Source of the DNA: Parietichytrium sp. I65-24A
Taxonomy: Eukaryota > Sar > Bigyra > Thraustochytrida > Thraustochytriidae
DNA length: 64,000 bases
Assembly (NCBI GenBank): GCA_012862575.1
Contig: BLSF01000075.1
Location: forward strand, 62,001-126,000
Direction of reading: 5' to 3'
The notes below the pieces were generated by a model. That model did no database searches and was not told the origin of the DNA. It was given only the letters and a program-made list of their open reading frames with translations. The translations under genes and the position numbers were made by a program. Below are positions 1 to 64,000 of the stretch, piece after piece; position 1 is the first letter of the stretch, and each line of letters starts with the position of its first letter.

Positions 1-1
1 C

Positions 2-1231
2 CCTAAAAAGGGGGCACGGGAACTACTTCGTGTCGAGGACGCGGTCCTCGATTCGCGGTATGGCCCAGAAAATTCTTCTCTGTGCTACTTGGGCGACTTT
101 CCTCAGAATATCCGTGTTGACGAACGTGGGAACGTCACGCTCGCGGGATGGTTGGCAGAATGGTCGCTCCTTACCTTACTTCAGCCGCGACTCACAATGC
201 TGTTCCTCTATTTTCTGGGATATGATCGTACCAAGCACGAGGCTCTTGTTCGCACTCCCTCAAGGGACGTTGAAAATCTTCGCAACGACCTTCGTAGAAA
301 CGTGATCAGGGTTTTTGTCTTTGGCGCGCATGGCGTGGGGAAATCTGCCTTGCTGGACGCACTTGCTTCTTCCGGCTCTGCAACTAAGAGCGCAGCGAGT
401 AATGCACTGAAGATGAGCCCTTCGGCTTGGACTTTCTCAAGTGCATTTCAGCAGGATTACCCAGATGCCAAGATCTGTTGCAGGAGCACAGTTGCTCGGG
501 TTCGCTCTTCGAATGACGCCTATGGTGCTACTCACTCTTCACTTGCAAGTGATACCGAAACGTCAGGGCACATGGACGCAACTGGCCTCGGAGGCGCTGC
601 CCCCGCAAAGTACCTTGTGCTAACGAAGGTCGACGCTGACGATGAAGCGATAGAGGAGGCCCTTGCGAATGACATGGTGCACTGCGATCTAGCCGCAATG
701 CTATTCGACAGCACCAACCCGTCGTCAGTGGACTGGTTGAAAAGAATCCAGGACCAAATTCCTGAGAGCGTCCCATGTGTATATCTTGCAACAAAGGTTG
801 ACATGCTCCACCCTGCGCCAGACGGCGGTGTGCCAACAAGTGAAGCCATTGAAGATGGCGCCAAGCTTTGCGCCTCTAACAGTTTGCCTGCCCCGGAGCC
901 CATCTCCTTGAACTATGGGGGCAAGCCTAAAGCAAGACAAAAAATCGTGAGATTATTCGAGTTACTGGTTTCAGTAGCCCAGAAGCCGGACGCAGCGCGC
1001 CCAATCTCGGAAGAGCACCGGGCTGCAATCTGGCGGGGTAGGATGCTCCGAGCAGCCCTCCGCATATCCCTGGTCCTAACCGTGACGGTGTCAACAGGCG
1101 CGCTCCTCTGGTCATGGATGAGGCCAAGTGGGGCAAGAAACGTTAGCGAAAAGGTCCAAAATCAAACAACTGGGTCGACCCCATCTGCAGCGGACTATGC
1201 GATTTCGGATCCCAAAAGCATTGCTAGATAG
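2..1231 (+). CDS. Mitochondrial Rho GTPase (Miro/Gem1), C-terminal part, 5' end outside window
   Basis: The frame is open from the first bases of the window to a TAG at 1229-1231, giving 409 visible residues, so the gene starts upstream. An EF-hand-associated segment (WLAEWSLLTLLQPRLT, then YFLGYDR) leads into a second GTPase domain with P-loop GAHGVGKS at 323-346 and a G4-type TKVD near residue 260. A hydrophobic helix (LVLTVTVSTGALLWSW) lies near the C-terminus. This is the order of Miro proteins, which sit tail-anchored in the outer mitochondrial membrane and link mitochondria to motors and ER. Two things are odd: a Ser/Ala-rich insert inside the GTPase domain after the P-loop, and about 36 residues following the membrane helix, where Miro tails are usually very short. 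Family assignment is firm; the N-terminal GTPase and first EF hands are not visible. Confidence 0.85.
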   Translation, partial: PKKGARELLRVEDAVLDSRYGPENSSLCYLGDFPQNIRVDERGNVTLAGWLAEWSLLTLLQPRLTMLFLYFLGYDRTKHEALVRTPSRDVENLRNDLRRNVIRVFVFGAHGVGKSALLDALASSGSATKSAASNALKMSPSAWTFSSAFQQDYPDAKICCRSTVARVRSSNDAYGATHSSLASDTETSGHMDATGLGGAAPAKYLVLTKVDADDEAIEEALANDMVHCDLAAMLFDSTNPSSVDWLKRIQDQIPESVPCVYLATKVDMLHPAPDGGVPTSEAIEDGAKLCASNSLPAPEPISLNYGGKPKARQKIVRLFELLVSVAQKPDAARPISEEHRAAIWRGRMLRAALRISLVLTVTVSTGALLWSWMRPSGARNVSEKVQNQTTGSTPSAADYAISDPKSIAR

Positions 1232-1343
1232 GCGGGCTTGTACGTAAATTTTGCATTACTTTACAACAATAACAAAGGATCATTTTCTTCTCATCAACCA
1301 CATATCAACATTTGCGTTTGTCTTGTTTGTGTGTGTTCGTCGG

Positions 1344-2255
1344 TTACTCCCTGAGTCGGCGGGAGTGTGTGTATTGAAGCTTTGCCAGATCGTCGTCAGT
1401 GTCTCTAACAGCCTGCTCAACGATATCGAGCTTTGCATCTTGCATTACAATCGCTTGCTTCTGCTCCAATGCAATAAGATTCAAAGTTCCAAGCTTGGAT
1501 ATTATCTGATCCAAGTTTTGGTCAATCAACTTGTCCACGTCTTCATCTTCGTTTTCGTTTCTGTCGGTTTGGGGTGCAATCCAACTCTGTATAAACTCCC
1601 ATCGCTTGTCCAAAACTCCTCCAGTTGCGCTTTTCTGCGCTGCTTCTTTGCGCTCTCCATGAATTTGTCTCTCGAGCATCGCAAACCAGCCAACAAAGTC
1701 GTTGTCATCAAGGCACTTTAGCTCCCACTTGCTTTTCGCAGTCTTCAATGTTATTTGACGGGTGTTCTTATCTCCAGTGAGTGACACATTCGAATTAATA
1801 AACATCGAGCCTTGAGGTTTAGACAGATCTTCGGAGCGAACATCGTGGTCCTTGCTCGCAAAGTACAGAAGCTGCGTGTCACGAAGCACAAAGTAGCGGC
1901 TTTTGAAGCCTGGCAATAGGCTTCGCTTGAGCTCAAGTGGACCACTCCAGAGCGCCGGAGACCCAAAGTTGGTTTCGAAGATTTTCGCCTTGGATTTCTG
2001 GAACATGAAGGCAAACGGAGAAGCAATCTTTCGGAGTAAAATGTCAGCTTCTGATAACCTCTTCCGCATCTCGTCCATATTCTCCACCATCCCATCAAGC
2101 TGTTCGCTCTGCTGAGCAAGGCTTGTCAGCGTCTCGCACCCACGCTGCTCTGCTGCATTCAAATTGCGAAGCGCGCGCCTTGTAGATTCGAGGACCTCGC
2201 CGCGCAAGCGCGAGGTCTCTGCCTTGATCATCTCGTGCTGCGACTCTTGGTCCAT
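1344..2255 (-). CDS. SNAP-25-type Qbc-SNARE with a PH domain between its two SNARE helices
   Basis: 303 residues from an ATG at 2255; no introns. Residues about 20-80 match the SNAP-25 Qb helix (STRRALRNLN; the zero-layer Gln falls in LAQQSEQL). Residues about 236-300 match the Qc helix (IDQNLDQIISKLGTLNLIAL, zero-layer Gln in AIVMQD). Both ionic-layer glutamines are kept, so it should supply two helices to a fusion complex. Between them, about residues 100-197, lies a PH domain (LKRSLLPGFKSRYFVLRD at its start; WELKCLDDNDFVGWFAMLER at its end). SNAP-25 carries a palmitoylated cysteine cluster here; none is present, so the PH domain probably provides membrane or phosphoinositide binding. The gene converges on Miro with about 110 bases between stops. 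Fold and family are clear; the membrane targeted is unknown. Confidence 0.85.
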   Translation of the reverse strand: MDQESQHEMIKAETSRLRGEVLESTRRALRNLNAAEQRGCETLTSLAQQSEQLDGMVENMDEMRKRLSEADILLRKIASPFAFMFQKSKAKIFETNFGSPALWSGPLELKRSLLPGFKSRYFVLRDTQLLYFASKDHDVRSEDLSKPQGSMFINSNVSLTGDKNTRQITLKTAKSKWELKCLDDNDFVGWFAMLERQIHGERKEAAQKSATGGVLDKRWEFIQSWIAPQTDRNENEDEDVDKLIDQNLDQIISKLGTLNLIALEQKQAIVMQDAKLDIVEQAVRDTDDDLAKLQYTHSRRLRE

Positions 2256-3244
2256 TGTGCCCCTGCGTCGATGTCTACCAAGCCAAAGCTGATGATGTAA
2301 TTCGAATTTGTGTTCAACGAAAGTTCAACTCATGGAACTTGCCAAATGTTCAGAATTCAGAATTCAGAATTCAGAAACAGTGTGTTTGCACTATTCGGGG
2401 CTACCGTCAGCTATGTTATTTGCTTGTGAGGACAGTGAGGACAGTGAGGACAGTGAGGACAGTGAGGGACCTGATGAGCTGAGCTAGCTGAGCACAGAGG
2501 GTGAAACCGTGATAGGACCTTGTCTAACTTGTTCTAGCTTACGAAGAGGTTCAGCGGAACTCTACGGCGAGGGCTAGATCTCACTAATCCATCTGATATT
2601 TCAGTAACTAAAGTCTTGCCATAGAGTGCTGATAGAGTGATTAGACAGCTGCCCCCCCTACGTGCGACCTATCGCAAAGAGTATTAGATGGTCTGCTTAG
2701 GTTTTAGATATCGTTGGCTGATTACTGCTCATTGACGACACGCATACTTGGGCTGAATACGAAGGCAACGAAGGCACCTGATCATCATGAAGGCGCTGTT
2801 GGCGCTGTACGAAAAAAAGCTTTGATTGACAAGGGTTCTGAACTTCTAAATTCTGGAGTTTTCGAATTTGGAAATTTGTTCCGACAGTGAATTGAAAATT
2901 GAAAATTTACAAGGTTGTAGTGGCGCTCTTCTGGATTCATGCATAGCCTCATTCAAAACAACAATGGACTCAACAAAAAAAATTCGACCTAACCTAACAT
3001 ATAAGTACCGGTATCGTAGGACTGGTGATCCGTAGTACCACGAACGAGGAAAACCAAGCTGAGGACATGATAGGACGAGTCCTCGTGTGCGAGTGCACCT
3101 TCGAAGCAAGCATAGCAGCTGACACGACTTGCGCGGAGAGGTGTTTCGGACATTTGCCCTGGCTTGACTTTCTAGCGCACGGCCATCGGCGAAGCAGTTG
3201 AAAGGGTTCTCTGTGGTTAACCTATCGAGAGACGCGAAGCAGAG
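2256..3244. other. Intergenic region with short tandem repeats between divergent genes
   Basis: No convincing gene. It holds about four and a half copies of a 10-base unit GAGGACAGTG (2426-2468), three copies of CAGAATT-type heptamers near 2350-2377, and a palindromic ACCGGT at 3007-3012. It separates the divergently transcribed SNARE and kinase-like genes and must carry both promoters. Confidence 0.6.
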
Positions 3245-4486
3245 ATGAAGAAGGATAGCTCCGGTGACATCAGCCGCGACTTGCACAAGTTCGAGCCTTC
3301 AGTCCTGGAAAAGGTTCAAATCGTTGCGCTGGAGCTTTTGTACTGTACCTGGCTTGTAATCTCATGCGCGTGGCCTTTTCTCTTTGACATCCTGAAGACC
3401 AATGTCTTTCAGAGGAAGGAGAACCGGCTGCCGTCCAACATTGGCGACCTTCTCGACCCCAAGGTCTTTTCTCGCCTCGCGAACAGAAGTGTCTCCAAAG
3501 TAGAATACTCTGAGCGACTCGAACAACATGCAAACAGCACTGACCGGGCATGGTTCCGAGTGAAATACGAGGACGAGAACCAAGACTCGTACGTATTCGC
3601 AAAGGTCCATGCGAGGACATTTCTTGTGCGCTCGTTGATGAGCATGTTTGATGTTTATCGAAATGAGCTCGACGCATACGCGAGTCTCGAGATGCCCGTA
3701 TTGGTCCCACACGCTCATATTGCCCGCTGGACGCCAAGCCGGTTTTGCTTGGCGATGGAGGACTTGCGACACAAAAATGTCCAGTTTCCCAATATGTGGG
3801 AAACTGTTGTGGACAAGTCCCTTGCAAAGCAGGTTTTAGACACATTGGCGCGTATCCATGCTCATTACTGGAACAATGTTCCAGCCGGCGCTTGGGCGGA
3901 TCATAACAGGCCATACAAAGCCAAATTCATGGGAATGATCACGTTACTCAATCTGGAAAGGAGGTGCCCCGAACTGGTCCCGCAAGCACTGCACGAGGCG
4001 GTGATGATTGCGTTGTGGCGCTGGGAAGTAGTCCAACAATTTTTCAGTCGCACTGCCAAAACGATGGTACATGGTGATGCACACATGGGCAACTTCTTCA
4101 TTACCAAGGAGGGCACAGTGGGCACCTTTGACTTTCAGGTCAAATCGAAGGAGCATCCGTTGCGGGACGTTACTTACTTTCTTGTGAGTAGCTATCCAAA
4201 GGAAAACCTCAGCCGCGATGAAGAAGAGCTCTTGCGGTACTACCTCGAGAGGCTCGAGGCGGCCGGAGTGCCGAAAGAAGAGGTGCCCTCATGGAGCGAG
4301 ACCTGGACTCACTACCGGCTGCAGCCATTCTATGCGATGTACGCGTTTGCGTTCTCTGGTGGCTTTGCTGACCTGATGGACCAGAAACAGAGCCGATACG
4401 GCATTGGCAGAATCGCCGAGCAGATGCAGAGAGTGGACTCTGCCGGTGCTCTGCGTGAGCTGCTGGATGGCTCATTGGCTCTTTAA
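3245..4486 (+). CDS. CHK / aminoglycoside-phosphotransferase-like kinase (ecdysteroid-kinase-like)
   Basis: 413 residues, ATG at 3245, single exon. The catalytic core is recognisable: MVHGDAHMGNFF (Brenner-type HGDxxxxN loop) followed by GTFDFQ, the Mg-binding aspartate region, then PLRDVTYFLVSS, as in the choline-kinase-like and EcKinase/DUF1679 families. These transfer phosphate from ATP to small-molecule hydroxyls; the substrate cannot be read from the sequence. The N-terminus has a hydrophobic stretch (LLYCTWLVISCAWPFLFDIL, residues about 31-50) that could anchor it to a membrane, unusual for soluble small-molecule kinases. It converges on the dienoyl-CoA reductase gene, with under 200 bases between stop codons. 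Confidence 0.75.
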   Translation: MKKDSSGDISRDLHKFEPSVLEKVQIVALELLYCTWLVISCAWPFLFDILKTNVFQRKENRLPSNIGDLLDPKVFSRLANRSVSKVEYSERLEQHANSTDRAWFRVKYEDENQDSYVFAKVHARTFLVRSLMSMFDVYRNELDAYASLEMPVLVPHAHIARWTPSRFCLAMEDLRHKNVQFPNMWETVVDKSLAKQVLDTLARIHAHYWNNVPAGAWADHNRPYKAKFMGMITLLNLERRCPELVPQALHEAVMIALWRWEVVQQFFSRTAKTMVHGDAHMGNFFITKEGTVGTFDFQVKSKEHPLRDVTYFLVSSYPKENLSRDEEELLRYYLERLEAAGVPKEEVPSWSETWTHYRLQPFYAMYAFAFSGGFADLMDQKQSRYGIGRIAEQMQRVDSAGALRELLDGSLAL

Positions 4487-4664
4487 GCATTCGCCAGATG
4501 TAGATTCGCAAGCCAAGCAACAGAAGAAAGCACGGGAAGGAGACCCTGAAATATTTTAGGCGGCAAAATGGAAGAGAACGTTTTGGAACTCGCTTAAAAA
4601 ATTATTTAAATAAAAACAAAACCCATTTCGAAAGGCTAACTCGCTACCTCTCCTCCCCATCATT

Positions 4665-5549
4665 TCAGAGCTTTGAGGCTCTTACTCCGCCTTTGTGAGT
4701 TTGGCGCTCAGAATCGGAAGCACGTTCGATTACCTTCTTCGCAATCAAGTACTTGCCGGATGCCTCATGCCATTGCCCGCCATCAACAACAATCGTAGTG
4801 GCGTTGATGTAGGAGCCAGCCCCGGAACAAACAAACAGAGCAGTGTTGGCAATATCGTCAACGGTTCCGTACCGCCCCAGAGGAACGACCATTCGAGTAT
4901 CGTCCAAACCTCCCATTTTCATCATTTTGCCGAACACTCGCCCACCTGGTCCCCCGACGGTACCCTCGATGGGTCCGGGAGCAATGGAGACACAGCGGAT
5001 GCCATAATCGGCTCCCCATTCATTGCCGATGTTGTTCGTCAGGACATCGATGCCAGCTTTGGCAGCGCTCGCGTGCGCTTGGAATGGGAAAGCTTTGTAG
5101 TGTAGGGTCGCCGTAATGTTGATGATCACCCCGTTGCCGCTCTTTTTCAAGGCCGGCAAAGCGGCGGTACACATATTAAATGTTCCGTGAAGGTCGATTT
5201 CCATTACAGTTTTGAACCCGTTTGGACTCAGCTTTTCCAGTGGCACTGAAAAATTGCCCGCGGCATTGTTAACGAGGATATCAACCTGGCCGAACTTCTC
5301 GACAGCCTTTTCCATGAACTCGACGCACTTGTTGCTATCCCGGACATCGCACGAGAAACCCGCAGCATCGATCCCGTGCTCTGCGAGCTTCGAGCACGCC
5401 TCTTCCAGGACATTCTTGCGACGCCCTGCAATCACCACCTTCGCCCCGTGTTTCCCAAAGGCGGTCGCGATGCCAAAGCCGATTCCGGTGCCTCCACCAG
5501 TTACCACGGCCACCTTGCCCTTCAAAAGGTCGCTTCGAAAGTCTGACAT
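4665..5549 (-). CDS. Peroxisomal 2,4-dienoyl-CoA reductase (DECR2-like SDR)
   Basis: 294 residues from the ATG at 5549 (MSDFRSDLLKGKVAVV), matching the usual DECR2 length. The frame is open further upstream, but that part is AT-rich and unlike the family. It is a short-chain dehydrogenase with NADPH-binding TGGGTGIG (residues 17-24) and NNAAGNF; the usual Tyr-x3-Lys is replaced by the DECR form HASAAKAG, where the lysine remains. The protein ends in SKL, a textbook type-1 peroxisomal targeting signal. Known role: NADPH-dependent reduction of 2,4-dienoyl-CoA so that polyunsaturated fatty acids can be beta-oxidised in peroxisomes. Confident on family and location; regulation not visible. Confidence 0.9.
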   Translation of the reverse strand: MSDFRSDLLKGKVAVVTGGGTGIGFGIATAFGKHGAKVVIAGRRKNVLEEACSKLAEHGIDAAGFSCDVRDSNKCVEFMEKAVEKFGQVDILVNNAAGNFSVPLEKLSPNGFKTVMEIDLHGTFNMCTAALPALKKSGNGVIINITATLHYKAFPFQAHASAAKAGIDVLTNNIGNEWGADYGIRCVSIAPGPIEGTVGGPGGRVFGKMMKMGGLDDTRMVVPLGRYGTVDDIANTALFVCSGAGSYINATTIVVDGGQWHEASGKYLIAKKVIERASDSERQTHKGGVRASKL

Positions 5550-7268
5550 GTTGTCAAGCACGAAAATTCCCTCGTCCGCCGTCACGCCAAGCTTGGTCTT
5601 CTCTTTCGCAGTGCAAAGAGCAAGTGCTCGTTTTGGGACTGCCGTGCCACAGTGCAACACTGTGCGACCTTGGAGGTCCTTGCAGATGTTGTTCTTGATC
5701 AAATTGAAATGAAGATAGATAGATCTTGGAAGGAAATGTCTACTAGCCAGCACACATAAAACACATAAGCACCATCCTTCACCCCACCAAGTGTGCCAAG
5801 ATCGGAAACACCCGGCCGTAACTGGTAGTGCTCGCATAACGACGTTGTACTCTTGATGCCAGTAGAGTCGGTAGCTACGAGGTTAAGATGGAGAACCTTC
5901 TTCCGTAGAACTCCTTTTAGTTCCTCGCTAGTGAGATTTACCGGTATCAGTGTACAATTAACAGTTCCTATTAGTTCACATACACAAACCAAAGCTCATT
6001 CGTCAGGGAGAACCAAGTGCTCTCCTTTCCGTGCCAGCTGGAGCGAACCGTTTATAGACATGTGGATAGTTTTTGTCATCTTGTGCATTTTTGTTTGCTC
6101 TCATCAAAGACCATCGTATTCGTCCGCGATGCGACAGAACCGAATACGTCTTCTGTCTTTTTTGGTGCTGGGAGGACGGCGTCTTCGTTGCGACTGACAC
6201 CCATTCATATGGCCAGCACCAGCGTGCCTCGTCACAGTGCATTGGTATTAGGACTTCATTTTGCGCGATAGGCTGTGGCAAGATCGACTTCGCAACCAGC
6301 ACAAGAACTACAAGAACCCGCTTCCTCGCCGCTTATGCCCAAGTTACTGGAAATCAATACTGTACCGGTAGTGTGTTTGAGTGAGACCGCTAGCTAGGAG
6401 TGGAGCTTGTCTGCACACCATCACTTCGATCACCATCCAAGTTGCCGCGCGAGGTACATAAGACTGCCTACCCACTTCTATGACTAAAACAATTGTGTAA
6501 CCGCCTAGCGTACGCTAGTGCTCGATAGCAAAAGGATAAACTCTACATTTGCTAGTCTCCGCTACCTCCCAGAGAAGACCGAGTGGTACACGAGAATGAA
6601 TCAAGAGAGTTCTAACAGTGTACTAGATGTCTACTTTGTGTATACTTTTTCTCCAACTCTTTCAATTCCCTCTGCGCCGCTACTCAGTACACGAGCCTAC
6701 ATCCTCGTTAGTGCGTACTAGTTTGTGAGACGGTGTGAGCTCCAATTTTGGAGCCCTCTTGTGACCTTCCTTTCTTTCTTTCTTTCTTTCTTTTTTTCTG
6801 TGTGCTCTCTCTCCCTCATCCCCTTGATCCCCTTGGTCTCTCAATTGTCTCCTTCGTGACCTCCGTGACCTCCGTGACCTCCGTGACCTCCGTGACCTTC
6901 GTGGCCTTCGTGACCGGGGTGTACTCGGACGTGTACCCCTTCGCCACCGCACGCCCCCACTCAGCGCCAGCGTCAGCGTCTGAACAAGCGCCCTCTGCCT
7001 CTGCCTCTGCCTTTGCCTCTGCCTCTGAGGCCTCTTACTCTCTCGCGCGGCTTGTTGCACCTGAAGGAGCAAGGCGAGTGGCGAAGGAAAGGCCGAGGCG
7101 TCTCCTCTAGCTGGCGGGGCAAGGAGTGACGGTTTAGTGGCGCCCGGCAACTCAAGCGGCGCGAAAGGCAAAGAGAGAGGGAGGGAGGTATTCCTGCAGC
7201 TTGCTCAGGGATACCTGACGCAACTCGAAAGAGGCTCCGATTTCATTTGAGACTGGTGGCATGCAACC
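5550..7268. other. 1.7 kb intergenic region, low-complexity upstream of the myosin gene
   Basis: No open frame here reads like a protein. ACCGGT palindromes lie at 5940-5945 and 6364-6369, a GCTAGCTAG motif near 6389. A run of simple repeats precedes the myosin start: (TTTC)n at about 6772-6800, a 9-base GTGACCTCC repeat at about 6855-6910, and a GCCTCT repeat at about 6990-7030. These strand-asymmetric pyrimidine tracts may belong to the myosin promoter or 5' leader. Confidence 0.6.
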
Positions 7269-10200
7269 ATGGGCATGGTAAGCGTGGTGACGGAGGTCCC
7301 CGTCGAGCCTCCCGGGCTGGAGCTGGGCTACGGAGCTGATGGGGGCTTGGTGGTTGCGGCTCTCTTGGACAAATCGCAATTTGAAGAGTACGATGTCGCG
7401 GTGGGGGATCGCGTCCTTCACATAGCCGGCCAAGGCTTCGCGAATGAGCCAGATCTTGACGCTGCCATGGAGCTTATCCACTCCTCTCCTGATCGTCCTT
7501 TGCTGATTGGGGTGGAGCGGCTCTTGGAAAAGCGGTCTAATGTTCGACCGCCGTGTAGACTCTCTCCTCGCGAAACACAGCTTCGGCAGCGAAAGGACAA
7601 GGCGGAAGGGAAGGACTCAGACGGGGCAACGGGTGTGGGATCTACGAGGGGGGACAGGTCCAGCTCTGATGATCACAATGCCGCCGAAGAGGAGGACGAG
7701 GAGGACGGATCATACATTGAAGGCGGTGACAGGGTCGATCAAACACCGTCCGCAGCAAAAGGAAGCGGGCCGCGGTGCACTTTTGTAGGGTTACGGAGTA
7801 AGGATTTTGGTGACCCATCAGCAGTGAAAAAGCCACCTGTGCGATATTCGAAGAGCTGGGAGTGGCGCATGCGCATGCTGGAATTTGGCGTTGGCCCTGA
7901 GTGTCAGTTGCTTTGGGTTGAAGACGCAGAGCATGGGTACGTTGTGGCGGAATTGAAAGAGTGCTTCAGGACATCGCTCAAGGTTACGGTGCAAGGGTCG
8001 GGGGAGTCTCGAACCGTGGCAGTGGACAAGGTTCTTGCGTTTCATCTCTCGCACGAGACTGTGGCGAACCAGCTCTCGAAAACAGCCATATGTGACTTGA
8101 GTCACTTTAATCTCGCGGTGGCGTCAGACTCTCTGCGCATTCGCTACCTGGAGAACAAGCAGGTCTTTGCATGGCACACCGAGAATGCACTCATTTGCAT
8201 CAATCCATGCGAGGAAATCGATGGCTTGCTCGTCAAATCATTTCCAGAAGGGGACGGGCCCCACTTGTTTCGGGTTGCGGAGAGAGCTTTTGAAAATGCT
8301 TGCTCGTCAAGCTGCTCTCAAACCATAATATTGAGCGGTGTGTCTGGCTCGGGAAAGTCAAGGTGCGCTAAAGAATTGTGGCAATATTTACTTGAGACAA
8401 AACCGCATACCGGTATCTCTCAAAGCAAGCTGAAAGTTAAGCAGGTTGCTTGCGGGATTTTATTAACAGCATTTGGAAACGCTAGTACGATTCGATGCGG
8501 AGACTCCACTTGCTTTAGCAAGCTTACAAAGATCCACCTCAAAGACGGTAAAATATGCAATCTCTCGTTTGAGAAGCATTGCCTTAGTCTGAGTAGACTA
8601 GTGCGTCACAGCAGGTACGAGCGAAACTTTCACATTTTTTACCAGATCATCGATGGATGGAAGACTCTTGAGCTTGAGACTTCACTGAACCTCGGATCGT
8701 CCAGGGACTACGACATTCTGGGCATGGACAATTTATCATTTAGGAAGACCACACGTCCACACGATAGCAAGGCCAACAAGTTCCCTCTTACCAATGCCGG
8801 CGCACTGAAGCGGACGATGCAGGCCCTGGAAATTATTGGCCTGGAGAAACCTATGAGGCAGGGCATCATGAGAATACTCGCTGCTCTTCTTTTTCTAGGA
8901 AATTTGAAATTCACGCCCAATGAGAACTGGAACGCGGCAGGAGATTCCCTGCCTTCAGGCGGAAGTGGCAGACCTGCTGACCTGTTGCCACCAGCCAAGA
9001 CGGTTATTGCAGCTGGAGAAAGCGAGAATTTCTTGGAATGCGCGGCACAACTTTTAGGGATATCGGCGGACTTACTTCGTCGAAGTTTTTTGTACAAAAT
9101 GAGGCCGGCAGCGGCTTCGCGCCAAACCCCCATTCCGCTCGGTGTGAAGAGGGCGACTGGGATGCGTGACTTCTTCATCAAGCACGTATACGTACTCATC
9201 TTTGACATGTTGCTCAAGTGTATGAACGACGCGTTCGCCTCAACGCTGGGAGCAGAAAATGGCGGCGGAGATGTCGCGACGCAGGGGTCGCAGATCACTA
9301 TTAATCTGGTAGAGGCGAAGGGATTTGGGTTTCCCCTCGTGGAGGCACCTCTGAGCCTGCACGCAGATGAATCTGTGGAGCAGGGGTCATCCAGCGACGG
9401 TGATAATTCTTCAGATAATCAGGACAAAAGGAATAGAAATGTCCCGGCGGAGCGACGGCGGCGAGATAGCAAAGCAGCTCAAACAAAGAACGGTCTGATA
9501 AGTTGTGGGATGCAAGGCACTAACGAAGTCTTGCCAAGAAAGTTTGCCGAGCACAAGCTACTTTCCTTGGAAGCATTATTTGACAATTACGCGAACGAAG
9601 TCGTTGAGCAATTTTTCCAGACGGCACTGATCCAGACAGAAATATCGCGCGTGAAAAACCTTTGCCTAGTTCCTGAAGGTGCCTCAGGATCTGACGGATT
9701 TCTGCTCCCGCTTAGACGCTCGTTAATGCGTGGCTGTGGGGCAATTTTGGAGCTGTTGGTCGGTCAACCGCAGGGGATTCTGCCCACGCTGGATGAGCAG
9801 TCCTTGCTTCGGGGTGCGCGTCCACAAAAGGACGCGGAGTTTGTGATGCAGATAAACGTTGCGCACGAAGGAAAGAAGCTTTATCAGCGAGCGATGTTTG
9901 GGTACCAGAGTTTTAAAGTGAAACACTATGGGGGGGAGTTGCTGGAGTACGACGCACAAGGAATGGTATCCGAAAACGGCCGTACTATCTCTAATGTAAC
10001 GCAGTTCATCAGCCTGTTTGATCACGGCAAGTCCTCCGTTCTTTCACTGTTAGAGGCCGTAGCGCTCGCCCAAAAGGAGGTGGAGGAGTACGAAATGCAA
10101 AAGCTGAATCAGCGAGTCGACGTCCACACCATGTCCCAGCTCAAGCGCAGGGAAGTGGCGACTCTTTCAGAGGTAATTGAAGGAACACAATTGTGGTTTG

Positions 10201-13200
10201 TGCGATGTATCTTGCCAAGTGTTGACAGTGTTCCACACTCGTGGCACGGCGCTCATGTGGTGAAGCAGTTGCAATACTCGGGTTTTTCCCAGTCCCTGGC
10301 CGTAAGAAATGCATTTTTCCCCATCAAATACACCATGGATGATTTTACTGCCAAATTCGGGCCTATAGCACGAAGGGTGGTTTTGAATGGGCCCCCCTTG
10401 ACTGCACGGGCATGCCTTACGGTGCTACTGGGCGAGGAAAACGAGTCGCATCTCTGGAAAACATGCATTGGACCTGATCAGAGCGGAAATCCTTGTTGTG
10501 TAATATCAAAGCGAGCGCACCATGTCCTGGAACGCACTCGTTGGAGACTTCGCGAAGTTGCAGCAAAGATTCTGGGAAGAGCTACCATGCAATTTAATGA
10601 GCGAATTAATGCTGCGCGGACTATCCAGTGTTTTGTTTACAAGACAATCCTTGATCCGCACCAGTTGCGCGTGGCTGCTCTTCGCATCTTGAACGCCTTT
10701 AGAATGTTTTACGTCCGGAACGATTTCCTTGTTGTACGGAGAGCGGCAATTCGGATACAGTCGATAGTGCGGTTGTACTTGTGTAGAAATTTGGATCGCC
10801 GACTGGAGAAGTTAGTTCTGAAGGTTCAAAAGGTTTGGAGAGGACAGATTATCCGCCGAAGGTTAAAGCTCGTGCAACTTTGCCGTCTCGTTGGGCCTGA
10901 ATTGGGCTTATCCTCGCGTCCTGTTGTAATTCGCTCGTCCTTAGTGCTGCAAACCAGCGCAGACTCGTTGACAGGAAAGTTCTCGAAAAGGAAGCGCCAG
11001 CTTCTCCTCACGTGCTCGCCCAACCCTGAGGTCATTTTGCTTGACCCCGCCGCGGCGAAGAAAATGGTGTGGAAATTCCCTTGTGAGCCGGTTGAAGTAA
11101 GCAGCGCTTCCGTCGACTGTTTTTTTAGCATTGGGACTGTTGTTGAGGATGCGCTCAAACGGTTAACCTTTTGCGACCTTTTGGAAACAAAGGACCATAG
11201 CAACTGGGAGATGGATGTTAAAGAGGCACCTACTTTGATCGACATAATTGGACTTCGCACCCCATTTGCAGAGGTGGTGGATCGCTTTTTCTCGGCCTTC
11301 TTTGTTAGTGGGGCGTTGCACGTCTTGACAGAGAGGCGCGAAAGGTCGTCTTGGAAAGATCGGTATTTTCTTCTGCACCGATGCAAGCTCTACTGCTTTA
11401 AAGGGGAACAAATTGAAAGGAGCATAGCTTTAGATGCTCGAACCGTAGTGCATGCTCAAAACACCTTCAATGCCACAGAGGGAAACTTTGTGGAGGTGCT
11501 TCCTGAGGATTCCATTCTTGACAGAGTTGTTCTCAAGGCGAATTCGAAAGAAGAGCGGGACAAGTGGGTCCAAGGGTTCTCATGGGTTGTCAGCCTTTGC
11601 CAGGCCCTTGACAAGTTGGAGCGAGTCCAGAACCAACGACCTCGGAGCGGGACGATTGCAACAGTGGCCATTGCTCTCTCCACGATTCGAGGGAGCGCAA
11701 GCAACAGCACTTCCACGTCCCTCCCCGCTTCGCCTTCCGAGCTCTCACATAATTCTGGCTCTAGTTCAGTGAAATCGTTGCATCATCGCCGGCGCTCAGA
11801 TCCCGTGCAAAAGTCGCTGTTCAAAATGCTGAATCCGTCCGCTCCTGATGTCTCCCCTCGGCGAGCGACATCTTCTTCGATAGGATCCGGTGTGGATGCG
11901 CCACCCAGCATATCTAGAAGGCTCAGCGTTACCACCGCCGGTGCATCCGAAGATGTATCCTCTGGCGGTCAAGATGCGACGTTTGAATCGCCTCTCGCCG
12001 TGGGAGAGGGCAAAGTCGACGGGTCATCCACTGAGCCAAAATCACCGGCTCAGCTAGAGAAAGAAATTCAAATGCGGAGAATCAAACAACACATCCTTGA
12101 CGGACGAATCGGCAGTGGGTTGTTTCACCTGATGACTTCCCAGGAATACATCCGAGAGCATGCCCCCCGGAGCGATTTTGTAGCGCGAGAGCCATCTGAT
12201 CGATATCGATCCAAAGCTAGTGTGAAGCTGTCGGTTGGTAAGGCTGACGAGGCGTTGGATTGCTTTCTTCACGGCGCCACTCTCTCTGATGCTGCGTTGT
12301 CCAGCTACGAGTCTGGCAGATTTGAAGAGGCGGCGCATCTGAACGGCCTTTTGGTTTTTTCGGATGTTGACGGAATCAGCGTAAAGAAGGCGCGCCGAAG
12401 GCGTTTTATGTCCAAATTCTCTAGCAGTGCCACCGATGATGGTCTGGATTCGGAGGCGTTGGAGAACGACAAAGACGGCAGGCTGCTGGAAGACCTTCTA
12501 GCGAATCTGGGACTGACGCAATACCTTGATTCGTTTGAGCGCGAGGGCCTTGTTTCCATTCGTCAAGCAAAGAGCCTTTCCCATGATGACCTCATTGAGT
12601 CCTTCAACATCGAGAGCTTTGCCCATCGAGAACGTCTGTTGGACGCTTTCTTGAATTATGGGAAAATTGGCTCGTCACTTGCGCAACCCAAGCGTAATAG
12701 TCTTCGAGTTGAGCAACTGTTCGTGGAAGTTACAACCTTGTCCGGTTTGCTCGAAGAGCATGGCCTTGCTGGATTCATGGACACCTTTGTGAATCATAAT
12801 TGCACGTCGCTAGATGACATTCGGCGTCTAAGCACGAAGCAATTCAAGAAACTCGGAATATCGGAGGCCGACAAAAAGAAAATCTGCGACGCAATCGCAC
12901 TCTTCTCGAAGAGCCCGGCGGCCCTGAGTTTCTCGGCTTCAGGAGAGGCATCACCTACGTCAGATCGCAATATGGAGGGTAAAGAGACTCAAGCAGCTGG
13001 AAGCGATGCACCTGCAAATGCTTCATCTGGCGCAAGTGTTTCAGAGACGTATACAAACTCTTTCATGGTGTTGGAGGACCCTTGTCTTGGTCACGACCGG
13101 AGAAAGCTGAAATTTGCTGACCAAGTGGAATGGACGTGTGTCATATGTAAGCAACAGAACGCGTCCGAGTCTGGAAATTGCAACCGTTGTGCCGCAAAGC

Positions 13201-13625
13201 GCCCTTCGCGAAACAAGCAACTGGAGCGGGTGTGTTCGCTGGAAGCATGCGTGCCGTGGAAATGTCAAACATGTCTTTTCATGAATCCATTTTCCGTCAT
13301 GTTTTGCACGTGGTGTAATTCGCGCAAATCGAGAGAGCTAATCTACGAGTCCGAGTTCTCGATCGGAGACAAAGTCAGGCTCAATGTTAACGAAGGCTAC
13401 CAGCTGCCCAAAGGGTCTTGTGGGCTGGTAATTGATGTGAACGTTGACAAAGCAATGTGCCAAGTGCACTTTGACGACGGGTCCATTCTTCGTGTGTGTA
13501 ATGACGACCTTCGGAAATATGAGCGAGTAACTCCATTGGCTAGATTGAATGGTTTGCTGAACAAGCTTCCCTCTAAACTCAGCCCAACTGCGCGTTTTAC
13601 CGCGAGATTTCACTCTCATCACTAG
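7269..13625 (+). CDS. Divergent multidomain myosin (PDZ-like, motor, IQ, PH, 2 SAM, 2 RanBP2 zinc fingers)
   Basis: 2118 residues, one exon, ATG in CAACCATGG at 7269. Order: PDZ-like segment (about 1-85), acidic linker, motor head (about 195-1090), IQ-like motifs (1110-1200), PH domain (1345-1450, SSWKDRYFLLHRCKLYCF), Ser-rich linker, SAM domains (1738-1798, 1820-1881), two WxC-x2-C zinc fingers (about 1954-1980 and 1996-2021) and an SH3/Mib-like end. The motor is recognised by P-loop GVSGSGKS (357-364), FGNASTIR, YGGELLEYDAQG, WFVRCILP and QLQYSGFSQSL. The switches are degenerate: switch I SSRFGK reads STCFSK (413-418, Arg to Cys) and switch II DIxGFE reads EAKGFG (682-687, Glu to Gly), so the Arg-Glu salt bridge needed for hydrolysis is gone. 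I infer a nucleotide-binding but hydrolysis-impaired scaffold; the tail suggests lipid and partner docking. Confidence 0.85.
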   Translation: MGMVSVVTEVPVEPPGLELGYGADGGLVVAALLDKSQFEEYDVAVGDRVLHIAGQGFANEPDLDAAMELIHSSPDRPLLIGVERLLEKRSNVRPPCRLSPRETQLRQRKDKAEGKDSDGATGVGSTRGDRSSSDDHNAAEEEDEEDGSYIEGGDRVDQTPSAAKGSGPRCTFVGLRSKDFGDPSAVKKPPVRYSKSWEWRMRMLEFGVGPECQLLWVEDAEHGYVVAELKECFRTSLKVTVQGSGESRTVAVDKVLAFHLSHETVANQLSKTAICDLSHFNLAVASDSLRIRYLENKQVFAWHTENALICINPCEEIDGLLVKSFPEGDGPHLFRVAERAFENACSSSCSQTIILSGVSGSGKSRCAKELWQYLLETKPHTGISQSKLKVKQVACGILLTAFGNASTIRCGDSTCFSKLTKIHLKDGKICNLSFEKHCLSLSRLVRHSRYERNFHIFYQIIDGWKTLELETSLNLGSSRDYDILGMDNLSFRKTTRPHDSKANKFPLTNAGALKRTMQALEIIGLEKPMRQGIMRILAALLFLGNLKFTPNENWNAAGDSLPSGGSGRPADLLPPAKTVIAAGESENFLECAAQLLGISADLLRRSFLYKMRPAAASRQTPIPLGVKRATGMRDFFIKHVYVLIFDMLLKCMNDAFASTLGAENGGGDVATQGSQITINLVEAKGFGFPLVEAPLSLHADESVEQGSSSDGDNSSDNQDKRNRNVPAERRRRDSKAAQTKNGLISCGMQGTNEVLPRKFAEHKLLSLEALFDNYANEVVEQFFQTALIQTEISRVKNLCLVPEGASGSDGFLLPLRRSLMRGCGAILELLVGQPQGILPTLDEQSLLRGARPQKDAEFVMQINVAHEGKKLYQRAMFGYQSFKVKHYGGELLEYDAQGMVSENGRTISNVTQFISLFDHGKSSVLSLLEAVALAQKEVEEYEMQKLNQRVDVHTMSQLKRREVATLSEVIEGTQLWFVRCILPSVDSVPHSWHGAHVVKQLQYSGFSQSLAVRNAFFPIKYTMDDFTAKFGPIARRVVLNGPPLTARACLTVLLGEENESHLWKTCIGPDQSGNPCCVISKRAHHVLERTRWRLREVAAKILGRATMQFNERINAARTIQCFVYKTILDPHQLRVAALRILNAFRMFYVRNDFLVVRRAAIRIQSIVRLYLCRNLDRRLEKLVLKVQKVWRGQIIRRRLKLVQLCRLVGPELGLSSRPVVIRSSLVLQTSADSLTGKFSKRKRQLLLTCSPNPEVILLDPAAAKKMVWKFPCEPVEVSSASVDCFFSIGTVVEDALKRLTFCDLLETKDHSNWEMDVKEAPTLIDIIGLRTPFAEVVDRFFSAFFVSGALHVLTERRERSSWKDRYFLLHRCKLYCFKGEQIERSIALDARTVVHAQNTFNATEGNFVEVLPEDSILDRVVLKANSKEERDKWVQGFSWVVSLCQALDKLERVQNQRPRSGTIATVAIALSTIRGSASNSTSTSLPASPSELSHNSGSSSVKSLHHRRRSDPVQKSLFKMLNPSAPDVSPRRATSSSIGSGVDAPPSISRRLSVTTAGASEDVSSGGQDATFESPLAVGEGKVDGSSTEPKSPAQLEKEIQMRRIKQHILDGRIGSGLFHLMTSQEYIREHAPRSDFVAREPSDRYRSKASVKLSVGKADEALDCFLHGATLSDAALSSYESGRFEEAAHLNGLLVFSDVDGISVKKARRRRFMSKFSSSATDDGLDSEALENDKDGRLLEDLLANLGLTQYLDSFEREGLVSIRQAKSLSHDDLIESFNIESFAHRERLLDAFLNYGKIGSSLAQPKRNSLRVEQLFVEVTTLSGLLEEHGLAGFMDTFVNHNCTSLDDIRRLSTKQFKKLGISEADKKKICDAIALFSKSPAALSFSASGEASPTSDRNMEGKETQAAGSDAPANASSGASVSETYTNSFMVLEDPCLGHDRRKLKFADQVEWTCVICKQQNASESGNCNRCAAKRPSRNKQLERVCSLEACVPWKCQTCLFMNPFSVMFCTWCNSRKSRELIYESEFSIGDKVRLNVNEGYQLPKGSCGLVIDVNVDKAMCQVHFDDGSILRVCNDDLRKYERVTPLARLNGLLNKLPSKLSPTARFTARFHSHH

Positions 13626-13990
13626 TTTTCAACTCGAATGAATGTGTATAGAATCAAAACATTTTTTATCTACTGTGAGTATGGATTTTTCAGATGCGAA
13701 GTGAAAAGTTGAGTGCACTTTTCCCACTCCTCGACTCGTGGCTTTCAACCTCGCGATGACAAAAAACGGGATAGCAGTGGTAGAAATTCACAACTTATAA
13801 GATTTCGTTTCTGTCTCACCAAAATAAATCGTCTTTTTTCAACTTTATTTGACCAAAATTTTCTTGCAATTGTTCTGTTCTTCGAAAATTCACCAAAACG
13901 CTAAAAGTGTAATGTTTGTTGAGTCGGAAGAATTCACGTTTATCGCTTCGCGAAATTCAAAGAATACATCGGTTCAAGCTCTTGAAAAGT
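13626..13990. other. AT-rich spacer between convergent myosin and photolyase genes
   Basis: 365 bases between two stop codons facing each other, AT-rich with TTTTATC and AATAAA-like stretches near 13822, suitable for two overlapping 3' untranslated regions and polyadenylation sites. Nothing coding is evident. Confidence 0.5.
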
Positions 13991-15598
13991 CTAGGCTTTG
14001 GCCTTCTTCTTTCCAGAGCCGCTCTCAGATTTTGGAGCCTTACGTTTGGCTGTTTTCGAGGGACTGGACGTCTCTGGCTTCTTTTTTTCTGAAGTTGCCG
14101 AGTCTGTCTCTTCAGCGTCGGAAGAATCTTTCTTCTTCTTTTGCCCCCCGGACGAGGCTTTCTGCGGCTTTTGACTCTCCTTGTCGATCGACTTTTCCGA
14201 ATCTTCTGCACGTTTCACATACATGTCAACAAATTTGTCAACGTCGAACTTTCTTTTGCACCCATTGTAGTTCATGTAGCGCACCTTGCCAAAGACCTCT
14301 CGCTCTCTCCACCCTTGGTCATGAATTCCCATTATCGACCACCCGACGCCAACAAACCCATTTGGGTCGTTTCCGTCAACTGCATATACATCATTGAGCT
14401 TTTGAGCAATCTCGAGGGCTTGGGCAGGTGTCTCCGTCCACTCAAGCACCTTCTTGGCCCAATACATTCGCATGAAGCCGTGCATCTTCCCCTCCTTTCG
14501 AAGTTGAACTTGAGCTGCGATCCAGAGGCCATCATACGTAGATGCAGCCGCAAAATCTTTATACTTGTAAACGTGCTCTCGTTTGTCCTTCTCGTGCTCT
14601 TTCAAAGAGTCTTGCGCCCACTTGTACGCTCCTTTGAGGTTGTCATAATCCGGATTGTAGTAGCAAAAGTTGTCTGAAAGCTCCCTCCGCACGACAGCTT
14701 CTTCAACAAACGCTTTAATTGCGTCAGATGAAATGCTGTTCTCCTTTGCATATTGCTTAGCGTCCAAGATAGCTTGTTGCACTGAAATTTGCCCAGAGTT
14801 GAAGTAAGGCGACATTCTTGAGACGCCGTTGGTGAAGGTTGGATCGTTTCTGTGGGAGTCGTATCTGCCGAGTCGAGTTTTTGTCAAGAAGTGCTTGAGC
14901 GCTTTTTCGGCCGCGTGCGGCCCTGGTGGATAATGTTTGTCCACGGTACCGACAGAGGTGTCCATGCCGTGCTCTTCCTCGAGTTGCTCAAGAATCTTGC
15001 CCAGGTCGTTGTTGGGAAAGTCTGGCTTCTCGGACATTTTCTCTACCTTTGGAAACGGTTTCAGATATTCATCGAGTTGATTCATGATCTTTGGACGAAT
15101 AGTGCGAGCGGCATACTCGAGCTTCTCCGAAGTCTCCCATAAAGGTACTATGTTGTGAGCATCAACTCGCGCCAGAGGGCGGTCTAGCTTTTTCGACAAC
15201 TGATCGTCCCAAGCCATCTTGTCACGCAATGGTAGCATATCGGTCACAACTGCACGTGCGCGCATGTCCTTCGCCATAGCTGCCAAGTCCTTCGGAATGT
15301 CCGTGCTGATTTTCACATGCAGCGGTATATTGTGCGACTTGAGGGATTTCTCCACCTCTTTCAGACCTTCCAATGCAAAATGATAGTGCCTCAGTCCCCA
15401 GCACATGTACTTGGGCTTGACCAGGTAGACCACCGAAAGGCCGGTGCCAGCTGCAAGGGCTAACTTTTGCGCGAAGAGTAGCGCCCAGTTGTTTTCCGCT
15501 CTCTTGTCGCGAAACATCCAGTAGAGAACTGGGCCGCTGCCTTCGCTCTTCTCCACTTCTTCATGGCTCCCGCGCAGCCACTTGACCCGGTTCTCCAT
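13991..15598 (-). CDS. Class II CPD DNA photolyase
   Basis: 535 residues from ATG at 15598 (MENRVKWL). The frame stays open upstream, but without a family match. Class II photolyase signatures include VLYWMFRDKRAENNWALL at the start of the Rossmann part, DARRVVTDMLPLR-like text (ARAVVTDMLPLRDKMAWDDQ), YDSHRNDPTFTNGVSRMSPY, VVRRELSDNFCYYNPDYDNL and MHGFMRMYWAKKVLEWT, then DPNGFVGVGWSIMGIHDQGW in the FAD pocket. It repairs UV-induced cyclobutane pyrimidine dimers with light and reduced FAD. The last roughly 65 residues are a Lys/Ser-rich tail (KRKAPKSESGSGKKKAKA), probably nuclear localisation. Convergent with the myosin gene. Family certain; start moderately certain. Confidence 0.92.
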   Translation of the reverse strand: MENRVKWLRGSHEEVEKSEGSGPVLYWMFRDKRAENNWALLFAQKLALAAGTGLSVVYLVKPKYMCWGLRHYHFALEGLKEVEKSLKSHNIPLHVKISTDIPKDLAAMAKDMRARAVVTDMLPLRDKMAWDDQLSKKLDRPLARVDAHNIVPLWETSEKLEYAARTIRPKIMNQLDEYLKPFPKVEKMSEKPDFPNNDLGKILEQLEEEHGMDTSVGTVDKHYPPGPHAAEKALKHFLTKTRLGRYDSHRNDPTFTNGVSRMSPYFNSGQISVQQAILDAKQYAKENSISSDAIKAFVEEAVVRRELSDNFCYYNPDYDNLKGAYKWAQDSLKEHEKDKREHVYKYKDFAAASTYDGLWIAAQVQLRKEGKMHGFMRMYWAKKVLEWTETPAQALEIAQKLNDVYAVDGNDPNGFVGVGWSIMGIHDQGWREREVFGKVRYMNYNGCKRKFDVDKFVDMYVKRAEDSEKSIDKESQKPQKASSGGQKKKKDSSDAEETDSATSEKKKPETSSPSKTAKRKAPKSESGSGKKKAKA

Positions 15599-16417
15599 GG
15601 TCTCTCCTCCGCTCAGCTTTGTCTCGGTCGCACAGGGTCGAATGCCAAGGCAGCTGCTGCGTTCTTGATCTGCCCATGTCTGGTCCAGTGCACAGCAGAG
15701 GGCTGTCCGAATTCTGTCCGAATTCTGAAATGCAAAAAACTGAACAGACTCCTTATAGTGGCATGTAGGCACGTTACAGATATCTTAAAGAGTTTGCAGC
15801 GGTTCGCAGAATTGAGAGATTGAGAATACATAGACTTTATAATTCAGAAGGATCGGCGTGTGAGGAGATGTGAGGACTCGAATTGGAAGGAAGCAGAATA
15901 CAAAAAAATAGACATTAACAGTAAGTTTACATCGCGAACTTGAGGACGCTGGAGATCGCTGGAGACAGTGCTAACTAGAACTGGACAGCGAGTCTGCTTC
16001 TCTACCTCGCCGTCTCTCTTCTTCCCCGTGCTCCACCGTCGGGGACACCGGGCGCTCCTGCTTGCTCTCTTGCTTCAAAGTCATTCTCAATCACTGTCAA
16101 TTCGATCCAATTCAAATTAGGTTAGCACAATGCACAATGCACAACACAACTCCTTCATGGCTCATAGATGCACATGGATGTGCCCATGGAGGCGTTCGAC
16201 TAGTTGGAAGGAGCTGGCTAAAAATTTGCATCTCCAAACCTCAAGATAGTAGCTAGCTAGCGAGTTACGATTTGAAGCTGTAATGATCCTACCTTCACAA
16301 GTCCTCGAACCAGCTTTACTCTAGCAGCTACAAGATACGGTAGCAAGGAATTTGATGCGGGTGTCTCTGCGGGTACCGTGACCGGTACTATGTTGTTTGA
16401 ATGAGTTCTCAACAAAG
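15599..16417. other. Intergenic region
   Basis: No gene recognised. It contains a direct repeat of TCCGAATTCTG (15712-15729), a CTAGCTAGCGAG stretch near 16250 and an ACCGGT palindrome at 16381-16386, motifs that recur in other intergenic regions here. Confidence 0.5.
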
Positions 16418-16720
16418 TCAACATCTGTTCTCAAAAAATGAATTTACGGTCAATCCTGTCAATCCCAAAGGATCGAAAAAAATACGACTCGGAAGATTGA
16501 CAGTGACCGCCCACCCCACTATGACAGCGGTTACAGCTGCTCGCTGTCGTTTGCCTCGCTGTGACTGCCCTGTGGCTGAGACAGAAAAGAAGACAGGAGT
16601 AGCGCGAGAGCGAACAGATTCAAAATAGTACACCACGAGCCCAATGACAATGCATGCGAGCAAGAAGGTCATGGTCGCCGCAGTGCTACTCGCGTAGTCG
16701 CCCAGATCAACGAGACTCAT
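16418..16720 (-). CDS. Possible small single-pass membrane protein, unknown
   Basis: An open frame of 100 residues from the first ATG in frame (16720; MSLVDLGDYASS). The frame continues upstream through a Ser/Thr/Ala-rich acidic stretch without another ATG, so a 5' exon is possible. It holds one strong membrane helix (MTFLLACIVIGLVVYYF), then a basic segment; the last part, rich in PSRIFFDPLG, is less protein-like and may be intron or 3' untranslated sequence. I do not recognise a family. It lies between the photolyase and LRR-Roco-TIR genes. It could be a chance frame. Confidence 0.3.
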   Translation of the reverse strand: MSLVDLGDYASSTAATMTFLLACIVIGLVVYYFESVRSRATPVFFSVSATGQSQRGKRQRAAVTAVIVGWAVTVNLPSRIFFDPLGLTGLTVNSFFENRC

Positions 16721-17155
16721 CGACCCAAAATCATCTGAGCTGCTCTCCGCCTCGGCTCCAGACGCTGTTGCAGTTATTGTGCTACTCTCGGCCAAGATCG
16801 TGTCGCTTGTCGTCGGCGCGCTTCTAGTACCACTGCTGACGACCGCGATCGCTCAAACAACCAACACAAGGAACACACACAAGACTTCGTTGCCAACCTC
16901 TTCACGTTCGTCACCAAGACCCAAGTCAGTGAGTTTGAGTGGAAATCGAAAAAAAGCAAAACGCACTTGGTGTTTTCTTTCTCACCCGCCTGCTTCTCTC
17001 TTTTCTCCAATCCACATCGCTCTTCCCTAGCTCTACAGACCCACGTGCACAATTGTGCGAACGCCACGCCACCGAAAAGCCGTTCGCACCACAAATCATG
17101 ACCAACCTCCTTCATTCTTTTCTTAGAACCATTGGTGGGAAATCAAAAAGAAAGT
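16721..17155. other. Spacer upstream of the small frame and downstream of the Roco gene
   Basis: About 435 bases with no supported gene. It must hold the polyadenylation region of the LRR-Roco-TIR gene, which ends at 17156. Confidence 0.4.
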
Positions 17156-20100
17156 TTATTTTGTGATAGGATACATTCCGAGCAAGTCTTCACGAGTGGC
17201 TGGGTCGTCGTACGGAAACAATCGTTCGAGAATCTTGTCTGTCAATGTTTTCAAACCGCGTTTGTATTTTGGTTCTTGGTCCAACAGAGCGAAGAGCTCT
17301 GCCTCTTCCATCTCAACTCCGATTGATTTCTCCAAGTCCTGTTTGACAAGGTCACCGATCCACAAATCTCCTGCAATTGCAATCATTCCTCTGCGCTCAT
17401 CTCTGTCCTTCATTTCGTCCACCAAAACCAGGGAAATGAAGTCCCCGGAGTCAACATGCTGCTCAGCGTAATGATACTCTCGCCCACAGTTGCCGTCTTT
17501 CTTATCTTCACGCACCTTGTCTCCGTACTCGGTGGTGAGACACACACAGAAACTTTGAGACTGGTTTATTCCACGACACATGGCTCCGTCAACATGGCCA
17601 CGCATCTGATATTTGTCAACCCAACACCTGATCCCAAAGTCGGATTCTAGTTTGGACGCGATTGCACAAACCCACTTGTGAGTTCGCTCACCTGTTCCCC
17701 AGGCGTGGGACACAAAGGTATCAAACGGCGTCCGAAATCGCGTGGACAGTCGCAGCACAGTGTCACACATGTTCTTGACCTCGGCCATGGATACAAACTC
17801 GTCATTTCGTCGCACGAATATTACCTTAAAGGCGGCTTTCAGCTCCGTATCGCGACTGTGTATCATGCACTCCAATTCCCGAAATGAGCTCATGCCCTGG
17901 CTTTGAGCGAGTATTTGCAACATCGAAAGGCAGTTTTCCACGATTTCTGTAGGTGACTTTCTCTTGTCATTGAGCGCTTGTTTCAAATTGTTTCTAATGT
18001 GGCGTTTAATTGCGTACAAGTCCTTCTTGAAAAGACGCGTCTGCTTCTCGCTGTTGTCCACTGCAGCTTGCACCGAGAATGGTGAATACGGATCCACAGA
18101 GTTTGACCGTTCATGAGGCGGGCCCTCTGAAGTGTCGTGCCCCACCACATTTGTTAAGGCTTTGCGCCCGTCGAGTCCTTCCAATTCCAACTTCTGCTTT
18201 GCCTCCACGATGGCGCGCAGGGAAGCTGCTTCGGTTCCATCCTTGCTTAGGACCAGTCGCTCCACCGGAACGTGTCGAAAACACTCCTGCAAAAGGTTGT
18301 CCATAGCATTCGTGAGTTCATCGAAGGTTTGCTTCAGGTTCGCAATATCATTTTCCTCGGAGGACAATACCATACAGTGGATGTCGATTCGGCCGCTACG
18401 TGATGGATCCCAAACCTCTGCGAGCGTAACGAAAACCTCTTTCTGACCACTCGCCCTAGGCTCAAAAAATGCCTCTGCATAGTGCTCCGAGATTGTTTGG
18501 TAATGAACAGAACGAAAACACCTCGCAATGAATCGGAGAAACAGTCCAAAAGGTATGAATGCGTAGAACTCGTATCGCAGGCGAATATCGCGCAACTCAG
18601 CCCCTCTGACACTTGAGCGGCGCATCGAGCCTCGGATTGACTTGTGCGTGCGCTTCGAGAGAGTCAGCTTTCGGTTCTCCTTGCCAAGAACGAATCCTGA
18701 TCTGAGAAACAAAGGAACCAAATACTGCTCCGGGTCGTCTGGGGATAAGCGCGGAATGCGAAATATGAGCTCAAATTGACAGAGCAATCGGACTCCGAGG
18801 GCAAACTCGTCTTCCGAGAGAGTGCACCAATGCGGGAATAGTTTTAGAAGCCTTAGGTCCAACCTGCAGTCGTCAAAGAGTTGTTGTTGCAACATACGTA
18901 GCTCTTCTTTGCTCCAACCCTCGGGTACATTGATGTCATAGAGCGTACCAAGCTCTATGCCTTCCTCACGACGCTCAAACAGATCATGGCGGAAGAGCGA
19001 CCTGATCAACTCTACCGCCCATGTTGGGTCGGTAAATACAGAGTTTTGGAGGGTCCGACCGGACATGTCCGGTGCACTATTGCTGTGCTCGTACCATAGA
19101 ATCACGCCGAGATCGTGCAGCAGCGCCAGGGCAAGGCGAAAGTGCACCTCATCGTCAACTCCTCCGTTTGTATTTCTGAAGGCGTATTGTCTCCTTACGG
19201 CCTCTTCTCTCCTCAATCTCTTCCTTCCCTTTTCAGTTAACCTCATCCGTAGTGACCTCCAGAAGCGGGCCTTCTTGATTTCAATTGCTTCAACGCCTCT
19301 GGATTCGCCTTTTGCCATCGCCATGCTGCGAACAAACTCACGGACCTGGTCAAGCCCCAAAACATATTTATTACTGTCTCGCTGGAAAGCAATCGTGGCG
19401 CGCAGCTTTTCAAAAGAGGCTGGAACGCGCATCGCCAACCCCTTCTTAGGATTAGTCGCAAGGTCTTGAAGAAAACCATAAAGGCTTTGAACACCATCCC
19501 CGGCTTTCACATCAGTTCCGCTCACGGTGAAGCATGCTGGGTCACAAAAAGAAAGCGCCTCAAACTGCTCCTTCCCATTGGAGTGTACGAAAACTGCCCC
19601 ACGAATACGCGAGCTCAACGCATTGATCTGAGCCATTGCGTCTTCCATTTTTGCCTGCGCTTCCTGATTGCTAATGCAGTCGCACTTGGTTCCAACAATG
19701 ACAACTCGTGGTTGGCTGAGCTGCACTTGCAAAGCACGGAGCCACTGCCCAGCGCACTCCTCAAACGACTCCGGCGAACCGATCCGATACTCCGAGAGGT
19801 CGATCACCACCATCACAAGACTTCGATTCGATAGAAACAGAGCGTGCGTCATGTAATATTCCTCCTGGCCACCAAAATCCCAGAGCGAGATCTCCCCGCC
19901 GGTTCCTTCTTTCGTCGCCGACTCGAACAATGCATGTTTGATGTCCACGCCGATCGTAGCTCGAGTGTTGCAATTTGCCTCGGTCGGGTTCGCTGTCATC
20001 CCCTTGTTCTCTAACGCACGGACAAGGCTGGTTTTCCCAACTTGTTGAGGTCCAACCACTAGTACCTTGAGCTGGTGCACGGCGTCTGGGTTAAACAGGA

Positions 20101-22422
20101 TGCCATCCAGATAAGCCTTCGTGTTTATCGCAAACTCCTCAGAGTCTCGATCGAGAATCACCCGTGGCACAACCGAGTGAACTGGAAACTTGTTCGCACG
20201 CGCACGTTTTGCGTAGGCGAGTACTTCCCGAATACGTGCGTCACGTATTAATCGCATATTACACCACGGCGCGAGAGCGACGTCAGCAAGGATAGACTCA
20301 GTATCGCAGTGAAGGTTGGTGAGTGTGTTGTTCAACTTGAGCGCCTCAGCAAGTGAGGATGCTCCTTTCTCACCAAATTCGTTCGAAAAAAGACTGAAGA
20401 AATAGAAACGAGTGTATCAGTCAATTGAAGAACGTTCCAGGTTAAGCAAAGATGTACAGCTTTTTCACCAAAACGGTGTCAAAGTCACACGTACTCCAAT
20501 GTAGTCAGCGCAGTGTTCTTTTCCAACCCGCGACCGATCGCTGATGCTCCTTCAGCGCCAATCTTGTTATCAGAAAGACTATTTCATTACAAAATAATGA
20601 GATCGTCAGCCACCAAGTCCAAGCAAGTTACCAAGCTTTTTCACCAAACCGGTGTCAAAGTCACACATACTCCAATGTAGTCAACACAGTGTTCTTCTCC
20701 AACGCCCGACCGATCGCAAATGCTCCTCCATCGCCAATCTCATTTCTCAATGAGTACGCACTGCCGCTAAGACTATTTCATCAAAGTGGCACAAAATCGT
20801 CAGCCATCAAGCCCGAGAAAGTTTAGTAGGGCGCTAAGCATTGTCACCAAACCGGTGTCAAAATCATACGTACTTCAGTGAAGTCAGCGCAGTGTATTTA
20901 TTAAACGCGCGGGCGATCGATGATGCTCCGTGAAGACTATTTCATTACAAAAAGACATGAAGTCGTCAGCCATCAAGTCCAAGATAGTTCAGCAAGAGAC
21001 TAGTCTCATTCACCAAACCGGTCTCAAAGTCACACGTACTCCAATGTAGTCAGCGCAGTGTTCTTCTCCAACGCGCGACCGATCGCTGATGCTCCTTCAT
21101 CGCCAATTTTATTCCATTGAAGACTATTTCATTACCAAAAGACATGAAGTCGTCAGCCACCAAGCCAAGTCCGAGAAAGATTAGTAGGAAGCTAAACATT
21201 TTCACCAAACCGATGTCAAAGTCACACGTACTTCAACGAGGTCAGCGCAGAGTTCTTCTCCAACGCGCGGCCGATCTCTGATGCTCCTTCATCGCCGATA
21301 GAATTCATCTCAAGACTAGAGAAACAAGAGATTGTCAGCCACNGTAGTCAGCGCAGTGTTCTTCTCCAACGCGCGACCGATCGCTGATGCTCCTTCAGCG
21401 CCAATTTTATTGTTGTAAAAACTATTTCATTACAAAAAGACATGAAATCGTCAGCCACCAAGTCCGAAAAAGTATAGCAAGGTTCTAACATTTTTCACCA
21501 AACCGGTGTTAAAGTCACACGTACTCCAATGTAGTCAACACAGTGTTCTTCTCCAACGCCCGACCGATCGCAAATGCTCCTCCATCGCCAATCTCATTTC
21601 TCGATCTGTTGTACGCACTGCCGCGAAGACTATTTCATCAAAATGGCACAAAATCGTCAGCCATCAAGCCCGAGAAAGTTTTGCAAGGTGCAAATCTTAA
21701 AAACCAGACCGGTGTTAAAGTCACACGTACTTCAACTCAGTCAGCGCAGTGTTTTTCTCCAACGCGCGACCGATTGCTGATGCTCCTATATCGCCAATTT
21801 CATTTTCTTGAAGACTATTTCATTACCAAAAATACATGAAGACGTCAGCCCATAAGTCCGGGAAAATTGCGCAAGAGACTAATCTTTTTCACCAAACCGG
21901 TGTCAAAGCAACACTTGACTCGGAATCGTGACACAATAGATCTCAAGACTTGCTACTTGTGAGGGCCGACTTACCCAAGCTTCAGAAGCGTTTTACTTCT
22001 CTCGAGCTTTGCAGCGATCTTTTTCGCCCCATCCGGCCCCACTTTGCATCCGGAATTAAACCTGTGTGAAGGGAAAGCACCATTAGAACCGACATCCTCC
22101 GCCTCAACAGTCTGAGAATCGGCAACTCACCACACGGCTTGTTCACCTTCGTCGATCGCCTGAAGGCCCTCGTTCAACGAGTCCACACACCAAAACCTCG
22201 CCTCCTTGCCTCCAAGCTCCTTCTTCGCATACTTGCCCATCTTTTCTTCTCCTTTATTCGTCGGCCTGCTCGTCTCCAGAGTTCGCGCACGGTATGCAGC
22301 AATGCTTTCGCGCTCTTTCACCCTGTCAAACCTTGTCTCTTTCGGGTTTGCATCGCTCACAACCTCCGGGACACAAGCTTTTACTGTTCTACCATGCGGC
22401 CATACCCGTTCCAAATCTTTCC
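17156..22422 (-). CDS. LRR-Roc-COR-TIR (Roco) protein, multi-exon, 5' end unresolved
   Basis: The terminal exon (20393..17156) encodes the end of one LRR, then a Roc GTPase (P-loop GPQQVGKTS at about 20027-20053, DFGGQEEY, TKCD), COR region and a C-terminal TIR domain (FDTFVSHAWG; CWVDKYQMRG; NCGREYHYA, Glu codon 17477-17479 aligning with the TIR NADase glutamate). No ATG opens it: the frame runs to an acceptor at 20394-20395. Upstream coding exons, by splice consensus and phase: 20578..20495, 20772..20671, 20936..20874, 21123..21040, 21315..21232, about 21421..21338 (contains an N), 21629..21525, 21814..21731, 22061..21975 and 22422..22131. Most are 84 bases, one 28-residue repeat (LSDNKIGAEGASAIGRALEK) in phase 2, so joins read TLDLSDN. 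The 5'-most exon is helical and lacks a start. Roco proteins are LRRK-like GTPase switches; a TIR end suggests NAD-based or immune-like signalling. Confidence 0.8.
20394..21974 (-). repeat. Tandem array of LRR exon-intron units, period about 165-205 bases
   Basis: Units repeat across exon and intron alike. On the plus strand each reads: an intron start conserved as CACCAAACCGGTGTCAAAGT with the donor complement (ACGTAC), then an exon with ACCGATCGCTGATGCTCC, then the acceptor side CTATTTCATTAC. Exons are 84 bases in five units, 63 at 20874 (the DNKIGAE part missing, frame kept), and 102 or 105 at 20671 and 21525 (extra residues before the NEIG core). Introns are about 92-108 bases, except 160 next to exon 21975-22061. 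Conservation of intron sequence means recent duplication of whole units, not only selection on protein. Confidence 0.85.
21343..21343. other. Single ambiguous base inside an LRR unit, probable assembly join
   Basis: The N interrupts unit 21338-21421 exactly where the intron start and the first exon bases should be: the sequence jumps from intron (GTCAGCCAC) into exon (GTAGTCAGCG). One or more repeat units may have been collapsed here, so the LRR count in this assembly is a minimum. Confidence 0.7.
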
Positions 22423-23256
22423 CTAGTCTGCGTTATTTGTGTGACAAACGTGTGCAAGGCTTACACCGGATTTCTATTGTAATCCATAGAGTTGGAGGTT
22501 GCTCAAAATCCCACTTTGAAACAAAGAGCTATTCCAATGGGCTAGACTATTCTGCCGACTATACCGGTACCGCTTTCGGAACAGAATAAAACGCATGCAT
22601 TCGTGTGCACGAACATGTAGAATCCTTAGAATTCTGTGCCTTGGTTGCTCTCACAGTCAGCCCCGTTCTAGCTAGACCAACAAGCTTTTCTGGAGCAAAA
22701 GGCCTAATCGTTCACAACTGCACACAATCAATTTTCAGTTTTCACACACTCATTGAGTTCTCTCTCCCCTCTCCTGGGCGTAATTTGTGAGTTTGTTAAT
22801 TAACCTCTCTAGAGCTGGGTACCGGTAAAGGATCACTGTCAACGCTGAATACGAGAAGACTTTTGACTTTTTATACACTCCTGCCCATGAGGTGTGATCG
22901 AGGAAAGCGATCGTTCACATACACCTCAATTTCACCGTGACCGTCACAAGACGTTCACCGTGGCCGCGCGCCCGAGTGCGGCATTGACTGTGACTTAACT
23001 TCCAAGTCACCCCCCCTCCCGATAGGGTTTGTGGCTTCTTTCCAAGTCTTAATTTTCATTAGCGGAACGAGCCTGTCCCATACATTTCTCGTAGTCCTCG
23101 GAAGAAGCAAGGTATGAAATCTAAGTCTAACGAGACCTTGATTTCCAGCGCGAAGAGCTCGTTACGAAGAGTTTTGATCGCAGTCAGTCTCTTGAGCTGG
23201 TTGAAATTGCGCACTTCCGCATTTGCTGGAGGCTTGTTTGGCAAATTAGTGATGAT
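21525..23256. repeat. Large direct repeat, copy 1 (5' part of the LRR-Roco gene and upstream)
   Basis: This 1.73 kb stretch is repeated at 23779-25511 in the same orientation, with scattered substitutions and small indels. It includes two LRR exons, the 87-base LRR exon (21975-22061), the 292-base helical exon (22131-22422) and about 830 bases upstream. The most distal part (about 22860-23256) is almost identical between the copies, while the part just upstream of the helical exon differs more. Confidence 0.85.
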
Positions 23257-23745
23257 NNNNNNNNNNNNNNNNNNNNNNNNNNNNNNNNNNNNNNNNNNNN
23301 NNNNNNNNNNNNNNNNNNNNNNNNNNNNNNNNNNNNNNNNNNNNNNNNNNNNNNNNNNNNNNNNNNNNNNNNNNNNNNNNNNNNNNNNNNNNNNNNNNNN
23401 NNNNNNNNNNNNNNNNNNNNNNNNNNNNNNNNNNNNNNNNNNNNNNNNNNNNNNNNNNNNNNNNNNNNNNNNNNNNNNNNNNNNNNNNNNNNNNNNNNNN
23501 NNNNNNNNNNNNNNNNNNNNNNNNNNNNNNNNNNNNNNNNNNNNNNNNNNNNNNNNNNNNNNNNNNNNNNNNNNNNNNNNNNNNNNNNNNNNNNNNNNNN
23601 NNNNNNNNNNNNNNNNNNNNNNNNNNNNNNNNNNNNNNNNNNNNNNNNNNNNNNNNNNNNNNNNNNNNNNNNNNNNNNNNNNNNNNNNNNNNNNNNNNNN
23701 NNNNNNNNNNNNNNNNNNNNNNNNNNNNNNNNNNNNNNNNNNNNN
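23257..23745. other. Assembly gap (489 N)
   Basis: A run of N separates the two copies of the large direct repeat. Sequence left of it matches 25511 and downstream; sequence right of it begins inside an LRR-unit intron. The rest of the second copy's gene, or an assembly error, is hidden here. Confidence 0.95.
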
Positions 23746-23778
23746 TTTTCACCAAACCGGTGTCAAAGTCACACGTAC

Positions 23779-24673
23779 TCCAATGTAGTCAACACAGTGT
23801 TCTTCTCCAACGCCCGACCGATCGCAAATGCTCCTCCATCGCCAATCTCATTTCTCAATGAGTACGCACTGCCGCTAAGACTATTTCATCAAAATGGCAC
23901 AAAATCGTCAGCCATCAAGCCCGAGAAAGTTTTGCAAGGTGCAAATCTTAAAAACCAGACCGGTGTTAAAATCATACGTACTTCAGTGAAGTCAGCGCAG
24001 TGTTTTTCTCCAACGCGCGTCCGATCGCTGATGCTCCTTCAGAGCCAATCTTGTTATCATGAAGACTATTTCATTTATAAAAATACATGAAGACGTCAGC
24101 CCATAAGTCCGAGAAAATTGCGCAAGAGACTAATCTTTTTCACCAAACCGGTGTCAAAGCGACACTAGACTCGGAATCGTGAAAAAATAGATCTCAAGAC
24201 TTGCCACGTGTGAGGGCCGACTTACCCAAGCTTCAGAAGCGTTTTACTTCTCTCGAGGTTTGCAGCGATCTTTTTCGCCCCTTTTGGCCCCACTTTGCAT
24301 TCGGAATTAAACCTGTGTGTAGGGAAAGCACCATTAGAACCGACATCCTCCGCCTCAACAGTCTGAGAATCGGCAACTCACCACACGGCTTGTTCACCTT
24401 CGTCGATCGCCTGAAGGCCCTCGTTCAACGAGTCCACACACCAAAACCTCGCCTCCTTGCCTCCAAGCTCCTTCTCCTCATACTTGCCCATCTTTTCTTC
24501 TCCTTTCTTCGTCGGCCTGCTCGTCTCCAGAGTTCGCGCACGGGATGCAGCAATGCTTTCGCGCTCTTTCACCCTGTCAAACCTTGTCTCTTTCGGGTCT
24601 GCATCGCTCACAACCTCCGGGACACAAGCTTTTACTGTTCTACCATGCGGCCATACCCGTTCCAAATCTTTCC
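23779..24673 (-). CDS. Second copy of the LRR-Roco gene 5' exons, truncated by the gap
   Basis: Minus-strand exons by the same splice signals as the first copy: 24673..24382 (292 bases, helical segment ending EGEQAVW before a GTGAGT donor), 24312..24226 (87 bases, LRR with SGCKVGPDGAKKIAAKL-type text), 24065..23982 (84 bases, LHDNKIGSEGASAIGRALEK) and 23880..23779 (102 bases, matching exon 20671-20772). The frame is intact in all four. The following exons should lie in the gap. This is either a tandem paralogue or the other haplotype placed beside the first. As in the first copy, no start codon is found in the first recognisable exon, whose acceptor is at the TAAG just upstream. Confidence 0.65.
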
Positions 24674-25313
24674 CTTATTTGTGTGACAAACGTGTGCAAG
24701 GCTTACACCGGATTTCTATTGTAATCCATAGAGTTGGAGGTTGCTCAAAATCCCACTTTGGAACAAAGAGCTATTCCAATGGGCTAGACTATTCTGCCGA
24801 CTATACCGGTAGCCGAAATTTGCACACAGAATGAACAGAATGCAGAACAAAATAAAACGCATGCATTTGTGTGCACGAACATGTAGAATTCTTAGAATTC
24901 TGTCCCTTGGTTGTTCTCACAGTCAGTCCCGTTCTAGGCCAACAAGCTGTTCTGGAGCAAATGGCCTAATCCACAACTGCACACAATCAATTTTCAGTTT
25001 TCACACACTCATTGAGTTCTCTCCCCTCTCCTGGGCGTACTTTGTGAGTTTGTTAACCTCTAGGATCCTCTAGGTAAGGATCACTGTCAACGCTGAATAC
25101 AAGAAGTCCCAAGACTTTTGACTTTTTATACACTCCTGCTCATGAGGTGTGATCGAGGAAAGCGATCGTTCACATACACCTCAATTTCACCGTGACCGTC
25201 ACAAGACGTTCACCGTGGCCGCGCGCCCGAGTGCGGCATTGACTGTGACTTAACTTCCAAGTCACCCCCCCTCCCGATAGGGTTTGTGGCTTCTTTCCAA
25301 GTCTTAATTTTCA

Positions 25314-25511
25314 TTAGCGGAACGAGCCTGTCCCATACATTTCTCGTAGTCCTCGGAAGAAGCAAGGTATGAAATCTAAGTCTAACGAGACCTTGATTTC
25401 CAGCGCGAAGAGCTCGTTACGAAGAGTTTTGATCGCAGTCAGTCTCTTGAGCTGGTTGAAATTGCGCACTTCCGCATTTGCTGGAGGCTTGTTTGGCAAA
25501 TTAGTGATGAT
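25314..25511 (-). other. Candidate further 5' exon or leader, identical in both copies (also 23059-23256)
   Basis: An open stretch (EVRNFNQLKRLTAIKTLRNE and on, then ELFALEIKVSLDLDF) with no ATG, followed by a GTATGG donor-like site near its end. The same text occurs unchanged in copy 1 at 23059-23244. It reads like a helical protein segment and could be an upstream exon of the LRR-Roco genes, or a conserved 5' leader. Splicing to the 292-base exon could not be settled by eye. Confidence 0.3.
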
Positions 25512-25967
25512 GTAAAAACCATGAACAGCGAGTTTTGTGGAGTTTCCAATTCAGTCAGCCGGTTGGTATAAAAGGTGTTCATTGATGAACGTTCTTCATC
25601 ACACGTCCCAGAGGGCGGTTTTATCCGATCCTCTCATTAGTGATTGTGAGTACAATCCATCAGCCATCAGCATGGCTATGTTTTCAGAATTGTGAAAGAT
25701 CTAGCTTCAGGAGAGTTTTCGGGAGAATTTTCGAGTTATCGCTCACAGACTATTTTTTTTCTTTTTGTTCGCTCGTCCACCTTCGGATTTGAATAGCCGA
25801 AGGGTGAATGGGTGTGAAAGGAAGAAATTATTTGTGAACTCTTCGGATCGCGCAAGGTCTTAAAATCAAGGAGTGACGAATTTGATGCTCTTTCGAATCT
25901 CTTTCTCTCTCTTCAATAAATTAAACAGCGATTCGGAAATCATTGGTCATAGCGGAGTGCAAACACT
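25512..25967. other. Spacer between the duplicated LRR locus and the NIPA-like gene
   Basis: No gene recognised. A TATAAAAG sequence is present on the plus strand near 25567, with no plus-strand gene following it; the stretch near 25750-25800 is rich in T. Confidence 0.4.
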
Positions 25968-27394
25968 CTATTTGTTTCCTTCCCCTAACGTACCCAGAGG
26001 GGCAGGCACAATCTTCGTTTCTGAAGTTGGGTTCTCAGGCTCTTTCAGGGTCATGATTAAGATGCCGACAATGGTGACAAGCACACCGCTCGGGAACATC
26101 ACAAATTGCAACGTCGTATAATTGTCAAACTCTCGGTATGTGAGCGCGCCCATTGAGCCGCTCAGAATGATGTACATGCAGTTGTATAGAGGCACATATA
26201 GCACGGCATTGTATCGACGGAGGCCTTGGTTGATGTACATGATTTGGAGGGTTGCGAAGAAGATGATCAAGACGATGTGATAGTACGGATGAATCGTCTG
26301 CCACGCACCCTGATTTCTTCCGGATGAGGAGAGGCCGGCCTCTGCGAGTTCTCCAGTTGCCTTGAACACAATGTTTCCAATTCCACCAAATCCGCCGGCG
26401 CAGAATGCATAAAGGACAGGCTTGAGACGAATCAGGAAAGGGGTCGGCCGCCCAAATTTTATCGCGCAAAGCGACAAGGCGATCAGAAACGCCAATCCGC
26501 ATACGCCGACTAGAAAGTCGCTCTCCGTGTACCTCTGTAGCAAGTCGCATGCATTGAAATTTGCGTCCACCTTTTGGCCGCCAGCAGTTGCCAAAAGTAT
26601 ACCTACCATTATGACACAAGTTGCAATAACCTCGATACGACTAGGTTTCTCCCCGAGCATGACCTGTGCCATAAAGAGGTTGAGGGCGATTGTAAGGCCA
26701 GCAAACCTGTTTTTTCAAGCAAGAAACGCGCAAGGCGAAGGGCAAATGTCAGTCGACGCTCAAGATGCTCTGCGGAGAAACAGATTGAAAGGTTTGCAAC
26801 TTACACAACTAGCAGACTCTGAGCTGCCAAAGCGAGGGCAATAAAGTCAAAAGGCAGGGGGAGGAGAACCATCAGAAGAAATGCGCAAAGCCAAGCAGGT
26901 GAGAATAAGATACCGCCTAGTTCCCGTGCCCTTTCGTTTGGAGGCTTGGCATCATTTATTTTGTGCGCAATCTTTTGGAGAAGTGTTCCAAAAGTGGTGC
27001 ATACGCTCGATAAAATTGAAAAAAAGACCCCCAAAAGCCAAGTCAGATCTTGAGTTTCACTTTCCTCGTCTTCGTTTGCTGCACAAGCGCAAATGCCATA
27101 TGCAGTCTCATTGTCACTGCTATATATTGTGGCCTGTCTGGAACACCAGAATACTGTGTCCGGCTCTGTCAGGTTCCCTTCGAATGAGGGTGGTGAGATT
27201 TCGGCAAAGCTGACACACTGCGTATAGACGCGATTTACACCATTCTCCACCGCGTACATGAACGGGAAGTCGCACTCTGTCCCGACATCTTGAATATATG
27301 TTGTTCCAGAGCAATTCCACACTCCGTCCGCGTACGGCAATGTCTCCACGGCTGCAGTGTCCGCACTCACCTCGCAATCCAGTGTATTCCCCAT
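25968..27394 (-). CDS. NIPA-like magnesium transporter with an FN2-like extracellular domain
   Basis: Two exons: 27394..26805 and 26706..25968, joined across a 98-base GTAAGT...ACAG intron, giving LLVVFAGLTIALNLFMAQVM without a break; 442 residues from the ATG at 27394. Nine or so hydrophobic helices follow the NIPA/DUF803 plan (TFGTLLQK; MVGILLATAGGQK; FCAGGFGGIGNIVFKA; GALTYREF). NIPA proteins carry Mg2+ and are related to drug/metabolite transporters. Before the first helix lie about 120 Cys-rich residues with the spacing of a fibronectin type II module (CDFPFMY, later VFWCSRQ, then AYGICAC). No signal peptide follows the chosen ATG, and the frame is open upstream without ATG, so a 5' exon carrying a signal is likely missing. 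Confidence 0.75.
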
Positions 27395-28543
27395 CTCGCA
27401 ACGCCGTGGCCAAGTTCTCCCGCAACGAGGTTTTGGTGCTGTCAAGCGCCGGGTGTTGCGCCTGTCAAGCGCCAAGTGTTGAGATGGTAGCCAAGCAGTT
27501 TTGTCCGTAGATTTACTGAAGGTTTGTCCGAGCCCCACTTGTGAGTTCCATACATGGAGTTCAAGTTCAAGCCTTGAGCTTGGCAAATTTTACCGGAACT
27601 TTTTCCTATGCTTCATTACTATTATTTTCACTTCCGATCGAGACACAGTCTTTGTATCCCGTGCCTCTCTGTGTGCCAATGACAGGTCGGCAAAGGGGTT
27701 TCAACAAGACGCTGCTGTCCAAGATCACTCCCACCACTCGCTTTGGTCGAACATTGTGTATCATTCATTCTATGCACAATCCAGACTGCTGTCGTCTGAG
27801 TCGATTTCATGTCTCGCCCCGTGTACTATGGATGCAAAACTCATTGTTCAAAGATGAGGAAAACGACATCGTCAGAAGAGTGTCCTTCAAGGCCAAGTTC
27901 AACTTGAAAGCAAGCTCATCAAGTCTTCGTGGCCGTGGCCGTGGCCATGACCGTGACCGTGACCGTGCCACCAACATTGCCAACGCATCTATTTCTTCGC
28001 GCCTTGAACCTCTTAACAAACATTATTCCAACTGCTATTGTCCCTCCATAAGATCCCTCTACTATTTTGATATATTTTGATCCACTTGGCTGATCGACTC
28101 TTACCCACACGAGCTTACTTACTGTACTCGGTGCTGACTGTCAGTACCCTTATTACAAAACTGTACTAGCACCTCTTATTGACAGTCAGTAGTATTTTCG
28201 ATACCCTCCTCTAACTTTAGCAGTTGAAGATAGTTGAAGGACGTTTTTGGTTGAAGAAAAATGGGTCTCTTGCTTTTTTGAGCTCTTCTCACTGTGACTG
28301 TGACTGCGACTGCGATTGTCAATCAAGTCATTCACACGAGCCAGCGTTGAGTAAGGCGGCCCGGAGCGACCAGAGAACTTGACCAGAAGAAGACGGACTA
28401 AGAATCACTCTGACCAAGAGGCCAAGAGGCCAACCGCGTTCCCTCTTTCATCGGGAACAGCGAACGTGGGACGCAGTGCACGCCGTTGGTCGTGCACGAG
28501 TGAAGCTGCTCTCGGCGCGAGACGCTGGTAAAATCAATGCGAA
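27395..28543. other. Intergenic region
   Basis: No convincing gene. Contains GGCCGTGGCCGTG / GACCGTGACCGTG repeats (27930-27967) and a CTGACTGTCAGTAC near 28134, echoed by GACAGTCAGTAG near 28182. The promoters of the divergent NIPA-like and tail-anchored genes must be here. Confidence 0.5.
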
Positions 28544-29287
28544 ATGATGGGCGAAGCGTCGGTCGTGGAATCTGGGCTGCGAAGGAGGAGGGCGGCGCAG
28601 AGTCAACATGACGAGTACGAAGAGAAGGATGTAGAGCCGCAGAGCCGCCGCTCTGGGGCGCACCAAGCGGTCGTCGAAGAGGAGGAAAGTCTCGAGGATT
28701 ATTTCGTTCGCCTTGCAGAGGAATCTGGGTCAAGTACTCGAACGCAGAAACTCTTGATGAAAGAGTTCCAAAAAAGTAGTATGCGTGAAAGGCTAGACAT
28801 GATCGCAGAGCTGGAGCAAACGCTCGAAGAAGGAGTTGCAAATAGAAGCGTGAACACAGGTGTTCATGTCAATGAGGTCGAAATGCACGAAGCTAAGGCT
28901 GAGGAAGCTTCCACTGCGAATTGGCGCGAAGGGCTTTTCTCTGCGCAAAACATCGATGTTGAACAGATCGACGCTGCTTGGGAGACCCTTTTGCGGACAA
29001 GGCTCTCTGAGGACAAGCAGAAGCTCCTTCGCAAGCAGTACTATGCAGAGGAGGACCCAGAAAAACGTTTTCACATGTACATGGAGTTTTCGAGCTATCT
29101 TCGCCCGCTGACAGAAGCTGGCCGCGAGTACCAGCGTATGATTCAGGAGCAGGATGAGAACCAGGTCCACAATCCCTTTGGCTTACCGGACAGCTTGCCG
29201 GAACAAGAAGAGAGTTCGTGGAAGAAAAACTTTCCAACATTCTTGTTCATTTTCCTCACAACGTGCGCGATTAGGTTTCTTCTGTAA
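28544..29287 (+). CDS. Predicted tail-anchored membrane protein, unknown family
   Basis: 247 residues, ATG ATG at 28544. The protein is acidic and helical, with an Arg-rich start (GLRRRRAAQ), a central helical region (STRTQKLLMKEFQKSSMRER; LLRTRLSEDKQKLLRKQYYA), and ends in one membrane helix (FPTFLFIFLTTCAIRFLL) only a residue from the stop. That is the layout of tail-anchored proteins inserted after translation into ER, mitochondrial or peroxisomal membranes. I do not recognise a family. Codon use is like its neighbours and the frame is unbroken, so a real gene is likely. Confidence 0.7.
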   Translation: MMGEASVVESGLRRRRAAQSQHDEYEEKDVEPQSRRSGAHQAVVEEEESLEDYFVRLAEESGSSTRTQKLLMKEFQKSSMRERLDMIAELEQTLEEGVANRSVNTGVHVNEVEMHEAKAEEASTANWREGLFSAQNIDVEQIDAAWETLLRTRLSEDKQKLLRKQYYAEEDPEKRFHMYMEFSSYLRPLTEAGREYQRMIQEQDENQVHNPFGLPDSLPEQEESSWKKNFPTFLFIFLTTCAIRFLL

Positions 29288-30231
29288 TCTTCTCCTGATC
29301 GAAACGCGTAATTATTAGCTCCTTCTCAGTGAGCACTTTGAATAATCTCAATTCAATTGTTGAGAACGTTCGTCCCTGGACATCTAGTTTACCAAAAGCT
29401 TTTCATGTTTTCTCTTCATTGGCAGCACTGGCGCAGTGGCAATTTAATAAAGTGATGCCCATTTCGCCGTCCACTCCATTACGAGTACCGAACCGGTACC
29501 CACAGAATCCAACATTCCAACAACTAACTCGCTGTAAGCATCTGTAAGCCGAGAGAAGGTTTTCCAGCCGCTTTCGTGATTTTGTCAATCACGGCTGTCG
29601 TGTCGGACAGACTGGACGGATGCCACATGAGGGTACTCACAGTCAGTACTCAGTACGCGGAGTCTGATGAGGGTCGCTAGCTACTCGCACAACCTCTTGA
29701 AAAAGAAATTCAGAGTCAAGTCAAAAAGACGTTTTCTTTGGATTTGTCAGATCGCGAAAGCTATTCGTCCCACCAAGTTGCTAAGCTGCTCTGTTTCTAC
29801 TATTAACACTTGTCACGGATTCCATAGATTCCATCATGGAAGTAATGGAAGTCATTGGAGGTTGTCCTTGTACTCACAGAAACAAGAGTAACAAGACTGC
29901 GACGTTTTCCTTAGTCCCGAAGGAAGGACATATTAGGAAACGGTGAGGATATTTATTGAGCTGCTCAGTTTCGAGGAATAGTATTTTGTTATGAAACGAG
30001 CTAACAAAAGCTTGCACAACTCAACTCACTCAAAAGTCTTTTGGTGCTCGCGTGCCAACCTTGGGCACCAGGGCCGTGTCATCGAGTGCTTTTGCAAGAT
30101 TTGGACGCAGAGAAGAGAGGGAAAGAGCAGGGGTGGTGAGCGAGGGACCAGAACGGCCGAACATACGGAGACGAGGCAGGGGGAGGGTCGCGAAACGACC
30201 AAAAGTACAGAGCGCTAAAGTCTCACACGTC
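29288..30231. other. Intergenic region
   Basis: No gene seen. ACCGGTAC at 29492-29499, CACAGTCAGTAC near 29640, GTCGCTAGCTAC near 29675. The frame of the hydroxylase gene is open from about 30052 but contains no ATG before 30232. Confidence 0.5.
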
Positions 30232-31248
30232 ATGTCGGCATCCACGCTGAAAACGGTCTTCAAGACCAAGGAGCAAAAGGCTTTTGCAGCCATCGTCGCC
30301 GCGAGCGCATGGTATGCAATCAGAAGCGCTAGCGAGCTCAAGAGAGCTCGTGTTGCACAGATACAAGAGGACGGCAAGGTCCAAAAGGTGCCGAGCGCCG
30401 AAAAGCTGCAAGATCATCCTCTTGCATCTTGGCTAATTGGAAACGCGACAGTCTTAACAGCGGTGGGCCTGAAATCCGCGCTTGTGTCAAAGCTCTCTCC
30501 GAAAGATTCGGATGTGAAGAACTTCTTCAAGCTGTGGTTGGCATCGGCGCTCACTGTCGACATTCAGATTGCCATTTCGCACTTTCTAATCAACCGCGTG
30601 TATGGCCACGTGCCATTCTTCTCCGCGAAGCGGCCAAAGCAGACTTTTCTGGAAATTTTCAGAGACTATTTATCATGCAACACAGTCGTCAACATACTGA
30701 CTTGCATCCTGCAAGCGTATATATTCCGAACGCAGAGGTTCAAGGATCCAAGCTTGGCCAAAGCTCCGGAGCCGTTTCGGCCAATTCGGTTCTTGCTACG
30801 CTATGCCTGGCTCCGGCTGTGGGTGGACGCTTTGTTCTGGGCCGGGCACTGGGTTCTTCACACGAAGCCGATCTATTGGCTACACAAGCGGCACCACGAA
30901 CACAATAACACCACGCTTACAACCAACTATCACTTTCATTGGTTCGACTTGATCGTGGAGGCTTACATACCAGTCTTTGCAGGAATCTCTGCCTATGAGG
31001 CGGCATTTGGTCGTATCGGAGAGCTCGAGTCGCAGACTTTAGCTAGCTACGTTTTGTTTCATGAGATCATGTCCCATTCCGGAAAGCCAATGCCTTGCAT
31101 GAATGTTATTGCGCCACTCGCGCCTTGGTGTCAAAAGTGGGACGATCGTAACGCTTGGGCACACGAGATGCACCATAATCGCCTCAAGACAAACTACTCC
31201 ATCTCTTACTATTTCGACGTGCTCATGGGAACATCTCGATGGGAGTAA
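30232..31248 (+). CDS. Fatty acid hydroxylase / sterol desaturase superfamily enzyme
   Basis: 338 residues from ATG at 30232. The di-iron histidine motifs are all present: HWVLH (206-210), HKRHH (218-222), HEIMSHSGK, and HEMHH (311-315) close to the C-terminus, set among hydrophobic segments. This superfamily includes C-4 and C-5 sterol oxidases, sphingolipid and fatty-acid hydroxylases and the alternative squalene epoxidase; all use O2 and a non-haem di-iron centre, usually in the ER membrane. The N-terminal 100 residues hold possible membrane helices and a basic start. Substrate cannot be assigned from the motifs; sterol or lipid hydroxylation is the safe reading. Confidence 0.85.
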   Translation: MSASTLKTVFKTKEQKAFAAIVAASAWYAIRSASELKRARVAQIQEDGKVQKVPSAEKLQDHPLASWLIGNATVLTAVGLKSALVSKLSPKDSDVKNFFKLWLASALTVDIQIAISHFLINRVYGHVPFFSAKRPKQTFLEIFRDYLSCNTVVNILTCILQAYIFRTQRFKDPSLAKAPEPFRPIRFLLRYAWLRLWVDALFWAGHWVLHTKPIYWLHKRHHEHNNTTLTTNYHFHWFDLIVEAYIPVFAGISAYEAAFGRIGELESQTLASYVLFHEIMSHSGKPMPCMNVIAPLAPWCQKWDDRNAWAHEMHHNRLKTNYSISYYFDVLMGTSRWE

Positions 31249-31947
31249 ATCATGACTGTCTTGCAGCCTCACAACACTTGCACAGCGTGAGCATGCCGCA
31301 ACTCGTGGTACGATATATATATATAGATATATCAAATATTTAATTTAATTTTTATGTACGCACGATCGAAGATGTATCTCCAAGTAGACTCGGAGCTCCA
31401 ATCCTCAACGTAAACATTTCCGCGCGGCGCAGATCACGGCAACCAACCGACGACTGTGTACTACTGTAGTACCACTACATTCATTCTTCAATTTGTTAAT
31501 CTCCGAGGCTGAAACACATTTGCTTTCCCTGCGACGCCGCACTGTGGCACGTAGGACGAGGTTGACTCCCCGTGAGTGTGAGATGCCGGGAGCCTCGGCA
31601 GTGAGCAGTCCGGCTGTCGTGCTGTCGTGCTGAGGTGCTCAGCCTGAGTCTCGATTTCTGAACGGCTCTTTTCTCCAATGTAACATGAACAGATATGTGA
31701 GAGTACAGTAGCACCACCCTCTACAGCTCTAGCCCCTTCCAGTCAGTGCACTACCATGGTACTACACTTTGCACTCTGCAATACCACTCCACTCCATCCA
31801 ACGCAGGCGCATTTGCACTAAACTTACATGGTAGTCTGGACGCGCATTCCACTCAAGACAATCCGAGACGAAGGAGAGAGAGAGAGATAGAGAAAGAGGA
31901 AAGGTCGCTCGCTGTGCTTGTGCGCGCACTCAGCAAATAATGAGGTG
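31249..31947. other. Intergenic region
   Basis: No gene recognised. An AT-rich run (ATATATATATATAGATATAT, near 31313-31332) follows the hydroxylase stop, likely in its 3' region, and a GA-rich tract (31874-31900) precedes the kinase start. Confidence 0.5.
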
Positions 31948-33543
31948 ATGGGAAGCTCGTCTTCAGTCTCGGCCCCTGCAGGGACGCCCAAAGAAAGCGC
32001 AAATGGGACGGCCAGCGCCGCCCTGGGCAGCGGGAAATGGAAGAGCAGTTTACCTTTAGTGCTCAGTGCTCGTGTGGGGGTGCTCAGCCAGAAAGGCTTT
32101 GGCCGATACGCGGCCAGCAATAGCAGGTCCTCCACGACGGAGAATTCCACATTAAAGGAGGAGTGGATTCTTGATGAGATCGGTGAGCACACGGACCTCC
32201 CGGAGACGTACAAGGACTTGAATGTCATTCTCGGCCATGGAACGTCAGGCGTGGTGCGACTCTTTCACTGCACAAAACGAAGAACGGATGTTGCAGTCAA
32301 ATTTATTCACAAGGAACGTCTAGAAGTGGACTCTAGCGAAAACGATGATAGAAAAGCAAGTCGGCGAGGTCTAACGGCGCAGACTTCGGAACCCCAAGCT
32401 ATTCGGCGAGAGATTGCAATCTTGCGGGAATGCCAGAATCATCCCAAACTCCTCCAGCTGCTGGATGTGTATGAGACTCCGGAAAGCGTGATCCTAGTCA
32501 CTGAATATGCCTCAGGAGGTGACTTATTCAAAAGAATCACTTCCAAAAGCCACTTCAAAGAACAGGATGCTTGTTACGTAGTGAAACAAATTGCTACAGC
32601 CCTAGAGTACTTGCATTCCCAAGGCATTGTTCATCGAGACATCAAAGCGGAAAATGTACTCTTGCTTCACCATGACTCGTTCGATATCAAACTCGCCGAC
32701 TTTGGGCTCGCGAAAATGTCAAGGCAAGTGAGAATCAGTAATGGCCACAGCACTGGCTTGCCACTTGGCAACGAAGGTGGAAGGACGCAAGACCCTTGTT
32801 TGAATGCCTCTGGTGACTGCGAACATTCTGCTATGGGTCAAAGGGAGCACGAGATGGTGATGAAAACAGCGTGCGGAACCATGCTATATGCTGCACCAGA
32901 AGTTATCGAGCGCAAGTCTTATGGAAAGTCCGTGGACATGTGGTCAACAGGAGTAATCATGTTCCTGATGCTCCTCAACGAGTTCCCGTTTGATAGGACA
33001 GAAGATGTGTTACAAGTTGACTTTGGAAGCAAATTGGAGAGCGCAGTTTGGGAGAGGGTTAGCTCACCAGCAAAAGATCTGCTCCTGAGCCTACTCCGGA
33101 AAGAGCAAAGGGAACGGCCCAGCGCGAGGGAACTATTGGAGTGTGAATGGGTCAGGCTCCAGGATACGGTTCAGGAGAGCGTTGAAACCGCAATCACGAC
33201 TGCGCGCAAAACAGCAAGATTTAACGAAAAATTGCTCGCTCACCAGGAGAACCAGATCAAGCTGAAGAAGCAGATGCAAGCTGAGGTTTTGGAAACCATC
33301 TACAAAGCATCTCAGGGCGAACGAGATACCGAAGACGAAGGCGCAACTTATACAACGCTCATGGAGAAGCTCTCTCGATCTGGTTACTCGGGTTTACAGG
33401 GCCCGATGAGCGCGTGGATCTCCAAGTTCGGAATTGGCGGAAGAGAGTACAACATGAAGATTACGCACGAAGCGTTCGCCGGCGCTGTCGACGAGTATCT
33501 CGAAAAGGTCATGTCTCCGTCGTCACCCCACAATGACCAATGA
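31948..33543 (+). CDS. CAMK-like serine/threonine protein kinase, probably N-myristoylated
   Basis: 531 residues from ATG at 31948. The N-terminus MGSSSSVSAP fits the myristoylation consensus (Gly2, Ser6). Kinase domain: glycine loop GHGTSGVV from residue 96, VAVK with Lys118, HRDIKAEN (Asp231), DFGLA (Asp251), CGTMLYAAPE (316-318), and VDMWSTGVIMFLMLL. All catalytic residues are present, so it should be active; HRDIKAEN and the subdomain XI text suit the CAMK group. The DFG-to-APE segment is about 65 residues, with a Gly/Asn-rich insert, roughly twice the usual length. The C-terminus has a helical part but no clear EF hands. Substrate unknown; the lipid anchor would place it at a membrane. 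Confidence 0.88.
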   Translation: MGSSSSVSAPAGTPKESANGTASAALGSGKWKSSLPLVLSARVGVLSQKGFGRYAASNSRSSTTENSTLKEEWILDEIGEHTDLPETYKDLNVILGHGTSGVVRLFHCTKRRTDVAVKFIHKERLEVDSSENDDRKASRRGLTAQTSEPQAIRREIAILRECQNHPKLLQLLDVYETPESVILVTEYASGGDLFKRITSKSHFKEQDACYVVKQIATALEYLHSQGIVHRDIKAENVLLLHHDSFDIKLADFGLAKMSRQVRISNGHSTGLPLGNEGGRTQDPCLNASGDCEHSAMGQREHEMVMKTACGTMLYAAPEVIERKSYGKSVDMWSTGVIMFLMLLNEFPFDRTEDVLQVDFGSKLESAVWERVSSPAKDLLLSLLRKEQRERPSARELLECEWVRLQDTVQESVETAITTARKTARFNEKLLAHQENQIKLKKQMQAEVLETIYKASQGERDTEDEGATYTTLMEKLSRSGYSGLQGPMSAWISKFGIGGREYNMKITHEAFAGAVDEYLEKVMSPSSPHNDQ

Positions 33544-34134
33544 CCGAGAGTGTGTCCCATCGAGGGTGTCAATCTCTCTTTACACGCAACCAGATTTTTT
33601 GGTGGTGCTGGGGACCACAGAACGGTATTCTTGACATGGAGAAAAGATGTTCTTTTCCAGTATTATATGCGTGTTGAATACTGGCCACAACCTTCATTGA
33701 AACCAAGGAAGCACGTCGCTCCGTGTCAAGGTTTCGACTTTCCAATCTTGAACCTACACTGACGGAATCCACGAAACCAGGGATACACAACACGCGATTT
33801 GATAATTACATGAACTCTGTAAAACAATGTCTCGATTGCTTTTAAAGATCTTTTCAGTGAACACACAACAATCACAACGCGTTTGCTGCCATCATTGTGC
33901 TCTCTCCATCCACGCTTTTGCGCTTTGGGGAGGAGTTACTATTTGTAAGGTAAGAGCGCTACCATCCCCTCCCACTGCAAACGCTACTCCCAGCTACTCG
34001 CGCACAGCTATGCACATCTGCACAGCTCTGCTTTTTCGCAGCACCCACCACATGCAACAGCGTTTCTACTCCTCCTCCTCCTCCCCTGGCTGACGCTCCT
34101 CGGTCGCGAGCTCGGACCTGTCAAAGAGGCAAGA
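33544..34134. other. Intergenic region
   Basis: No gene supported. A CTCCTCCTC tract (34068-34085) lies just before the Prp18 start codon. Confidence 0.5.
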
Positions 34135-35292
34135 ATGGACGACCTTGACGCCCTAATCCAGGAGTCCACCAAAACGCAAGGGCCAAAGGTAAGTGCAGCC
34201 GTTTTCCGCGCCCAGGTTTGGTTTCCCGCTTGCCAAGTGGGCACCTGGCCAGTTAGCCATTTCGAGGCATCTTCTAACAGGCCATTCGGTCTCTACGTTT
34301 AGTACGCACGCAGGAAAGACTTGGAGGAGGCTGCGCGCGCTCCTAAGAGCAAACGGCCTAGGATCAAAAGGTCCTCCCGCCCTGCTGACCAAGCGAAAGA
34401 CCCGTCCGAGGCTCGCGAGTCCCACCAGGGTTTAGACCTCAGCAAGTCCGAAGTCATCAAGCTGCTACGCGCCAGGGGACAGCCGATTACTCTCTTTGCA
34501 GAATCGGACGCAGACCGTCTTGCCAGGCTTCGCAAGCTCGAGCAAGAAGGGCTCGACCTCGATGAGCAGCGGAAGCTAACTGGCCTGAAAGGCGGTTTTG
34601 GGGAGCTCGAAGCGTACGATGATGAAGAGGAGACGCACAAAAATGCAGAATCCTTGAAAGCAACCGACGACGGAACGTCAGGCGGGGCAAGGTCCAACAG
34701 GAGCAAAGAGCTTAGTGACGAGACCGCGGAAGGCCGCATTCGCAAATTTATCAAAGGCGTTCTTGGGGAGTGGGAAGACTCGCTCCTCAAGCGTTCTGAG
34801 GACGAAAAATTGAGCGCGCAAGGGAGGAAGGAATTCGAGGTCTGGAAGCAGTGCAAACACCATATACAACCATTTCTGAAGCTGCTTAAACACAAATCCG
34901 TCGCGCCGGATATCTTGGATAAGGTAGACAAGATGGTTGCGTTCTGCCAGCAGCGCGAGTACGTCAAAGTAAGTTGTCCACACCCAAAGCCTTGTTAGCA
35001 GCAAAGACGACGTGTTGCTTACCATTCCCCTCTCCTTCGTGATCGATGAAATGCATTGACTCTTTAGGCGGCAGACGCTTACATTCAACTCAGCATTGGT
35101 AATCAAGCATGGCCCATCGGGGTGACAATGGTTGGCATCCATGCTAGAAAGGGTCGCGAGCGAATTAACCAGGATAACGTTGCGCATATGATGAACGACG
35201 AAGCGCAGAGAAAGTACATTACTTCTTTGAAGCGTATTATGACCTTTTGCCAGAAGAAATACCCGTCAGACCCTTCTCGCATGCTTCAATAG
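34135..35292 (+). CDS. PRP18: Pre-mRNA splicing factor Prp18
   Basis: Three exons: 34135..34188, 34303..34968, 35068..35292 (introns of 114 and 99 bases, both GTAAGT...TAG, phase 0), giving 314 residues. The SFM/PRP4-like motif [20 protein letters not shown] lies in exon 2, and the Prp18 domain spans exons 2-3, ending in the hallmark loop [20 protein letters not shown] followed by [17 protein letters not shown]. Prp18 helps the second transesterification step and 3' splice-site choice, working with Slu7 and the U5 snRNP. The initiator is the first ATG in frame before a perfect donor; [10 protein letters not shown] resembles the start of Prp18 proteins. High confidence on identity and splicing. 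Confidence 0.93.
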
Positions 35293-37235
35293 GGAGCAAG
35301 CAGCATTGGTTCGGGCTTGACAATTTCCCTTTGTGAATCACAGGAATTCCGCTTAGGTTATTGGCGCTCCCTCCTCCCTACGAGAACCGCGACGAGCACA
35401 AACTCTGCTCTTCCGGTCAAAGGGGACTTGATTCACTGTTTCGCGTTGAAGTGTCAACTAAAAGTGTGCGCAGCGCCGCGAAGTGATCAATTTACGTGGA
35501 AGCTTGATACTAACGCTTCGCATCGCAATTTCAACGTCGGAGGCGCGCTCAAAGTAATTTTAAGAGCATACTCGTGCTGCGTACTAGTTTGAGAAATTAA
35601 TCATGAGAATTCCATCGTCCATCGCCGTCCTCCATCCGTCTTGCCTTTTGTGTCGTTTCGTACAATCTCGCTTCGCTAATTGCGAGGCTTCCTTGGCGTC
35701 CACGAGAAGCAAAAAGAATATTTGGATCAGGTGCGATCAGGTCTTAGAACAGGCTTTCAAATGCTTTGTGTTTCGCTCTTCTCTGCTCTTCACGTACGTG
35801 TCATGTTTCTTCAGAATTCAGAACATGCACTAGTCAACTCGCACCACTTGACCTTCCTCTCGATCAAGTGGAAAAATAGCGAGCACCAAAGTGTAGCTAC
35901 TGGATACCATAGTAAGAATGTCGAGAAGTTTCCTCGCCGCAGATGATCGATTACTAAACATAAGTGCTAATGAGTACTAGTACTCTAGCTCTGATTGAAC
36001 ACTTTGCTGTGACTGGGAGTCGAGATCAAGATCGTCGCCGTGACTGCCGTGACAGACGTTCTACTGTGCTTGAGTAGTCTGTCCTGATGGCTGCTGGAGT
36101 CCTGGCCATTCCTGGCCCCGAGTCATAGTCGGAGTCCGAGGGTCAGACGGTCAGAGCAGTCACTTGCAAAGTCTGCTCCACAGTAGTGACAGCCGACTGC
36201 TATCGCTTTCTGCTCTGTTTTCTCTGTGCGGAAATTTTCTCAAAGCAGTACTGTACTCACAGTCAGTACCAGTACCTTCCCGGTCTTTGCCCGGCCTGAA
36301 AGCTTCATTGAAAAGCTCCGAAGCAGTACGGACAGTGAGTCAGTAGAACATTGAGAGCCTTGGCTCGGAAGAAAGTCTATTTGTCTTGTCTCTCGGCTCC
36401 TGACGTTGAGTCGCAGAGTCGCAGAGTCTCGGGGCTTCGGGCTACCGAGTTAGAACTAGCCTGAAGAAAGAAGGCATGGCGTCAGTGTTAGTCAGTGTCA
36501 ATCAGTGTCAGTCATTGTCGGTCAGTGCCACAGAGTCAGTCAGTGATAGTCAGTGCAGTCAGTGAGGCGTGGCATGCTGTGGCACATGTCAAGATTGGAG
36601 CGATCCAAAAACCGGACGGGTGAAGTGCGCCTTCGGCATGCTACGGCACTCTACTAATGATCACCGAGCACTGACTGTTGACACTGTTGACACTGTAGAC
36701 TGTGAGTAGAGTATGCAGTGGCAAAAAGGGACTCTTCCTTCGGCACTCGTACGTTGAGATTCATGAGAGTGTTGAGAGTGTGTTGAGAGTGTTGAGAGGG
36801 TGAGGGCGAGGCTTGACTGGTACTGTACTGAGTACTGCTGAGTAGGTTTTTGCTGGGACTGACGTTTCCTTTCTCGCCTCTCGGAAACGACATCTTTCGA
36901 CGGTCAACTCACCGTCAATGTACTCACAGTGCCCAGTGCTCAAGGTCAGAACGTAGACCCCAAACGCGAGAGGTGTCCGCGAACGCAGAGCAGATATCAG
37001 ATTTCAGATAGCGGATAGCGAGCAGATATTCTCAGTTTCCCAGGTTCTCAGGCCGGGCGAAAAGAAGAACCTTCAAAGGCCGGAGTCCAAGGTCGTTCGT
37101 CGTAGGTCGTTCGTCGTTGGAGAGCCTCGTGTTGCGTGTTGCTTGTGCTGCTGGTTGAACACAGAGAGTGAGGTTGGTGTTGGCGCTGGCGTTGTTGAAA
37201 GACGTGAGGACAAAACGAAAGCACCGTGAAGAAGA
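35293..37235. other. 1.9 kb gene-free region with GTCAGTG-type degenerate repeats
   Basis: No coding frame I would defend. Between about 36480 and 36570 the unit GTCAGTG(N) recurs about ten times; near 36760-36810 GTTGAGAGTGT recurs; CACAGTCAGTACCAGTACC lies near 36258; TCGTTCGTCGT repeats near 37092-37120. It carries the 3' region of Prp18 and the promoter of the next gene. Confidence 0.6.
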
Positions 37236-37844
37236 ATGATGATGGACCTTTCGTACGAACCCACCGTTGTGCTGCCTACGGACGTGTATCCCATGGCACA
37301 TGACGGTGTGGAGAGCTCTCTTGCAGACACCTCGCTGAGCGTGCACAATGCGACTTGGTTCCTCGAGCTGCTCGAGAAGTGCAACCTGGAGGAGCTGAGG
37401 CCAGCCGATCAAGAGAAGCTCTTGCAATCCAAACTCAGGGTGAAGCAAAAGCACCGCACCGCCATTCTATTTGAAGACGACGCGAATTTTGTACTCCGCA
37501 CAAAGCACAACCTCGTTCTAGACATGGAAAAGGTGAAACAGGGGTACGCAACCAACGGGGCGAACAGCGGGGACCCTCGCGTGTGGCTCGTCCGAGAAGC
37601 GTGCAAGAATGTCATCCAAGCTTTCCGCGTGAGCATTGAGAACGCCCCCCTTCGGAGCTGTGTGTGGTCAGCTTTGATGTACCGCGCAGAGTATCATCTC
37701 CGTGAAAGCGGGTTTGAAGACATCAGCATCATTGAGAACAACAACAGTAACCGGGAAGCAATGCTTTGCGTTCAAGGTCACCAGTTGTCGCGCTCGAATT
37801 TCACCAAAATCGCTCGTCAGTTTTGCGACTTTTTAAAGCAATGA
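37236..37844 (+). CDS. Hypothetical protein, unknown family
   Basis: 202 residues from ATG at 37236 (MMMDLSYEPT), single exon. The protein is soluble, mixed charge, with helical segments (WFLELLEKCNLEEL; RVWLVREACKNVIQAFRVSI) and a C-terminal REAMLCVQGHQLSRSNFTKI. No motif that I can name. Codon use and lack of stops over the full length favour a real gene. It sits between two low-complexity intergenic regions, upstream of the RbAp48 gene on the same strand. Confidence 0.6.
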   Translation: MMMDLSYEPTVVLPTDVYPMAHDGVESSLADTSLSVHNATWFLELLEKCNLEELRPADQEKLLQSKLRVKQKHRTAILFEDDANFVLRTKHNLVLDMEKVKQGYATNGANSGDPRVWLVREACKNVIQAFRVSIENAPLRSCVWSALMYRAEYHLRESGFEDISIIENNNSNREAMLCVQGHQLSRSNFTKIARQFCDFLKQ

Positions 37845-40134
<2,290 letters not shown>

Positions 40135-40362
40135 GATTTGTCAGGTTTTGTCAAGGGCGTTTGGCATTTGCGGCCCGGCCCATGTCTACGAACAAGGTCC
40201 GGGGGAATGGTGCATGTGGAACAAGCTTGTCTCGTTCCCTTGTCAGAAACAACGGCGTCTGGAATTTATTACAAGATACAGTTTTAAAAGGAATAAAAGT
40301 GAAAAGTGGGAAAGTACTGCCTGCGTTTGAGAGAGAGGAGAGCAAAGGCAAAGAATTTACAA

Positions 40363-41121
40363 TTAAACAATGAGTGGTGCGCTCATATCGGCACTGCCAA
40401 CATTGGTTGCATCCACATCGATTGGCAATTCGCGCTTGACAATCGAGCGTATGAAAAAGTAGATAAAGCTGAGCGTGCCGAGTCCGATTCCCGCAGCCAC
40501 CCCAAGATCGATGATCTCGTGATACGGGTGCTTTAGCTGCTTCACCAGAACTATCAGCACCACGATACCAGGGTACAATGTGTATGATATCAAGAGGCGC
40601 TTTTTCGAAGCTGCGAAAAAGCCCATCGCAAAAAGCGGCGCAATAATCGCCGTGATAAAGCTTGAAAGATCGCGGTCCAAAGCATGCCCGAGTACGAAAC
40701 ACCGGCGCACAACCCATGGCGACCAGCTTAGGAAGAATCCGCGGTATGCCTCAACGTATGTGAAAAAAACAATGGAAACCGCGAGGAGCGCCCATTGGCC
40801 GGCATCCAGCGGTTTGGCTCCATCGTCCATGAGATGCAGGCCAACAGATGTCACGCCATGTGACGCGCCGATCAAGATGAGCAGGGTGAAGAAGTACGCG
40901 TACAGAACAACGCACCACCTAAAGAAGCCTTGCGGAAGCCGGTCTTCGTCGCGTTCCTTGCGCACGTCCCTCCACGGGGCACTCGGAAGCTGATACGCGT
41001 TACAGGCGGCATTGGACATCTCGCCGAGTCTGCACACAACCTCAAATCTGGTCCTCCCGCTCTTCCTGCCACTCTTCTTCCTCTGCTTCGCAACACTGGC
41101 GACTTGGCTCCTCTCTTTCAT
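40363..41121 (-). CDS. Multi-pass membrane protein, unknown family
   Basis: 252 residues from ATG at 41121 (an internal ATG, MSNAACNAYQ, is an alternative start). About five membrane helices: FFRWCVVLYAYFFTLLILIG, WALLAVSIVFFTYVEAYRGF, FITAIIAPLFAMGFFA, LYPGIVVLIVLVKQL and GLGTLSFIYFFIRSIV. Charged motifs EAYRGF and HPYHEIIDLG lie at helix ends. I do not recognise the family. The gene converges on RbAp48 with about 230 bases between stops. The N-terminal 35 residues are basic and could be cleaved or regulatory. Confidence 0.7.
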   Translation of the reverse strand: MKERSQVASVAKQRKKSGRKSGRTRFEVVCRLGEMSNAACNAYQLPSAPWRDVRKERDEDRLPQGFFRWCVVLYAYFFTLLILIGASHGVTSVGLHLMDDGAKPLDAGQWALLAVSIVFFTYVEAYRGFFLSWSPWVVRRCFVLGHALDRDLSSFITAIIAPLFAMGFFAASKKRLLISYTLYPGIVVLIVLVKQLKHPYHEIIDLGVAAGIGLGTLSFIYFFIRSIVKRELPIDVDATNVGSADMSAPLIV

Positions 41122-41682
41122 TCACATCCGTTTCGCGTCTTTGGCTCAGCTCAGAGACTCGGGCTGTTAGAAGGGATAGCCTTGGATAGCCTAGCTGCAA
41201 TAGCGGCCGCTGCTCACTGGGTCGCTACTACTAGAGTAAGCACCAAGCGATCAAGGAACACACACGCCAAACAGCAAATGAGGCGAAGCAACGTATCAGA
41301 TGTTTTCTACGCGAGCGAAGATGGTGACCGCATCTATTGCGTGTATCGCGGCCGCATGCGCACGGTCTGGGATGCTACAAAGAAGTTGCCATCCGCAAAG
41401 CGACGAGTTTTGACTTTGTCTCAGAGATCTCCATGGTTTGCATGAATAAGTTAGAGAAGAACATTCGACTGACGGCTTGACCGATTTTGGAAAAGTGACA
41501 TCGAGAGATTCTATGCGCCAGTGCCTTTGTTCCAAGCTGCTACCTGGCGAAGGAGTTCGGTCCCTTGCTCGATGGCGTAGTTGTTACTGGGGCTGCTCAG
41601 GGAAGCGAGATGTCGACGTTAGAAATCACAGATATTGAAAGAATTGGGGCAGAGGGTCTGTTTCAGATCCAGAGAACTAAAC
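41122..41682. other. Intergenic region with one possible small frame
   Basis: A 55-codon plus-strand frame (41278-41445, starting MRRSNVSDVFYASEDGDRIY) has acceptable composition but no recognisable relatives; I would not call it a gene on this evidence. Otherwise nothing is seen between the divergent and convergent neighbours. Confidence 0.35.
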
Positions 41683-43407
41683 TTACTCGGCTTGCACAGC
41701 TGCGTAAAAGATTTTACCCCGCTCGGGGATGTCTGCAGTACACAATCCTTTTGCTACGAGAAAGTTGCTTTGATGTCGCCGGATAGCTGGCGTACTTGCT
41801 TGCTTGGCCAGATGAGCCTGGGCGCTCTCCACGAGAGGTCGCGCATCTTCGCATCTGTCCAAATTCGCAAGAATGAGCGAATATAGAAAGAGGGTTCCCG
41901 TATCGCGCAAGTTCTCTGCTTCACTTCGTCCCGTTATAACTGGAAGGAGAACATCATGTGCCGTCTGAAACTGTTTTGAAAGTGCCTCTCTGTACGCATA
42001 ATTATACCTGGTATGAACGCTCCGTGGGTTCTCCTCGAAGGCGCTTTTCCAAAGTCTGTACGAGTTTGTCCACACGTAGTTCCTCTGTGAATAAAGAAAG
42101 AAGTAAGAAGAGTACACGGCCACGAGTGTGGCAATGCCAATAGAGTCCCGAAGACCCTGGGTAGAGAATCCGCGCCGAAACACCCACCCAGTCAGCGCTG
42201 CAACTCCTAGGAGAGGGAGGTACATGACGCGATCGGCTTTCATCGTGCCAATGACGAAGAAAATATTGGACGACATCAGAAATGGCGCAAGGAAGAGCGC
42301 GAAGAAGGAGATACAAACTGCCTTTTGCGTGTGCTCGAGCATCGTGCCCATCGGTAGTCTGCCTGTGATACCCAAGTAGAATAGCGAGAGCACGCATACC
42401 CACAGCGTGCCCACAAGCCCGCATCTTGGGTCGCTGACGCTTTCGATGAGCGGTATGCTTGCGCCAGACCAGTCGCAGCTCAGATGGATAGGAAGCACAA
42501 TATCATAAATGTACAGGCAGTACACGTAACTCATGGAAAGAATTCGCACGAGCAAATTATCGTGCATGGCTGCAGGGTTTTGATCCCTGCTAATGTCTGG
42601 CGGATGGCCCCCGTTTAGCGCGAGTCGTGCGGCTGCTACGAGAACCGTCTCGGTCACCAAGAAAAGAGCTCTCTTGCAGACGCTGCGTAAAATCTGTTGG
42701 CTGCGCGACGTTAGCTTGGCGAGACTGCCGATGTTCTTGAACAAGTCGTAAGCGCAACAAGAAAGCAACGCAGCAACACCTTGTTCTTTGCTCAGGAGCG
42801 CAAGCACCATGCAAAGGCAAGGTACGAGCGTGACCTTGAAAGCAGCTCCCCAAGCCATTTCCTTTGCGGGATCGTGCGCTCTGAGAGAGGCACCAAAGCA
42901 TAGAATGCTCCACATGTAGAAAAGCGACATGAGCAGTTCCGCTCTGCCAGTGATATTCGCCACCGCCTCTGCGTGCACGGGATGCATCGCAAAAACCAAA
43001 CCGCCCACCAAACCAGCCCACGCCCTTTCCATGGACGTGTCGCCGTCCTGGCAGCCCAGAACAAACCCGATGAGAACCGCCGCCGTCACTGACGCCGCGA
43101 CGTGAAGCATCACATTCGTGACGTGCATTCTCCACGCCCGGTCGGCATCGTCGCGAGCCATGCGCCAGTCCATCGCGAAGGTCGCAGTCGTGACAGGGCG
43201 AAACGACTTGTGGCTCTTCTCCTCGGCGAGCGGCTGGCCCCAAAAGTCCAGCGACACCAGGCTGCTCCACGCTCCGTCGCCCGTCACGAAAGGGTGCGCC
43301 AGCACCGCCCCTTGGTCGTCGTACACAAACTCGCCGTGGACCACGTTCCCATACGCGCACAGCGCCGCGGCCAACGCCACCACGCACGCGCTCTGCGCCA
43401 CCAGCAT
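41683..43407 (-). CDS. TMTC-like O-mannosyltransferase (GT-C fold), short form
   Basis: 574 residues from ATG at 43407 (MLVAQSACVV). An N-terminal membrane helix is followed by the GT-C acidic motif in FVYDDQGAVLAHP, then SFRPVTTATFAMDW, HVTNVMLHVAAS, GLVFAMHPVHAEAVANITGR, and LSKEQG, all typical of TMTC/DUF1736 proteins, which transfer O-linked mannose from dolichol-phosphate mannose to cadherin-like domains in the ER. The canonical TMTC has many TPRs after the membrane part; here only about 110 residues follow the last helix, with one or two weak TPR-like repeats. The frame is intact, so this looks like a short-tailed family member rather than a fragment. Confidence 0.82.
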   Translation of the reverse strand: MLVAQSACVVALAAALCAYGNVVHGEFVYDDQGAVLAHPFVTGDGAWSSLVSLDFWGQPLAEEKSHKSFRPVTTATFAMDWRMARDDADRAWRMHVTNVMLHVAASVTAAVLIGFVLGCQDGDTSMERAWAGLVGGLVFAMHPVHAEAVANITGRAELLMSLFYMWSILCFGASLRAHDPAKEMAWGAAFKVTLVPCLCMVLALLSKEQGVAALLSCCAYDLFKNIGSLAKLTSRSQQILRSVCKRALFLVTETVLVAAARLALNGGHPPDISRDQNPAAMHDNLLVRILSMSYVYCLYIYDIVLPIHLSCDWSGASIPLIESVSDPRCGLVGTLWVCVLSLFYLGITGRLPMGTMLEHTQKAVCISFFALFLAPFLMSSNIFFVIGTMKADRVMYLPLLGVAALTGWVFRRGFSTQGLRDSIGIATLVAVYSSYFFLYSQRNYVWTNSYRLWKSAFEENPRSVHTRYNYAYREALSKQFQTAHDVLLPVITGRSEAENLRDTGTLFLYSLILANLDRCEDARPLVESAQAHLAKQASTPAIRRHQSNFLVAKGLCTADIPERGKIFYAAVQAE

Positions 43408-43410
43408 CAA

Positions 43411-43851
43411 GCCGCTCTGCGCTACCTATGTCGCGTATGTCGCGTATGCCGCGTATGCGTCGCTGTCCCCGATGTCACCCGCGGAATGTACTGTGGCACG
43501 TACTGCGCTCAGTTCCAAAGCTCAAATCGTTCATTGACTGAGTGAGTGTAGGTTTGAACGAAAACCAAAATGCGCGAAAAAGAGCGATAAAGAGCGACAA
43601 AGGGCGACAAAGAGCGATAAAGAGCGATAAAGAGCGACAAAGGGCGACAAAGAGCGATAAAGAGCGATAAAGAGCGAGGTGGTGGTCAGCAGGCGTTCGT
43701 GTGGGTAGTAGTACGTACAAGACAGGACCTGACCTGACCTGTAGTACATCCGTCCTGCAACTCTTTCCCGCAGGAGTGTCCCCGCGTGTTCCGGGAACAG
43801 TGCGCGCACCCCCCGACAGAGTGGCAGCGTGGCAGAGTGGCAGCGTGCGGT
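43411..43851. repeat. Intergenic minisatellite of AGAGCGATAA / AGAGCGACAAAGGGCGAC units
   Basis: About 43579-43677 is built of alternating near-identical 10- and 9-base units around AGAGCGA. A GTCGCGTATGTCGCGTATGC repeat precedes it (43427-43456). Nothing coding on either strand. It lies between the divergent TMTC-like and TPR genes. Confidence 0.7.
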
Positions 43852-44842
43852 ATGAGTGGGTCCTTCTGGCGGCGCGAGCTGCGCGCGTACGCGGCGGTGT
43901 GCGCGGGGACGTTATTGGCGGTGGGCGCGTACAAGTACGGGTACCACGACCGTCTCCCGGTGCGCGCGGCCGCGGCCATGGCGCAGGGGTCCTCGCTGCA
44001 GGCGGAACGGCGCTGGAACGATGCCGCCAAGCAGTACCGCCGCGCGCTCAACATCGTGCAAGCGTCCCCGTTCGACGACAAGAGCCGCTTCCTTGTTCTC
44101 TTCGAGCTCGCCTTCTGCTACGACCAGGCCGGCCTCCGTGTCCTCGCGGAAGAAACGTACGTGAAAGCGGCGAGGACAGCCGGCGCCGCGGACACATCCA
44201 GAGACAGGGTCCGCCACGCCAAGGCGGTTTGCTTGGAGCGTCTGGCGCAGCTTCGCCAGGAGGACGACAACACGAACGAGGCGCTGGCGTTGTACGTGCA
44301 GGCGCTGGAGACGCTCGTGCAGGACCCTGCGAAACTGGAGGCTTGCTGGGAGACGTGGGCCGCGGACAGGCGCAAGTTGGGACGCAATTGCGTGCTCAAG
44401 AGGACCGCGCAGGAGGTCGAGAACGCGCAGAACAATGCGCTCGCGAACTGGAACCGACGGCGGGCAGCGAGCGCTGTTGCCGCTGCCGCTGCCCGGTGAT
44501 GGTGATGATGGTCATGGTCATGGTCATGGCGTTGACGGCGGCAGAGATGACTTGGCTGGACGTGCAGATGGGGCCAAGATGATGACTGTGAAAGGGCCCG
44601 TGCTGACCAGCCGCGTGGCCAAGGACGTTGCCGGAATACTCAACAATCTGGCGATGCTTTACTTCCAAATCGGACAGGAACCGGCCGCAATCAGTGTGCT
44701 CGGAAGATGTCTTGCCGTGGCGGACACATGTTTGGAGGAGTCTGACATTGACAGGGACACCCGCGCCGCTGTCAAGAAGGCTGCCGATTTGTACTTTGAT
44801 GCGGTTGGGCAAGAGTTGGAAACGGCTTCGTCCGAGTCGTGA
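43852..44842 (+). CDS. Membrane-anchored TPR protein, TTC19/Mgr3-like, with a short intron or frame break
   Basis: From ATG at 43852: a basic start with one membrane helix (YAAVCAGTLLAVGAYKYGY), then TPR-like repeats (AQGSSLQAERRWNDAAKQYR; FELAFCYDQAGLRVLAEETY; RLAQLRQEDDNTNEALALYV; NLAMLYFQIGQEPAAISVLG). This resembles mitochondrial inner-membrane TPR proteins such as TTC19 or Mgr3. The first frame stops at 44497-44499; coding continues in another frame to 44842. A 49-base GTGATG...GGCAG intron (44496-44544) joins them exactly in phase (CG|A). It would be the shortest intron here and is a GATGGTCATGG repeat, so a coding Gly/His-rich linker with an indel is the alternative. Confidence 0.65.
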
Positions 44843-45989
44843 GCCGGCAGGATGCGATTCTGGTTGTATTTTGCTTGTCCTGATTGTATCGGGTCGACTT
44901 TTTATGGCCATGGAAAAACTCTAAAAGATAACCTCGCCTGTTTCACCTTTTCTGCGTCAGATTTTTGTTAATTGTTGTCACACGGAATCAACGTCAAGTG
45001 TTTGCTTTCGCAAAGTACCTCTCTTTTTCTAACAGTAAATAATAATTATGATAAAACTGGTTCCCTTGTCTGTCCTGGAAATTGCCATCGAGACTGATAG
45101 CAATGCAAGCAAAGGCCAGGTATGGAGTGAACCCTGAAAGGCCGGAAGAACTTCACAGAGTCCAGCCCTGGCCTCCTGCAGCGTTCGAAACGGCTGTGTC
45201 CCACAAACTCCACAAGCCGAGCTACTTGAGCAAGCCCAAAACCTCTAGCTAGATGTTTAGACGCCAACCAAACGGCGTCGATGACGCACTGCGCTGCTTT
45301 CCAACGACAGCCACTCACCGTCAATCAATCAATCAATCAATTAGTCAGCAGCTTGCAGTCAACCAGCTCATCCTCAAAAAGCATCAACTCAATCATTCCA
45401 CCTCCGAGTCTCGCGGAGCCCTAACAACGCTCTGGCTCGAGATCTGACTCATGTATGCACACTAATGCTCTAGAAAACTCAAAACCTTTTCTTTCTTTCT
45501 TTCCACAGGCTACCAGTTTCAAGCCTACCAGACAGGTAGTGCTGCGACTTGTGCTGCCCGTGATTGCGAACCTGGTCCGGTGCGAGCCGCACTGGTGTCG
45601 TGGAGTTTGCTGTGTTTAGTTTTGACCCCCCAACAACGGGAAATACATTTCTTGTGGCACTTACTACTCTAAACTTTGCTGTTTATTGCACAAGCAAGTT
45701 GTTGGACGCTGTATACGCGGGCTCGAGGACACAAGAAGCGCGGACTTGCACGCAAATTTCTAAGAAAGGTGTGCCAGTGCACATGGGACACTAGCTGCGC
45801 GAGATTAATTTCGTTCTGGTCTTGCCTTAACGTTAGGTCCATTTCCACGGCAGCTATTTGGAGACGAGCACAGTGCACTCGCTATATACAGAGAAGAGAA
45901 TCCCGGAAAGTCGGGCGGTGAGAATACGCTGTCGGTCAACTGACGGCGGTGTGTGAGTGCGCCTTGTTGGGGGGTTTCGGGAGCATAAG
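44843..45989. other. Intergenic region
   Basis: No gene supported. (CAAT)n-type repeat at about 45325-45345 and a TTTCTTTCTTTCTTTCCACAG pyrimidine-AG stretch ending near 45509 that resembles an acceptor, but no exon that I can recognise follows it. Confidence 0.45.
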
Positions 45990-46811
45990 ATGGACATATG
46001 CCGGATTTGCCACGACTCGAGAGAGGAGAGCAACGAGGAGCTCATTTCGCCGTGCAACTGTCAAGGGTCTCTCAAATTTGTACACGCAAGCTGCTTGGAT
46101 CGATGGAGGATTATGAATATGGAGAATGCCAATCGGTCCAAATGTCAGCTCTGCCAAGCTGATTTCCGTCTTGTGGGAACAGGAAGGCTGGCTCAGAGTA
46201 GCCTGTTCCGATCGCTGCTCTCGCACAAGAGGTTGTACAAATATTTCATTCGCTCGCTCAGCACCGTTTGTCTTGTGCCTCTTTCCTTTGGAGCACTGTT
46301 TCTCTCCAACATGCTGAAACGAGATGATGTATACGTGGCCGGACCGACGGACGTTCACGCGAAGCCGTGGAGAAGACGCGCGTTTGGGGTCTTGCTTAGT
46401 CAGCAGATGCTCAAGGAAATCAACATGTACATCGCAGGCTGCTCACCCAAACAAATATCACGGCTTGCTCTTTTCATTTTTGGGCTGAGCAAACTTGGGA
46501 GCTACGGCTGCACTGTCTGGCTTTTCACAGATGGCATGAGCAGCTTCTTCCCTGTACATACAATCACTCCAACGGGCGAGAGACGGCCCTCCCCAGCACT
46601 TGCCATTTTCAAAGCCGTGCTAGAATTCTATGTAGTCCCTGTGTGCCTGCGAACGCCAGAGTCAGTTCATCGCTTGCCACTTTTCCTTGCAACCACGTTG
46701 ATCGGTCTCTGCTACGTTGTGGCTCGCACCGAGCAAAAACTGCGCGTATTACTCTTGGGATTTCTGCCAATATGCAAGCAAATCGAGCTCGGTACATTGT
46801 CCCGCAGCTAG
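45990..46811 (+). CDS. MARCH-type RING-CH membrane E3 ubiquitin ligase
   Basis: 273 residues from ATG at 45990 (MDICRICHDS). The RINGv C4HC3 pattern is complete at the very start: CRICHDS, SPCNCQGSLKFVHASCLDRW, then KCQLCQADF (residues about 4-60). Two or more hydrophobic segments follow (VCLVPLSFGALFLS; FKAVLEFYVVPVCL; FLATTLIGLCYVVA). MARCH proteins ubiquitinate membrane cargo and act in ER, endosomes or plasma membrane. The rest has no other domain that I recognise. Single exon; convergent with NSA2. Confidence 0.85.
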   Translation: MDICRICHDSREESNEELISPCNCQGSLKFVHASCLDRWRIMNMENANRSKCQLCQADFRLVGTGRLAQSSLFRSLLSHKRLYKYFIRSLSTVCLVPLSFGALFLSNMLKRDDVYVAGPTDVHAKPWRRRAFGVLLSQQMLKEINMYIAGCSPKQISRLALFIFGLSKLGSYGCTVWLFTDGMSSFFPVHTITPTGERRPSPALAIFKAVLEFYVVPVCLRTPESVHRLPLFLATTLIGLCYVVARTEQKLRVLLLGFLPICKQIELGTLSRS

Positions 46812-47139
46812 ACGCTCTTTTGCGCTCTCTGCAATGCTATAATTTTGTGTTTATTAAAAATGATTTTGTTACAGTTGGTTTTATTAACAGTAAATTACTT
46901 TTTTGGTCGGCCCCCGTCGATGCATGCCAACATGCCACCCTTGGCCCTCCGTTAAACTCCTCGGCTGTTAGGCGAAGACGATCTCGCCCCCAACCGCCCA
47001 CTCACACAGTTCACACATACCTCAAAACAAAAAACCAACCAAGCGGGTCCCTTTTCCTTTAATAGAAGCAAATATAAAGGTGGAAACCAAAAAAGGAAAA
47101 GATAGGGGGAAAAAAATCAACTCTATTCGCGCGAAAAAT
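46812..47139. other. Short AT-rich spacer between convergent genes
   Basis: About 330 AT-rich bases between the stops of the RING-CH and NSA2 genes, including an A-rich run (47080-47118). Probably both 3' untranslated regions. No gene. Confidence 0.5.
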
Positions 47140-48065
47140 TTAGACAAGAAGCACAGCGTTTACACAGCCATCAAGCTCAGGATGGTTGGTGACCTGAGCG
47201 TACTTGCCAAACACCACTTTACCAGTCGTGGTCACTAGACCAAGGTCGCTCACGTTCACCTCAATAATGGTTCCCTTCGTCAGGACGCCCAAAGTTGTGT
47301 ACAAAGTGCTCTGCGGGTTCTTCTTTACGCCCAGGATGTCGAGCTGGAAAGTCGCTTGCAGTTCAGGATGGGTCACGTTCGCCTTCTTCATGCGAAGACC
47401 GCTTGGCCGAATGAAGCGCTCGTATTTGGGCGGTTTGCGGGTGAAAGATTCGCCAACAAAGGTTGGTTTAGTCACCATACGCTTCCACTGAGCCTTCTTC
47501 TTTTTACCAGTGCGAAGTGCTTTAAACATCTCGTCATCGCTAATCGGTTTGACTTTCTGTGATTAATCCTCAACGGCAAAAAACAAAAAAGAAGAAGAAA
47601 CGCAAACAGTCGTCAGTATGATGATGCGGAAAACCAGAACCTAGCAACGCCTGACAGCACGATGTGCATACCAGAAAAAAAAAAAAAAGTGATACTTACA
47701 GGAATTGGCACCTCCCACTTGCCGGCCTTCTCCTTGCGCTTCTGCTTGACAGTGTTGGATAGGACTTTAGCGCGAGTGGTGGCTTCACGATCCAAAAGGT
47801 ACGCAGGCATGGCCCCTTTCTCGACTTCCTCCTCCTTGGCATGCTTGTTGTTGCGTTGATCGTGCATGGCGATCGTCTTCTTCATGGTCGCCTTCTCCTT
47901 GAACCTCTTTTGGTTGTACAACTTGGCCTTCAGTCCGTGCACCTTCTGCGCAAACTTACTGCGCCTGTGCACCTCGCGAGCCTCGCGTTTACGCTCGCGC
48001 TCTTCTGCATCGAAGCGGCGGCCATACCGCTTCTTATGCAGCTCCATGTGCTCATTCTGAGGCAT
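47140..48065 (-). CDS. NSA2: Ribosome biogenesis protein NSA2
   Basis: Exons 48065..47700 and 47556..47140, joined across a 143-base GTAAGT...ACAG intron in phase 0, giving 260 residues, the usual NSA2 length. Family text: [17 protein letters not shown] at the start; KWEVPIP at the exon end; [69 protein letters not shown] at the C-terminus, related to ribosomal protein eS8. NSA2 is a nucleolar factor of pre-60S assembly needed for 27S pre-rRNA processing. Both ends and the splice are firm. Confidence 0.95.
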
Positions 48066-49182
48066 CTTTCCCGCGCTCCTACGCTACAAATGCCTGCAAT
48101 CCCAGCTCCTTACCAAATCTGCGATTCGCGCAACGCGCAAGCCCACGCTCGCGCTTTTGCTCGCCCTTGGACGCGTGCAAATCTGAGTTGATGGATGAAT
48201 AGATGAATGAATGAATGAATGAATGAAGGGATGCTTCAGTTGGTGAGATGGTGAGTTGGTGAGATGGTGAGTTGGTGAGATTGTGAATGAGAGGAGATGG
48301 ATCTCAGTCGGTGGGTCAAGCAGCTAACTGGACGAGCGAGAGATGTGTGTGTATCTATCTCTCTGTCCTCGCTGTCTCTCCAACTCTTTCCCTCTCTGTC
48401 CCTCTCTTCCTTCGTCTTCTCACGTTTCGCTGTCTTTCTTTCTTTCGTTCTTTCTTTCTTTTCCTTTGTTGCGCACCAACCAAGTTGACCCTTTCCCGCC
48501 TACCCCTTGTTACGGTTTATTATAGTATACAGTGCTACTTATGTGATAGTTATGGCTAGTTGGGTGTGGATATGCGGGGAGATAGGGGAGTAGGTAGGAG
48601 GGTGTTAGTGGAGTGGATTAGATGGGGTTATGCGGAGAGGGCGGTAGTGGTAGGTTATGAGTATTGGGTGGGATGGTAGTGTTACTAGTATGGTTTGTAG
48701 ATGATGGTAGACCAGGTCCTGCTCATGTTGGTTGTTGTTCAAGTTGGATGTTTGTTGTTGGATGATGAGAGCGGAGACTTGTGAAAGTTTCGTTACTTTG
48801 ATGGGCGGGCAAGGCGTCTCTGTCTGCTCACGAGTGAGCTCACAAATGCAGAGCAAACTATCCATATTGGAAGGCAGGGTGCCGCCTGCTGATTTGACAA
48901 TTGAGAATCTGATTTATCTCTCATCTGTCGACAGGCATGGACTTTCCATTGATGCAAGGTTGCAAGGTTGCAAGAATTTATTTCAAAACGACACCCCAGC
49001 GATGGACAAGATGAATTATGTGTGCTTTGGGGTGCATATATTTTTTTGTAGCGGCAGCCAATTGCCAGACAGAACTGTTTAGAGAACGTGCGAAAGGGAG
49101 CTGCTCGTGAAACGGAACGTAAACATCCTTAGAAAGCTCGAGTTTAGGAGCTCTATGTTTTATTTCAAACGAGATGCACTTT
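48066..49182. other. Intergenic region rich in simple repeats
   Basis: (GAAT)n at about 48200-48227, GGTGAGATGGTGAGTT repeats at 48241-48286, CT-rich tracts at 48355-48470, and a long GT-rich stretch to about 48780. No credible gene. Confidence 0.6.
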
Positions 49183-49863
49183 TTAGGACTGTAGTTTTTG
49201 CGCGCCTGCCTGAGCAAGCGCCAAGTAATTGGTTCGCAGCTGCTTGAGCCGATCTTTCCATTGGCTCGTGGACTTGTGGAGAATGACAAGGTTTTGGAGC
49301 AGCTCATATTGCGGTCCATCCGGGGTATTTACCAGAATGCGCGGCTTGACCTGGACCTCCAACAGTTTGTGTGGCCCGATGTTCCTCTTAGACTCTCCAA
49401 ATCGTTGGATCTCTTGCCACGTGTAGAACCTGCGAGTAAAGGATGTGAACAAGAGCCTGTCGCTCTTGAACCCGCAGCAACCTGGTGTCCTGAGGCTCGT
49501 GGCGCCAAACCCCTTGGTGGTCACGAAATATACAATGTCCTTCATCACTCGCTGTCGCAGTATACATTCCGGAAGGAAGCGCAGCAGCGCATATGCAGCA
49601 AACATGAAAAGGATCACCCCAAACATGACCTTTTTCCAAAAGTCAAATCCCACCACAAAAGCAGCCACCGTCGCGCCGGCCACCCCGGCCAGAACGACCG
49701 CAAAGAAGCCCATTTGCACAGCGAAAAAGCCTCCGTCCAGCTTCCACGACCTCTTCACCAGCTCCGGATCAGGCAAGATGATCTCCACCAGCTCTCCATG
49801 CGCCGGGAACAGCGCGCCTCTCACTGCGCGGACCACGCCATCTTCATCCTCGAGACCCACCAT
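49183..49863 (-). CDS. Two-helix membrane protein, unknown
   Basis: 226 residues from ATG at 49863 (MVGLEDEDGVVRAV). A soluble N-terminal stretch precedes two membrane helices (FAVVLAGVAGATVAAFVVGF; VMFGVILFMFAAYALL), then a soluble domain with VKDIVYFVTTKGFG-like strands (IVYFVTTKGFGATSLRTPGC) and a C-terminal helix. The arrangement recalls small mitochondrial TMEM-type assembly proteins, but no specific match is justified. Single exon, intact, with codon use like its neighbours. Confidence 0.65.
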   Translation of the reverse strand: MVGLEDEDGVVRAVRGALFPAHGELVEIILPDPELVKRSWKLDGGFFAVQMGFFAVVLAGVAGATVAAFVVGFDFWKKVMFGVILFMFAAYALLRFLPECILRQRVMKDIVYFVTTKGFGATSLRTPGCCGFKSDRLLFTSFTRRFYTWQEIQRFGESKRNIGPHKLLEVQVKPRILVNTPDGPQYELLQNLVILHKSTSQWKDRLKQLRTNYLALAQAGAQKLQS

Positions 49864-51512
49864 CTGCTTCGCTAGCCTAACATAACCCCCCCTTCCTTCT
49901 CCTCCTCCAAGCGTCCCCGCGGACTGCTTTATTACCCTACCGTTGACGCTAGCTAGCTGCGTTACGAGCCAATAATCAGCGCGCCACTTGAGGTGTGTAC
50001 CACCTGCTGGTGCTAGCTAGCCAGTAGGATGGAGTACCGGTACAAACATTCGGAATTCTGGTGAATTCTGGTTCCAGTTCCCGAGCCGAGTCCTAAATTG
50101 CGGTGCTAGCGATTTCAAGTAGTGGCGGGTGGATGATGGGTCTAGTATTGGTGATGACGGTCACCGTATTTCTGAGCAGGTTTTTTTTGTTCTTTATATT
50201 TTACGAAACAGTTATTTACAGTTGATTTAAATTTGCGATCAAAAGGTTTTGGTCTGTTTTCTATAAAAGGACTTTTTATACAGTTGAATAAAATTTCGTT
50301 GTCTTCAGCCACACCGCGAACTCTCACTTATAAAAACATCTACTCCAAGCATAGAGCCCTAGTGTAAATTATACAAATCGGTTAAAAAATAGAGTATGTA
50401 GCAGATAAGGGAAACTGTGGAAAGCCGGGAAGAACCGAGCGAAACTCTGCGTTTCGCTGACGACATAGATTTCACAGCGTCACTAGCCTAGAGATAACAT
50501 AGATAGAAACTATCATAGTAACCGAGTGCATTTGTTGTTGGAGATTGTTTGAGATTGATTGAGAGTAAAACCTTCGCGTAGAACTCCTTAAGGTGGCTAA
50601 ATTATACTACCGTTATCCTTAATGCGAAAGTGAGATCGTGCAAGCGATCTTCAAAGTGGCGAACACTACTGACCGCGTTAGCCATTTGCAATTGTATGGC
50701 GTTTGAGCCACCTACTATAAACCATAGAACACTCAATTCAAATTCAATCGCTACCAACTACATTACATGCGCACTACACTAGAACTTTCCCGGCCGTAGA
50801 TCATCCTTCTACCTCTATCTATAATCCGTTAACCCGGGACGCTAGTACCTTGCTTATTAGGAGGGGAGGAGTACACAATCCCTACGCGAAACAGTAGGAC
50901 GAGGGGAGAGAGAGAGGACCACCACTCCTGACAAGTCGTCACTGAGAAAGAAAGAGAGAGAGAAAGAGAGAGAGGCACTTACCGCAACTGCTATCCACAG
51001 CTACTCCCCGCAGCGAGTACGTGTACAGGGTACGCGCGCACACCCGCAGCGCTCTGTACATGTACGCGACAGACCCAGTCGTCCCATTGTCCAATTGTCC
51101 CATATTCCCATAATCCCAGTGTCCAGTTGTCCCATATTCCCATCATCCCATAGTTCAGACAGGAGAAAAGACAAAGGACACAGGACAAAGGATTAAGGAC
51201 AAAGGATCTGGCCAACTCGCTTGTCATATACTTGGAATCTTGGCATCGAGGACGCAGGGGAAGGGGAAGATTTGAAGGGATTGAGATTAAATTGGAGCTG
51301 CAAGATTGGTTTTCCATATGTGAAGAAGCGTCAAGAGCACAAAGAGTGTGGGAAGTAGTCAATTTTTGCAAACGTATCGCGGGGTTCGCATCTTTCCATT
51401 GGACGCTGAAGGGTTGGCGAGTACTTGTGTCTGTTTTTGTTGTTTGGATCAACAGAATTGGAAGTTTTCATCATCCTGGACCAAGTCGAGATTGGAGACG
51501 TGGCTGGTGAAC
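49864..51512. other. 1.6 kb intergenic region
   Basis: No gene recognised. GCTAGCTAG motifs at about 49949 and 50011, ACCGGT at 50036-50041, an AT-rich block at 50170-50310, GA-rich microsatellite near 50945-50975, and CCCATATTCCCAT repeats at about 51100-51150. The downstream gene's frame is open from about 51348 but has no ATG before 51513. Confidence 0.5.
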
Positions 51513-53153
51513 ATGCAGTGGTCCTCTCCGCCGAGTGATGGGGTTAACGGTGCCGCGAGGCCAATCTCGTCGGGAGGCTCTGCTCACTCGGCTGTTGGGG
51601 GTCTGTTGCGGATCTCTGGAGCATGTGAATTCGCAACCACGACGTCAGAATGCAGCGCGAGTGATCCTGGAGTGACGTGTGGTGAGCCTGCCGACACAGC
51701 GCGTTATAAGGACCAGCCAGCTGCTGCCGTGGTGGCGCGAGAAGAGGCAATAAAGGAGGAACCCACAGCACCTGTGGGGTCTGGCGAGAAGCCAGAGAAT
51801 GTGATTGGCATCTGCTCGCAGCCAGAGCACGGTTTAAATCCAGGAGTTGACTTTGTTCTTGTGGGTACATTGCCCGGGGCGAAAATTCGACTTTTTCAAC
51901 CCCCGCTGCGAGTCCTTTTGAAAGAAACCTCTCAGCTCAGCAAATGCCCATTGGGTTTTACAATCGACCACACGACTCGCGACGGCATTGACCAGATCAT
52001 CAGCAGCCTGAAGATTACCGTAGCCGATGTGGAAACCAATGAGATTCTGCAGAAGTTTCGCATGAAGCTTCCGCAGAGCACAAATGAAGTTATTCTGGAG
52101 GACACTGGCTGTGGCTCCAACCTAGCCTCTACAAAGCCATTTCGAAAATACAATGGCGCTCTCCGGCATTCCTCAGACCCGCGCAAAATTTTGCTTATTT
52201 TGCAGGCTAGTCGGCAGCATCCAGTCAAAGACATCAGGATTCGAGTCGAATTCGACAACTTTGAGCCTCTGTGCGCGGATGTTTACATCGGCAGCAAGCC
52301 TAACACCAAGTACTCCAGTCATGCTAGAAATGACAAGTTGAAGAGAGTAGCAAAGACTTTGGAAGACGACCTGAAAATGATGAAACGCGCCTTTTCAAAC
52401 GGGGACGTGAGCTATCCGTGCATAAGCCCCGAGCTCACAGAAGGCATTTTGCCTCCGAGCTCTTTTCAACGACAACAAGCTAGCAGTCACGGTCGTGGAG
52501 TTGTCAGCGGAAAGCTCCCCAATCATAGCGCGCCGGTCGCATGCAAGAGTTTCTCGCACTTGCCATCCAAACGCTCCGCATGCAAGATCGAGCCGGGCCT
52601 GATAAAGAGCGAGGCTCTGTGCGAGGCGAAGGAAGAAGAAGAAATTCGCTCTTCTTTTGAACGTAGGACATCTGCGGCTTGTGCTCAATCTAGCGCCGAC
52701 TCCAGCAACGACTTTCACGAAAATTTCACCCAAAATAAGAGGTCGAAAATGAACCAAACTGCATCCCAGGTTGCTTCCTCGGTGCCCCCGGGAGAAGATT
52801 GCTTTTACTCGGACTACTCGATTGGTCCAAAGGAAGATAGCGCGCTTGCTTCCGTCATGGGCGGCGCCTCTTGCTTCGGGCAGAGTCTTGCGTGTGCTTT
52901 CCGTAACAGAGTTGTGCAAGAAGGCAAGCGTCTCGAAGCGGCCACAATTCGTCTTAAAGAAGACGAAGAGATGATTTTGCGTCTTCAGGAAAAGCTTGAA
53001 CGCGACCGCCGTCGTCTTCAATCTGACTGGGAGTCCCACGCGCATAGCCTTAAATTTTTGAAAAAGGAATGCGGGGCTGCCGAGCAAGGCTGCTGCCGCA
53101 GTCAAGAGACACCCTCTGCAGCACCTGCGATAAAATGTGAATCTCTGCAGTGA
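51513..53153 (+). CDS. Unknown, probably nuclear protein with SUMO-type motifs and a coiled coil
   Basis: 546 residues from ATG at 51513 (MQWSSPPSDG). A disordered Ser-rich N-terminus, a folded-looking beta-rich domain at about residues 112-266 (VDFVLVGTLPGAKIRLFQPP to SADVYIGSKP-like text), a disordered middle, and a Glu/Arg coiled coil at about 463-523 (LKEDEEMILRLQEKLERDR). Several psi-K-x-E sites occur outside the folded part (IKEE, IKSE, IKCE, CKIEPG), which suggests SUMO modification. I recognise no family. A nuclear regulatory or scaffold role is inference only. Confidence 0.6.
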   Translation: MQWSSPPSDGVNGAARPISSGGSAHSAVGGLLRISGACEFATTTSECSASDPGVTCGEPADTARYKDQPAAAVVAREEAIKEEPTAPVGSGEKPENVIGICSQPEHGLNPGVDFVLVGTLPGAKIRLFQPPLRVLLKETSQLSKCPLGFTIDHTTRDGIDQIISSLKITVADVETNEILQKFRMKLPQSTNEVILEDTGCGSNLASTKPFRKYNGALRHSSDPRKILLILQASRQHPVKDIRIRVEFDNFEPLCADVYIGSKPNTKYSSHARNDKLKRVAKTLEDDLKMMKRAFSNGDVSYPCISPELTEGILPPSSFQRQQASSHGRGVVSGKLPNHSAPVACKSFSHLPSKRSACKIEPGLIKSEALCEAKEEEEIRSSFERRTSAACAQSSADSSNDFHENFTQNKRSKMNQTASQVASSVPPGEDCFYSDYSIGPKEDSALASVMGGASCFGQSLACAFRNRVVQEGKRLEAATIRLKEDEEMILRLQEKLERDRRRLQSDWESHAHSLKFLKKECGAAEQGCCRSQETPSAAPAIKCESLQ

Positions 53154-53458
53154 CGGTTCCAGGGAGGAGGAGAATTACATGTGCTCTCATTTGCATCCTC
53201 ATAAAGACAGGGGAGGCGCACTTCTAGCACAATAATGCTGTACCATAATTTTTGTTCCGTCATCGCGATGACCCAGAAGAGCAGTTGGCGAAGTTTTGAA
53301 AAACCAGGATATACATAAATTGAATGAAATAATTCAAGCATTTTACAATGATGAAGTTCTACTTGGCCGGGATTCAGTGCTCATGTTGAGGCCACCTTCC
53401 ATAAGTGACAACAGCTGTGAGCGAATAGGCCCCCCACTGACGGGGATCGTGCTTTCTT
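53154..53458. other. Short spacer between convergent genes
   Basis: About 300 bases separating the stops of the coiled-coil protein and the fibro-slime receptor; presumed 3' untranslated sequence of both. No gene. Confidence 0.45.
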
Positions 53459-56140
53459 TTAAACTTGATTGTCGAATTCGCTTCCATATCCGCTTACTTG
53501 AGACACGTAGCCGTTACTTTGCTTTCGCGAATTCACGATGAAGCCAAAAGAAGCTGAGTTGCGAACGTCGTGCTTAAACCGCGCCCAACGAGACCCATAG
53601 TGGGACGTCGCTTGCGTATCGCCAGCATCGTCCGTGACTGTGCGTTTAGTAAACAAGAACTCTTTCGCTTTCTGCGCGACGCTGCCTATCTGTGATTTTT
53701 CATGGTCTTGTGCAACGGGCGGCTCAGGAAACTGATGGGCGAGTTGATCCACGTCAGCAATCCGGCCTTGCGTACTTCCATAGCTCCGAGAGCGCCTCCA
53801 ATAAATCAGGACGCCTGCGCTTAAAACTAATCCGACAGCGCCTGTCAATCCGCCAAGAATGAATCCAAAATACTCCCCCACGACGCTCACCTCAGGGTTT
53901 TCCTCCGTGACGTTTACCTCATTTGGTGCCAAGACAAGAAGCCCCGATGCTCGAGAGGCGAACAAGCTGCTATTCGCACTCGCGCCAGCGAAACTGACTG
54001 TTGCAGAGTACAAGCCGGAAGTATCCGTCTGATTGCTGGGCTCATGAAACGAAATTTCGGGCGTGCAGTTCTGCGCGACACAAACATATAGGTCGTACTT
54101 CGCCGCCACCAAAGTCTTCGCGTTCAGGGTCAGTGAACCGGAAATATCGACGATGCCCGAACCCATGAATACGTGGGGCTTTGTATGATCCTCGCTATTC
54201 GCATACGTTGCATTGGAGCCGGTAGAGTCCGGAGGACGCTCAATGAATACCCCCACGACCTCCGTTTCCGAGAAGTCGCCAACAAGGTTGCCACATTTAT
54301 CACGAAGCCTCCAATTCCAGCTCGCAAGTGATTTTCCGTCGGCAAAAATTCGCCTCTGTACACCCCAGTCCAACGGCAATGTGTTCTCATGAGCGGGACG
54401 TGCTGTGGTCACAACAACGTTACGGATCAACTGTGTCGCAGCGGTTGGACTCACAGAAGACTGAAAGCCCACGTACGCTGGAACGACATCTGGTATCGTG
54501 TAGACGACCGCTTTGCGCAAATACAGTGAGTCGTCCACATACACCATCAACCAGCTAGAGCCCGCTTTCCCCGGCGGTGTAGGAATGTATTCAATTCTCA
54601 CCTTGTGCCAGCGATCGTCTTGCAGAGTGAAAGGAAGATCGTCCTCCACCGACTCTATGAAGAACGCAGAAGAGGAAACAGAGAGCCTGATGATCGGACT
54701 GGAGCAGGACGTGACTGGAAATGTTTTGGACGACCCACAAGGGACCACCGTTAACATTGCGACTCCATCACCCTCTTGCACCGGGGACCCGAAGAGGTCT
54801 TGACTGAGAGAAGCGACAACCCTGAACTCCGCTGGATCGCCCGCTTGTGAAAATTGAAACTCAAACTCAACGCGAAGGCCAGCATGTAGGAAAACATGGT
54901 CGCTCAAGAATGCGAATGTGTCCGCCGTCCCAGAATAGTTGGCAACACTAAGAGCGAAAGACCCATCTTCGCTCTCCTCTCTAGGGCCAAGTGCGGCCGT
55001 CACATTATCTCGAACAATACTCTGCAGATTTTGTACGCTCGTGATGCTCTGATCAGCCCGATAAATGCTACAGGCGCTCTCCAGGTTCAGTGATAACTCA
55101 AAACCAGAGTCGACTTGATTCCGTTGTGCCAGAAAAATATTGACTGCAACGGTCCCTCCTGCTTGTAGGTTAAGCATGCCAGCAACCGAGCCCATGTTGA
55201 CCACCCGGCGGATGTTGCCGTGTAAGCCACCAGCCGACAGAGCAAGCTTGTTGTTAATGAATACCCAAAAGTCCCCGCTACTGGAAATCTCTATGAACTC
55301 TGCCGAGTCGCCGCTGTACACCAACAGGAGGAAGCTTTCTGCCGTGTACCAACTTTTTCTGCCAAAGACATCGTCGCTCGAGATGTCCAGCAGAGAATTT
55401 GGCCAAAATTGAGTTACCTGGGCTGGGAGAATGGATTCTTGCGACAGAAAGCGCAAGTCTTCAAAAGGCGAGAACTCCTCTTTCGCCACATAATCTCCGG
55501 TCCCAGTATGCTGTAATGTGTACGCGAAGGACGACCGTTTGTTGAAGAGCGCGTCGTCCCGAAACCAGGATCCAAAATACTGCTCACCTGAGGTCGCGAA
55601 GAGATCAGCGTCCAGCGTGCTTTGACCGCACCGTTCTTCTAAACAATATTGTGGCTTACTGAGGCCATTCTTATCCACCACAGCCAATTGCTGAACAATG
55701 CTCGAAACGCTGCAGGTTGCTGAGGCGTTGTACACGTCGCATTCCTCGCCCGATGAGAAAACGGTTTCGTCCACGGCAAAGTCCGGGTGACCAGATATGG
55801 AACCCTCGCGAAGGAGAGCAAAATAAGGGCAAAAGTTTACCAAGCTCAGCATCGACTTGTTGAGCCAGTCAAATGGCACATCGAATGCTGCGGTGCCAGC
55901 CACGATCCCATTCAACGAATCAAGCGCCTCTGCGCTCATGTGGATCAGCTCCGTAGCCACACCATACGTAGAAGTTGGCGTGCTCCACACTTGCCTCAGC
56001 AAAACGCGATCCATGCACGCAGAAGGCAAGAAATCTCTGATCGTCCACCTCGTTACTAGCTCCGCTGTCGGCTCTTGCGCTGAGCACCGACATAGCAGCA
56101 CCGTCCACGCCACCGCTAATAGCATTGACTCGCGCCACAT
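53459..56140 (-). CDS. Type I surface receptor with fibro-slime (PA14-like) and L-type lectin-like domains
   Basis: 893 residues from ATG at 56140 (MWRESMLLAVAWTVLLCRCS), a good signal peptide. Residues about 30-370 carry a fibro-slime/PA14-like module (RWTIRDFLP; FGSWFRDDALFN; SSSGDFWVFINNKLALSAGG; IFLAQRNQVDSGFEL), as in Dictyostelium prespore-inducing factors and bacterial fibro-slime proteins. Residues about 390-580 look like a concanavalin/L-type lectin fold (FAFLSDHVFLHAGLRVEFEF; GDGVAMLTVV; HKVRIEYIPTPPG). A further beta-rich stretch precedes a membrane helix near 757-780 (ILGGLTGAVGLVLSAGVLIY) and a short cytoplasmic tail. It should bind carbohydrate or glycoprotein ligands outside the cell, perhaps for adhesion or feeding. 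Single exon. Confidence 0.72.
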   Translation of the reverse strand: MWRESMLLAVAWTVLLCRCSAQEPTAELVTRWTIRDFLPSACMDRVLLRQVWSTPTSTYGVATELIHMSAEALDSLNGIVAGTAAFDVPFDWLNKSMLSLVNFCPYFALLREGSISGHPDFAVDETVFSSGEECDVYNASATCSVSSIVQQLAVVDKNGLSKPQYCLEERCGQSTLDADLFATSGEQYFGSWFRDDALFNKRSSFAYTLQHTGTGDYVAKEEFSPFEDLRFLSQESILPAQVTQFWPNSLLDISSDDVFGRKSWYTAESFLLLVYSGDSAEFIEISSSGDFWVFINNKLALSAGGLHGNIRRVVNMGSVAGMLNLQAGGTVAVNIFLAQRNQVDSGFELSLNLESACSIYRADQSITSVQNLQSIVRDNVTAALGPREESEDGSFALSVANYSGTADTFAFLSDHVFLHAGLRVEFEFQFSQAGDPAEFRVVASLSQDLFGSPVQEGDGVAMLTVVPCGSSKTFPVTSCSSPIIRLSVSSSAFFIESVEDDLPFTLQDDRWHKVRIEYIPTPPGKAGSSWLMVYVDDSLYLRKAVVYTIPDVVPAYVGFQSSVSPTAATQLIRNVVVTTARPAHENTLPLDWGVQRRIFADGKSLASWNWRLRDKCGNLVGDFSETEVVGVFIERPPDSTGSNATYANSEDHTKPHVFMGSGIVDISGSLTLNAKTLVAAKYDLYVCVAQNCTPEISFHEPSNQTDTSGLYSATVSFAGASANSSLFASRASGLLVLAPNEVNVTEENPEVSVVGEYFGFILGGLTGAVGLVLSAGVLIYWRRSRSYGSTQGRIADVDQLAHQFPEPPVAQDHEKSQIGSVAQKAKEFLFTKRTVTDDAGDTQATSHYGSRWARFKHDVRNSASFGFIVNSRKQSNGYVSQVSGYGSEFDNQV

Positions 56141-58379
56141 GATTCTATACGAGCCGCGGCCCAAAGGCCGCGCTCTACCTGTGATACGCCTTCAGCCAAG
56201 GAAATCTTGCACGCTCAACACCTAAACGCGACACAGCCGACTGTCGCGTGCCAAGCTTTCACCTATTGTCTCCGTGCACCAACTAACTCCTCACAATCAG
56301 AGATCCAGAGATCCAATCCTCCGCAACCTTCACAGCCTCCACGTTATCCCAATTGGCGATATGACGATACGACGATATGGCAATTTGGCGATATGACGAT
56401 ATGACGATATGGCAGTTTGGCAATGTGGCGATATGACAATATGGCGAGATGGACACATGGACTGTTGGACAGCCGGGCGCAGTTGCGCAGTTGCGCAGTT
56501 GAAAGGTGTCCTTGCCGCGTACTGCCTGCGAGTACCCCTCCGTATTGGCGTATTGACGTATTGGCGTATTGACGTATGGACTTTGCGTACGCTCCTTTCC
56601 CTTTCCTTTTCTGCACTTGTCTCAGTCACAACAACAGTCAATCAATCAATCAATCAATCAATCTCAATCAATGATCATAACCAATGCATACTTTGTCCTT
56701 TTAAGCTCTGCCCCATCTCGACTATCGTTTATGGCATATGGTGCTTACACCTCTCCCACGCTATGCTTAAACCTTGCTCGATCTAGCACGGTTCTACGGT
56801 TTTCGGTAGCGGTGGCTACGGCGCGGATGGTAAGATTTGACTAAGGACTGGTAGAGGGTGAGTTTGGGATGTGCTATATTTAAGTGTAGTTGTGTCTATG
56901 GGTGTTTGGTAATGCGCTGGTAGGAGTGGGATATGGCGGTGCACTTTTCGATGGCTAAGACTCACGTGAACCGGTACACAATCTCTCAAGGTTTTTGATG
57001 AATGTGTCTTATTATATTCTAATGTCCCATGGAAAAGCTGTTCCGTGTAAAGTTGACTCACAAAAGGCAATTCACAGGTGCACTTTCTAGTCCTAGCCTT
57101 TGCAGTAGCACTGATAGTATGAACAGGTGTGCACACGACTCAAACAAACAATCAAGAGAGTTGAGCTAGTAGCTCGAATAGAGAAATATATAGAGTGCCG
57201 TGCCAGTTTTTGCAATCAATAATCTTGAGGCAATTGTGTGCTCTTCCTTTTGCATTCTTCGTGTTTCCTTTTTGATGTTCCTTTTTTTCTAAAGATGAAA
57301 AACCGTTCATTAGTTGAAAAGTTATGATACGTTTTTGTCCTGCAGCGCATTGACAGTAAATTACAATGTCTTGTGCAATTGTTGCGTGCTTGCACAGCGA
57401 AAGATGCGAAAGACAAGCACATGTCACTGCACAAGCTCCCAAAGCCAAATGTTGAACGTGCAAGACCATCTGACTTAACGAAGAAAGATGAAATGCAGCG
57501 CAACTTGAAAACCGTGACGTGGGATCGTGAAACGTAAACAGCGCGAAGGATGCGAAGGCATCCGATCCTCTGGCAAACCTTTGAGAGCACACTTTCGAAC
57601 CGCTTGCAATTGGAAGTGAACAGCGCTGGCGATGATCGCGCACCAAGCGTTGCGGTCGATCTACTGTTTAATCGACGTGGGAGAGGGGGGCGCCGGGCCA
57701 AGAGGGTGTCAAGATGTGCGAATGAGGAAGCGGAAGGGGGAAGGGAAGGATGGTTGGTTGGTTGGAGGCATTGGAATTACATCGACGATGGCTGGGGCTA
57801 CGGGACTGCACGAACTTCGAAAGTGTTGTCGCAAGCAAGCTTCGAATGGGTTGGGACTCGCGATGCGAGGTTGGCCAATCTGCATGTCGTTATTTGCGGC
57901 TTCAAAGATGCTGACTCATCGGATTGGGCGTCTAAAGTAACGTGAAAATAAGTATAACTTAATGCTCGTTCCACTTGGTGCGACGTGTACGAAAAATAAA
58001 CTGAGCGAAAGTGCGTGTTACGCAATTTAGATTGTTAGATTAAAACCTGCTAAAGAACGCAGATTTACTTCCACAAGCAACAACTAAACTAAACCTACTA
58101 AACCACTGCCGATGTCGATAGAGGCTGAGTCCGTACGATCATTTCTTGACCTCTCAGTCCGGATGTCATACTTGGGCGGGAGCAGATAGGGGGCGTCAAG
58201 GCGGTGCAAGATATATCTGATACTCACTTTGTTGGAACAAAACCCTCGTTTCAAGTTCCTTTTCTCGGTAGAGGAAGGTCAGTTTTGCAATTGGTTATAA
58301 AAACGGTAATGTACAGGGGAAACTCGGGATTCGCTCTCGCCGGTGTCTCTTGCGAGGCAGCAGGACCAAAGAAGGCTCG
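56141..58379. other. 2.2 kb intergenic region with satellites
   Basis: No gene that I can defend. GATATGACGATA-type repeats at about 56355-56450, GTATTGGCGTATTGACGTA repeats at 56540-56577, (CAAT)n at 56638-56672, ACCGGTAC at 56970, and a GGTTGGTTGG tract near 57750. Some longer frames at 57150-57950 overlap in several phases and none looks like protein. Confidence 0.5.
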
Positions 58380-59095
58380 CTACAACGCCTTCCGGCCCGG
58401 GAAACCTCTTTCTTGCATGATTGTTTCCTTCCAAGGATCGAGATGGCCGCTCTTCGATTCCTGTCCTGAATTTTCGTCAACAAATCCGTGAGGTTTAAAG
58501 TAAACGGCGTTGTCGCGCATATATTCGCTGACGAGTGGAGAATGCTCGTGCCTTCCCTGTTTGACATGGCTTTCCCTGGCTCTCTCCCTCATCTCCTGGT
58601 AGTTGCTCTGCATTGGGGTCGCATGCTTGTGCAGTATGTAGTGCAAGGTATGCGAGCAGTTCCTGCATCATAATGCGTGTCAGCGGGATTCGGCAGAAAA
58701 GGCCACCCATTTCACAGCCACGATCGAAACATTCAAAGATTGTTAACTCACTTTGCAGAAGTCATTGAGCCAACCATCATTCCGAACGCTCCAGTCAGCA
58801 GTGGCGTAGCGAATTTATGCGTGTTCTTGAGCTTCAGTTGCTTCGTCACCGTGGGAACCTTCTCCGCAACTCGATATCCAACAACGCCGGCAAGAAACCC
58901 AGCCGCGCCGCCCTCTGCGCCGCCCATCCAAATCAGCTTTCGCATTTCACTCAGCGCCACTCGATCAGAGTCCGAGAACCGCTCATTGATATCTTGGTCA
59001 ACCTGTTCATCACGCAAAACCTCAACCAACTCAGTGACTCGCTCCCCGCATATTTGTCGCTCTCGCAAACTTGCTTCTTCTGCGCGACTGCTCAA
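58380..59095 (-). CDS. Small two-helix membrane protein, two exons, unknown
   Basis: Exon 1 runs down to 58752 and is joined, across a GTGAGT...GATGCAG intron, to exon 2, which starts near 58665 and ends in a TAG at 58380; the join TCT GCA AA|G AAC TGC restores the frame exactly (SAKNCSHTLHYILHKHATPM). Exon 1 has two Gly-rich helices (GGAEGGAAGFLAGVVGYRVA; FATPLLTGAFGMMVGSM) and exon 2 a charged soluble tail. The frame above contains no ATG until MRKLIWMGG; an upstream exon starting MSFRAR near 59125 before a GTAAGT is possible but would need an implausibly short intron. Family not recognised; glycine-zipper helices hint at a mitochondrial membrane protein. Confidence 0.6.
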
Positions 59096-60347
59096 TGAAG
59101 ATTGCTTGCACTTACCCTGGCACGGAAACTCATTTTCGCCGATCTCCTCTCTCTTTCTCGTTTCTCGTTTCTATTTTCTATTTTCTCTTCTCTCTTTTCG
59201 TATGCTCCGTGTGCTCGTGAAATGTCTTCGGAGAAATAGGCACTGCAGGCACGTCCCATCCGGCCAATAATTGACGCTAGACTCGCTGTCTGATCGAGCG
59301 AGGAGATGCCAATAATAGAAGATGTCATAAGTTAGATGCATACATACTCTTGTATTGATGATGATAGCTGAGTGCTACTACGAATTAGCTAGCCCGCTTG
59401 ACCCCTTAAGAGGCACGTAGACCTTATGTATTTGATTCAGGCAGGCAACTAAGGAAGCGTAGGATCCGTATAGTACTGAGTACCAGGATACTGGACAACA
59501 CTAGCCTCCTCACCCTTTTCGCTAGAACCATAGAGGTCCTACCTCATTGGTAACCCCATCTTAATTCGTAGCGAAACCTAAAGGTGCTGTAGATTCAATA
59601 GACTTCAATAGTCCACTCCTGACCCAGCAACGCTACAACCTCAGCTATGGTATATACTAACCTTTGTGTTCGAGCCACCTGAAACGTTCAATCAATCAGT
59701 TCAATCAAATCAATCAATCAAACACAGGAAAATGATGCAAGTCACCAAAAAAAGACATAAAAAGGAGTAGTAGGTGACACTGATGACATGGACAAAGACA
59801 AAGAAAGCGACGAAAGACTATACTATGTTTTCGAGCCACCTGAACGTTCAATCAAATCATTCATTGAAATCAAACATCAAACAACAAACACAGCTAAGTT
59901 ATGCAAGTTTCCAAAGAAAGCCATAAAACGGAGTACTCAGTACTAGGTGACACTGATGACATGGACAAAGCAGAGACAAAGCAAAGACAAAGCGACGAAA
60001 CGCGAAAGACGAAAGAGTTCTCAGTACAGCGCGAGACGATACAAAGACTTGCGAAGGAAAGTCAGAAGGCAAGGTATTGCGTGTGCGTTGTATGTGCTTT
60101 GCCGCTCTGAGCAGCGGATTGCTGATTTAGAAGTGAAGTGGTTTTGGAGTTTGCTGTTTGGACTCGTCGGCGTGTACTGCGCGAACGCACCGTGTGCGGG
60201 ATTGGATTGGACTGGACTGGATAGTTGTGCGTTGGAAGGCCTAGATTCACGGAGAATTGGTGCCCCTGCTCCTTTTTTTTCAAAGCTCAAGCGGAACGTT
60301 TGTGTGCGGTGTGTGGTGACCTCGGAGCATGCGAGAGGGCTAGGAAT
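59096..60347. other. Intergenic region upstream of the MscS-like gene
   Basis: No gene. It contains a diverged tandem duplication (about 59668-60010, described separately), CAATCAAT repeats near 59692-59722, and GTACTGAGTACCAGGATACTGG near 59472. The MscS-like frame is open from about 60225 but lacks an ATG before 60348. Confidence 0.5.
59668..60010. repeat. Imperfect tandem duplication, unit about 160 bases
   Basis: Two consecutive copies (about 59668-59820 and 59826-60010) share TTCGAGCCACCTGA, CGTTCAATCAA, ATGCAAGT..CCAAA, CATAAAA.GGAGTA and GGTGACACTGATGACATGGA in order, with small indels between. It ends about 340 bases before the MscS-like start codon. Confidence 0.75.
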
Positions 60348-61988
60348 ATGCGGCTTCGCTCGCGCTCATCCTCTGCCGAAACCTCGCCGCGCAGGAAACT
60401 ACGCGGATTGTCGCTGTTTTCCTCGTCGCGCAAATGTAGTCAGTCGCCCGAGAGACACGGCCCAGAGGTGGCGGAAATGGGACCGGAGAATGCGGCAGAC
60501 AAGGCTTGGAAAGAGCAAGTGGAGGAGACAAAGAGCTTAGAGAACGAAGTTCAAGAGAAGCTTCCGCGCAAGGTGGAAGGCAGTCGCCCACTCACTCGCT
60601 CGAAAATTGTGGCACGCAGGATTACCGTGGCCGCAATGTGCTTTCTGATGGTGTACGGGGCAATTCATTCGCGGCGCTTTCAATACCTCGTTACAAGAGA
60701 CGCCAAGCTTCTCGGGAAAGACGGCCGGGTCGGTAAATTCTTGCAGAGCAATATCGGCCCTGGTCCAGAAAACCTGGTTATCGACTACATTCGTTGGGCG
60801 GTCGTTTTTGCATTCCTATCCTTTGCAGCAGTGTGGCTGGACAACAGCGTGCATTCTTACGCCATAGCTACCGAGAAACTGATCAACGAGAGAAGGTCGA
60901 GGAACCTAACACTAAAGCCAAAGACATCTCAGTTCTTCCTCGTTGACCTCATGATTGTGCGGCTCCTACTGGTGTTCTTTCCGAGTATCAAGGTCCAAAG
61001 ACTCTCGTTCGCGCAGGCGGTGCGCGCGGCAACTCAGAAAACAGAACTGCAGAATGCGTCAAGATCCATGCGAGCAGGTGTTCATTTGATCGAGTTTCAC
61101 AAGGACCTTGAAAAAGCCAATCCGCCTCTGTCTCTCGCACTCATTTATTCTTCGACGGCGGTGATTATATTCGTAATGGCAACCCTGGCAACGATAAACA
61201 TGTCAGAAAACTGGAACATCAGGCTTTCTGCCGTTCTGAATGCTGCTTCGATTTTGCGCGTTTTCGCTCCGTTTGCTTCTGCAGCTAACGTCATCATCTC
61301 TGATTTAATGGCAAGAGCAGGCGCCGAAAGCACCGACTCATTCGGCGTCGTTGCCAAGGGGGTGCAGGTGGCTTTTTGGCTCATGACCATCTTGTCCGTT
61401 CTGAGCGCCCTTGGGTTCAACATGAGTTCGTATGTAACTGGTTTGGGAATAAGTAGTATCGCCGCTGCGTTCGCAGCGCAGACTACGCTCAAGGAGATCT
61501 TCTCTACGGCGTCTCTGTTAGCTGATCGCCCGTTCAGTGTTGGGGACAAGATCGTGTTTGAAGGCACGGAGGCGGTCGTCAATCGAATAGGGTTTCGATC
61601 TACACATCTCCAAACCGTCTATAATGGTGAAAAGATGGTGATCCCCAATAGCGATCTGGCTCAAGGTGTGGTGTTGAACCGGAGTAAAATGGAGACACGG
61701 AGAGTAAAGTCTTTTCTAACCTTTTCACATTCATGCACGAGCGAACAAATCACTCTTGTGGAAGGCATCATTGAATCCGTCGTGACGAAGGCACCGAGCA
61801 CCACATTCGTCTATTGCCATTTGATGGAATTAAACCTTGAAGGATTCCGCTTTGAGTACGTGTATACCGTGCCGGGCAAAGACAGCAAAATTTATAAGGA
61901 CGCGCAACACTTTATTAACCTAAACTTGCTCGCGGAGTTTGCGCAGCAGGGACTGAAACTCGCACGACGTAAGCAAGCTATTGAATAA
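60348..61988 (+). CDS. MscS-like mechanosensitive ion channel
   Basis: 546 residues from ATG at 60348 (MRLRSRSSSAETSPRRKLRG). The Ser/Arg-rich start could be an organelle-targeting peptide. Several membrane helices (ITVAAMCFLMVYGAI; WAVVFAFLSFAAVWL; LMIVRLLLVFF; LIYSSTAVIIFVMATLA; FWLMTILSVLSALG) precede the MscS pore and beta domain: ITGLGISSIAAAFAAQ-type pore helix (TGLGISSIAAAFAAQTTLKE), ADRPFSVGDKIVFEG, VNRIGFRSTHLQT, VIPNSDLAQGVVLN. MscS channels open with membrane tension and release ions and osmolytes. Compared with the 286-residue bacterial protein it has a long N-terminal extension, as eukaryotic MSL proteins do. Single exon; membrane location (plasma or organelle) not known. Confidence 0.9.
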   Translation: MRLRSRSSSAETSPRRKLRGLSLFSSSRKCSQSPERHGPEVAEMGPENAADKAWKEQVEETKSLENEVQEKLPRKVEGSRPLTRSKIVARRITVAAMCFLMVYGAIHSRRFQYLVTRDAKLLGKDGRVGKFLQSNIGPGPENLVIDYIRWAVVFAFLSFAAVWLDNSVHSYAIATEKLINERRSRNLTLKPKTSQFFLVDLMIVRLLLVFFPSIKVQRLSFAQAVRAATQKTELQNASRSMRAGVHLIEFHKDLEKANPPLSLALIYSSTAVIIFVMATLATINMSENWNIRLSAVLNAASILRVFAPFASAANVIISDLMARAGAESTDSFGVVAKGVQVAFWLMTILSVLSALGFNMSSYVTGLGISSIAAAFAAQTTLKEIFSTASLLADRPFSVGDKIVFEGTEAVVNRIGFRSTHLQTVYNGEKMVIPNSDLAQGVVLNRSKMETRRVKSFLTFSHSCTSEQITLVEGIIESVVTKAPSTTFVYCHLMELNLEGFRFEYVYTVPGKDSKIYKDAQHFINLNLLAEFAQQGLKLARRKQAIE

Positions 61989-63199
61989 AATAAAACTACT
62001 GACAAGAAGAACAAATGTAGAGATTTGTGAATCTTTTTACATCAACTGTACAGATAAATACATGAATACGCAAACCAAGATGTGCAACATTCATTTATTT
62101 GTAGCACACCCTGAGCGTCTGGTGTCGCAAGCGGCCATAAAGTAAGATTGCGGTCTCGCACTGTGTACAATGAGACATCAAGTTAGTGGTGTACTCCCTT
62201 CCCTCACCCACTCGCACTTCACGACACGACCAGAAGAGATAACTCAGGGTTCCGTTATTCTAATCAGTGGTGATAGGTCAAATAAATGCCCGCCCCAATC
62301 ATCCGAACGAGACCTACAAATGTAGGAGACATCATCGTTATCTAGTTTGGCCGTGGCTACAACCCAACAACCCAACGCGGAGCATTTGAATCAGCACTGC
62401 AGAACGCCCTTCGCTCTGTATCGAACCTTCTCAGAAATATGAATGGATATACTAGATGGTTTCGTTTCATGACGGGCATGCACTACACATGCCCTCAACT
62501 GACGCGCATGAGTCGATTTTTCATCTTCGAAGGAAAGCCAACGCAACAATGCTCCGCTAGCTCGTACAAGCACGCCTGCCTCCCTTCCAATCCTCCGAAT
62601 CCCCTAGAATTTGTAACGTACGTTGCCAGCATCGCGATAATGGAGAAATAGGCGCATTTCAAATCGTGCTCGAGAACGGAGGCCTGCTCTGTCTGGACAA
62701 TTAAACGACTCAATGTCAGTGAATGATCACCTTGGTCTAAATATCGGTCTCCCGACACAGGAGACTTGATGACCAAATGGAACAGTATGCGACTCTGAGT
62801 AGCATCATCAGAGAAAATTGTCGTCACAAGATTTCCGACCCTTAGGAAAGCTGATATTGCTCATCTGCTATTCATACTGCGGAACAAACAATTCGTGGAT
62901 TGTGTTAGAAGACGAGACTTTCCATCGCAAGTGTTACCGCTCACTTCCCCGCAAACCCCCTTTGCTCCCACACCACCGAATCTCTAAACAGGTTTTCAGA
63001 AAATTGTCCGCAAGCACTAGGATGAACTTGGCGCCGGAGCCGCCAAATTTCAAATGTAGCACAAGCGACGCTGTCCCGAAGGACGCGGATAGACGGTTGT
63101 TCAGGCCAATCTACCCACAATGCTGTTTCTCCCTGGAACGGGGAAGCATCTACTGAAAGAAAGATGCCAACCAACTAATAGAGAGATAATGGTGTCGCC
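61989..63199. other. Region without a supported gene
   Basis: Short frames occur on both strands but none has recognisable protein features; one on the minus strand (62495-62827, containing IIAMLATYVTNSRGF) is the least unlikely and might be an exon of the putative right-edge gene. Confidence 0.4.
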
Positions 63200-63783
63200 A
63201 GATGCGACGACGGAGCAACCTCCGATCCTCCTCCCTCCACTCCTCGTACTGCGCGTTGTACCGCTGCACTCTACTTCACCAACGAAGCTGCATCGTTTAG
63301 TGGGTTGTGTAGAACGTAGCGGGAGTCGCTTTCGCGGGGGTGCAAAGCACGCGAGTAATTGGCCTTTTGGGGCCTCCAACTTTGTGCGATCGATAAAACC
63401 CGCACAACCTTCGCCTTCTCCACACCACCTTTGCTATATGCTTTCGTTCTTCACTTACCGTAATACGTCCATTTGATCACCATGCTCCATAACGGGGGCT
63501 GAAAGGCGTGCGCAAGATCCATCCAAATGAAAGGCTGGTAGCTGGGTCGACGTGACTTGCGCCACGAATGGCATTCACGAAGACACACGAGCAGCTGCCA
63601 GCTCGTGGGTAATCTTGCATTACTTTTGACCGAACAGAGCCAGCAAGGCGTCTCAGCTGGAGATACCGAATGCGTGGCGCACGCCTTGGGCAGCCTCTCC
63701 CACCACCCCTCTCCACAACCCCCACTCCCCCTCCCCACAGAGCTCAGCCAAATTGGGTATTCGGAATAGCCTCTCGTCATCAT
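63200..63783 (-). CDS. Possible exons of a minus-strand gene running off the right edge
   Basis: A coding-like stretch YQPFIWMDLAHAFQPPLW, then SMVIKWTYY, ends at a perfect GTAAGT donor (minus strand, near 63459). Below it, after an AG, a second stretch reads QRYNAQYEEWREEDRRLLRR and joins in phase (TAC G|TG CAG) if the acceptor GTAGAG near 63274 is used. The frame above 63550 is doubtful and probably intronic. I do not recognise the protein. The gene would begin beyond the window. Confidence 0.3.
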
Positions 63784-64000
63784 TTATACGACTGGGGCGG
63801 CAAACCGATCATCACCGCTCTCCCCTCCGCCTCCAACCGAAAGTTGACAGAACATGGCTCACTTACATATCTCACGAAATTCTCGTCACAAAGCACCAAC
63901 ACTCGCGCAAGAGAAAAGAATCATCGAACCGCCCGGCCGGGCTTTTCAGCAGAGCAATCAACTCCGCAGACCAAGACGACGCTGCATGGCCCATCAAGCC

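Follow-up and report, generated by a model that had tools for sequence, protein, structure and literature searches.

A predicted spliced phase-2 frame joins LRR exons to a Roc-COR-TIR terminal exon

The minus strand of the window, as we call the whole 64,000-nucleotide stretch of Parietichytrium sp. I65-24A DNA that was analysed, carries a long terminal ORF preceded by small repeat exons, which raises the question of what protein this locus encodes and how its repeats came to vary. We identified one predicted spliced phase-2 frame that runs from a leader through an array of LRR exons into Roc, COR and TIR (22240–17156; Table 1). The terminal ORF (20416–17156, 1086 residues from stop to stop) contains the acceptor AG of the original prediction at 20395–20394, and the start of the terminal exon is therefore placed at 20393. 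Upstream of it lie ten small exons, counting an eighth array exon that is interrupted by N, in keeping with the proposed minimum of nine in-phase exons. When leader, cap and the seven array exons that are complete were joined to the terminal exon, they gave a single open frame of 1346 residues in which all introns are in phase 2; the array exon at 21421–21344 was omitted because it runs into an assembly N. The spliced N-terminus matched LRR_6 (E = 4e-36), as would follow from the LRR identity suggested for these exons.

The exon chain first put forward is supported by the sequence; the likely ATG lies at 22240 rather than 22422. Array exons are uniform in length only in part: one (20936–20874) falls 21 nt short, and another two exceed the norm, at 102 and 105 nt. 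Because an N lies inside the array, the number of repeats is uncertain, and given the shortened exon and this assembly N the predicted gene copy in the window may be impaired.

Table 1. Features of the locus, in window positions.
Feature	Positions	Strand	Basis
Leader exon 1, likely ATG 22240, MGKYAKKELGG..., phase-2 end	22131..22240	-	splice model
Exon 2, N-terminal LRR cap (NSGCKVGPDGAKKIAAKLERSKTLLKL), 87 nt, phase 2	21975..22061	-	AG/GT borders
LRR cassette 1 (LQENEIGDIGASAIGRALEKNTALTEL), 84 nt	21731..21814	-	splice model
LRR cassette 2, 105-nt long variant; alternative acceptors possible	21525..21629	-	splice model
LRR cassette 3, 3′ end lost at assembly N (21343); outside spliced model	21344..21421	-	
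LRR cassette 4 (LEMNSIGDEGASEIGRALEKNSALTSL), 84 nt	21232..21315	-	splice model
LRR cassette 5 (LQWNKIGDEGASAIGRALEKNTALTTL), 84 nt; surrounding unit used as genome-search query	21040..21123	-	
LRR cassette 6, 63 nt, in frame, 21 nt below norm	20874..20936	-	splice model
LRR cassette 7, 102-nt long variant	20671..20772	-	splice model
LRR cassette 8 (LSDNKIGAEGASAIGRGLEKNTALTTL), 84 nt	20495..20578	-	splice model
Terminal exon, from the last LRR through Roc, COR-A, a weak COR-B and a linker to TIR and stop	17156..20393	-	Pfam
Roc GTPase domain, ORF residues 117-246	19679..20068	-	PF08477, E 5.5e-19
COR-A domain, ORF residues 386-571	18704..19261	-	PF16095, E 4.1e-10
TIR domain, ORF residues 901-1004; Glu980 at 17477-17479	17405..17716	-	PF13676 (TIR_2), E 1.5e-10
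Second, incomplete copy of the 5′ part, with leader ATG 24491, cap and two cassettes (24065-23982, 23880-23779), followed by a run of N	23779..24491	-	

Composition of the Roc-COR core and the TIR domain

In the terminal ORF, Roc is followed by COR, with PF08477 and PF16095 both above their cut-offs, and we assign the predicted protein to the ROCO family; the COR-B match was weak and below cut-off (E = 0.098). The Roc motifs GPQQVGKTS (P-loop), DFGGQ and GTKCD are readable in the sequence, and the Roc region matched that of LRRK2 (6oje) at E = 1.9e-13. An AlphaFold model of the ORF, calculated with 43 ROCO relatives in the alignment (mean pLDDT 56.7, pTM 0.60), found its best Foldseek matches in LRRK1, C. 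tepidum Roco and LRRK2, at modest TM-scores of 0.27–0.40. The LRR-Roc-COR-TIR order of the original prediction is supported. Its placement among NLR proteins did not hold: no NACHT or NB-ARC match was found in the ORF at E values up to 1, and since Roc-COR is a Ras-type GTPase we rejected an NLR/STAND identity. None of the PADLOC anti-phage defence families matched the window ORF at E = 0.001.

The TIR glutamate to which attention had been drawn is encoded where expected. This residue, Glu980, is invariant across the 14 TIRs that were aligned (selected from a larger set), and in a profile alignment at the sequence level its column lines up with the glutamates of Roq1, AbTIR and Cat1, which we take to be catalytic. 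The predicted catalytic glutamate of TIR NADases thus appears to be retained. A profile made from the 14 TIRs retrieved 44 PDB sequences, mostly TIR domains; the window TIR alone retrieved none at E below 0.09. AlphaFold modelled the domain poorly (pLDDT 37.6 alone, about 25–50 within the full model).

Non-immune roles are known for Roc-COR proteins. The gene could accordingly encode a ROCO signalling protein in which TIR is merely an interaction domain and LRR diversity serves allorecognition, in mating or fusion, rather than defence; hypervariable, internally conserved repeats serve heterokaryon incompatibility in Podospora, according to passages of PMC4986451. The invariance of Glu980 and its position in the NADase column argue against this, as do the 38 TIR_2 matches in the genome, several of them in TIR-TIR-NACHT-like proteins, and we regard the possibility as rather improbable.

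The LRR cassettes belong to a genome-wide stock

Searching the genome with the exon–intron unit around one 84-nt cassette returned no fewer than 313 DNA matches, which take in the introns and reach identities of up to 93% outside the gene; the window array draws on a genome-wide cassette stock. We read 175 cassette units from these matches, 169 of them N-free (the window plus 29 stretches). In-frame stops in the phase-2 frame occur in 0 of the 169, against 48 (31–66) expected at the four hypervariable codons alone if bases were independent, and on this count both chance exons and a simple decaying repeat were rejected. The other two frames contain stops in 161 and 168 of the 169 units, a weak control that mostly reflects shared descent. 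The AG, the GT or GC and the phase are preserved in 145 of 161 units, N-bearing and insertion units being among the 16 failures, and 154 of the 169 N-free units are intact under strict GT. For 105 of 149 cassettes the nearest backbone lies in a different array.

Twenty-four DNA matches to the leader region occur across the genome. The second copy in the window is 97% identical, those at places C107 (two), C100, C35, C12, the end of C4, C8, C53 and C146 range from 79 to 91%, and the remainder, often short, from 70 to 83%. Cassettes join ROCO-TIR in phase at C75, C12 and C4, and very different ROCO-TIR cores are fronted by leader and cassettes. Kinase genes are fronted by cassettes as well; those of kinase type at C2 and C140 are preceded by cassettes with phase-2 acceptors. 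The arrays C29, C129, C125 and C8:396k showed no convincingly long sense effector ORF within about 1.8–3 kb downstream. COR-A matches number 11 in the 42.5-Mb genome, nine of them beside TIR; the other two are not known to have one.

Variation is concentrated at presumably exposed strand codons

Cassette codons 2, 3 and 5 are near saturation, variability extends to codon 26 and to the codon at the splice junction, and the remainder is almost constant. Judged from the LxLxxN strand pattern, the variable codons presumably correspond to exposed, concave positions. Across the intact cassettes (n = 154), codons 2, 3 and 5 had a nucleotide diversity of 0.65 at positions 1–2 and 0.71 at position 3, compared with 0.094 and 0.167 in the conserved codons (codon 8 left aside). 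As read from paralogues of one genome, pN of the hypervariable codons exceeded pS of the other 23 codons threefold (0.63 vs 0.21, ratio 3.0; 11,175 pairs, 150 cassettes); the pN/pS of 12 in the 239 closest pairs is inflated, because the same codons served to pick these pairs for low divergence. Intron diversity (0.29–0.37, ungapped and inflated by indels) exceeds silent-site diversity, which makes the neutral baseline uncertain. Trp, Gln, Ser, Glu and Phe are above expectation in the hypervariable codons, and Pro, Ala and Val below. The pattern points to diversifying variation at exposed strand sites, and likely binding residues that differ in nearly every copy examined are what a recognition system undergoing rapid diversification would be expected to show.

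Pairs were counted by genome place and array. Identity over the whole codon-2/3/5 patch was seen in 25 pairs, where 1.7 would be expected. In 14 of these pairs the two cassettes lie in different arrays, and their backbones are diverged by 0.133, close to the 0.151 of all pairs. At a backbone and flank divergence of 2–5% (143 pairs, 134 between arrays), 0.65 of the hypervariable bases already differ, and every class of greater divergence gives 0.62–0.71, with a rank correlation of only 0.14. In the window, cassette 21814–21731 and its copy at 24065–23982 differ at 7 of 12 hypervariable nucleotides between flanks that are 96–98% identical. Together with a synonymous-site distance near 0.7 within the hypervariable codons and several arrays that have no obvious effector, these values would favour a dedicated mechanism that writes these codons in place of the usual mutation, exchange and selection, either through targeted mutation or through a programme, possibly somatic, that copies from silent donor arrays. 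The five pairs below 2% backbone divergence, each inside one array, nearly agree (0.03), which indicates that duplicates are not rewritten at once. Nor is there a signature of particular bases: each of the nine positions in codons 2, 3 and 5 shows all four, and on this ground adenine-only mutagenesis of the kind seen in bacterial diversity-generating retroelements was rejected. The lack of stops indicates selection, synonymous distance is unreliable in saturated codons, and backbone homogenisation by conversion yields much the same pattern. We consider such a mechanism very unlikely. Equally little credence attaches to a genome-wide LRR cassette system akin in principle to bacterial diversity-generating retroelements or to the assembly of lamprey VLRs. 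It would be a store of at least 313 units with a standard scaffold, in which ligand-facing codons alone are rewritten by a dedicated process, such as the copying of short tracts from donor arrays, and which is spliced ahead of exchangeable outputs (kinases and at least two types of ROCO-TIR). That the five newest duplicates have their hypervariable codons in common lowers its probability.

About as unlikely is that the arrays represent a repeat family in decay, or a mobile element, which landed before ROCO-TIR and kinase genes and has no function in them. In its favour, copies number hundreds with their introns, several arrays lie at contig ends or next to Ns, and the window has an incomplete second copy as well as one array exon below normal length; the open phase-2 frame, the preserved splice borders and the concentration of variation on one repeat face speak against it.

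Relationship to known repeat-exon and ROCO-TIR systems

Passages of PMC11378527 describe LRR-ROC-COR genes of Ectocarpus, Saccharina and other brown algae as candidate immune receptors. They resemble the gene described here in having one LRR per phase-2 exon, exon shuffling and the LRR-Roc-COR order, and four concave sites under positive selection correspond to our variable exposed strand sites. Constant-length one-LRR phase-2 exons are thus found in both, at 84 rather than 72 nt and with 28-residue LRR_6 repeats rather than 23-residue LRRs, apart from three off-length exons in the window. The same passages report no C-terminal TIR, which is present here, and unlike in brown algae our cassettes are similar across loci together with their introns and front kinase genes too.

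Tetrahymena likewise has fixed-length tandem exons, phase-2 introns, clonal genome-wide expansion and some fusions to protein kinase, whereas its exons are of 90 nt and number tens of thousands; the passages compared contain no ROCO-TIR or binding-face analysis, and the terms “positive selection” and “concave” are absent from the text of that paper. LRR exon shuffling is known from both groups. Podospora NWD/HET incompatibility NLRs, as presented in parts of PMC4986451, likewise have repeats that are almost identical and evolve in concert, both inside a gene and from gene to gene, with diversifying selection at four binding-surface positions per repeat; their repeats are of the WD40 type and sit in NACHT proteins, and are not LRR exons placed ahead of Roc-COR-TIR.

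The architecture itself is not new, being preceded by bacterial LRR-Roc-COR-TIR and red-algal TPR-ROCO-TIR proteins, and the novelty is the combination. A 795-aa ORF in a Bacteroidota MAG (L070:12-2396) has the order LRR, Roc, COR-A, COR-B, TIR; it is uninterrupted, with LRR_4/LRR_8-type repeats and 18% identity in the alignment. By description in the parts of the sources compared, Chondrus crispus joins Roc-COR and TIR with TPR in place of LRR (PMC11378527), and Aplysia has ROCO plus TIR proteins, with TLR-, MyD88- and other TIR-type proteins (PMC9334734). Such fusions looked rare among prokaryote relatives, with a TIR-profile match in 1 of 82 ORFs (best 80 of 119 loci), a figure limited by contigs that end early and by a profile made from the TIRs of the genome studied here. 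No description of 84-nt LRR exons attached to ROCO-TIR was found in the literature searched, which covered few subscription papers.

Proposed mode of action and significance

The gene structure as read from sequence, its domains, the cassette stock, the variability pattern and the reuse of cassettes on other cores lead us to favour, on balance, an intracellular LRR-Roc-COR-TIR recognition receptor diversified by cassette exchange and selection. Its solenoid would be built of exchangeable 84-nt phase-2 exon cassettes that have a common scaffold and differ in exposed strand residues. A ligand bound at the LRR face may alter the state of the Roc GTPase and COR, which would gather TIR domains and lead to the consumption or conversion of NAD, in an immune or self/non-self role. 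Diversification of recognition would take place in the germline, where exons would be duplicated, exchanged from array to array and converted over short tracts; these processes may hold the scaffold uniform while strong diversifying selection acts on about five residues per repeat.

The chief interest goes beyond the original prediction: it lies in the stock of cassettes, in their hypervariable codons and in the way leader and cassettes recur on further cores. A constant scaffold, saturated contact codons and similar introns leave two causes to be weighed, selection with concerted evolution or targeted diversification; were dedicated rewriting true, this would be an adaptive-like receptor repertoire in a single-celled eukaryote. 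The cassettes also form a natural LRR scaffold set with mapped variable positions, linked to TIR and kinase outputs.

Passages of PMC11378527 link large ROCO repertoires to multicellularity and give four or fewer ROCOs for unicellular SAR species. If the present organism is unicellular, its 11 COR-A matches, several fed by the large shared cassette pool, weaken this link and make protists a place for studying the origin of recognition repertoires. A genome search for PfaA, taken as a thraustochytrid marker, returned nothing above cut-off. The genome also contains an LRR-Roc-COR-trypsin gene, a faint pointer to SAR, as it is a combination that passages of the same source report from brown algae and other SAR organisms (PMC11378527).

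Gene structure and domain composition

The terminal ORF of the gene (20416-17156, minus strand) encodes 1086 aa, in which Roc, COR-A and TIR_2 all exceed the Pfam cut-offs, and the nearest solved structure to its Roc domain is LRRK2. The original prediction of small phase-2 exons spliced into the Roc-COR-TIR exon is borne out at the sequence level: the spliced model (Table) gives a predicted 1346-aa frame that is uninterrupted throughout, with every putative intron in phase 2. The predicted domain order also held in profile searches, where the spliced N-terminus matched LRR_6 (E 4e-36); its top PDB matches were LRR proteins, including ribonuclease-inhibitor types. An extra array exon (21421-21344) runs into assembly N and was excluded from the model.

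Table. Features of the spliced LRR-Roc-COR-TIR gene model.
Feature	Position	Strand	Basis
Start codon ATG	22240	minus	spliced model
Leader	22240-22131	minus	spliced model
Cap	22061-21975	minus	spliced model
Array exon	21814-21731	minus	spliced model
Array exon	21629-21525	minus	spliced model
Array exon	21315-21232	minus	spliced model
Array exon	21123-21040	minus	spliced model
Array exon	20936-20874	minus	spliced model
Array exon	20772-20671	minus	spliced model
Array exon	20578-20495	minus	spliced model
Terminal exon	20393-17156	minus	spliced model

The predicted full-ORF structure has a mean pLDDT of 56.7, with better values for Roc-COR (blocks of 70-89), and its top Foldseek matches were LRRK1, C. 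tepidum Roco and LRRK2 (E 6e-17 to 6e-9, TM by query 0.27-0.40). Glu980 (17479-17477) occupies one of five invariant columns across 14 aligned TIRs, including that of the bacterial protein L070; these were picked from about 25 segments, leaving out the first TIRs of tandem pairs. Profile alignment places Glu980 opposite glutamates of Roq1 (residue 86 by our own count), AbTIR and Cat1, which we take to be catalytic.

A partial second copy of the 5' part (ATG 24491) lies upstream of the gene, followed by an N run and the repeated upstream flank; it may have arisen by tandem duplication, or the assembler may have merged two haplotypes. Identity between the copies is 96.4% (586 nt) and 98.0% (101 nt) for the flanks of the first LRR exon. 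Within that exon, 7 of 12 hypervariable nucleotides (codons 2, 3, 5 and 26) differ versus 8 of the remaining 72, four of these eight falling in codons 8-9. Separately, a 597-aa ORF at 13991-15784 (minus strand) is presumably photolyase/cryptochrome-like, as judged by eye.

Variation among LRR cassettes

Searching the 42.5-Mb, 172-contig assembly with the 211-nt exon-plus-intron unit gave at least 313 matches, about half of them listed. We sampled 175 units at distinct places in the window (C75:62001-126000) and 26 fetched stretches (later 29). Exclusion of six N-containing units left 169; in 154 of them, spread over 19 contigs, both splice dinucleotides (AG, GT) are present and the phase-2 frame is open. 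Among these 154 LRR exons (cassettes), diversity per site in codons 2, 3 and 5 was 0.65 at positions 1-2 and 0.71 at position 3, and in codon 26 it was 0.57; conserved codons showed 0.094 and 0.167, respectively. Codon 8 was intermediate (0.33) and set aside. The four residues form 140 distinct combinations in 154 cassettes. Most junction codons of an earlier set encoded Asp or Asn, with ten other residues also present, and the flanking introns (135 units, ungapped) had a mean diversity of 0.29-0.37, raised by indels. Across all pairs of 150 cassettes, pN of the hypervariable codons was 0.63 versus a pS of 0.21 for the other 23 codons; synonymous distance within the hypervariable codons (~0.7) is at saturation and inseparable from amino-acid change. 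Stops in the 169 N-free units numbered 0 versus 48 expected (31-66), which points to selection for open frames.

For divergence classes we used the backbone without junction bases and codon 8, keeping 11,026 pairs and removing 755 with short flanks. Hypervariable difference was 0.03 at backbone divergence below 2% (five pairs, all within an array), 0.65 at 2-5% (143 pairs, 134 between arrays), 0.62-0.64 at 5-20% and 0.67-0.71 above, with a rank correlation of 0.14. Thus, the newest duplicates have their hypervariable codons in common, and beyond 2% the backbone is barely informative on them.

In 105 of 149 cassettes, the closest backbone belonged to a different array, with ties scored as same array. 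Identical codon-2/3/5 patches occurred in 25 pairs versus 1.7 expected (maximum in 2000 shuffles, 9), 11 within and 14 between arrays; backbone divergence of the latter (0.133) was close to the average (0.151). Such a pattern is expected if short tracts or whole exons are exchanged, with shared descent accounting for part of it. Alternatively, a dedicated mutator may write the hypervariable codons, but we saw no signature of one, and the five newest pairs argue against immediate rewriting.

The long cassettes at 21629-21525, 20772-20671 and 23880-23779 form a distinct class: a few residues are inserted (SGSAY... or RGSAY...), and all three share the same NEIGDGGAFAIGRALEKNTVLTTL, in contrast to the variability of the 84-nt class. 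An assembly gap (23256-23745) and a single N (21343) lie within or between the window arrays, and several arrays elsewhere sit at the ends of contigs; the cassette counts are therefore probably too low.

Genes fronted by the cassettes

TIR_2 has 38 matches in the genome (37 above cut-off) and COR-A has 11 (10 above cut-off). TIR accompanies nine of the 11 COR-A matches, on contigs C75, C10, C81, C107, C12, C4, C73 and C35 (two); the match at C2:144 kb was not among the loci inspected. The LRR-Roc-COR protein encoded at C21 (L012:1112-6439) carries a trypsin-like domain at its C-terminus in place of TIR; this combination is reported for ROCOs of brown-algal group 3 and of other SAR organisms (PMC11378527). 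Whole-ORF identity to the window gene is 40% for C10, 35% for C81, 22% for C107 and 18-19% for C12, C35 and C73, with C4 outside the alignment.

DNA resembling the leader region occurs with 85-91% identity at C107, C100, C35 and C12 (over 222 of 326 nt at C12), and with lower identity elsewhere. ROCO-TIR cores sharing only ~20% identity are thus preceded by leaders and cassettes that resemble one another. Cassettes join the core in phase at C75, C12 and C4. At C35 and C107 they lie upstream of the core and we found no convincing join, the C107 junction region containing N. Two diverged LRR exons are present at C10; a cassette pattern search found none at C73 or at C81, which is at a contig start.

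At C2, hypervariable cassettes lead into a gene with a protein kinase (E 1.4e-27), and at C140 they precede an ORF that looks paralogous by eye and exits the fetched stretch before any kinase could be scored; phase-2 acceptors were found at both. By eye, both genes have a charged, coiled-coil-like part, which at C2 precedes the kinase. Some arrays have no visible effector downstream and could represent donors, LRR-only genes or relics. Within C146:26300-29300, an array is followed by an ORF that, judged by eye, seems to contain several membrane spans and may encode an LRR membrane protein.

Other TIR genes include TIR-TIR-NPHP3_N (some with WD40 repeats), ANK-TIR and SH3_15-TIR types. The TIR-TIR-NPHP3_N/NACHT-like genes (L009:7018-9501 on C10; also stretches L013, L015, L018 and L020), some with WD40, make up another NLR-like repertoire of this genome, and one member lies ~3 kb from a ROCO-TIR paralogue.

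Known relatives

Our analysis covers one genome, with gaps in its arrays. Brown-algal ROCOs are likewise reported to have one LRR per phase-2 exon and concave sites under selection, but with 72-nt exons and LRR-ROC-COR only (PMC11378527); Tetrahymena LRR exons are also phase 2, some fused to kinases, but 90-nt (PMC6564038); and Podospora NWD repeats follow the same regime in WD40 instead of LRR (PMC4986451). ROCO with TIR is reported in Chondrus (PMC11378527) and Aplysia (PMC9334734). A protein from a Bacteroidota MAG (L070:12-2396) has the order LRR-Roc-COR-A-COR-B-TIR, which gives the architecture a precedent in prokaryotes, and its TIR is matched by PADLOC TIR models.
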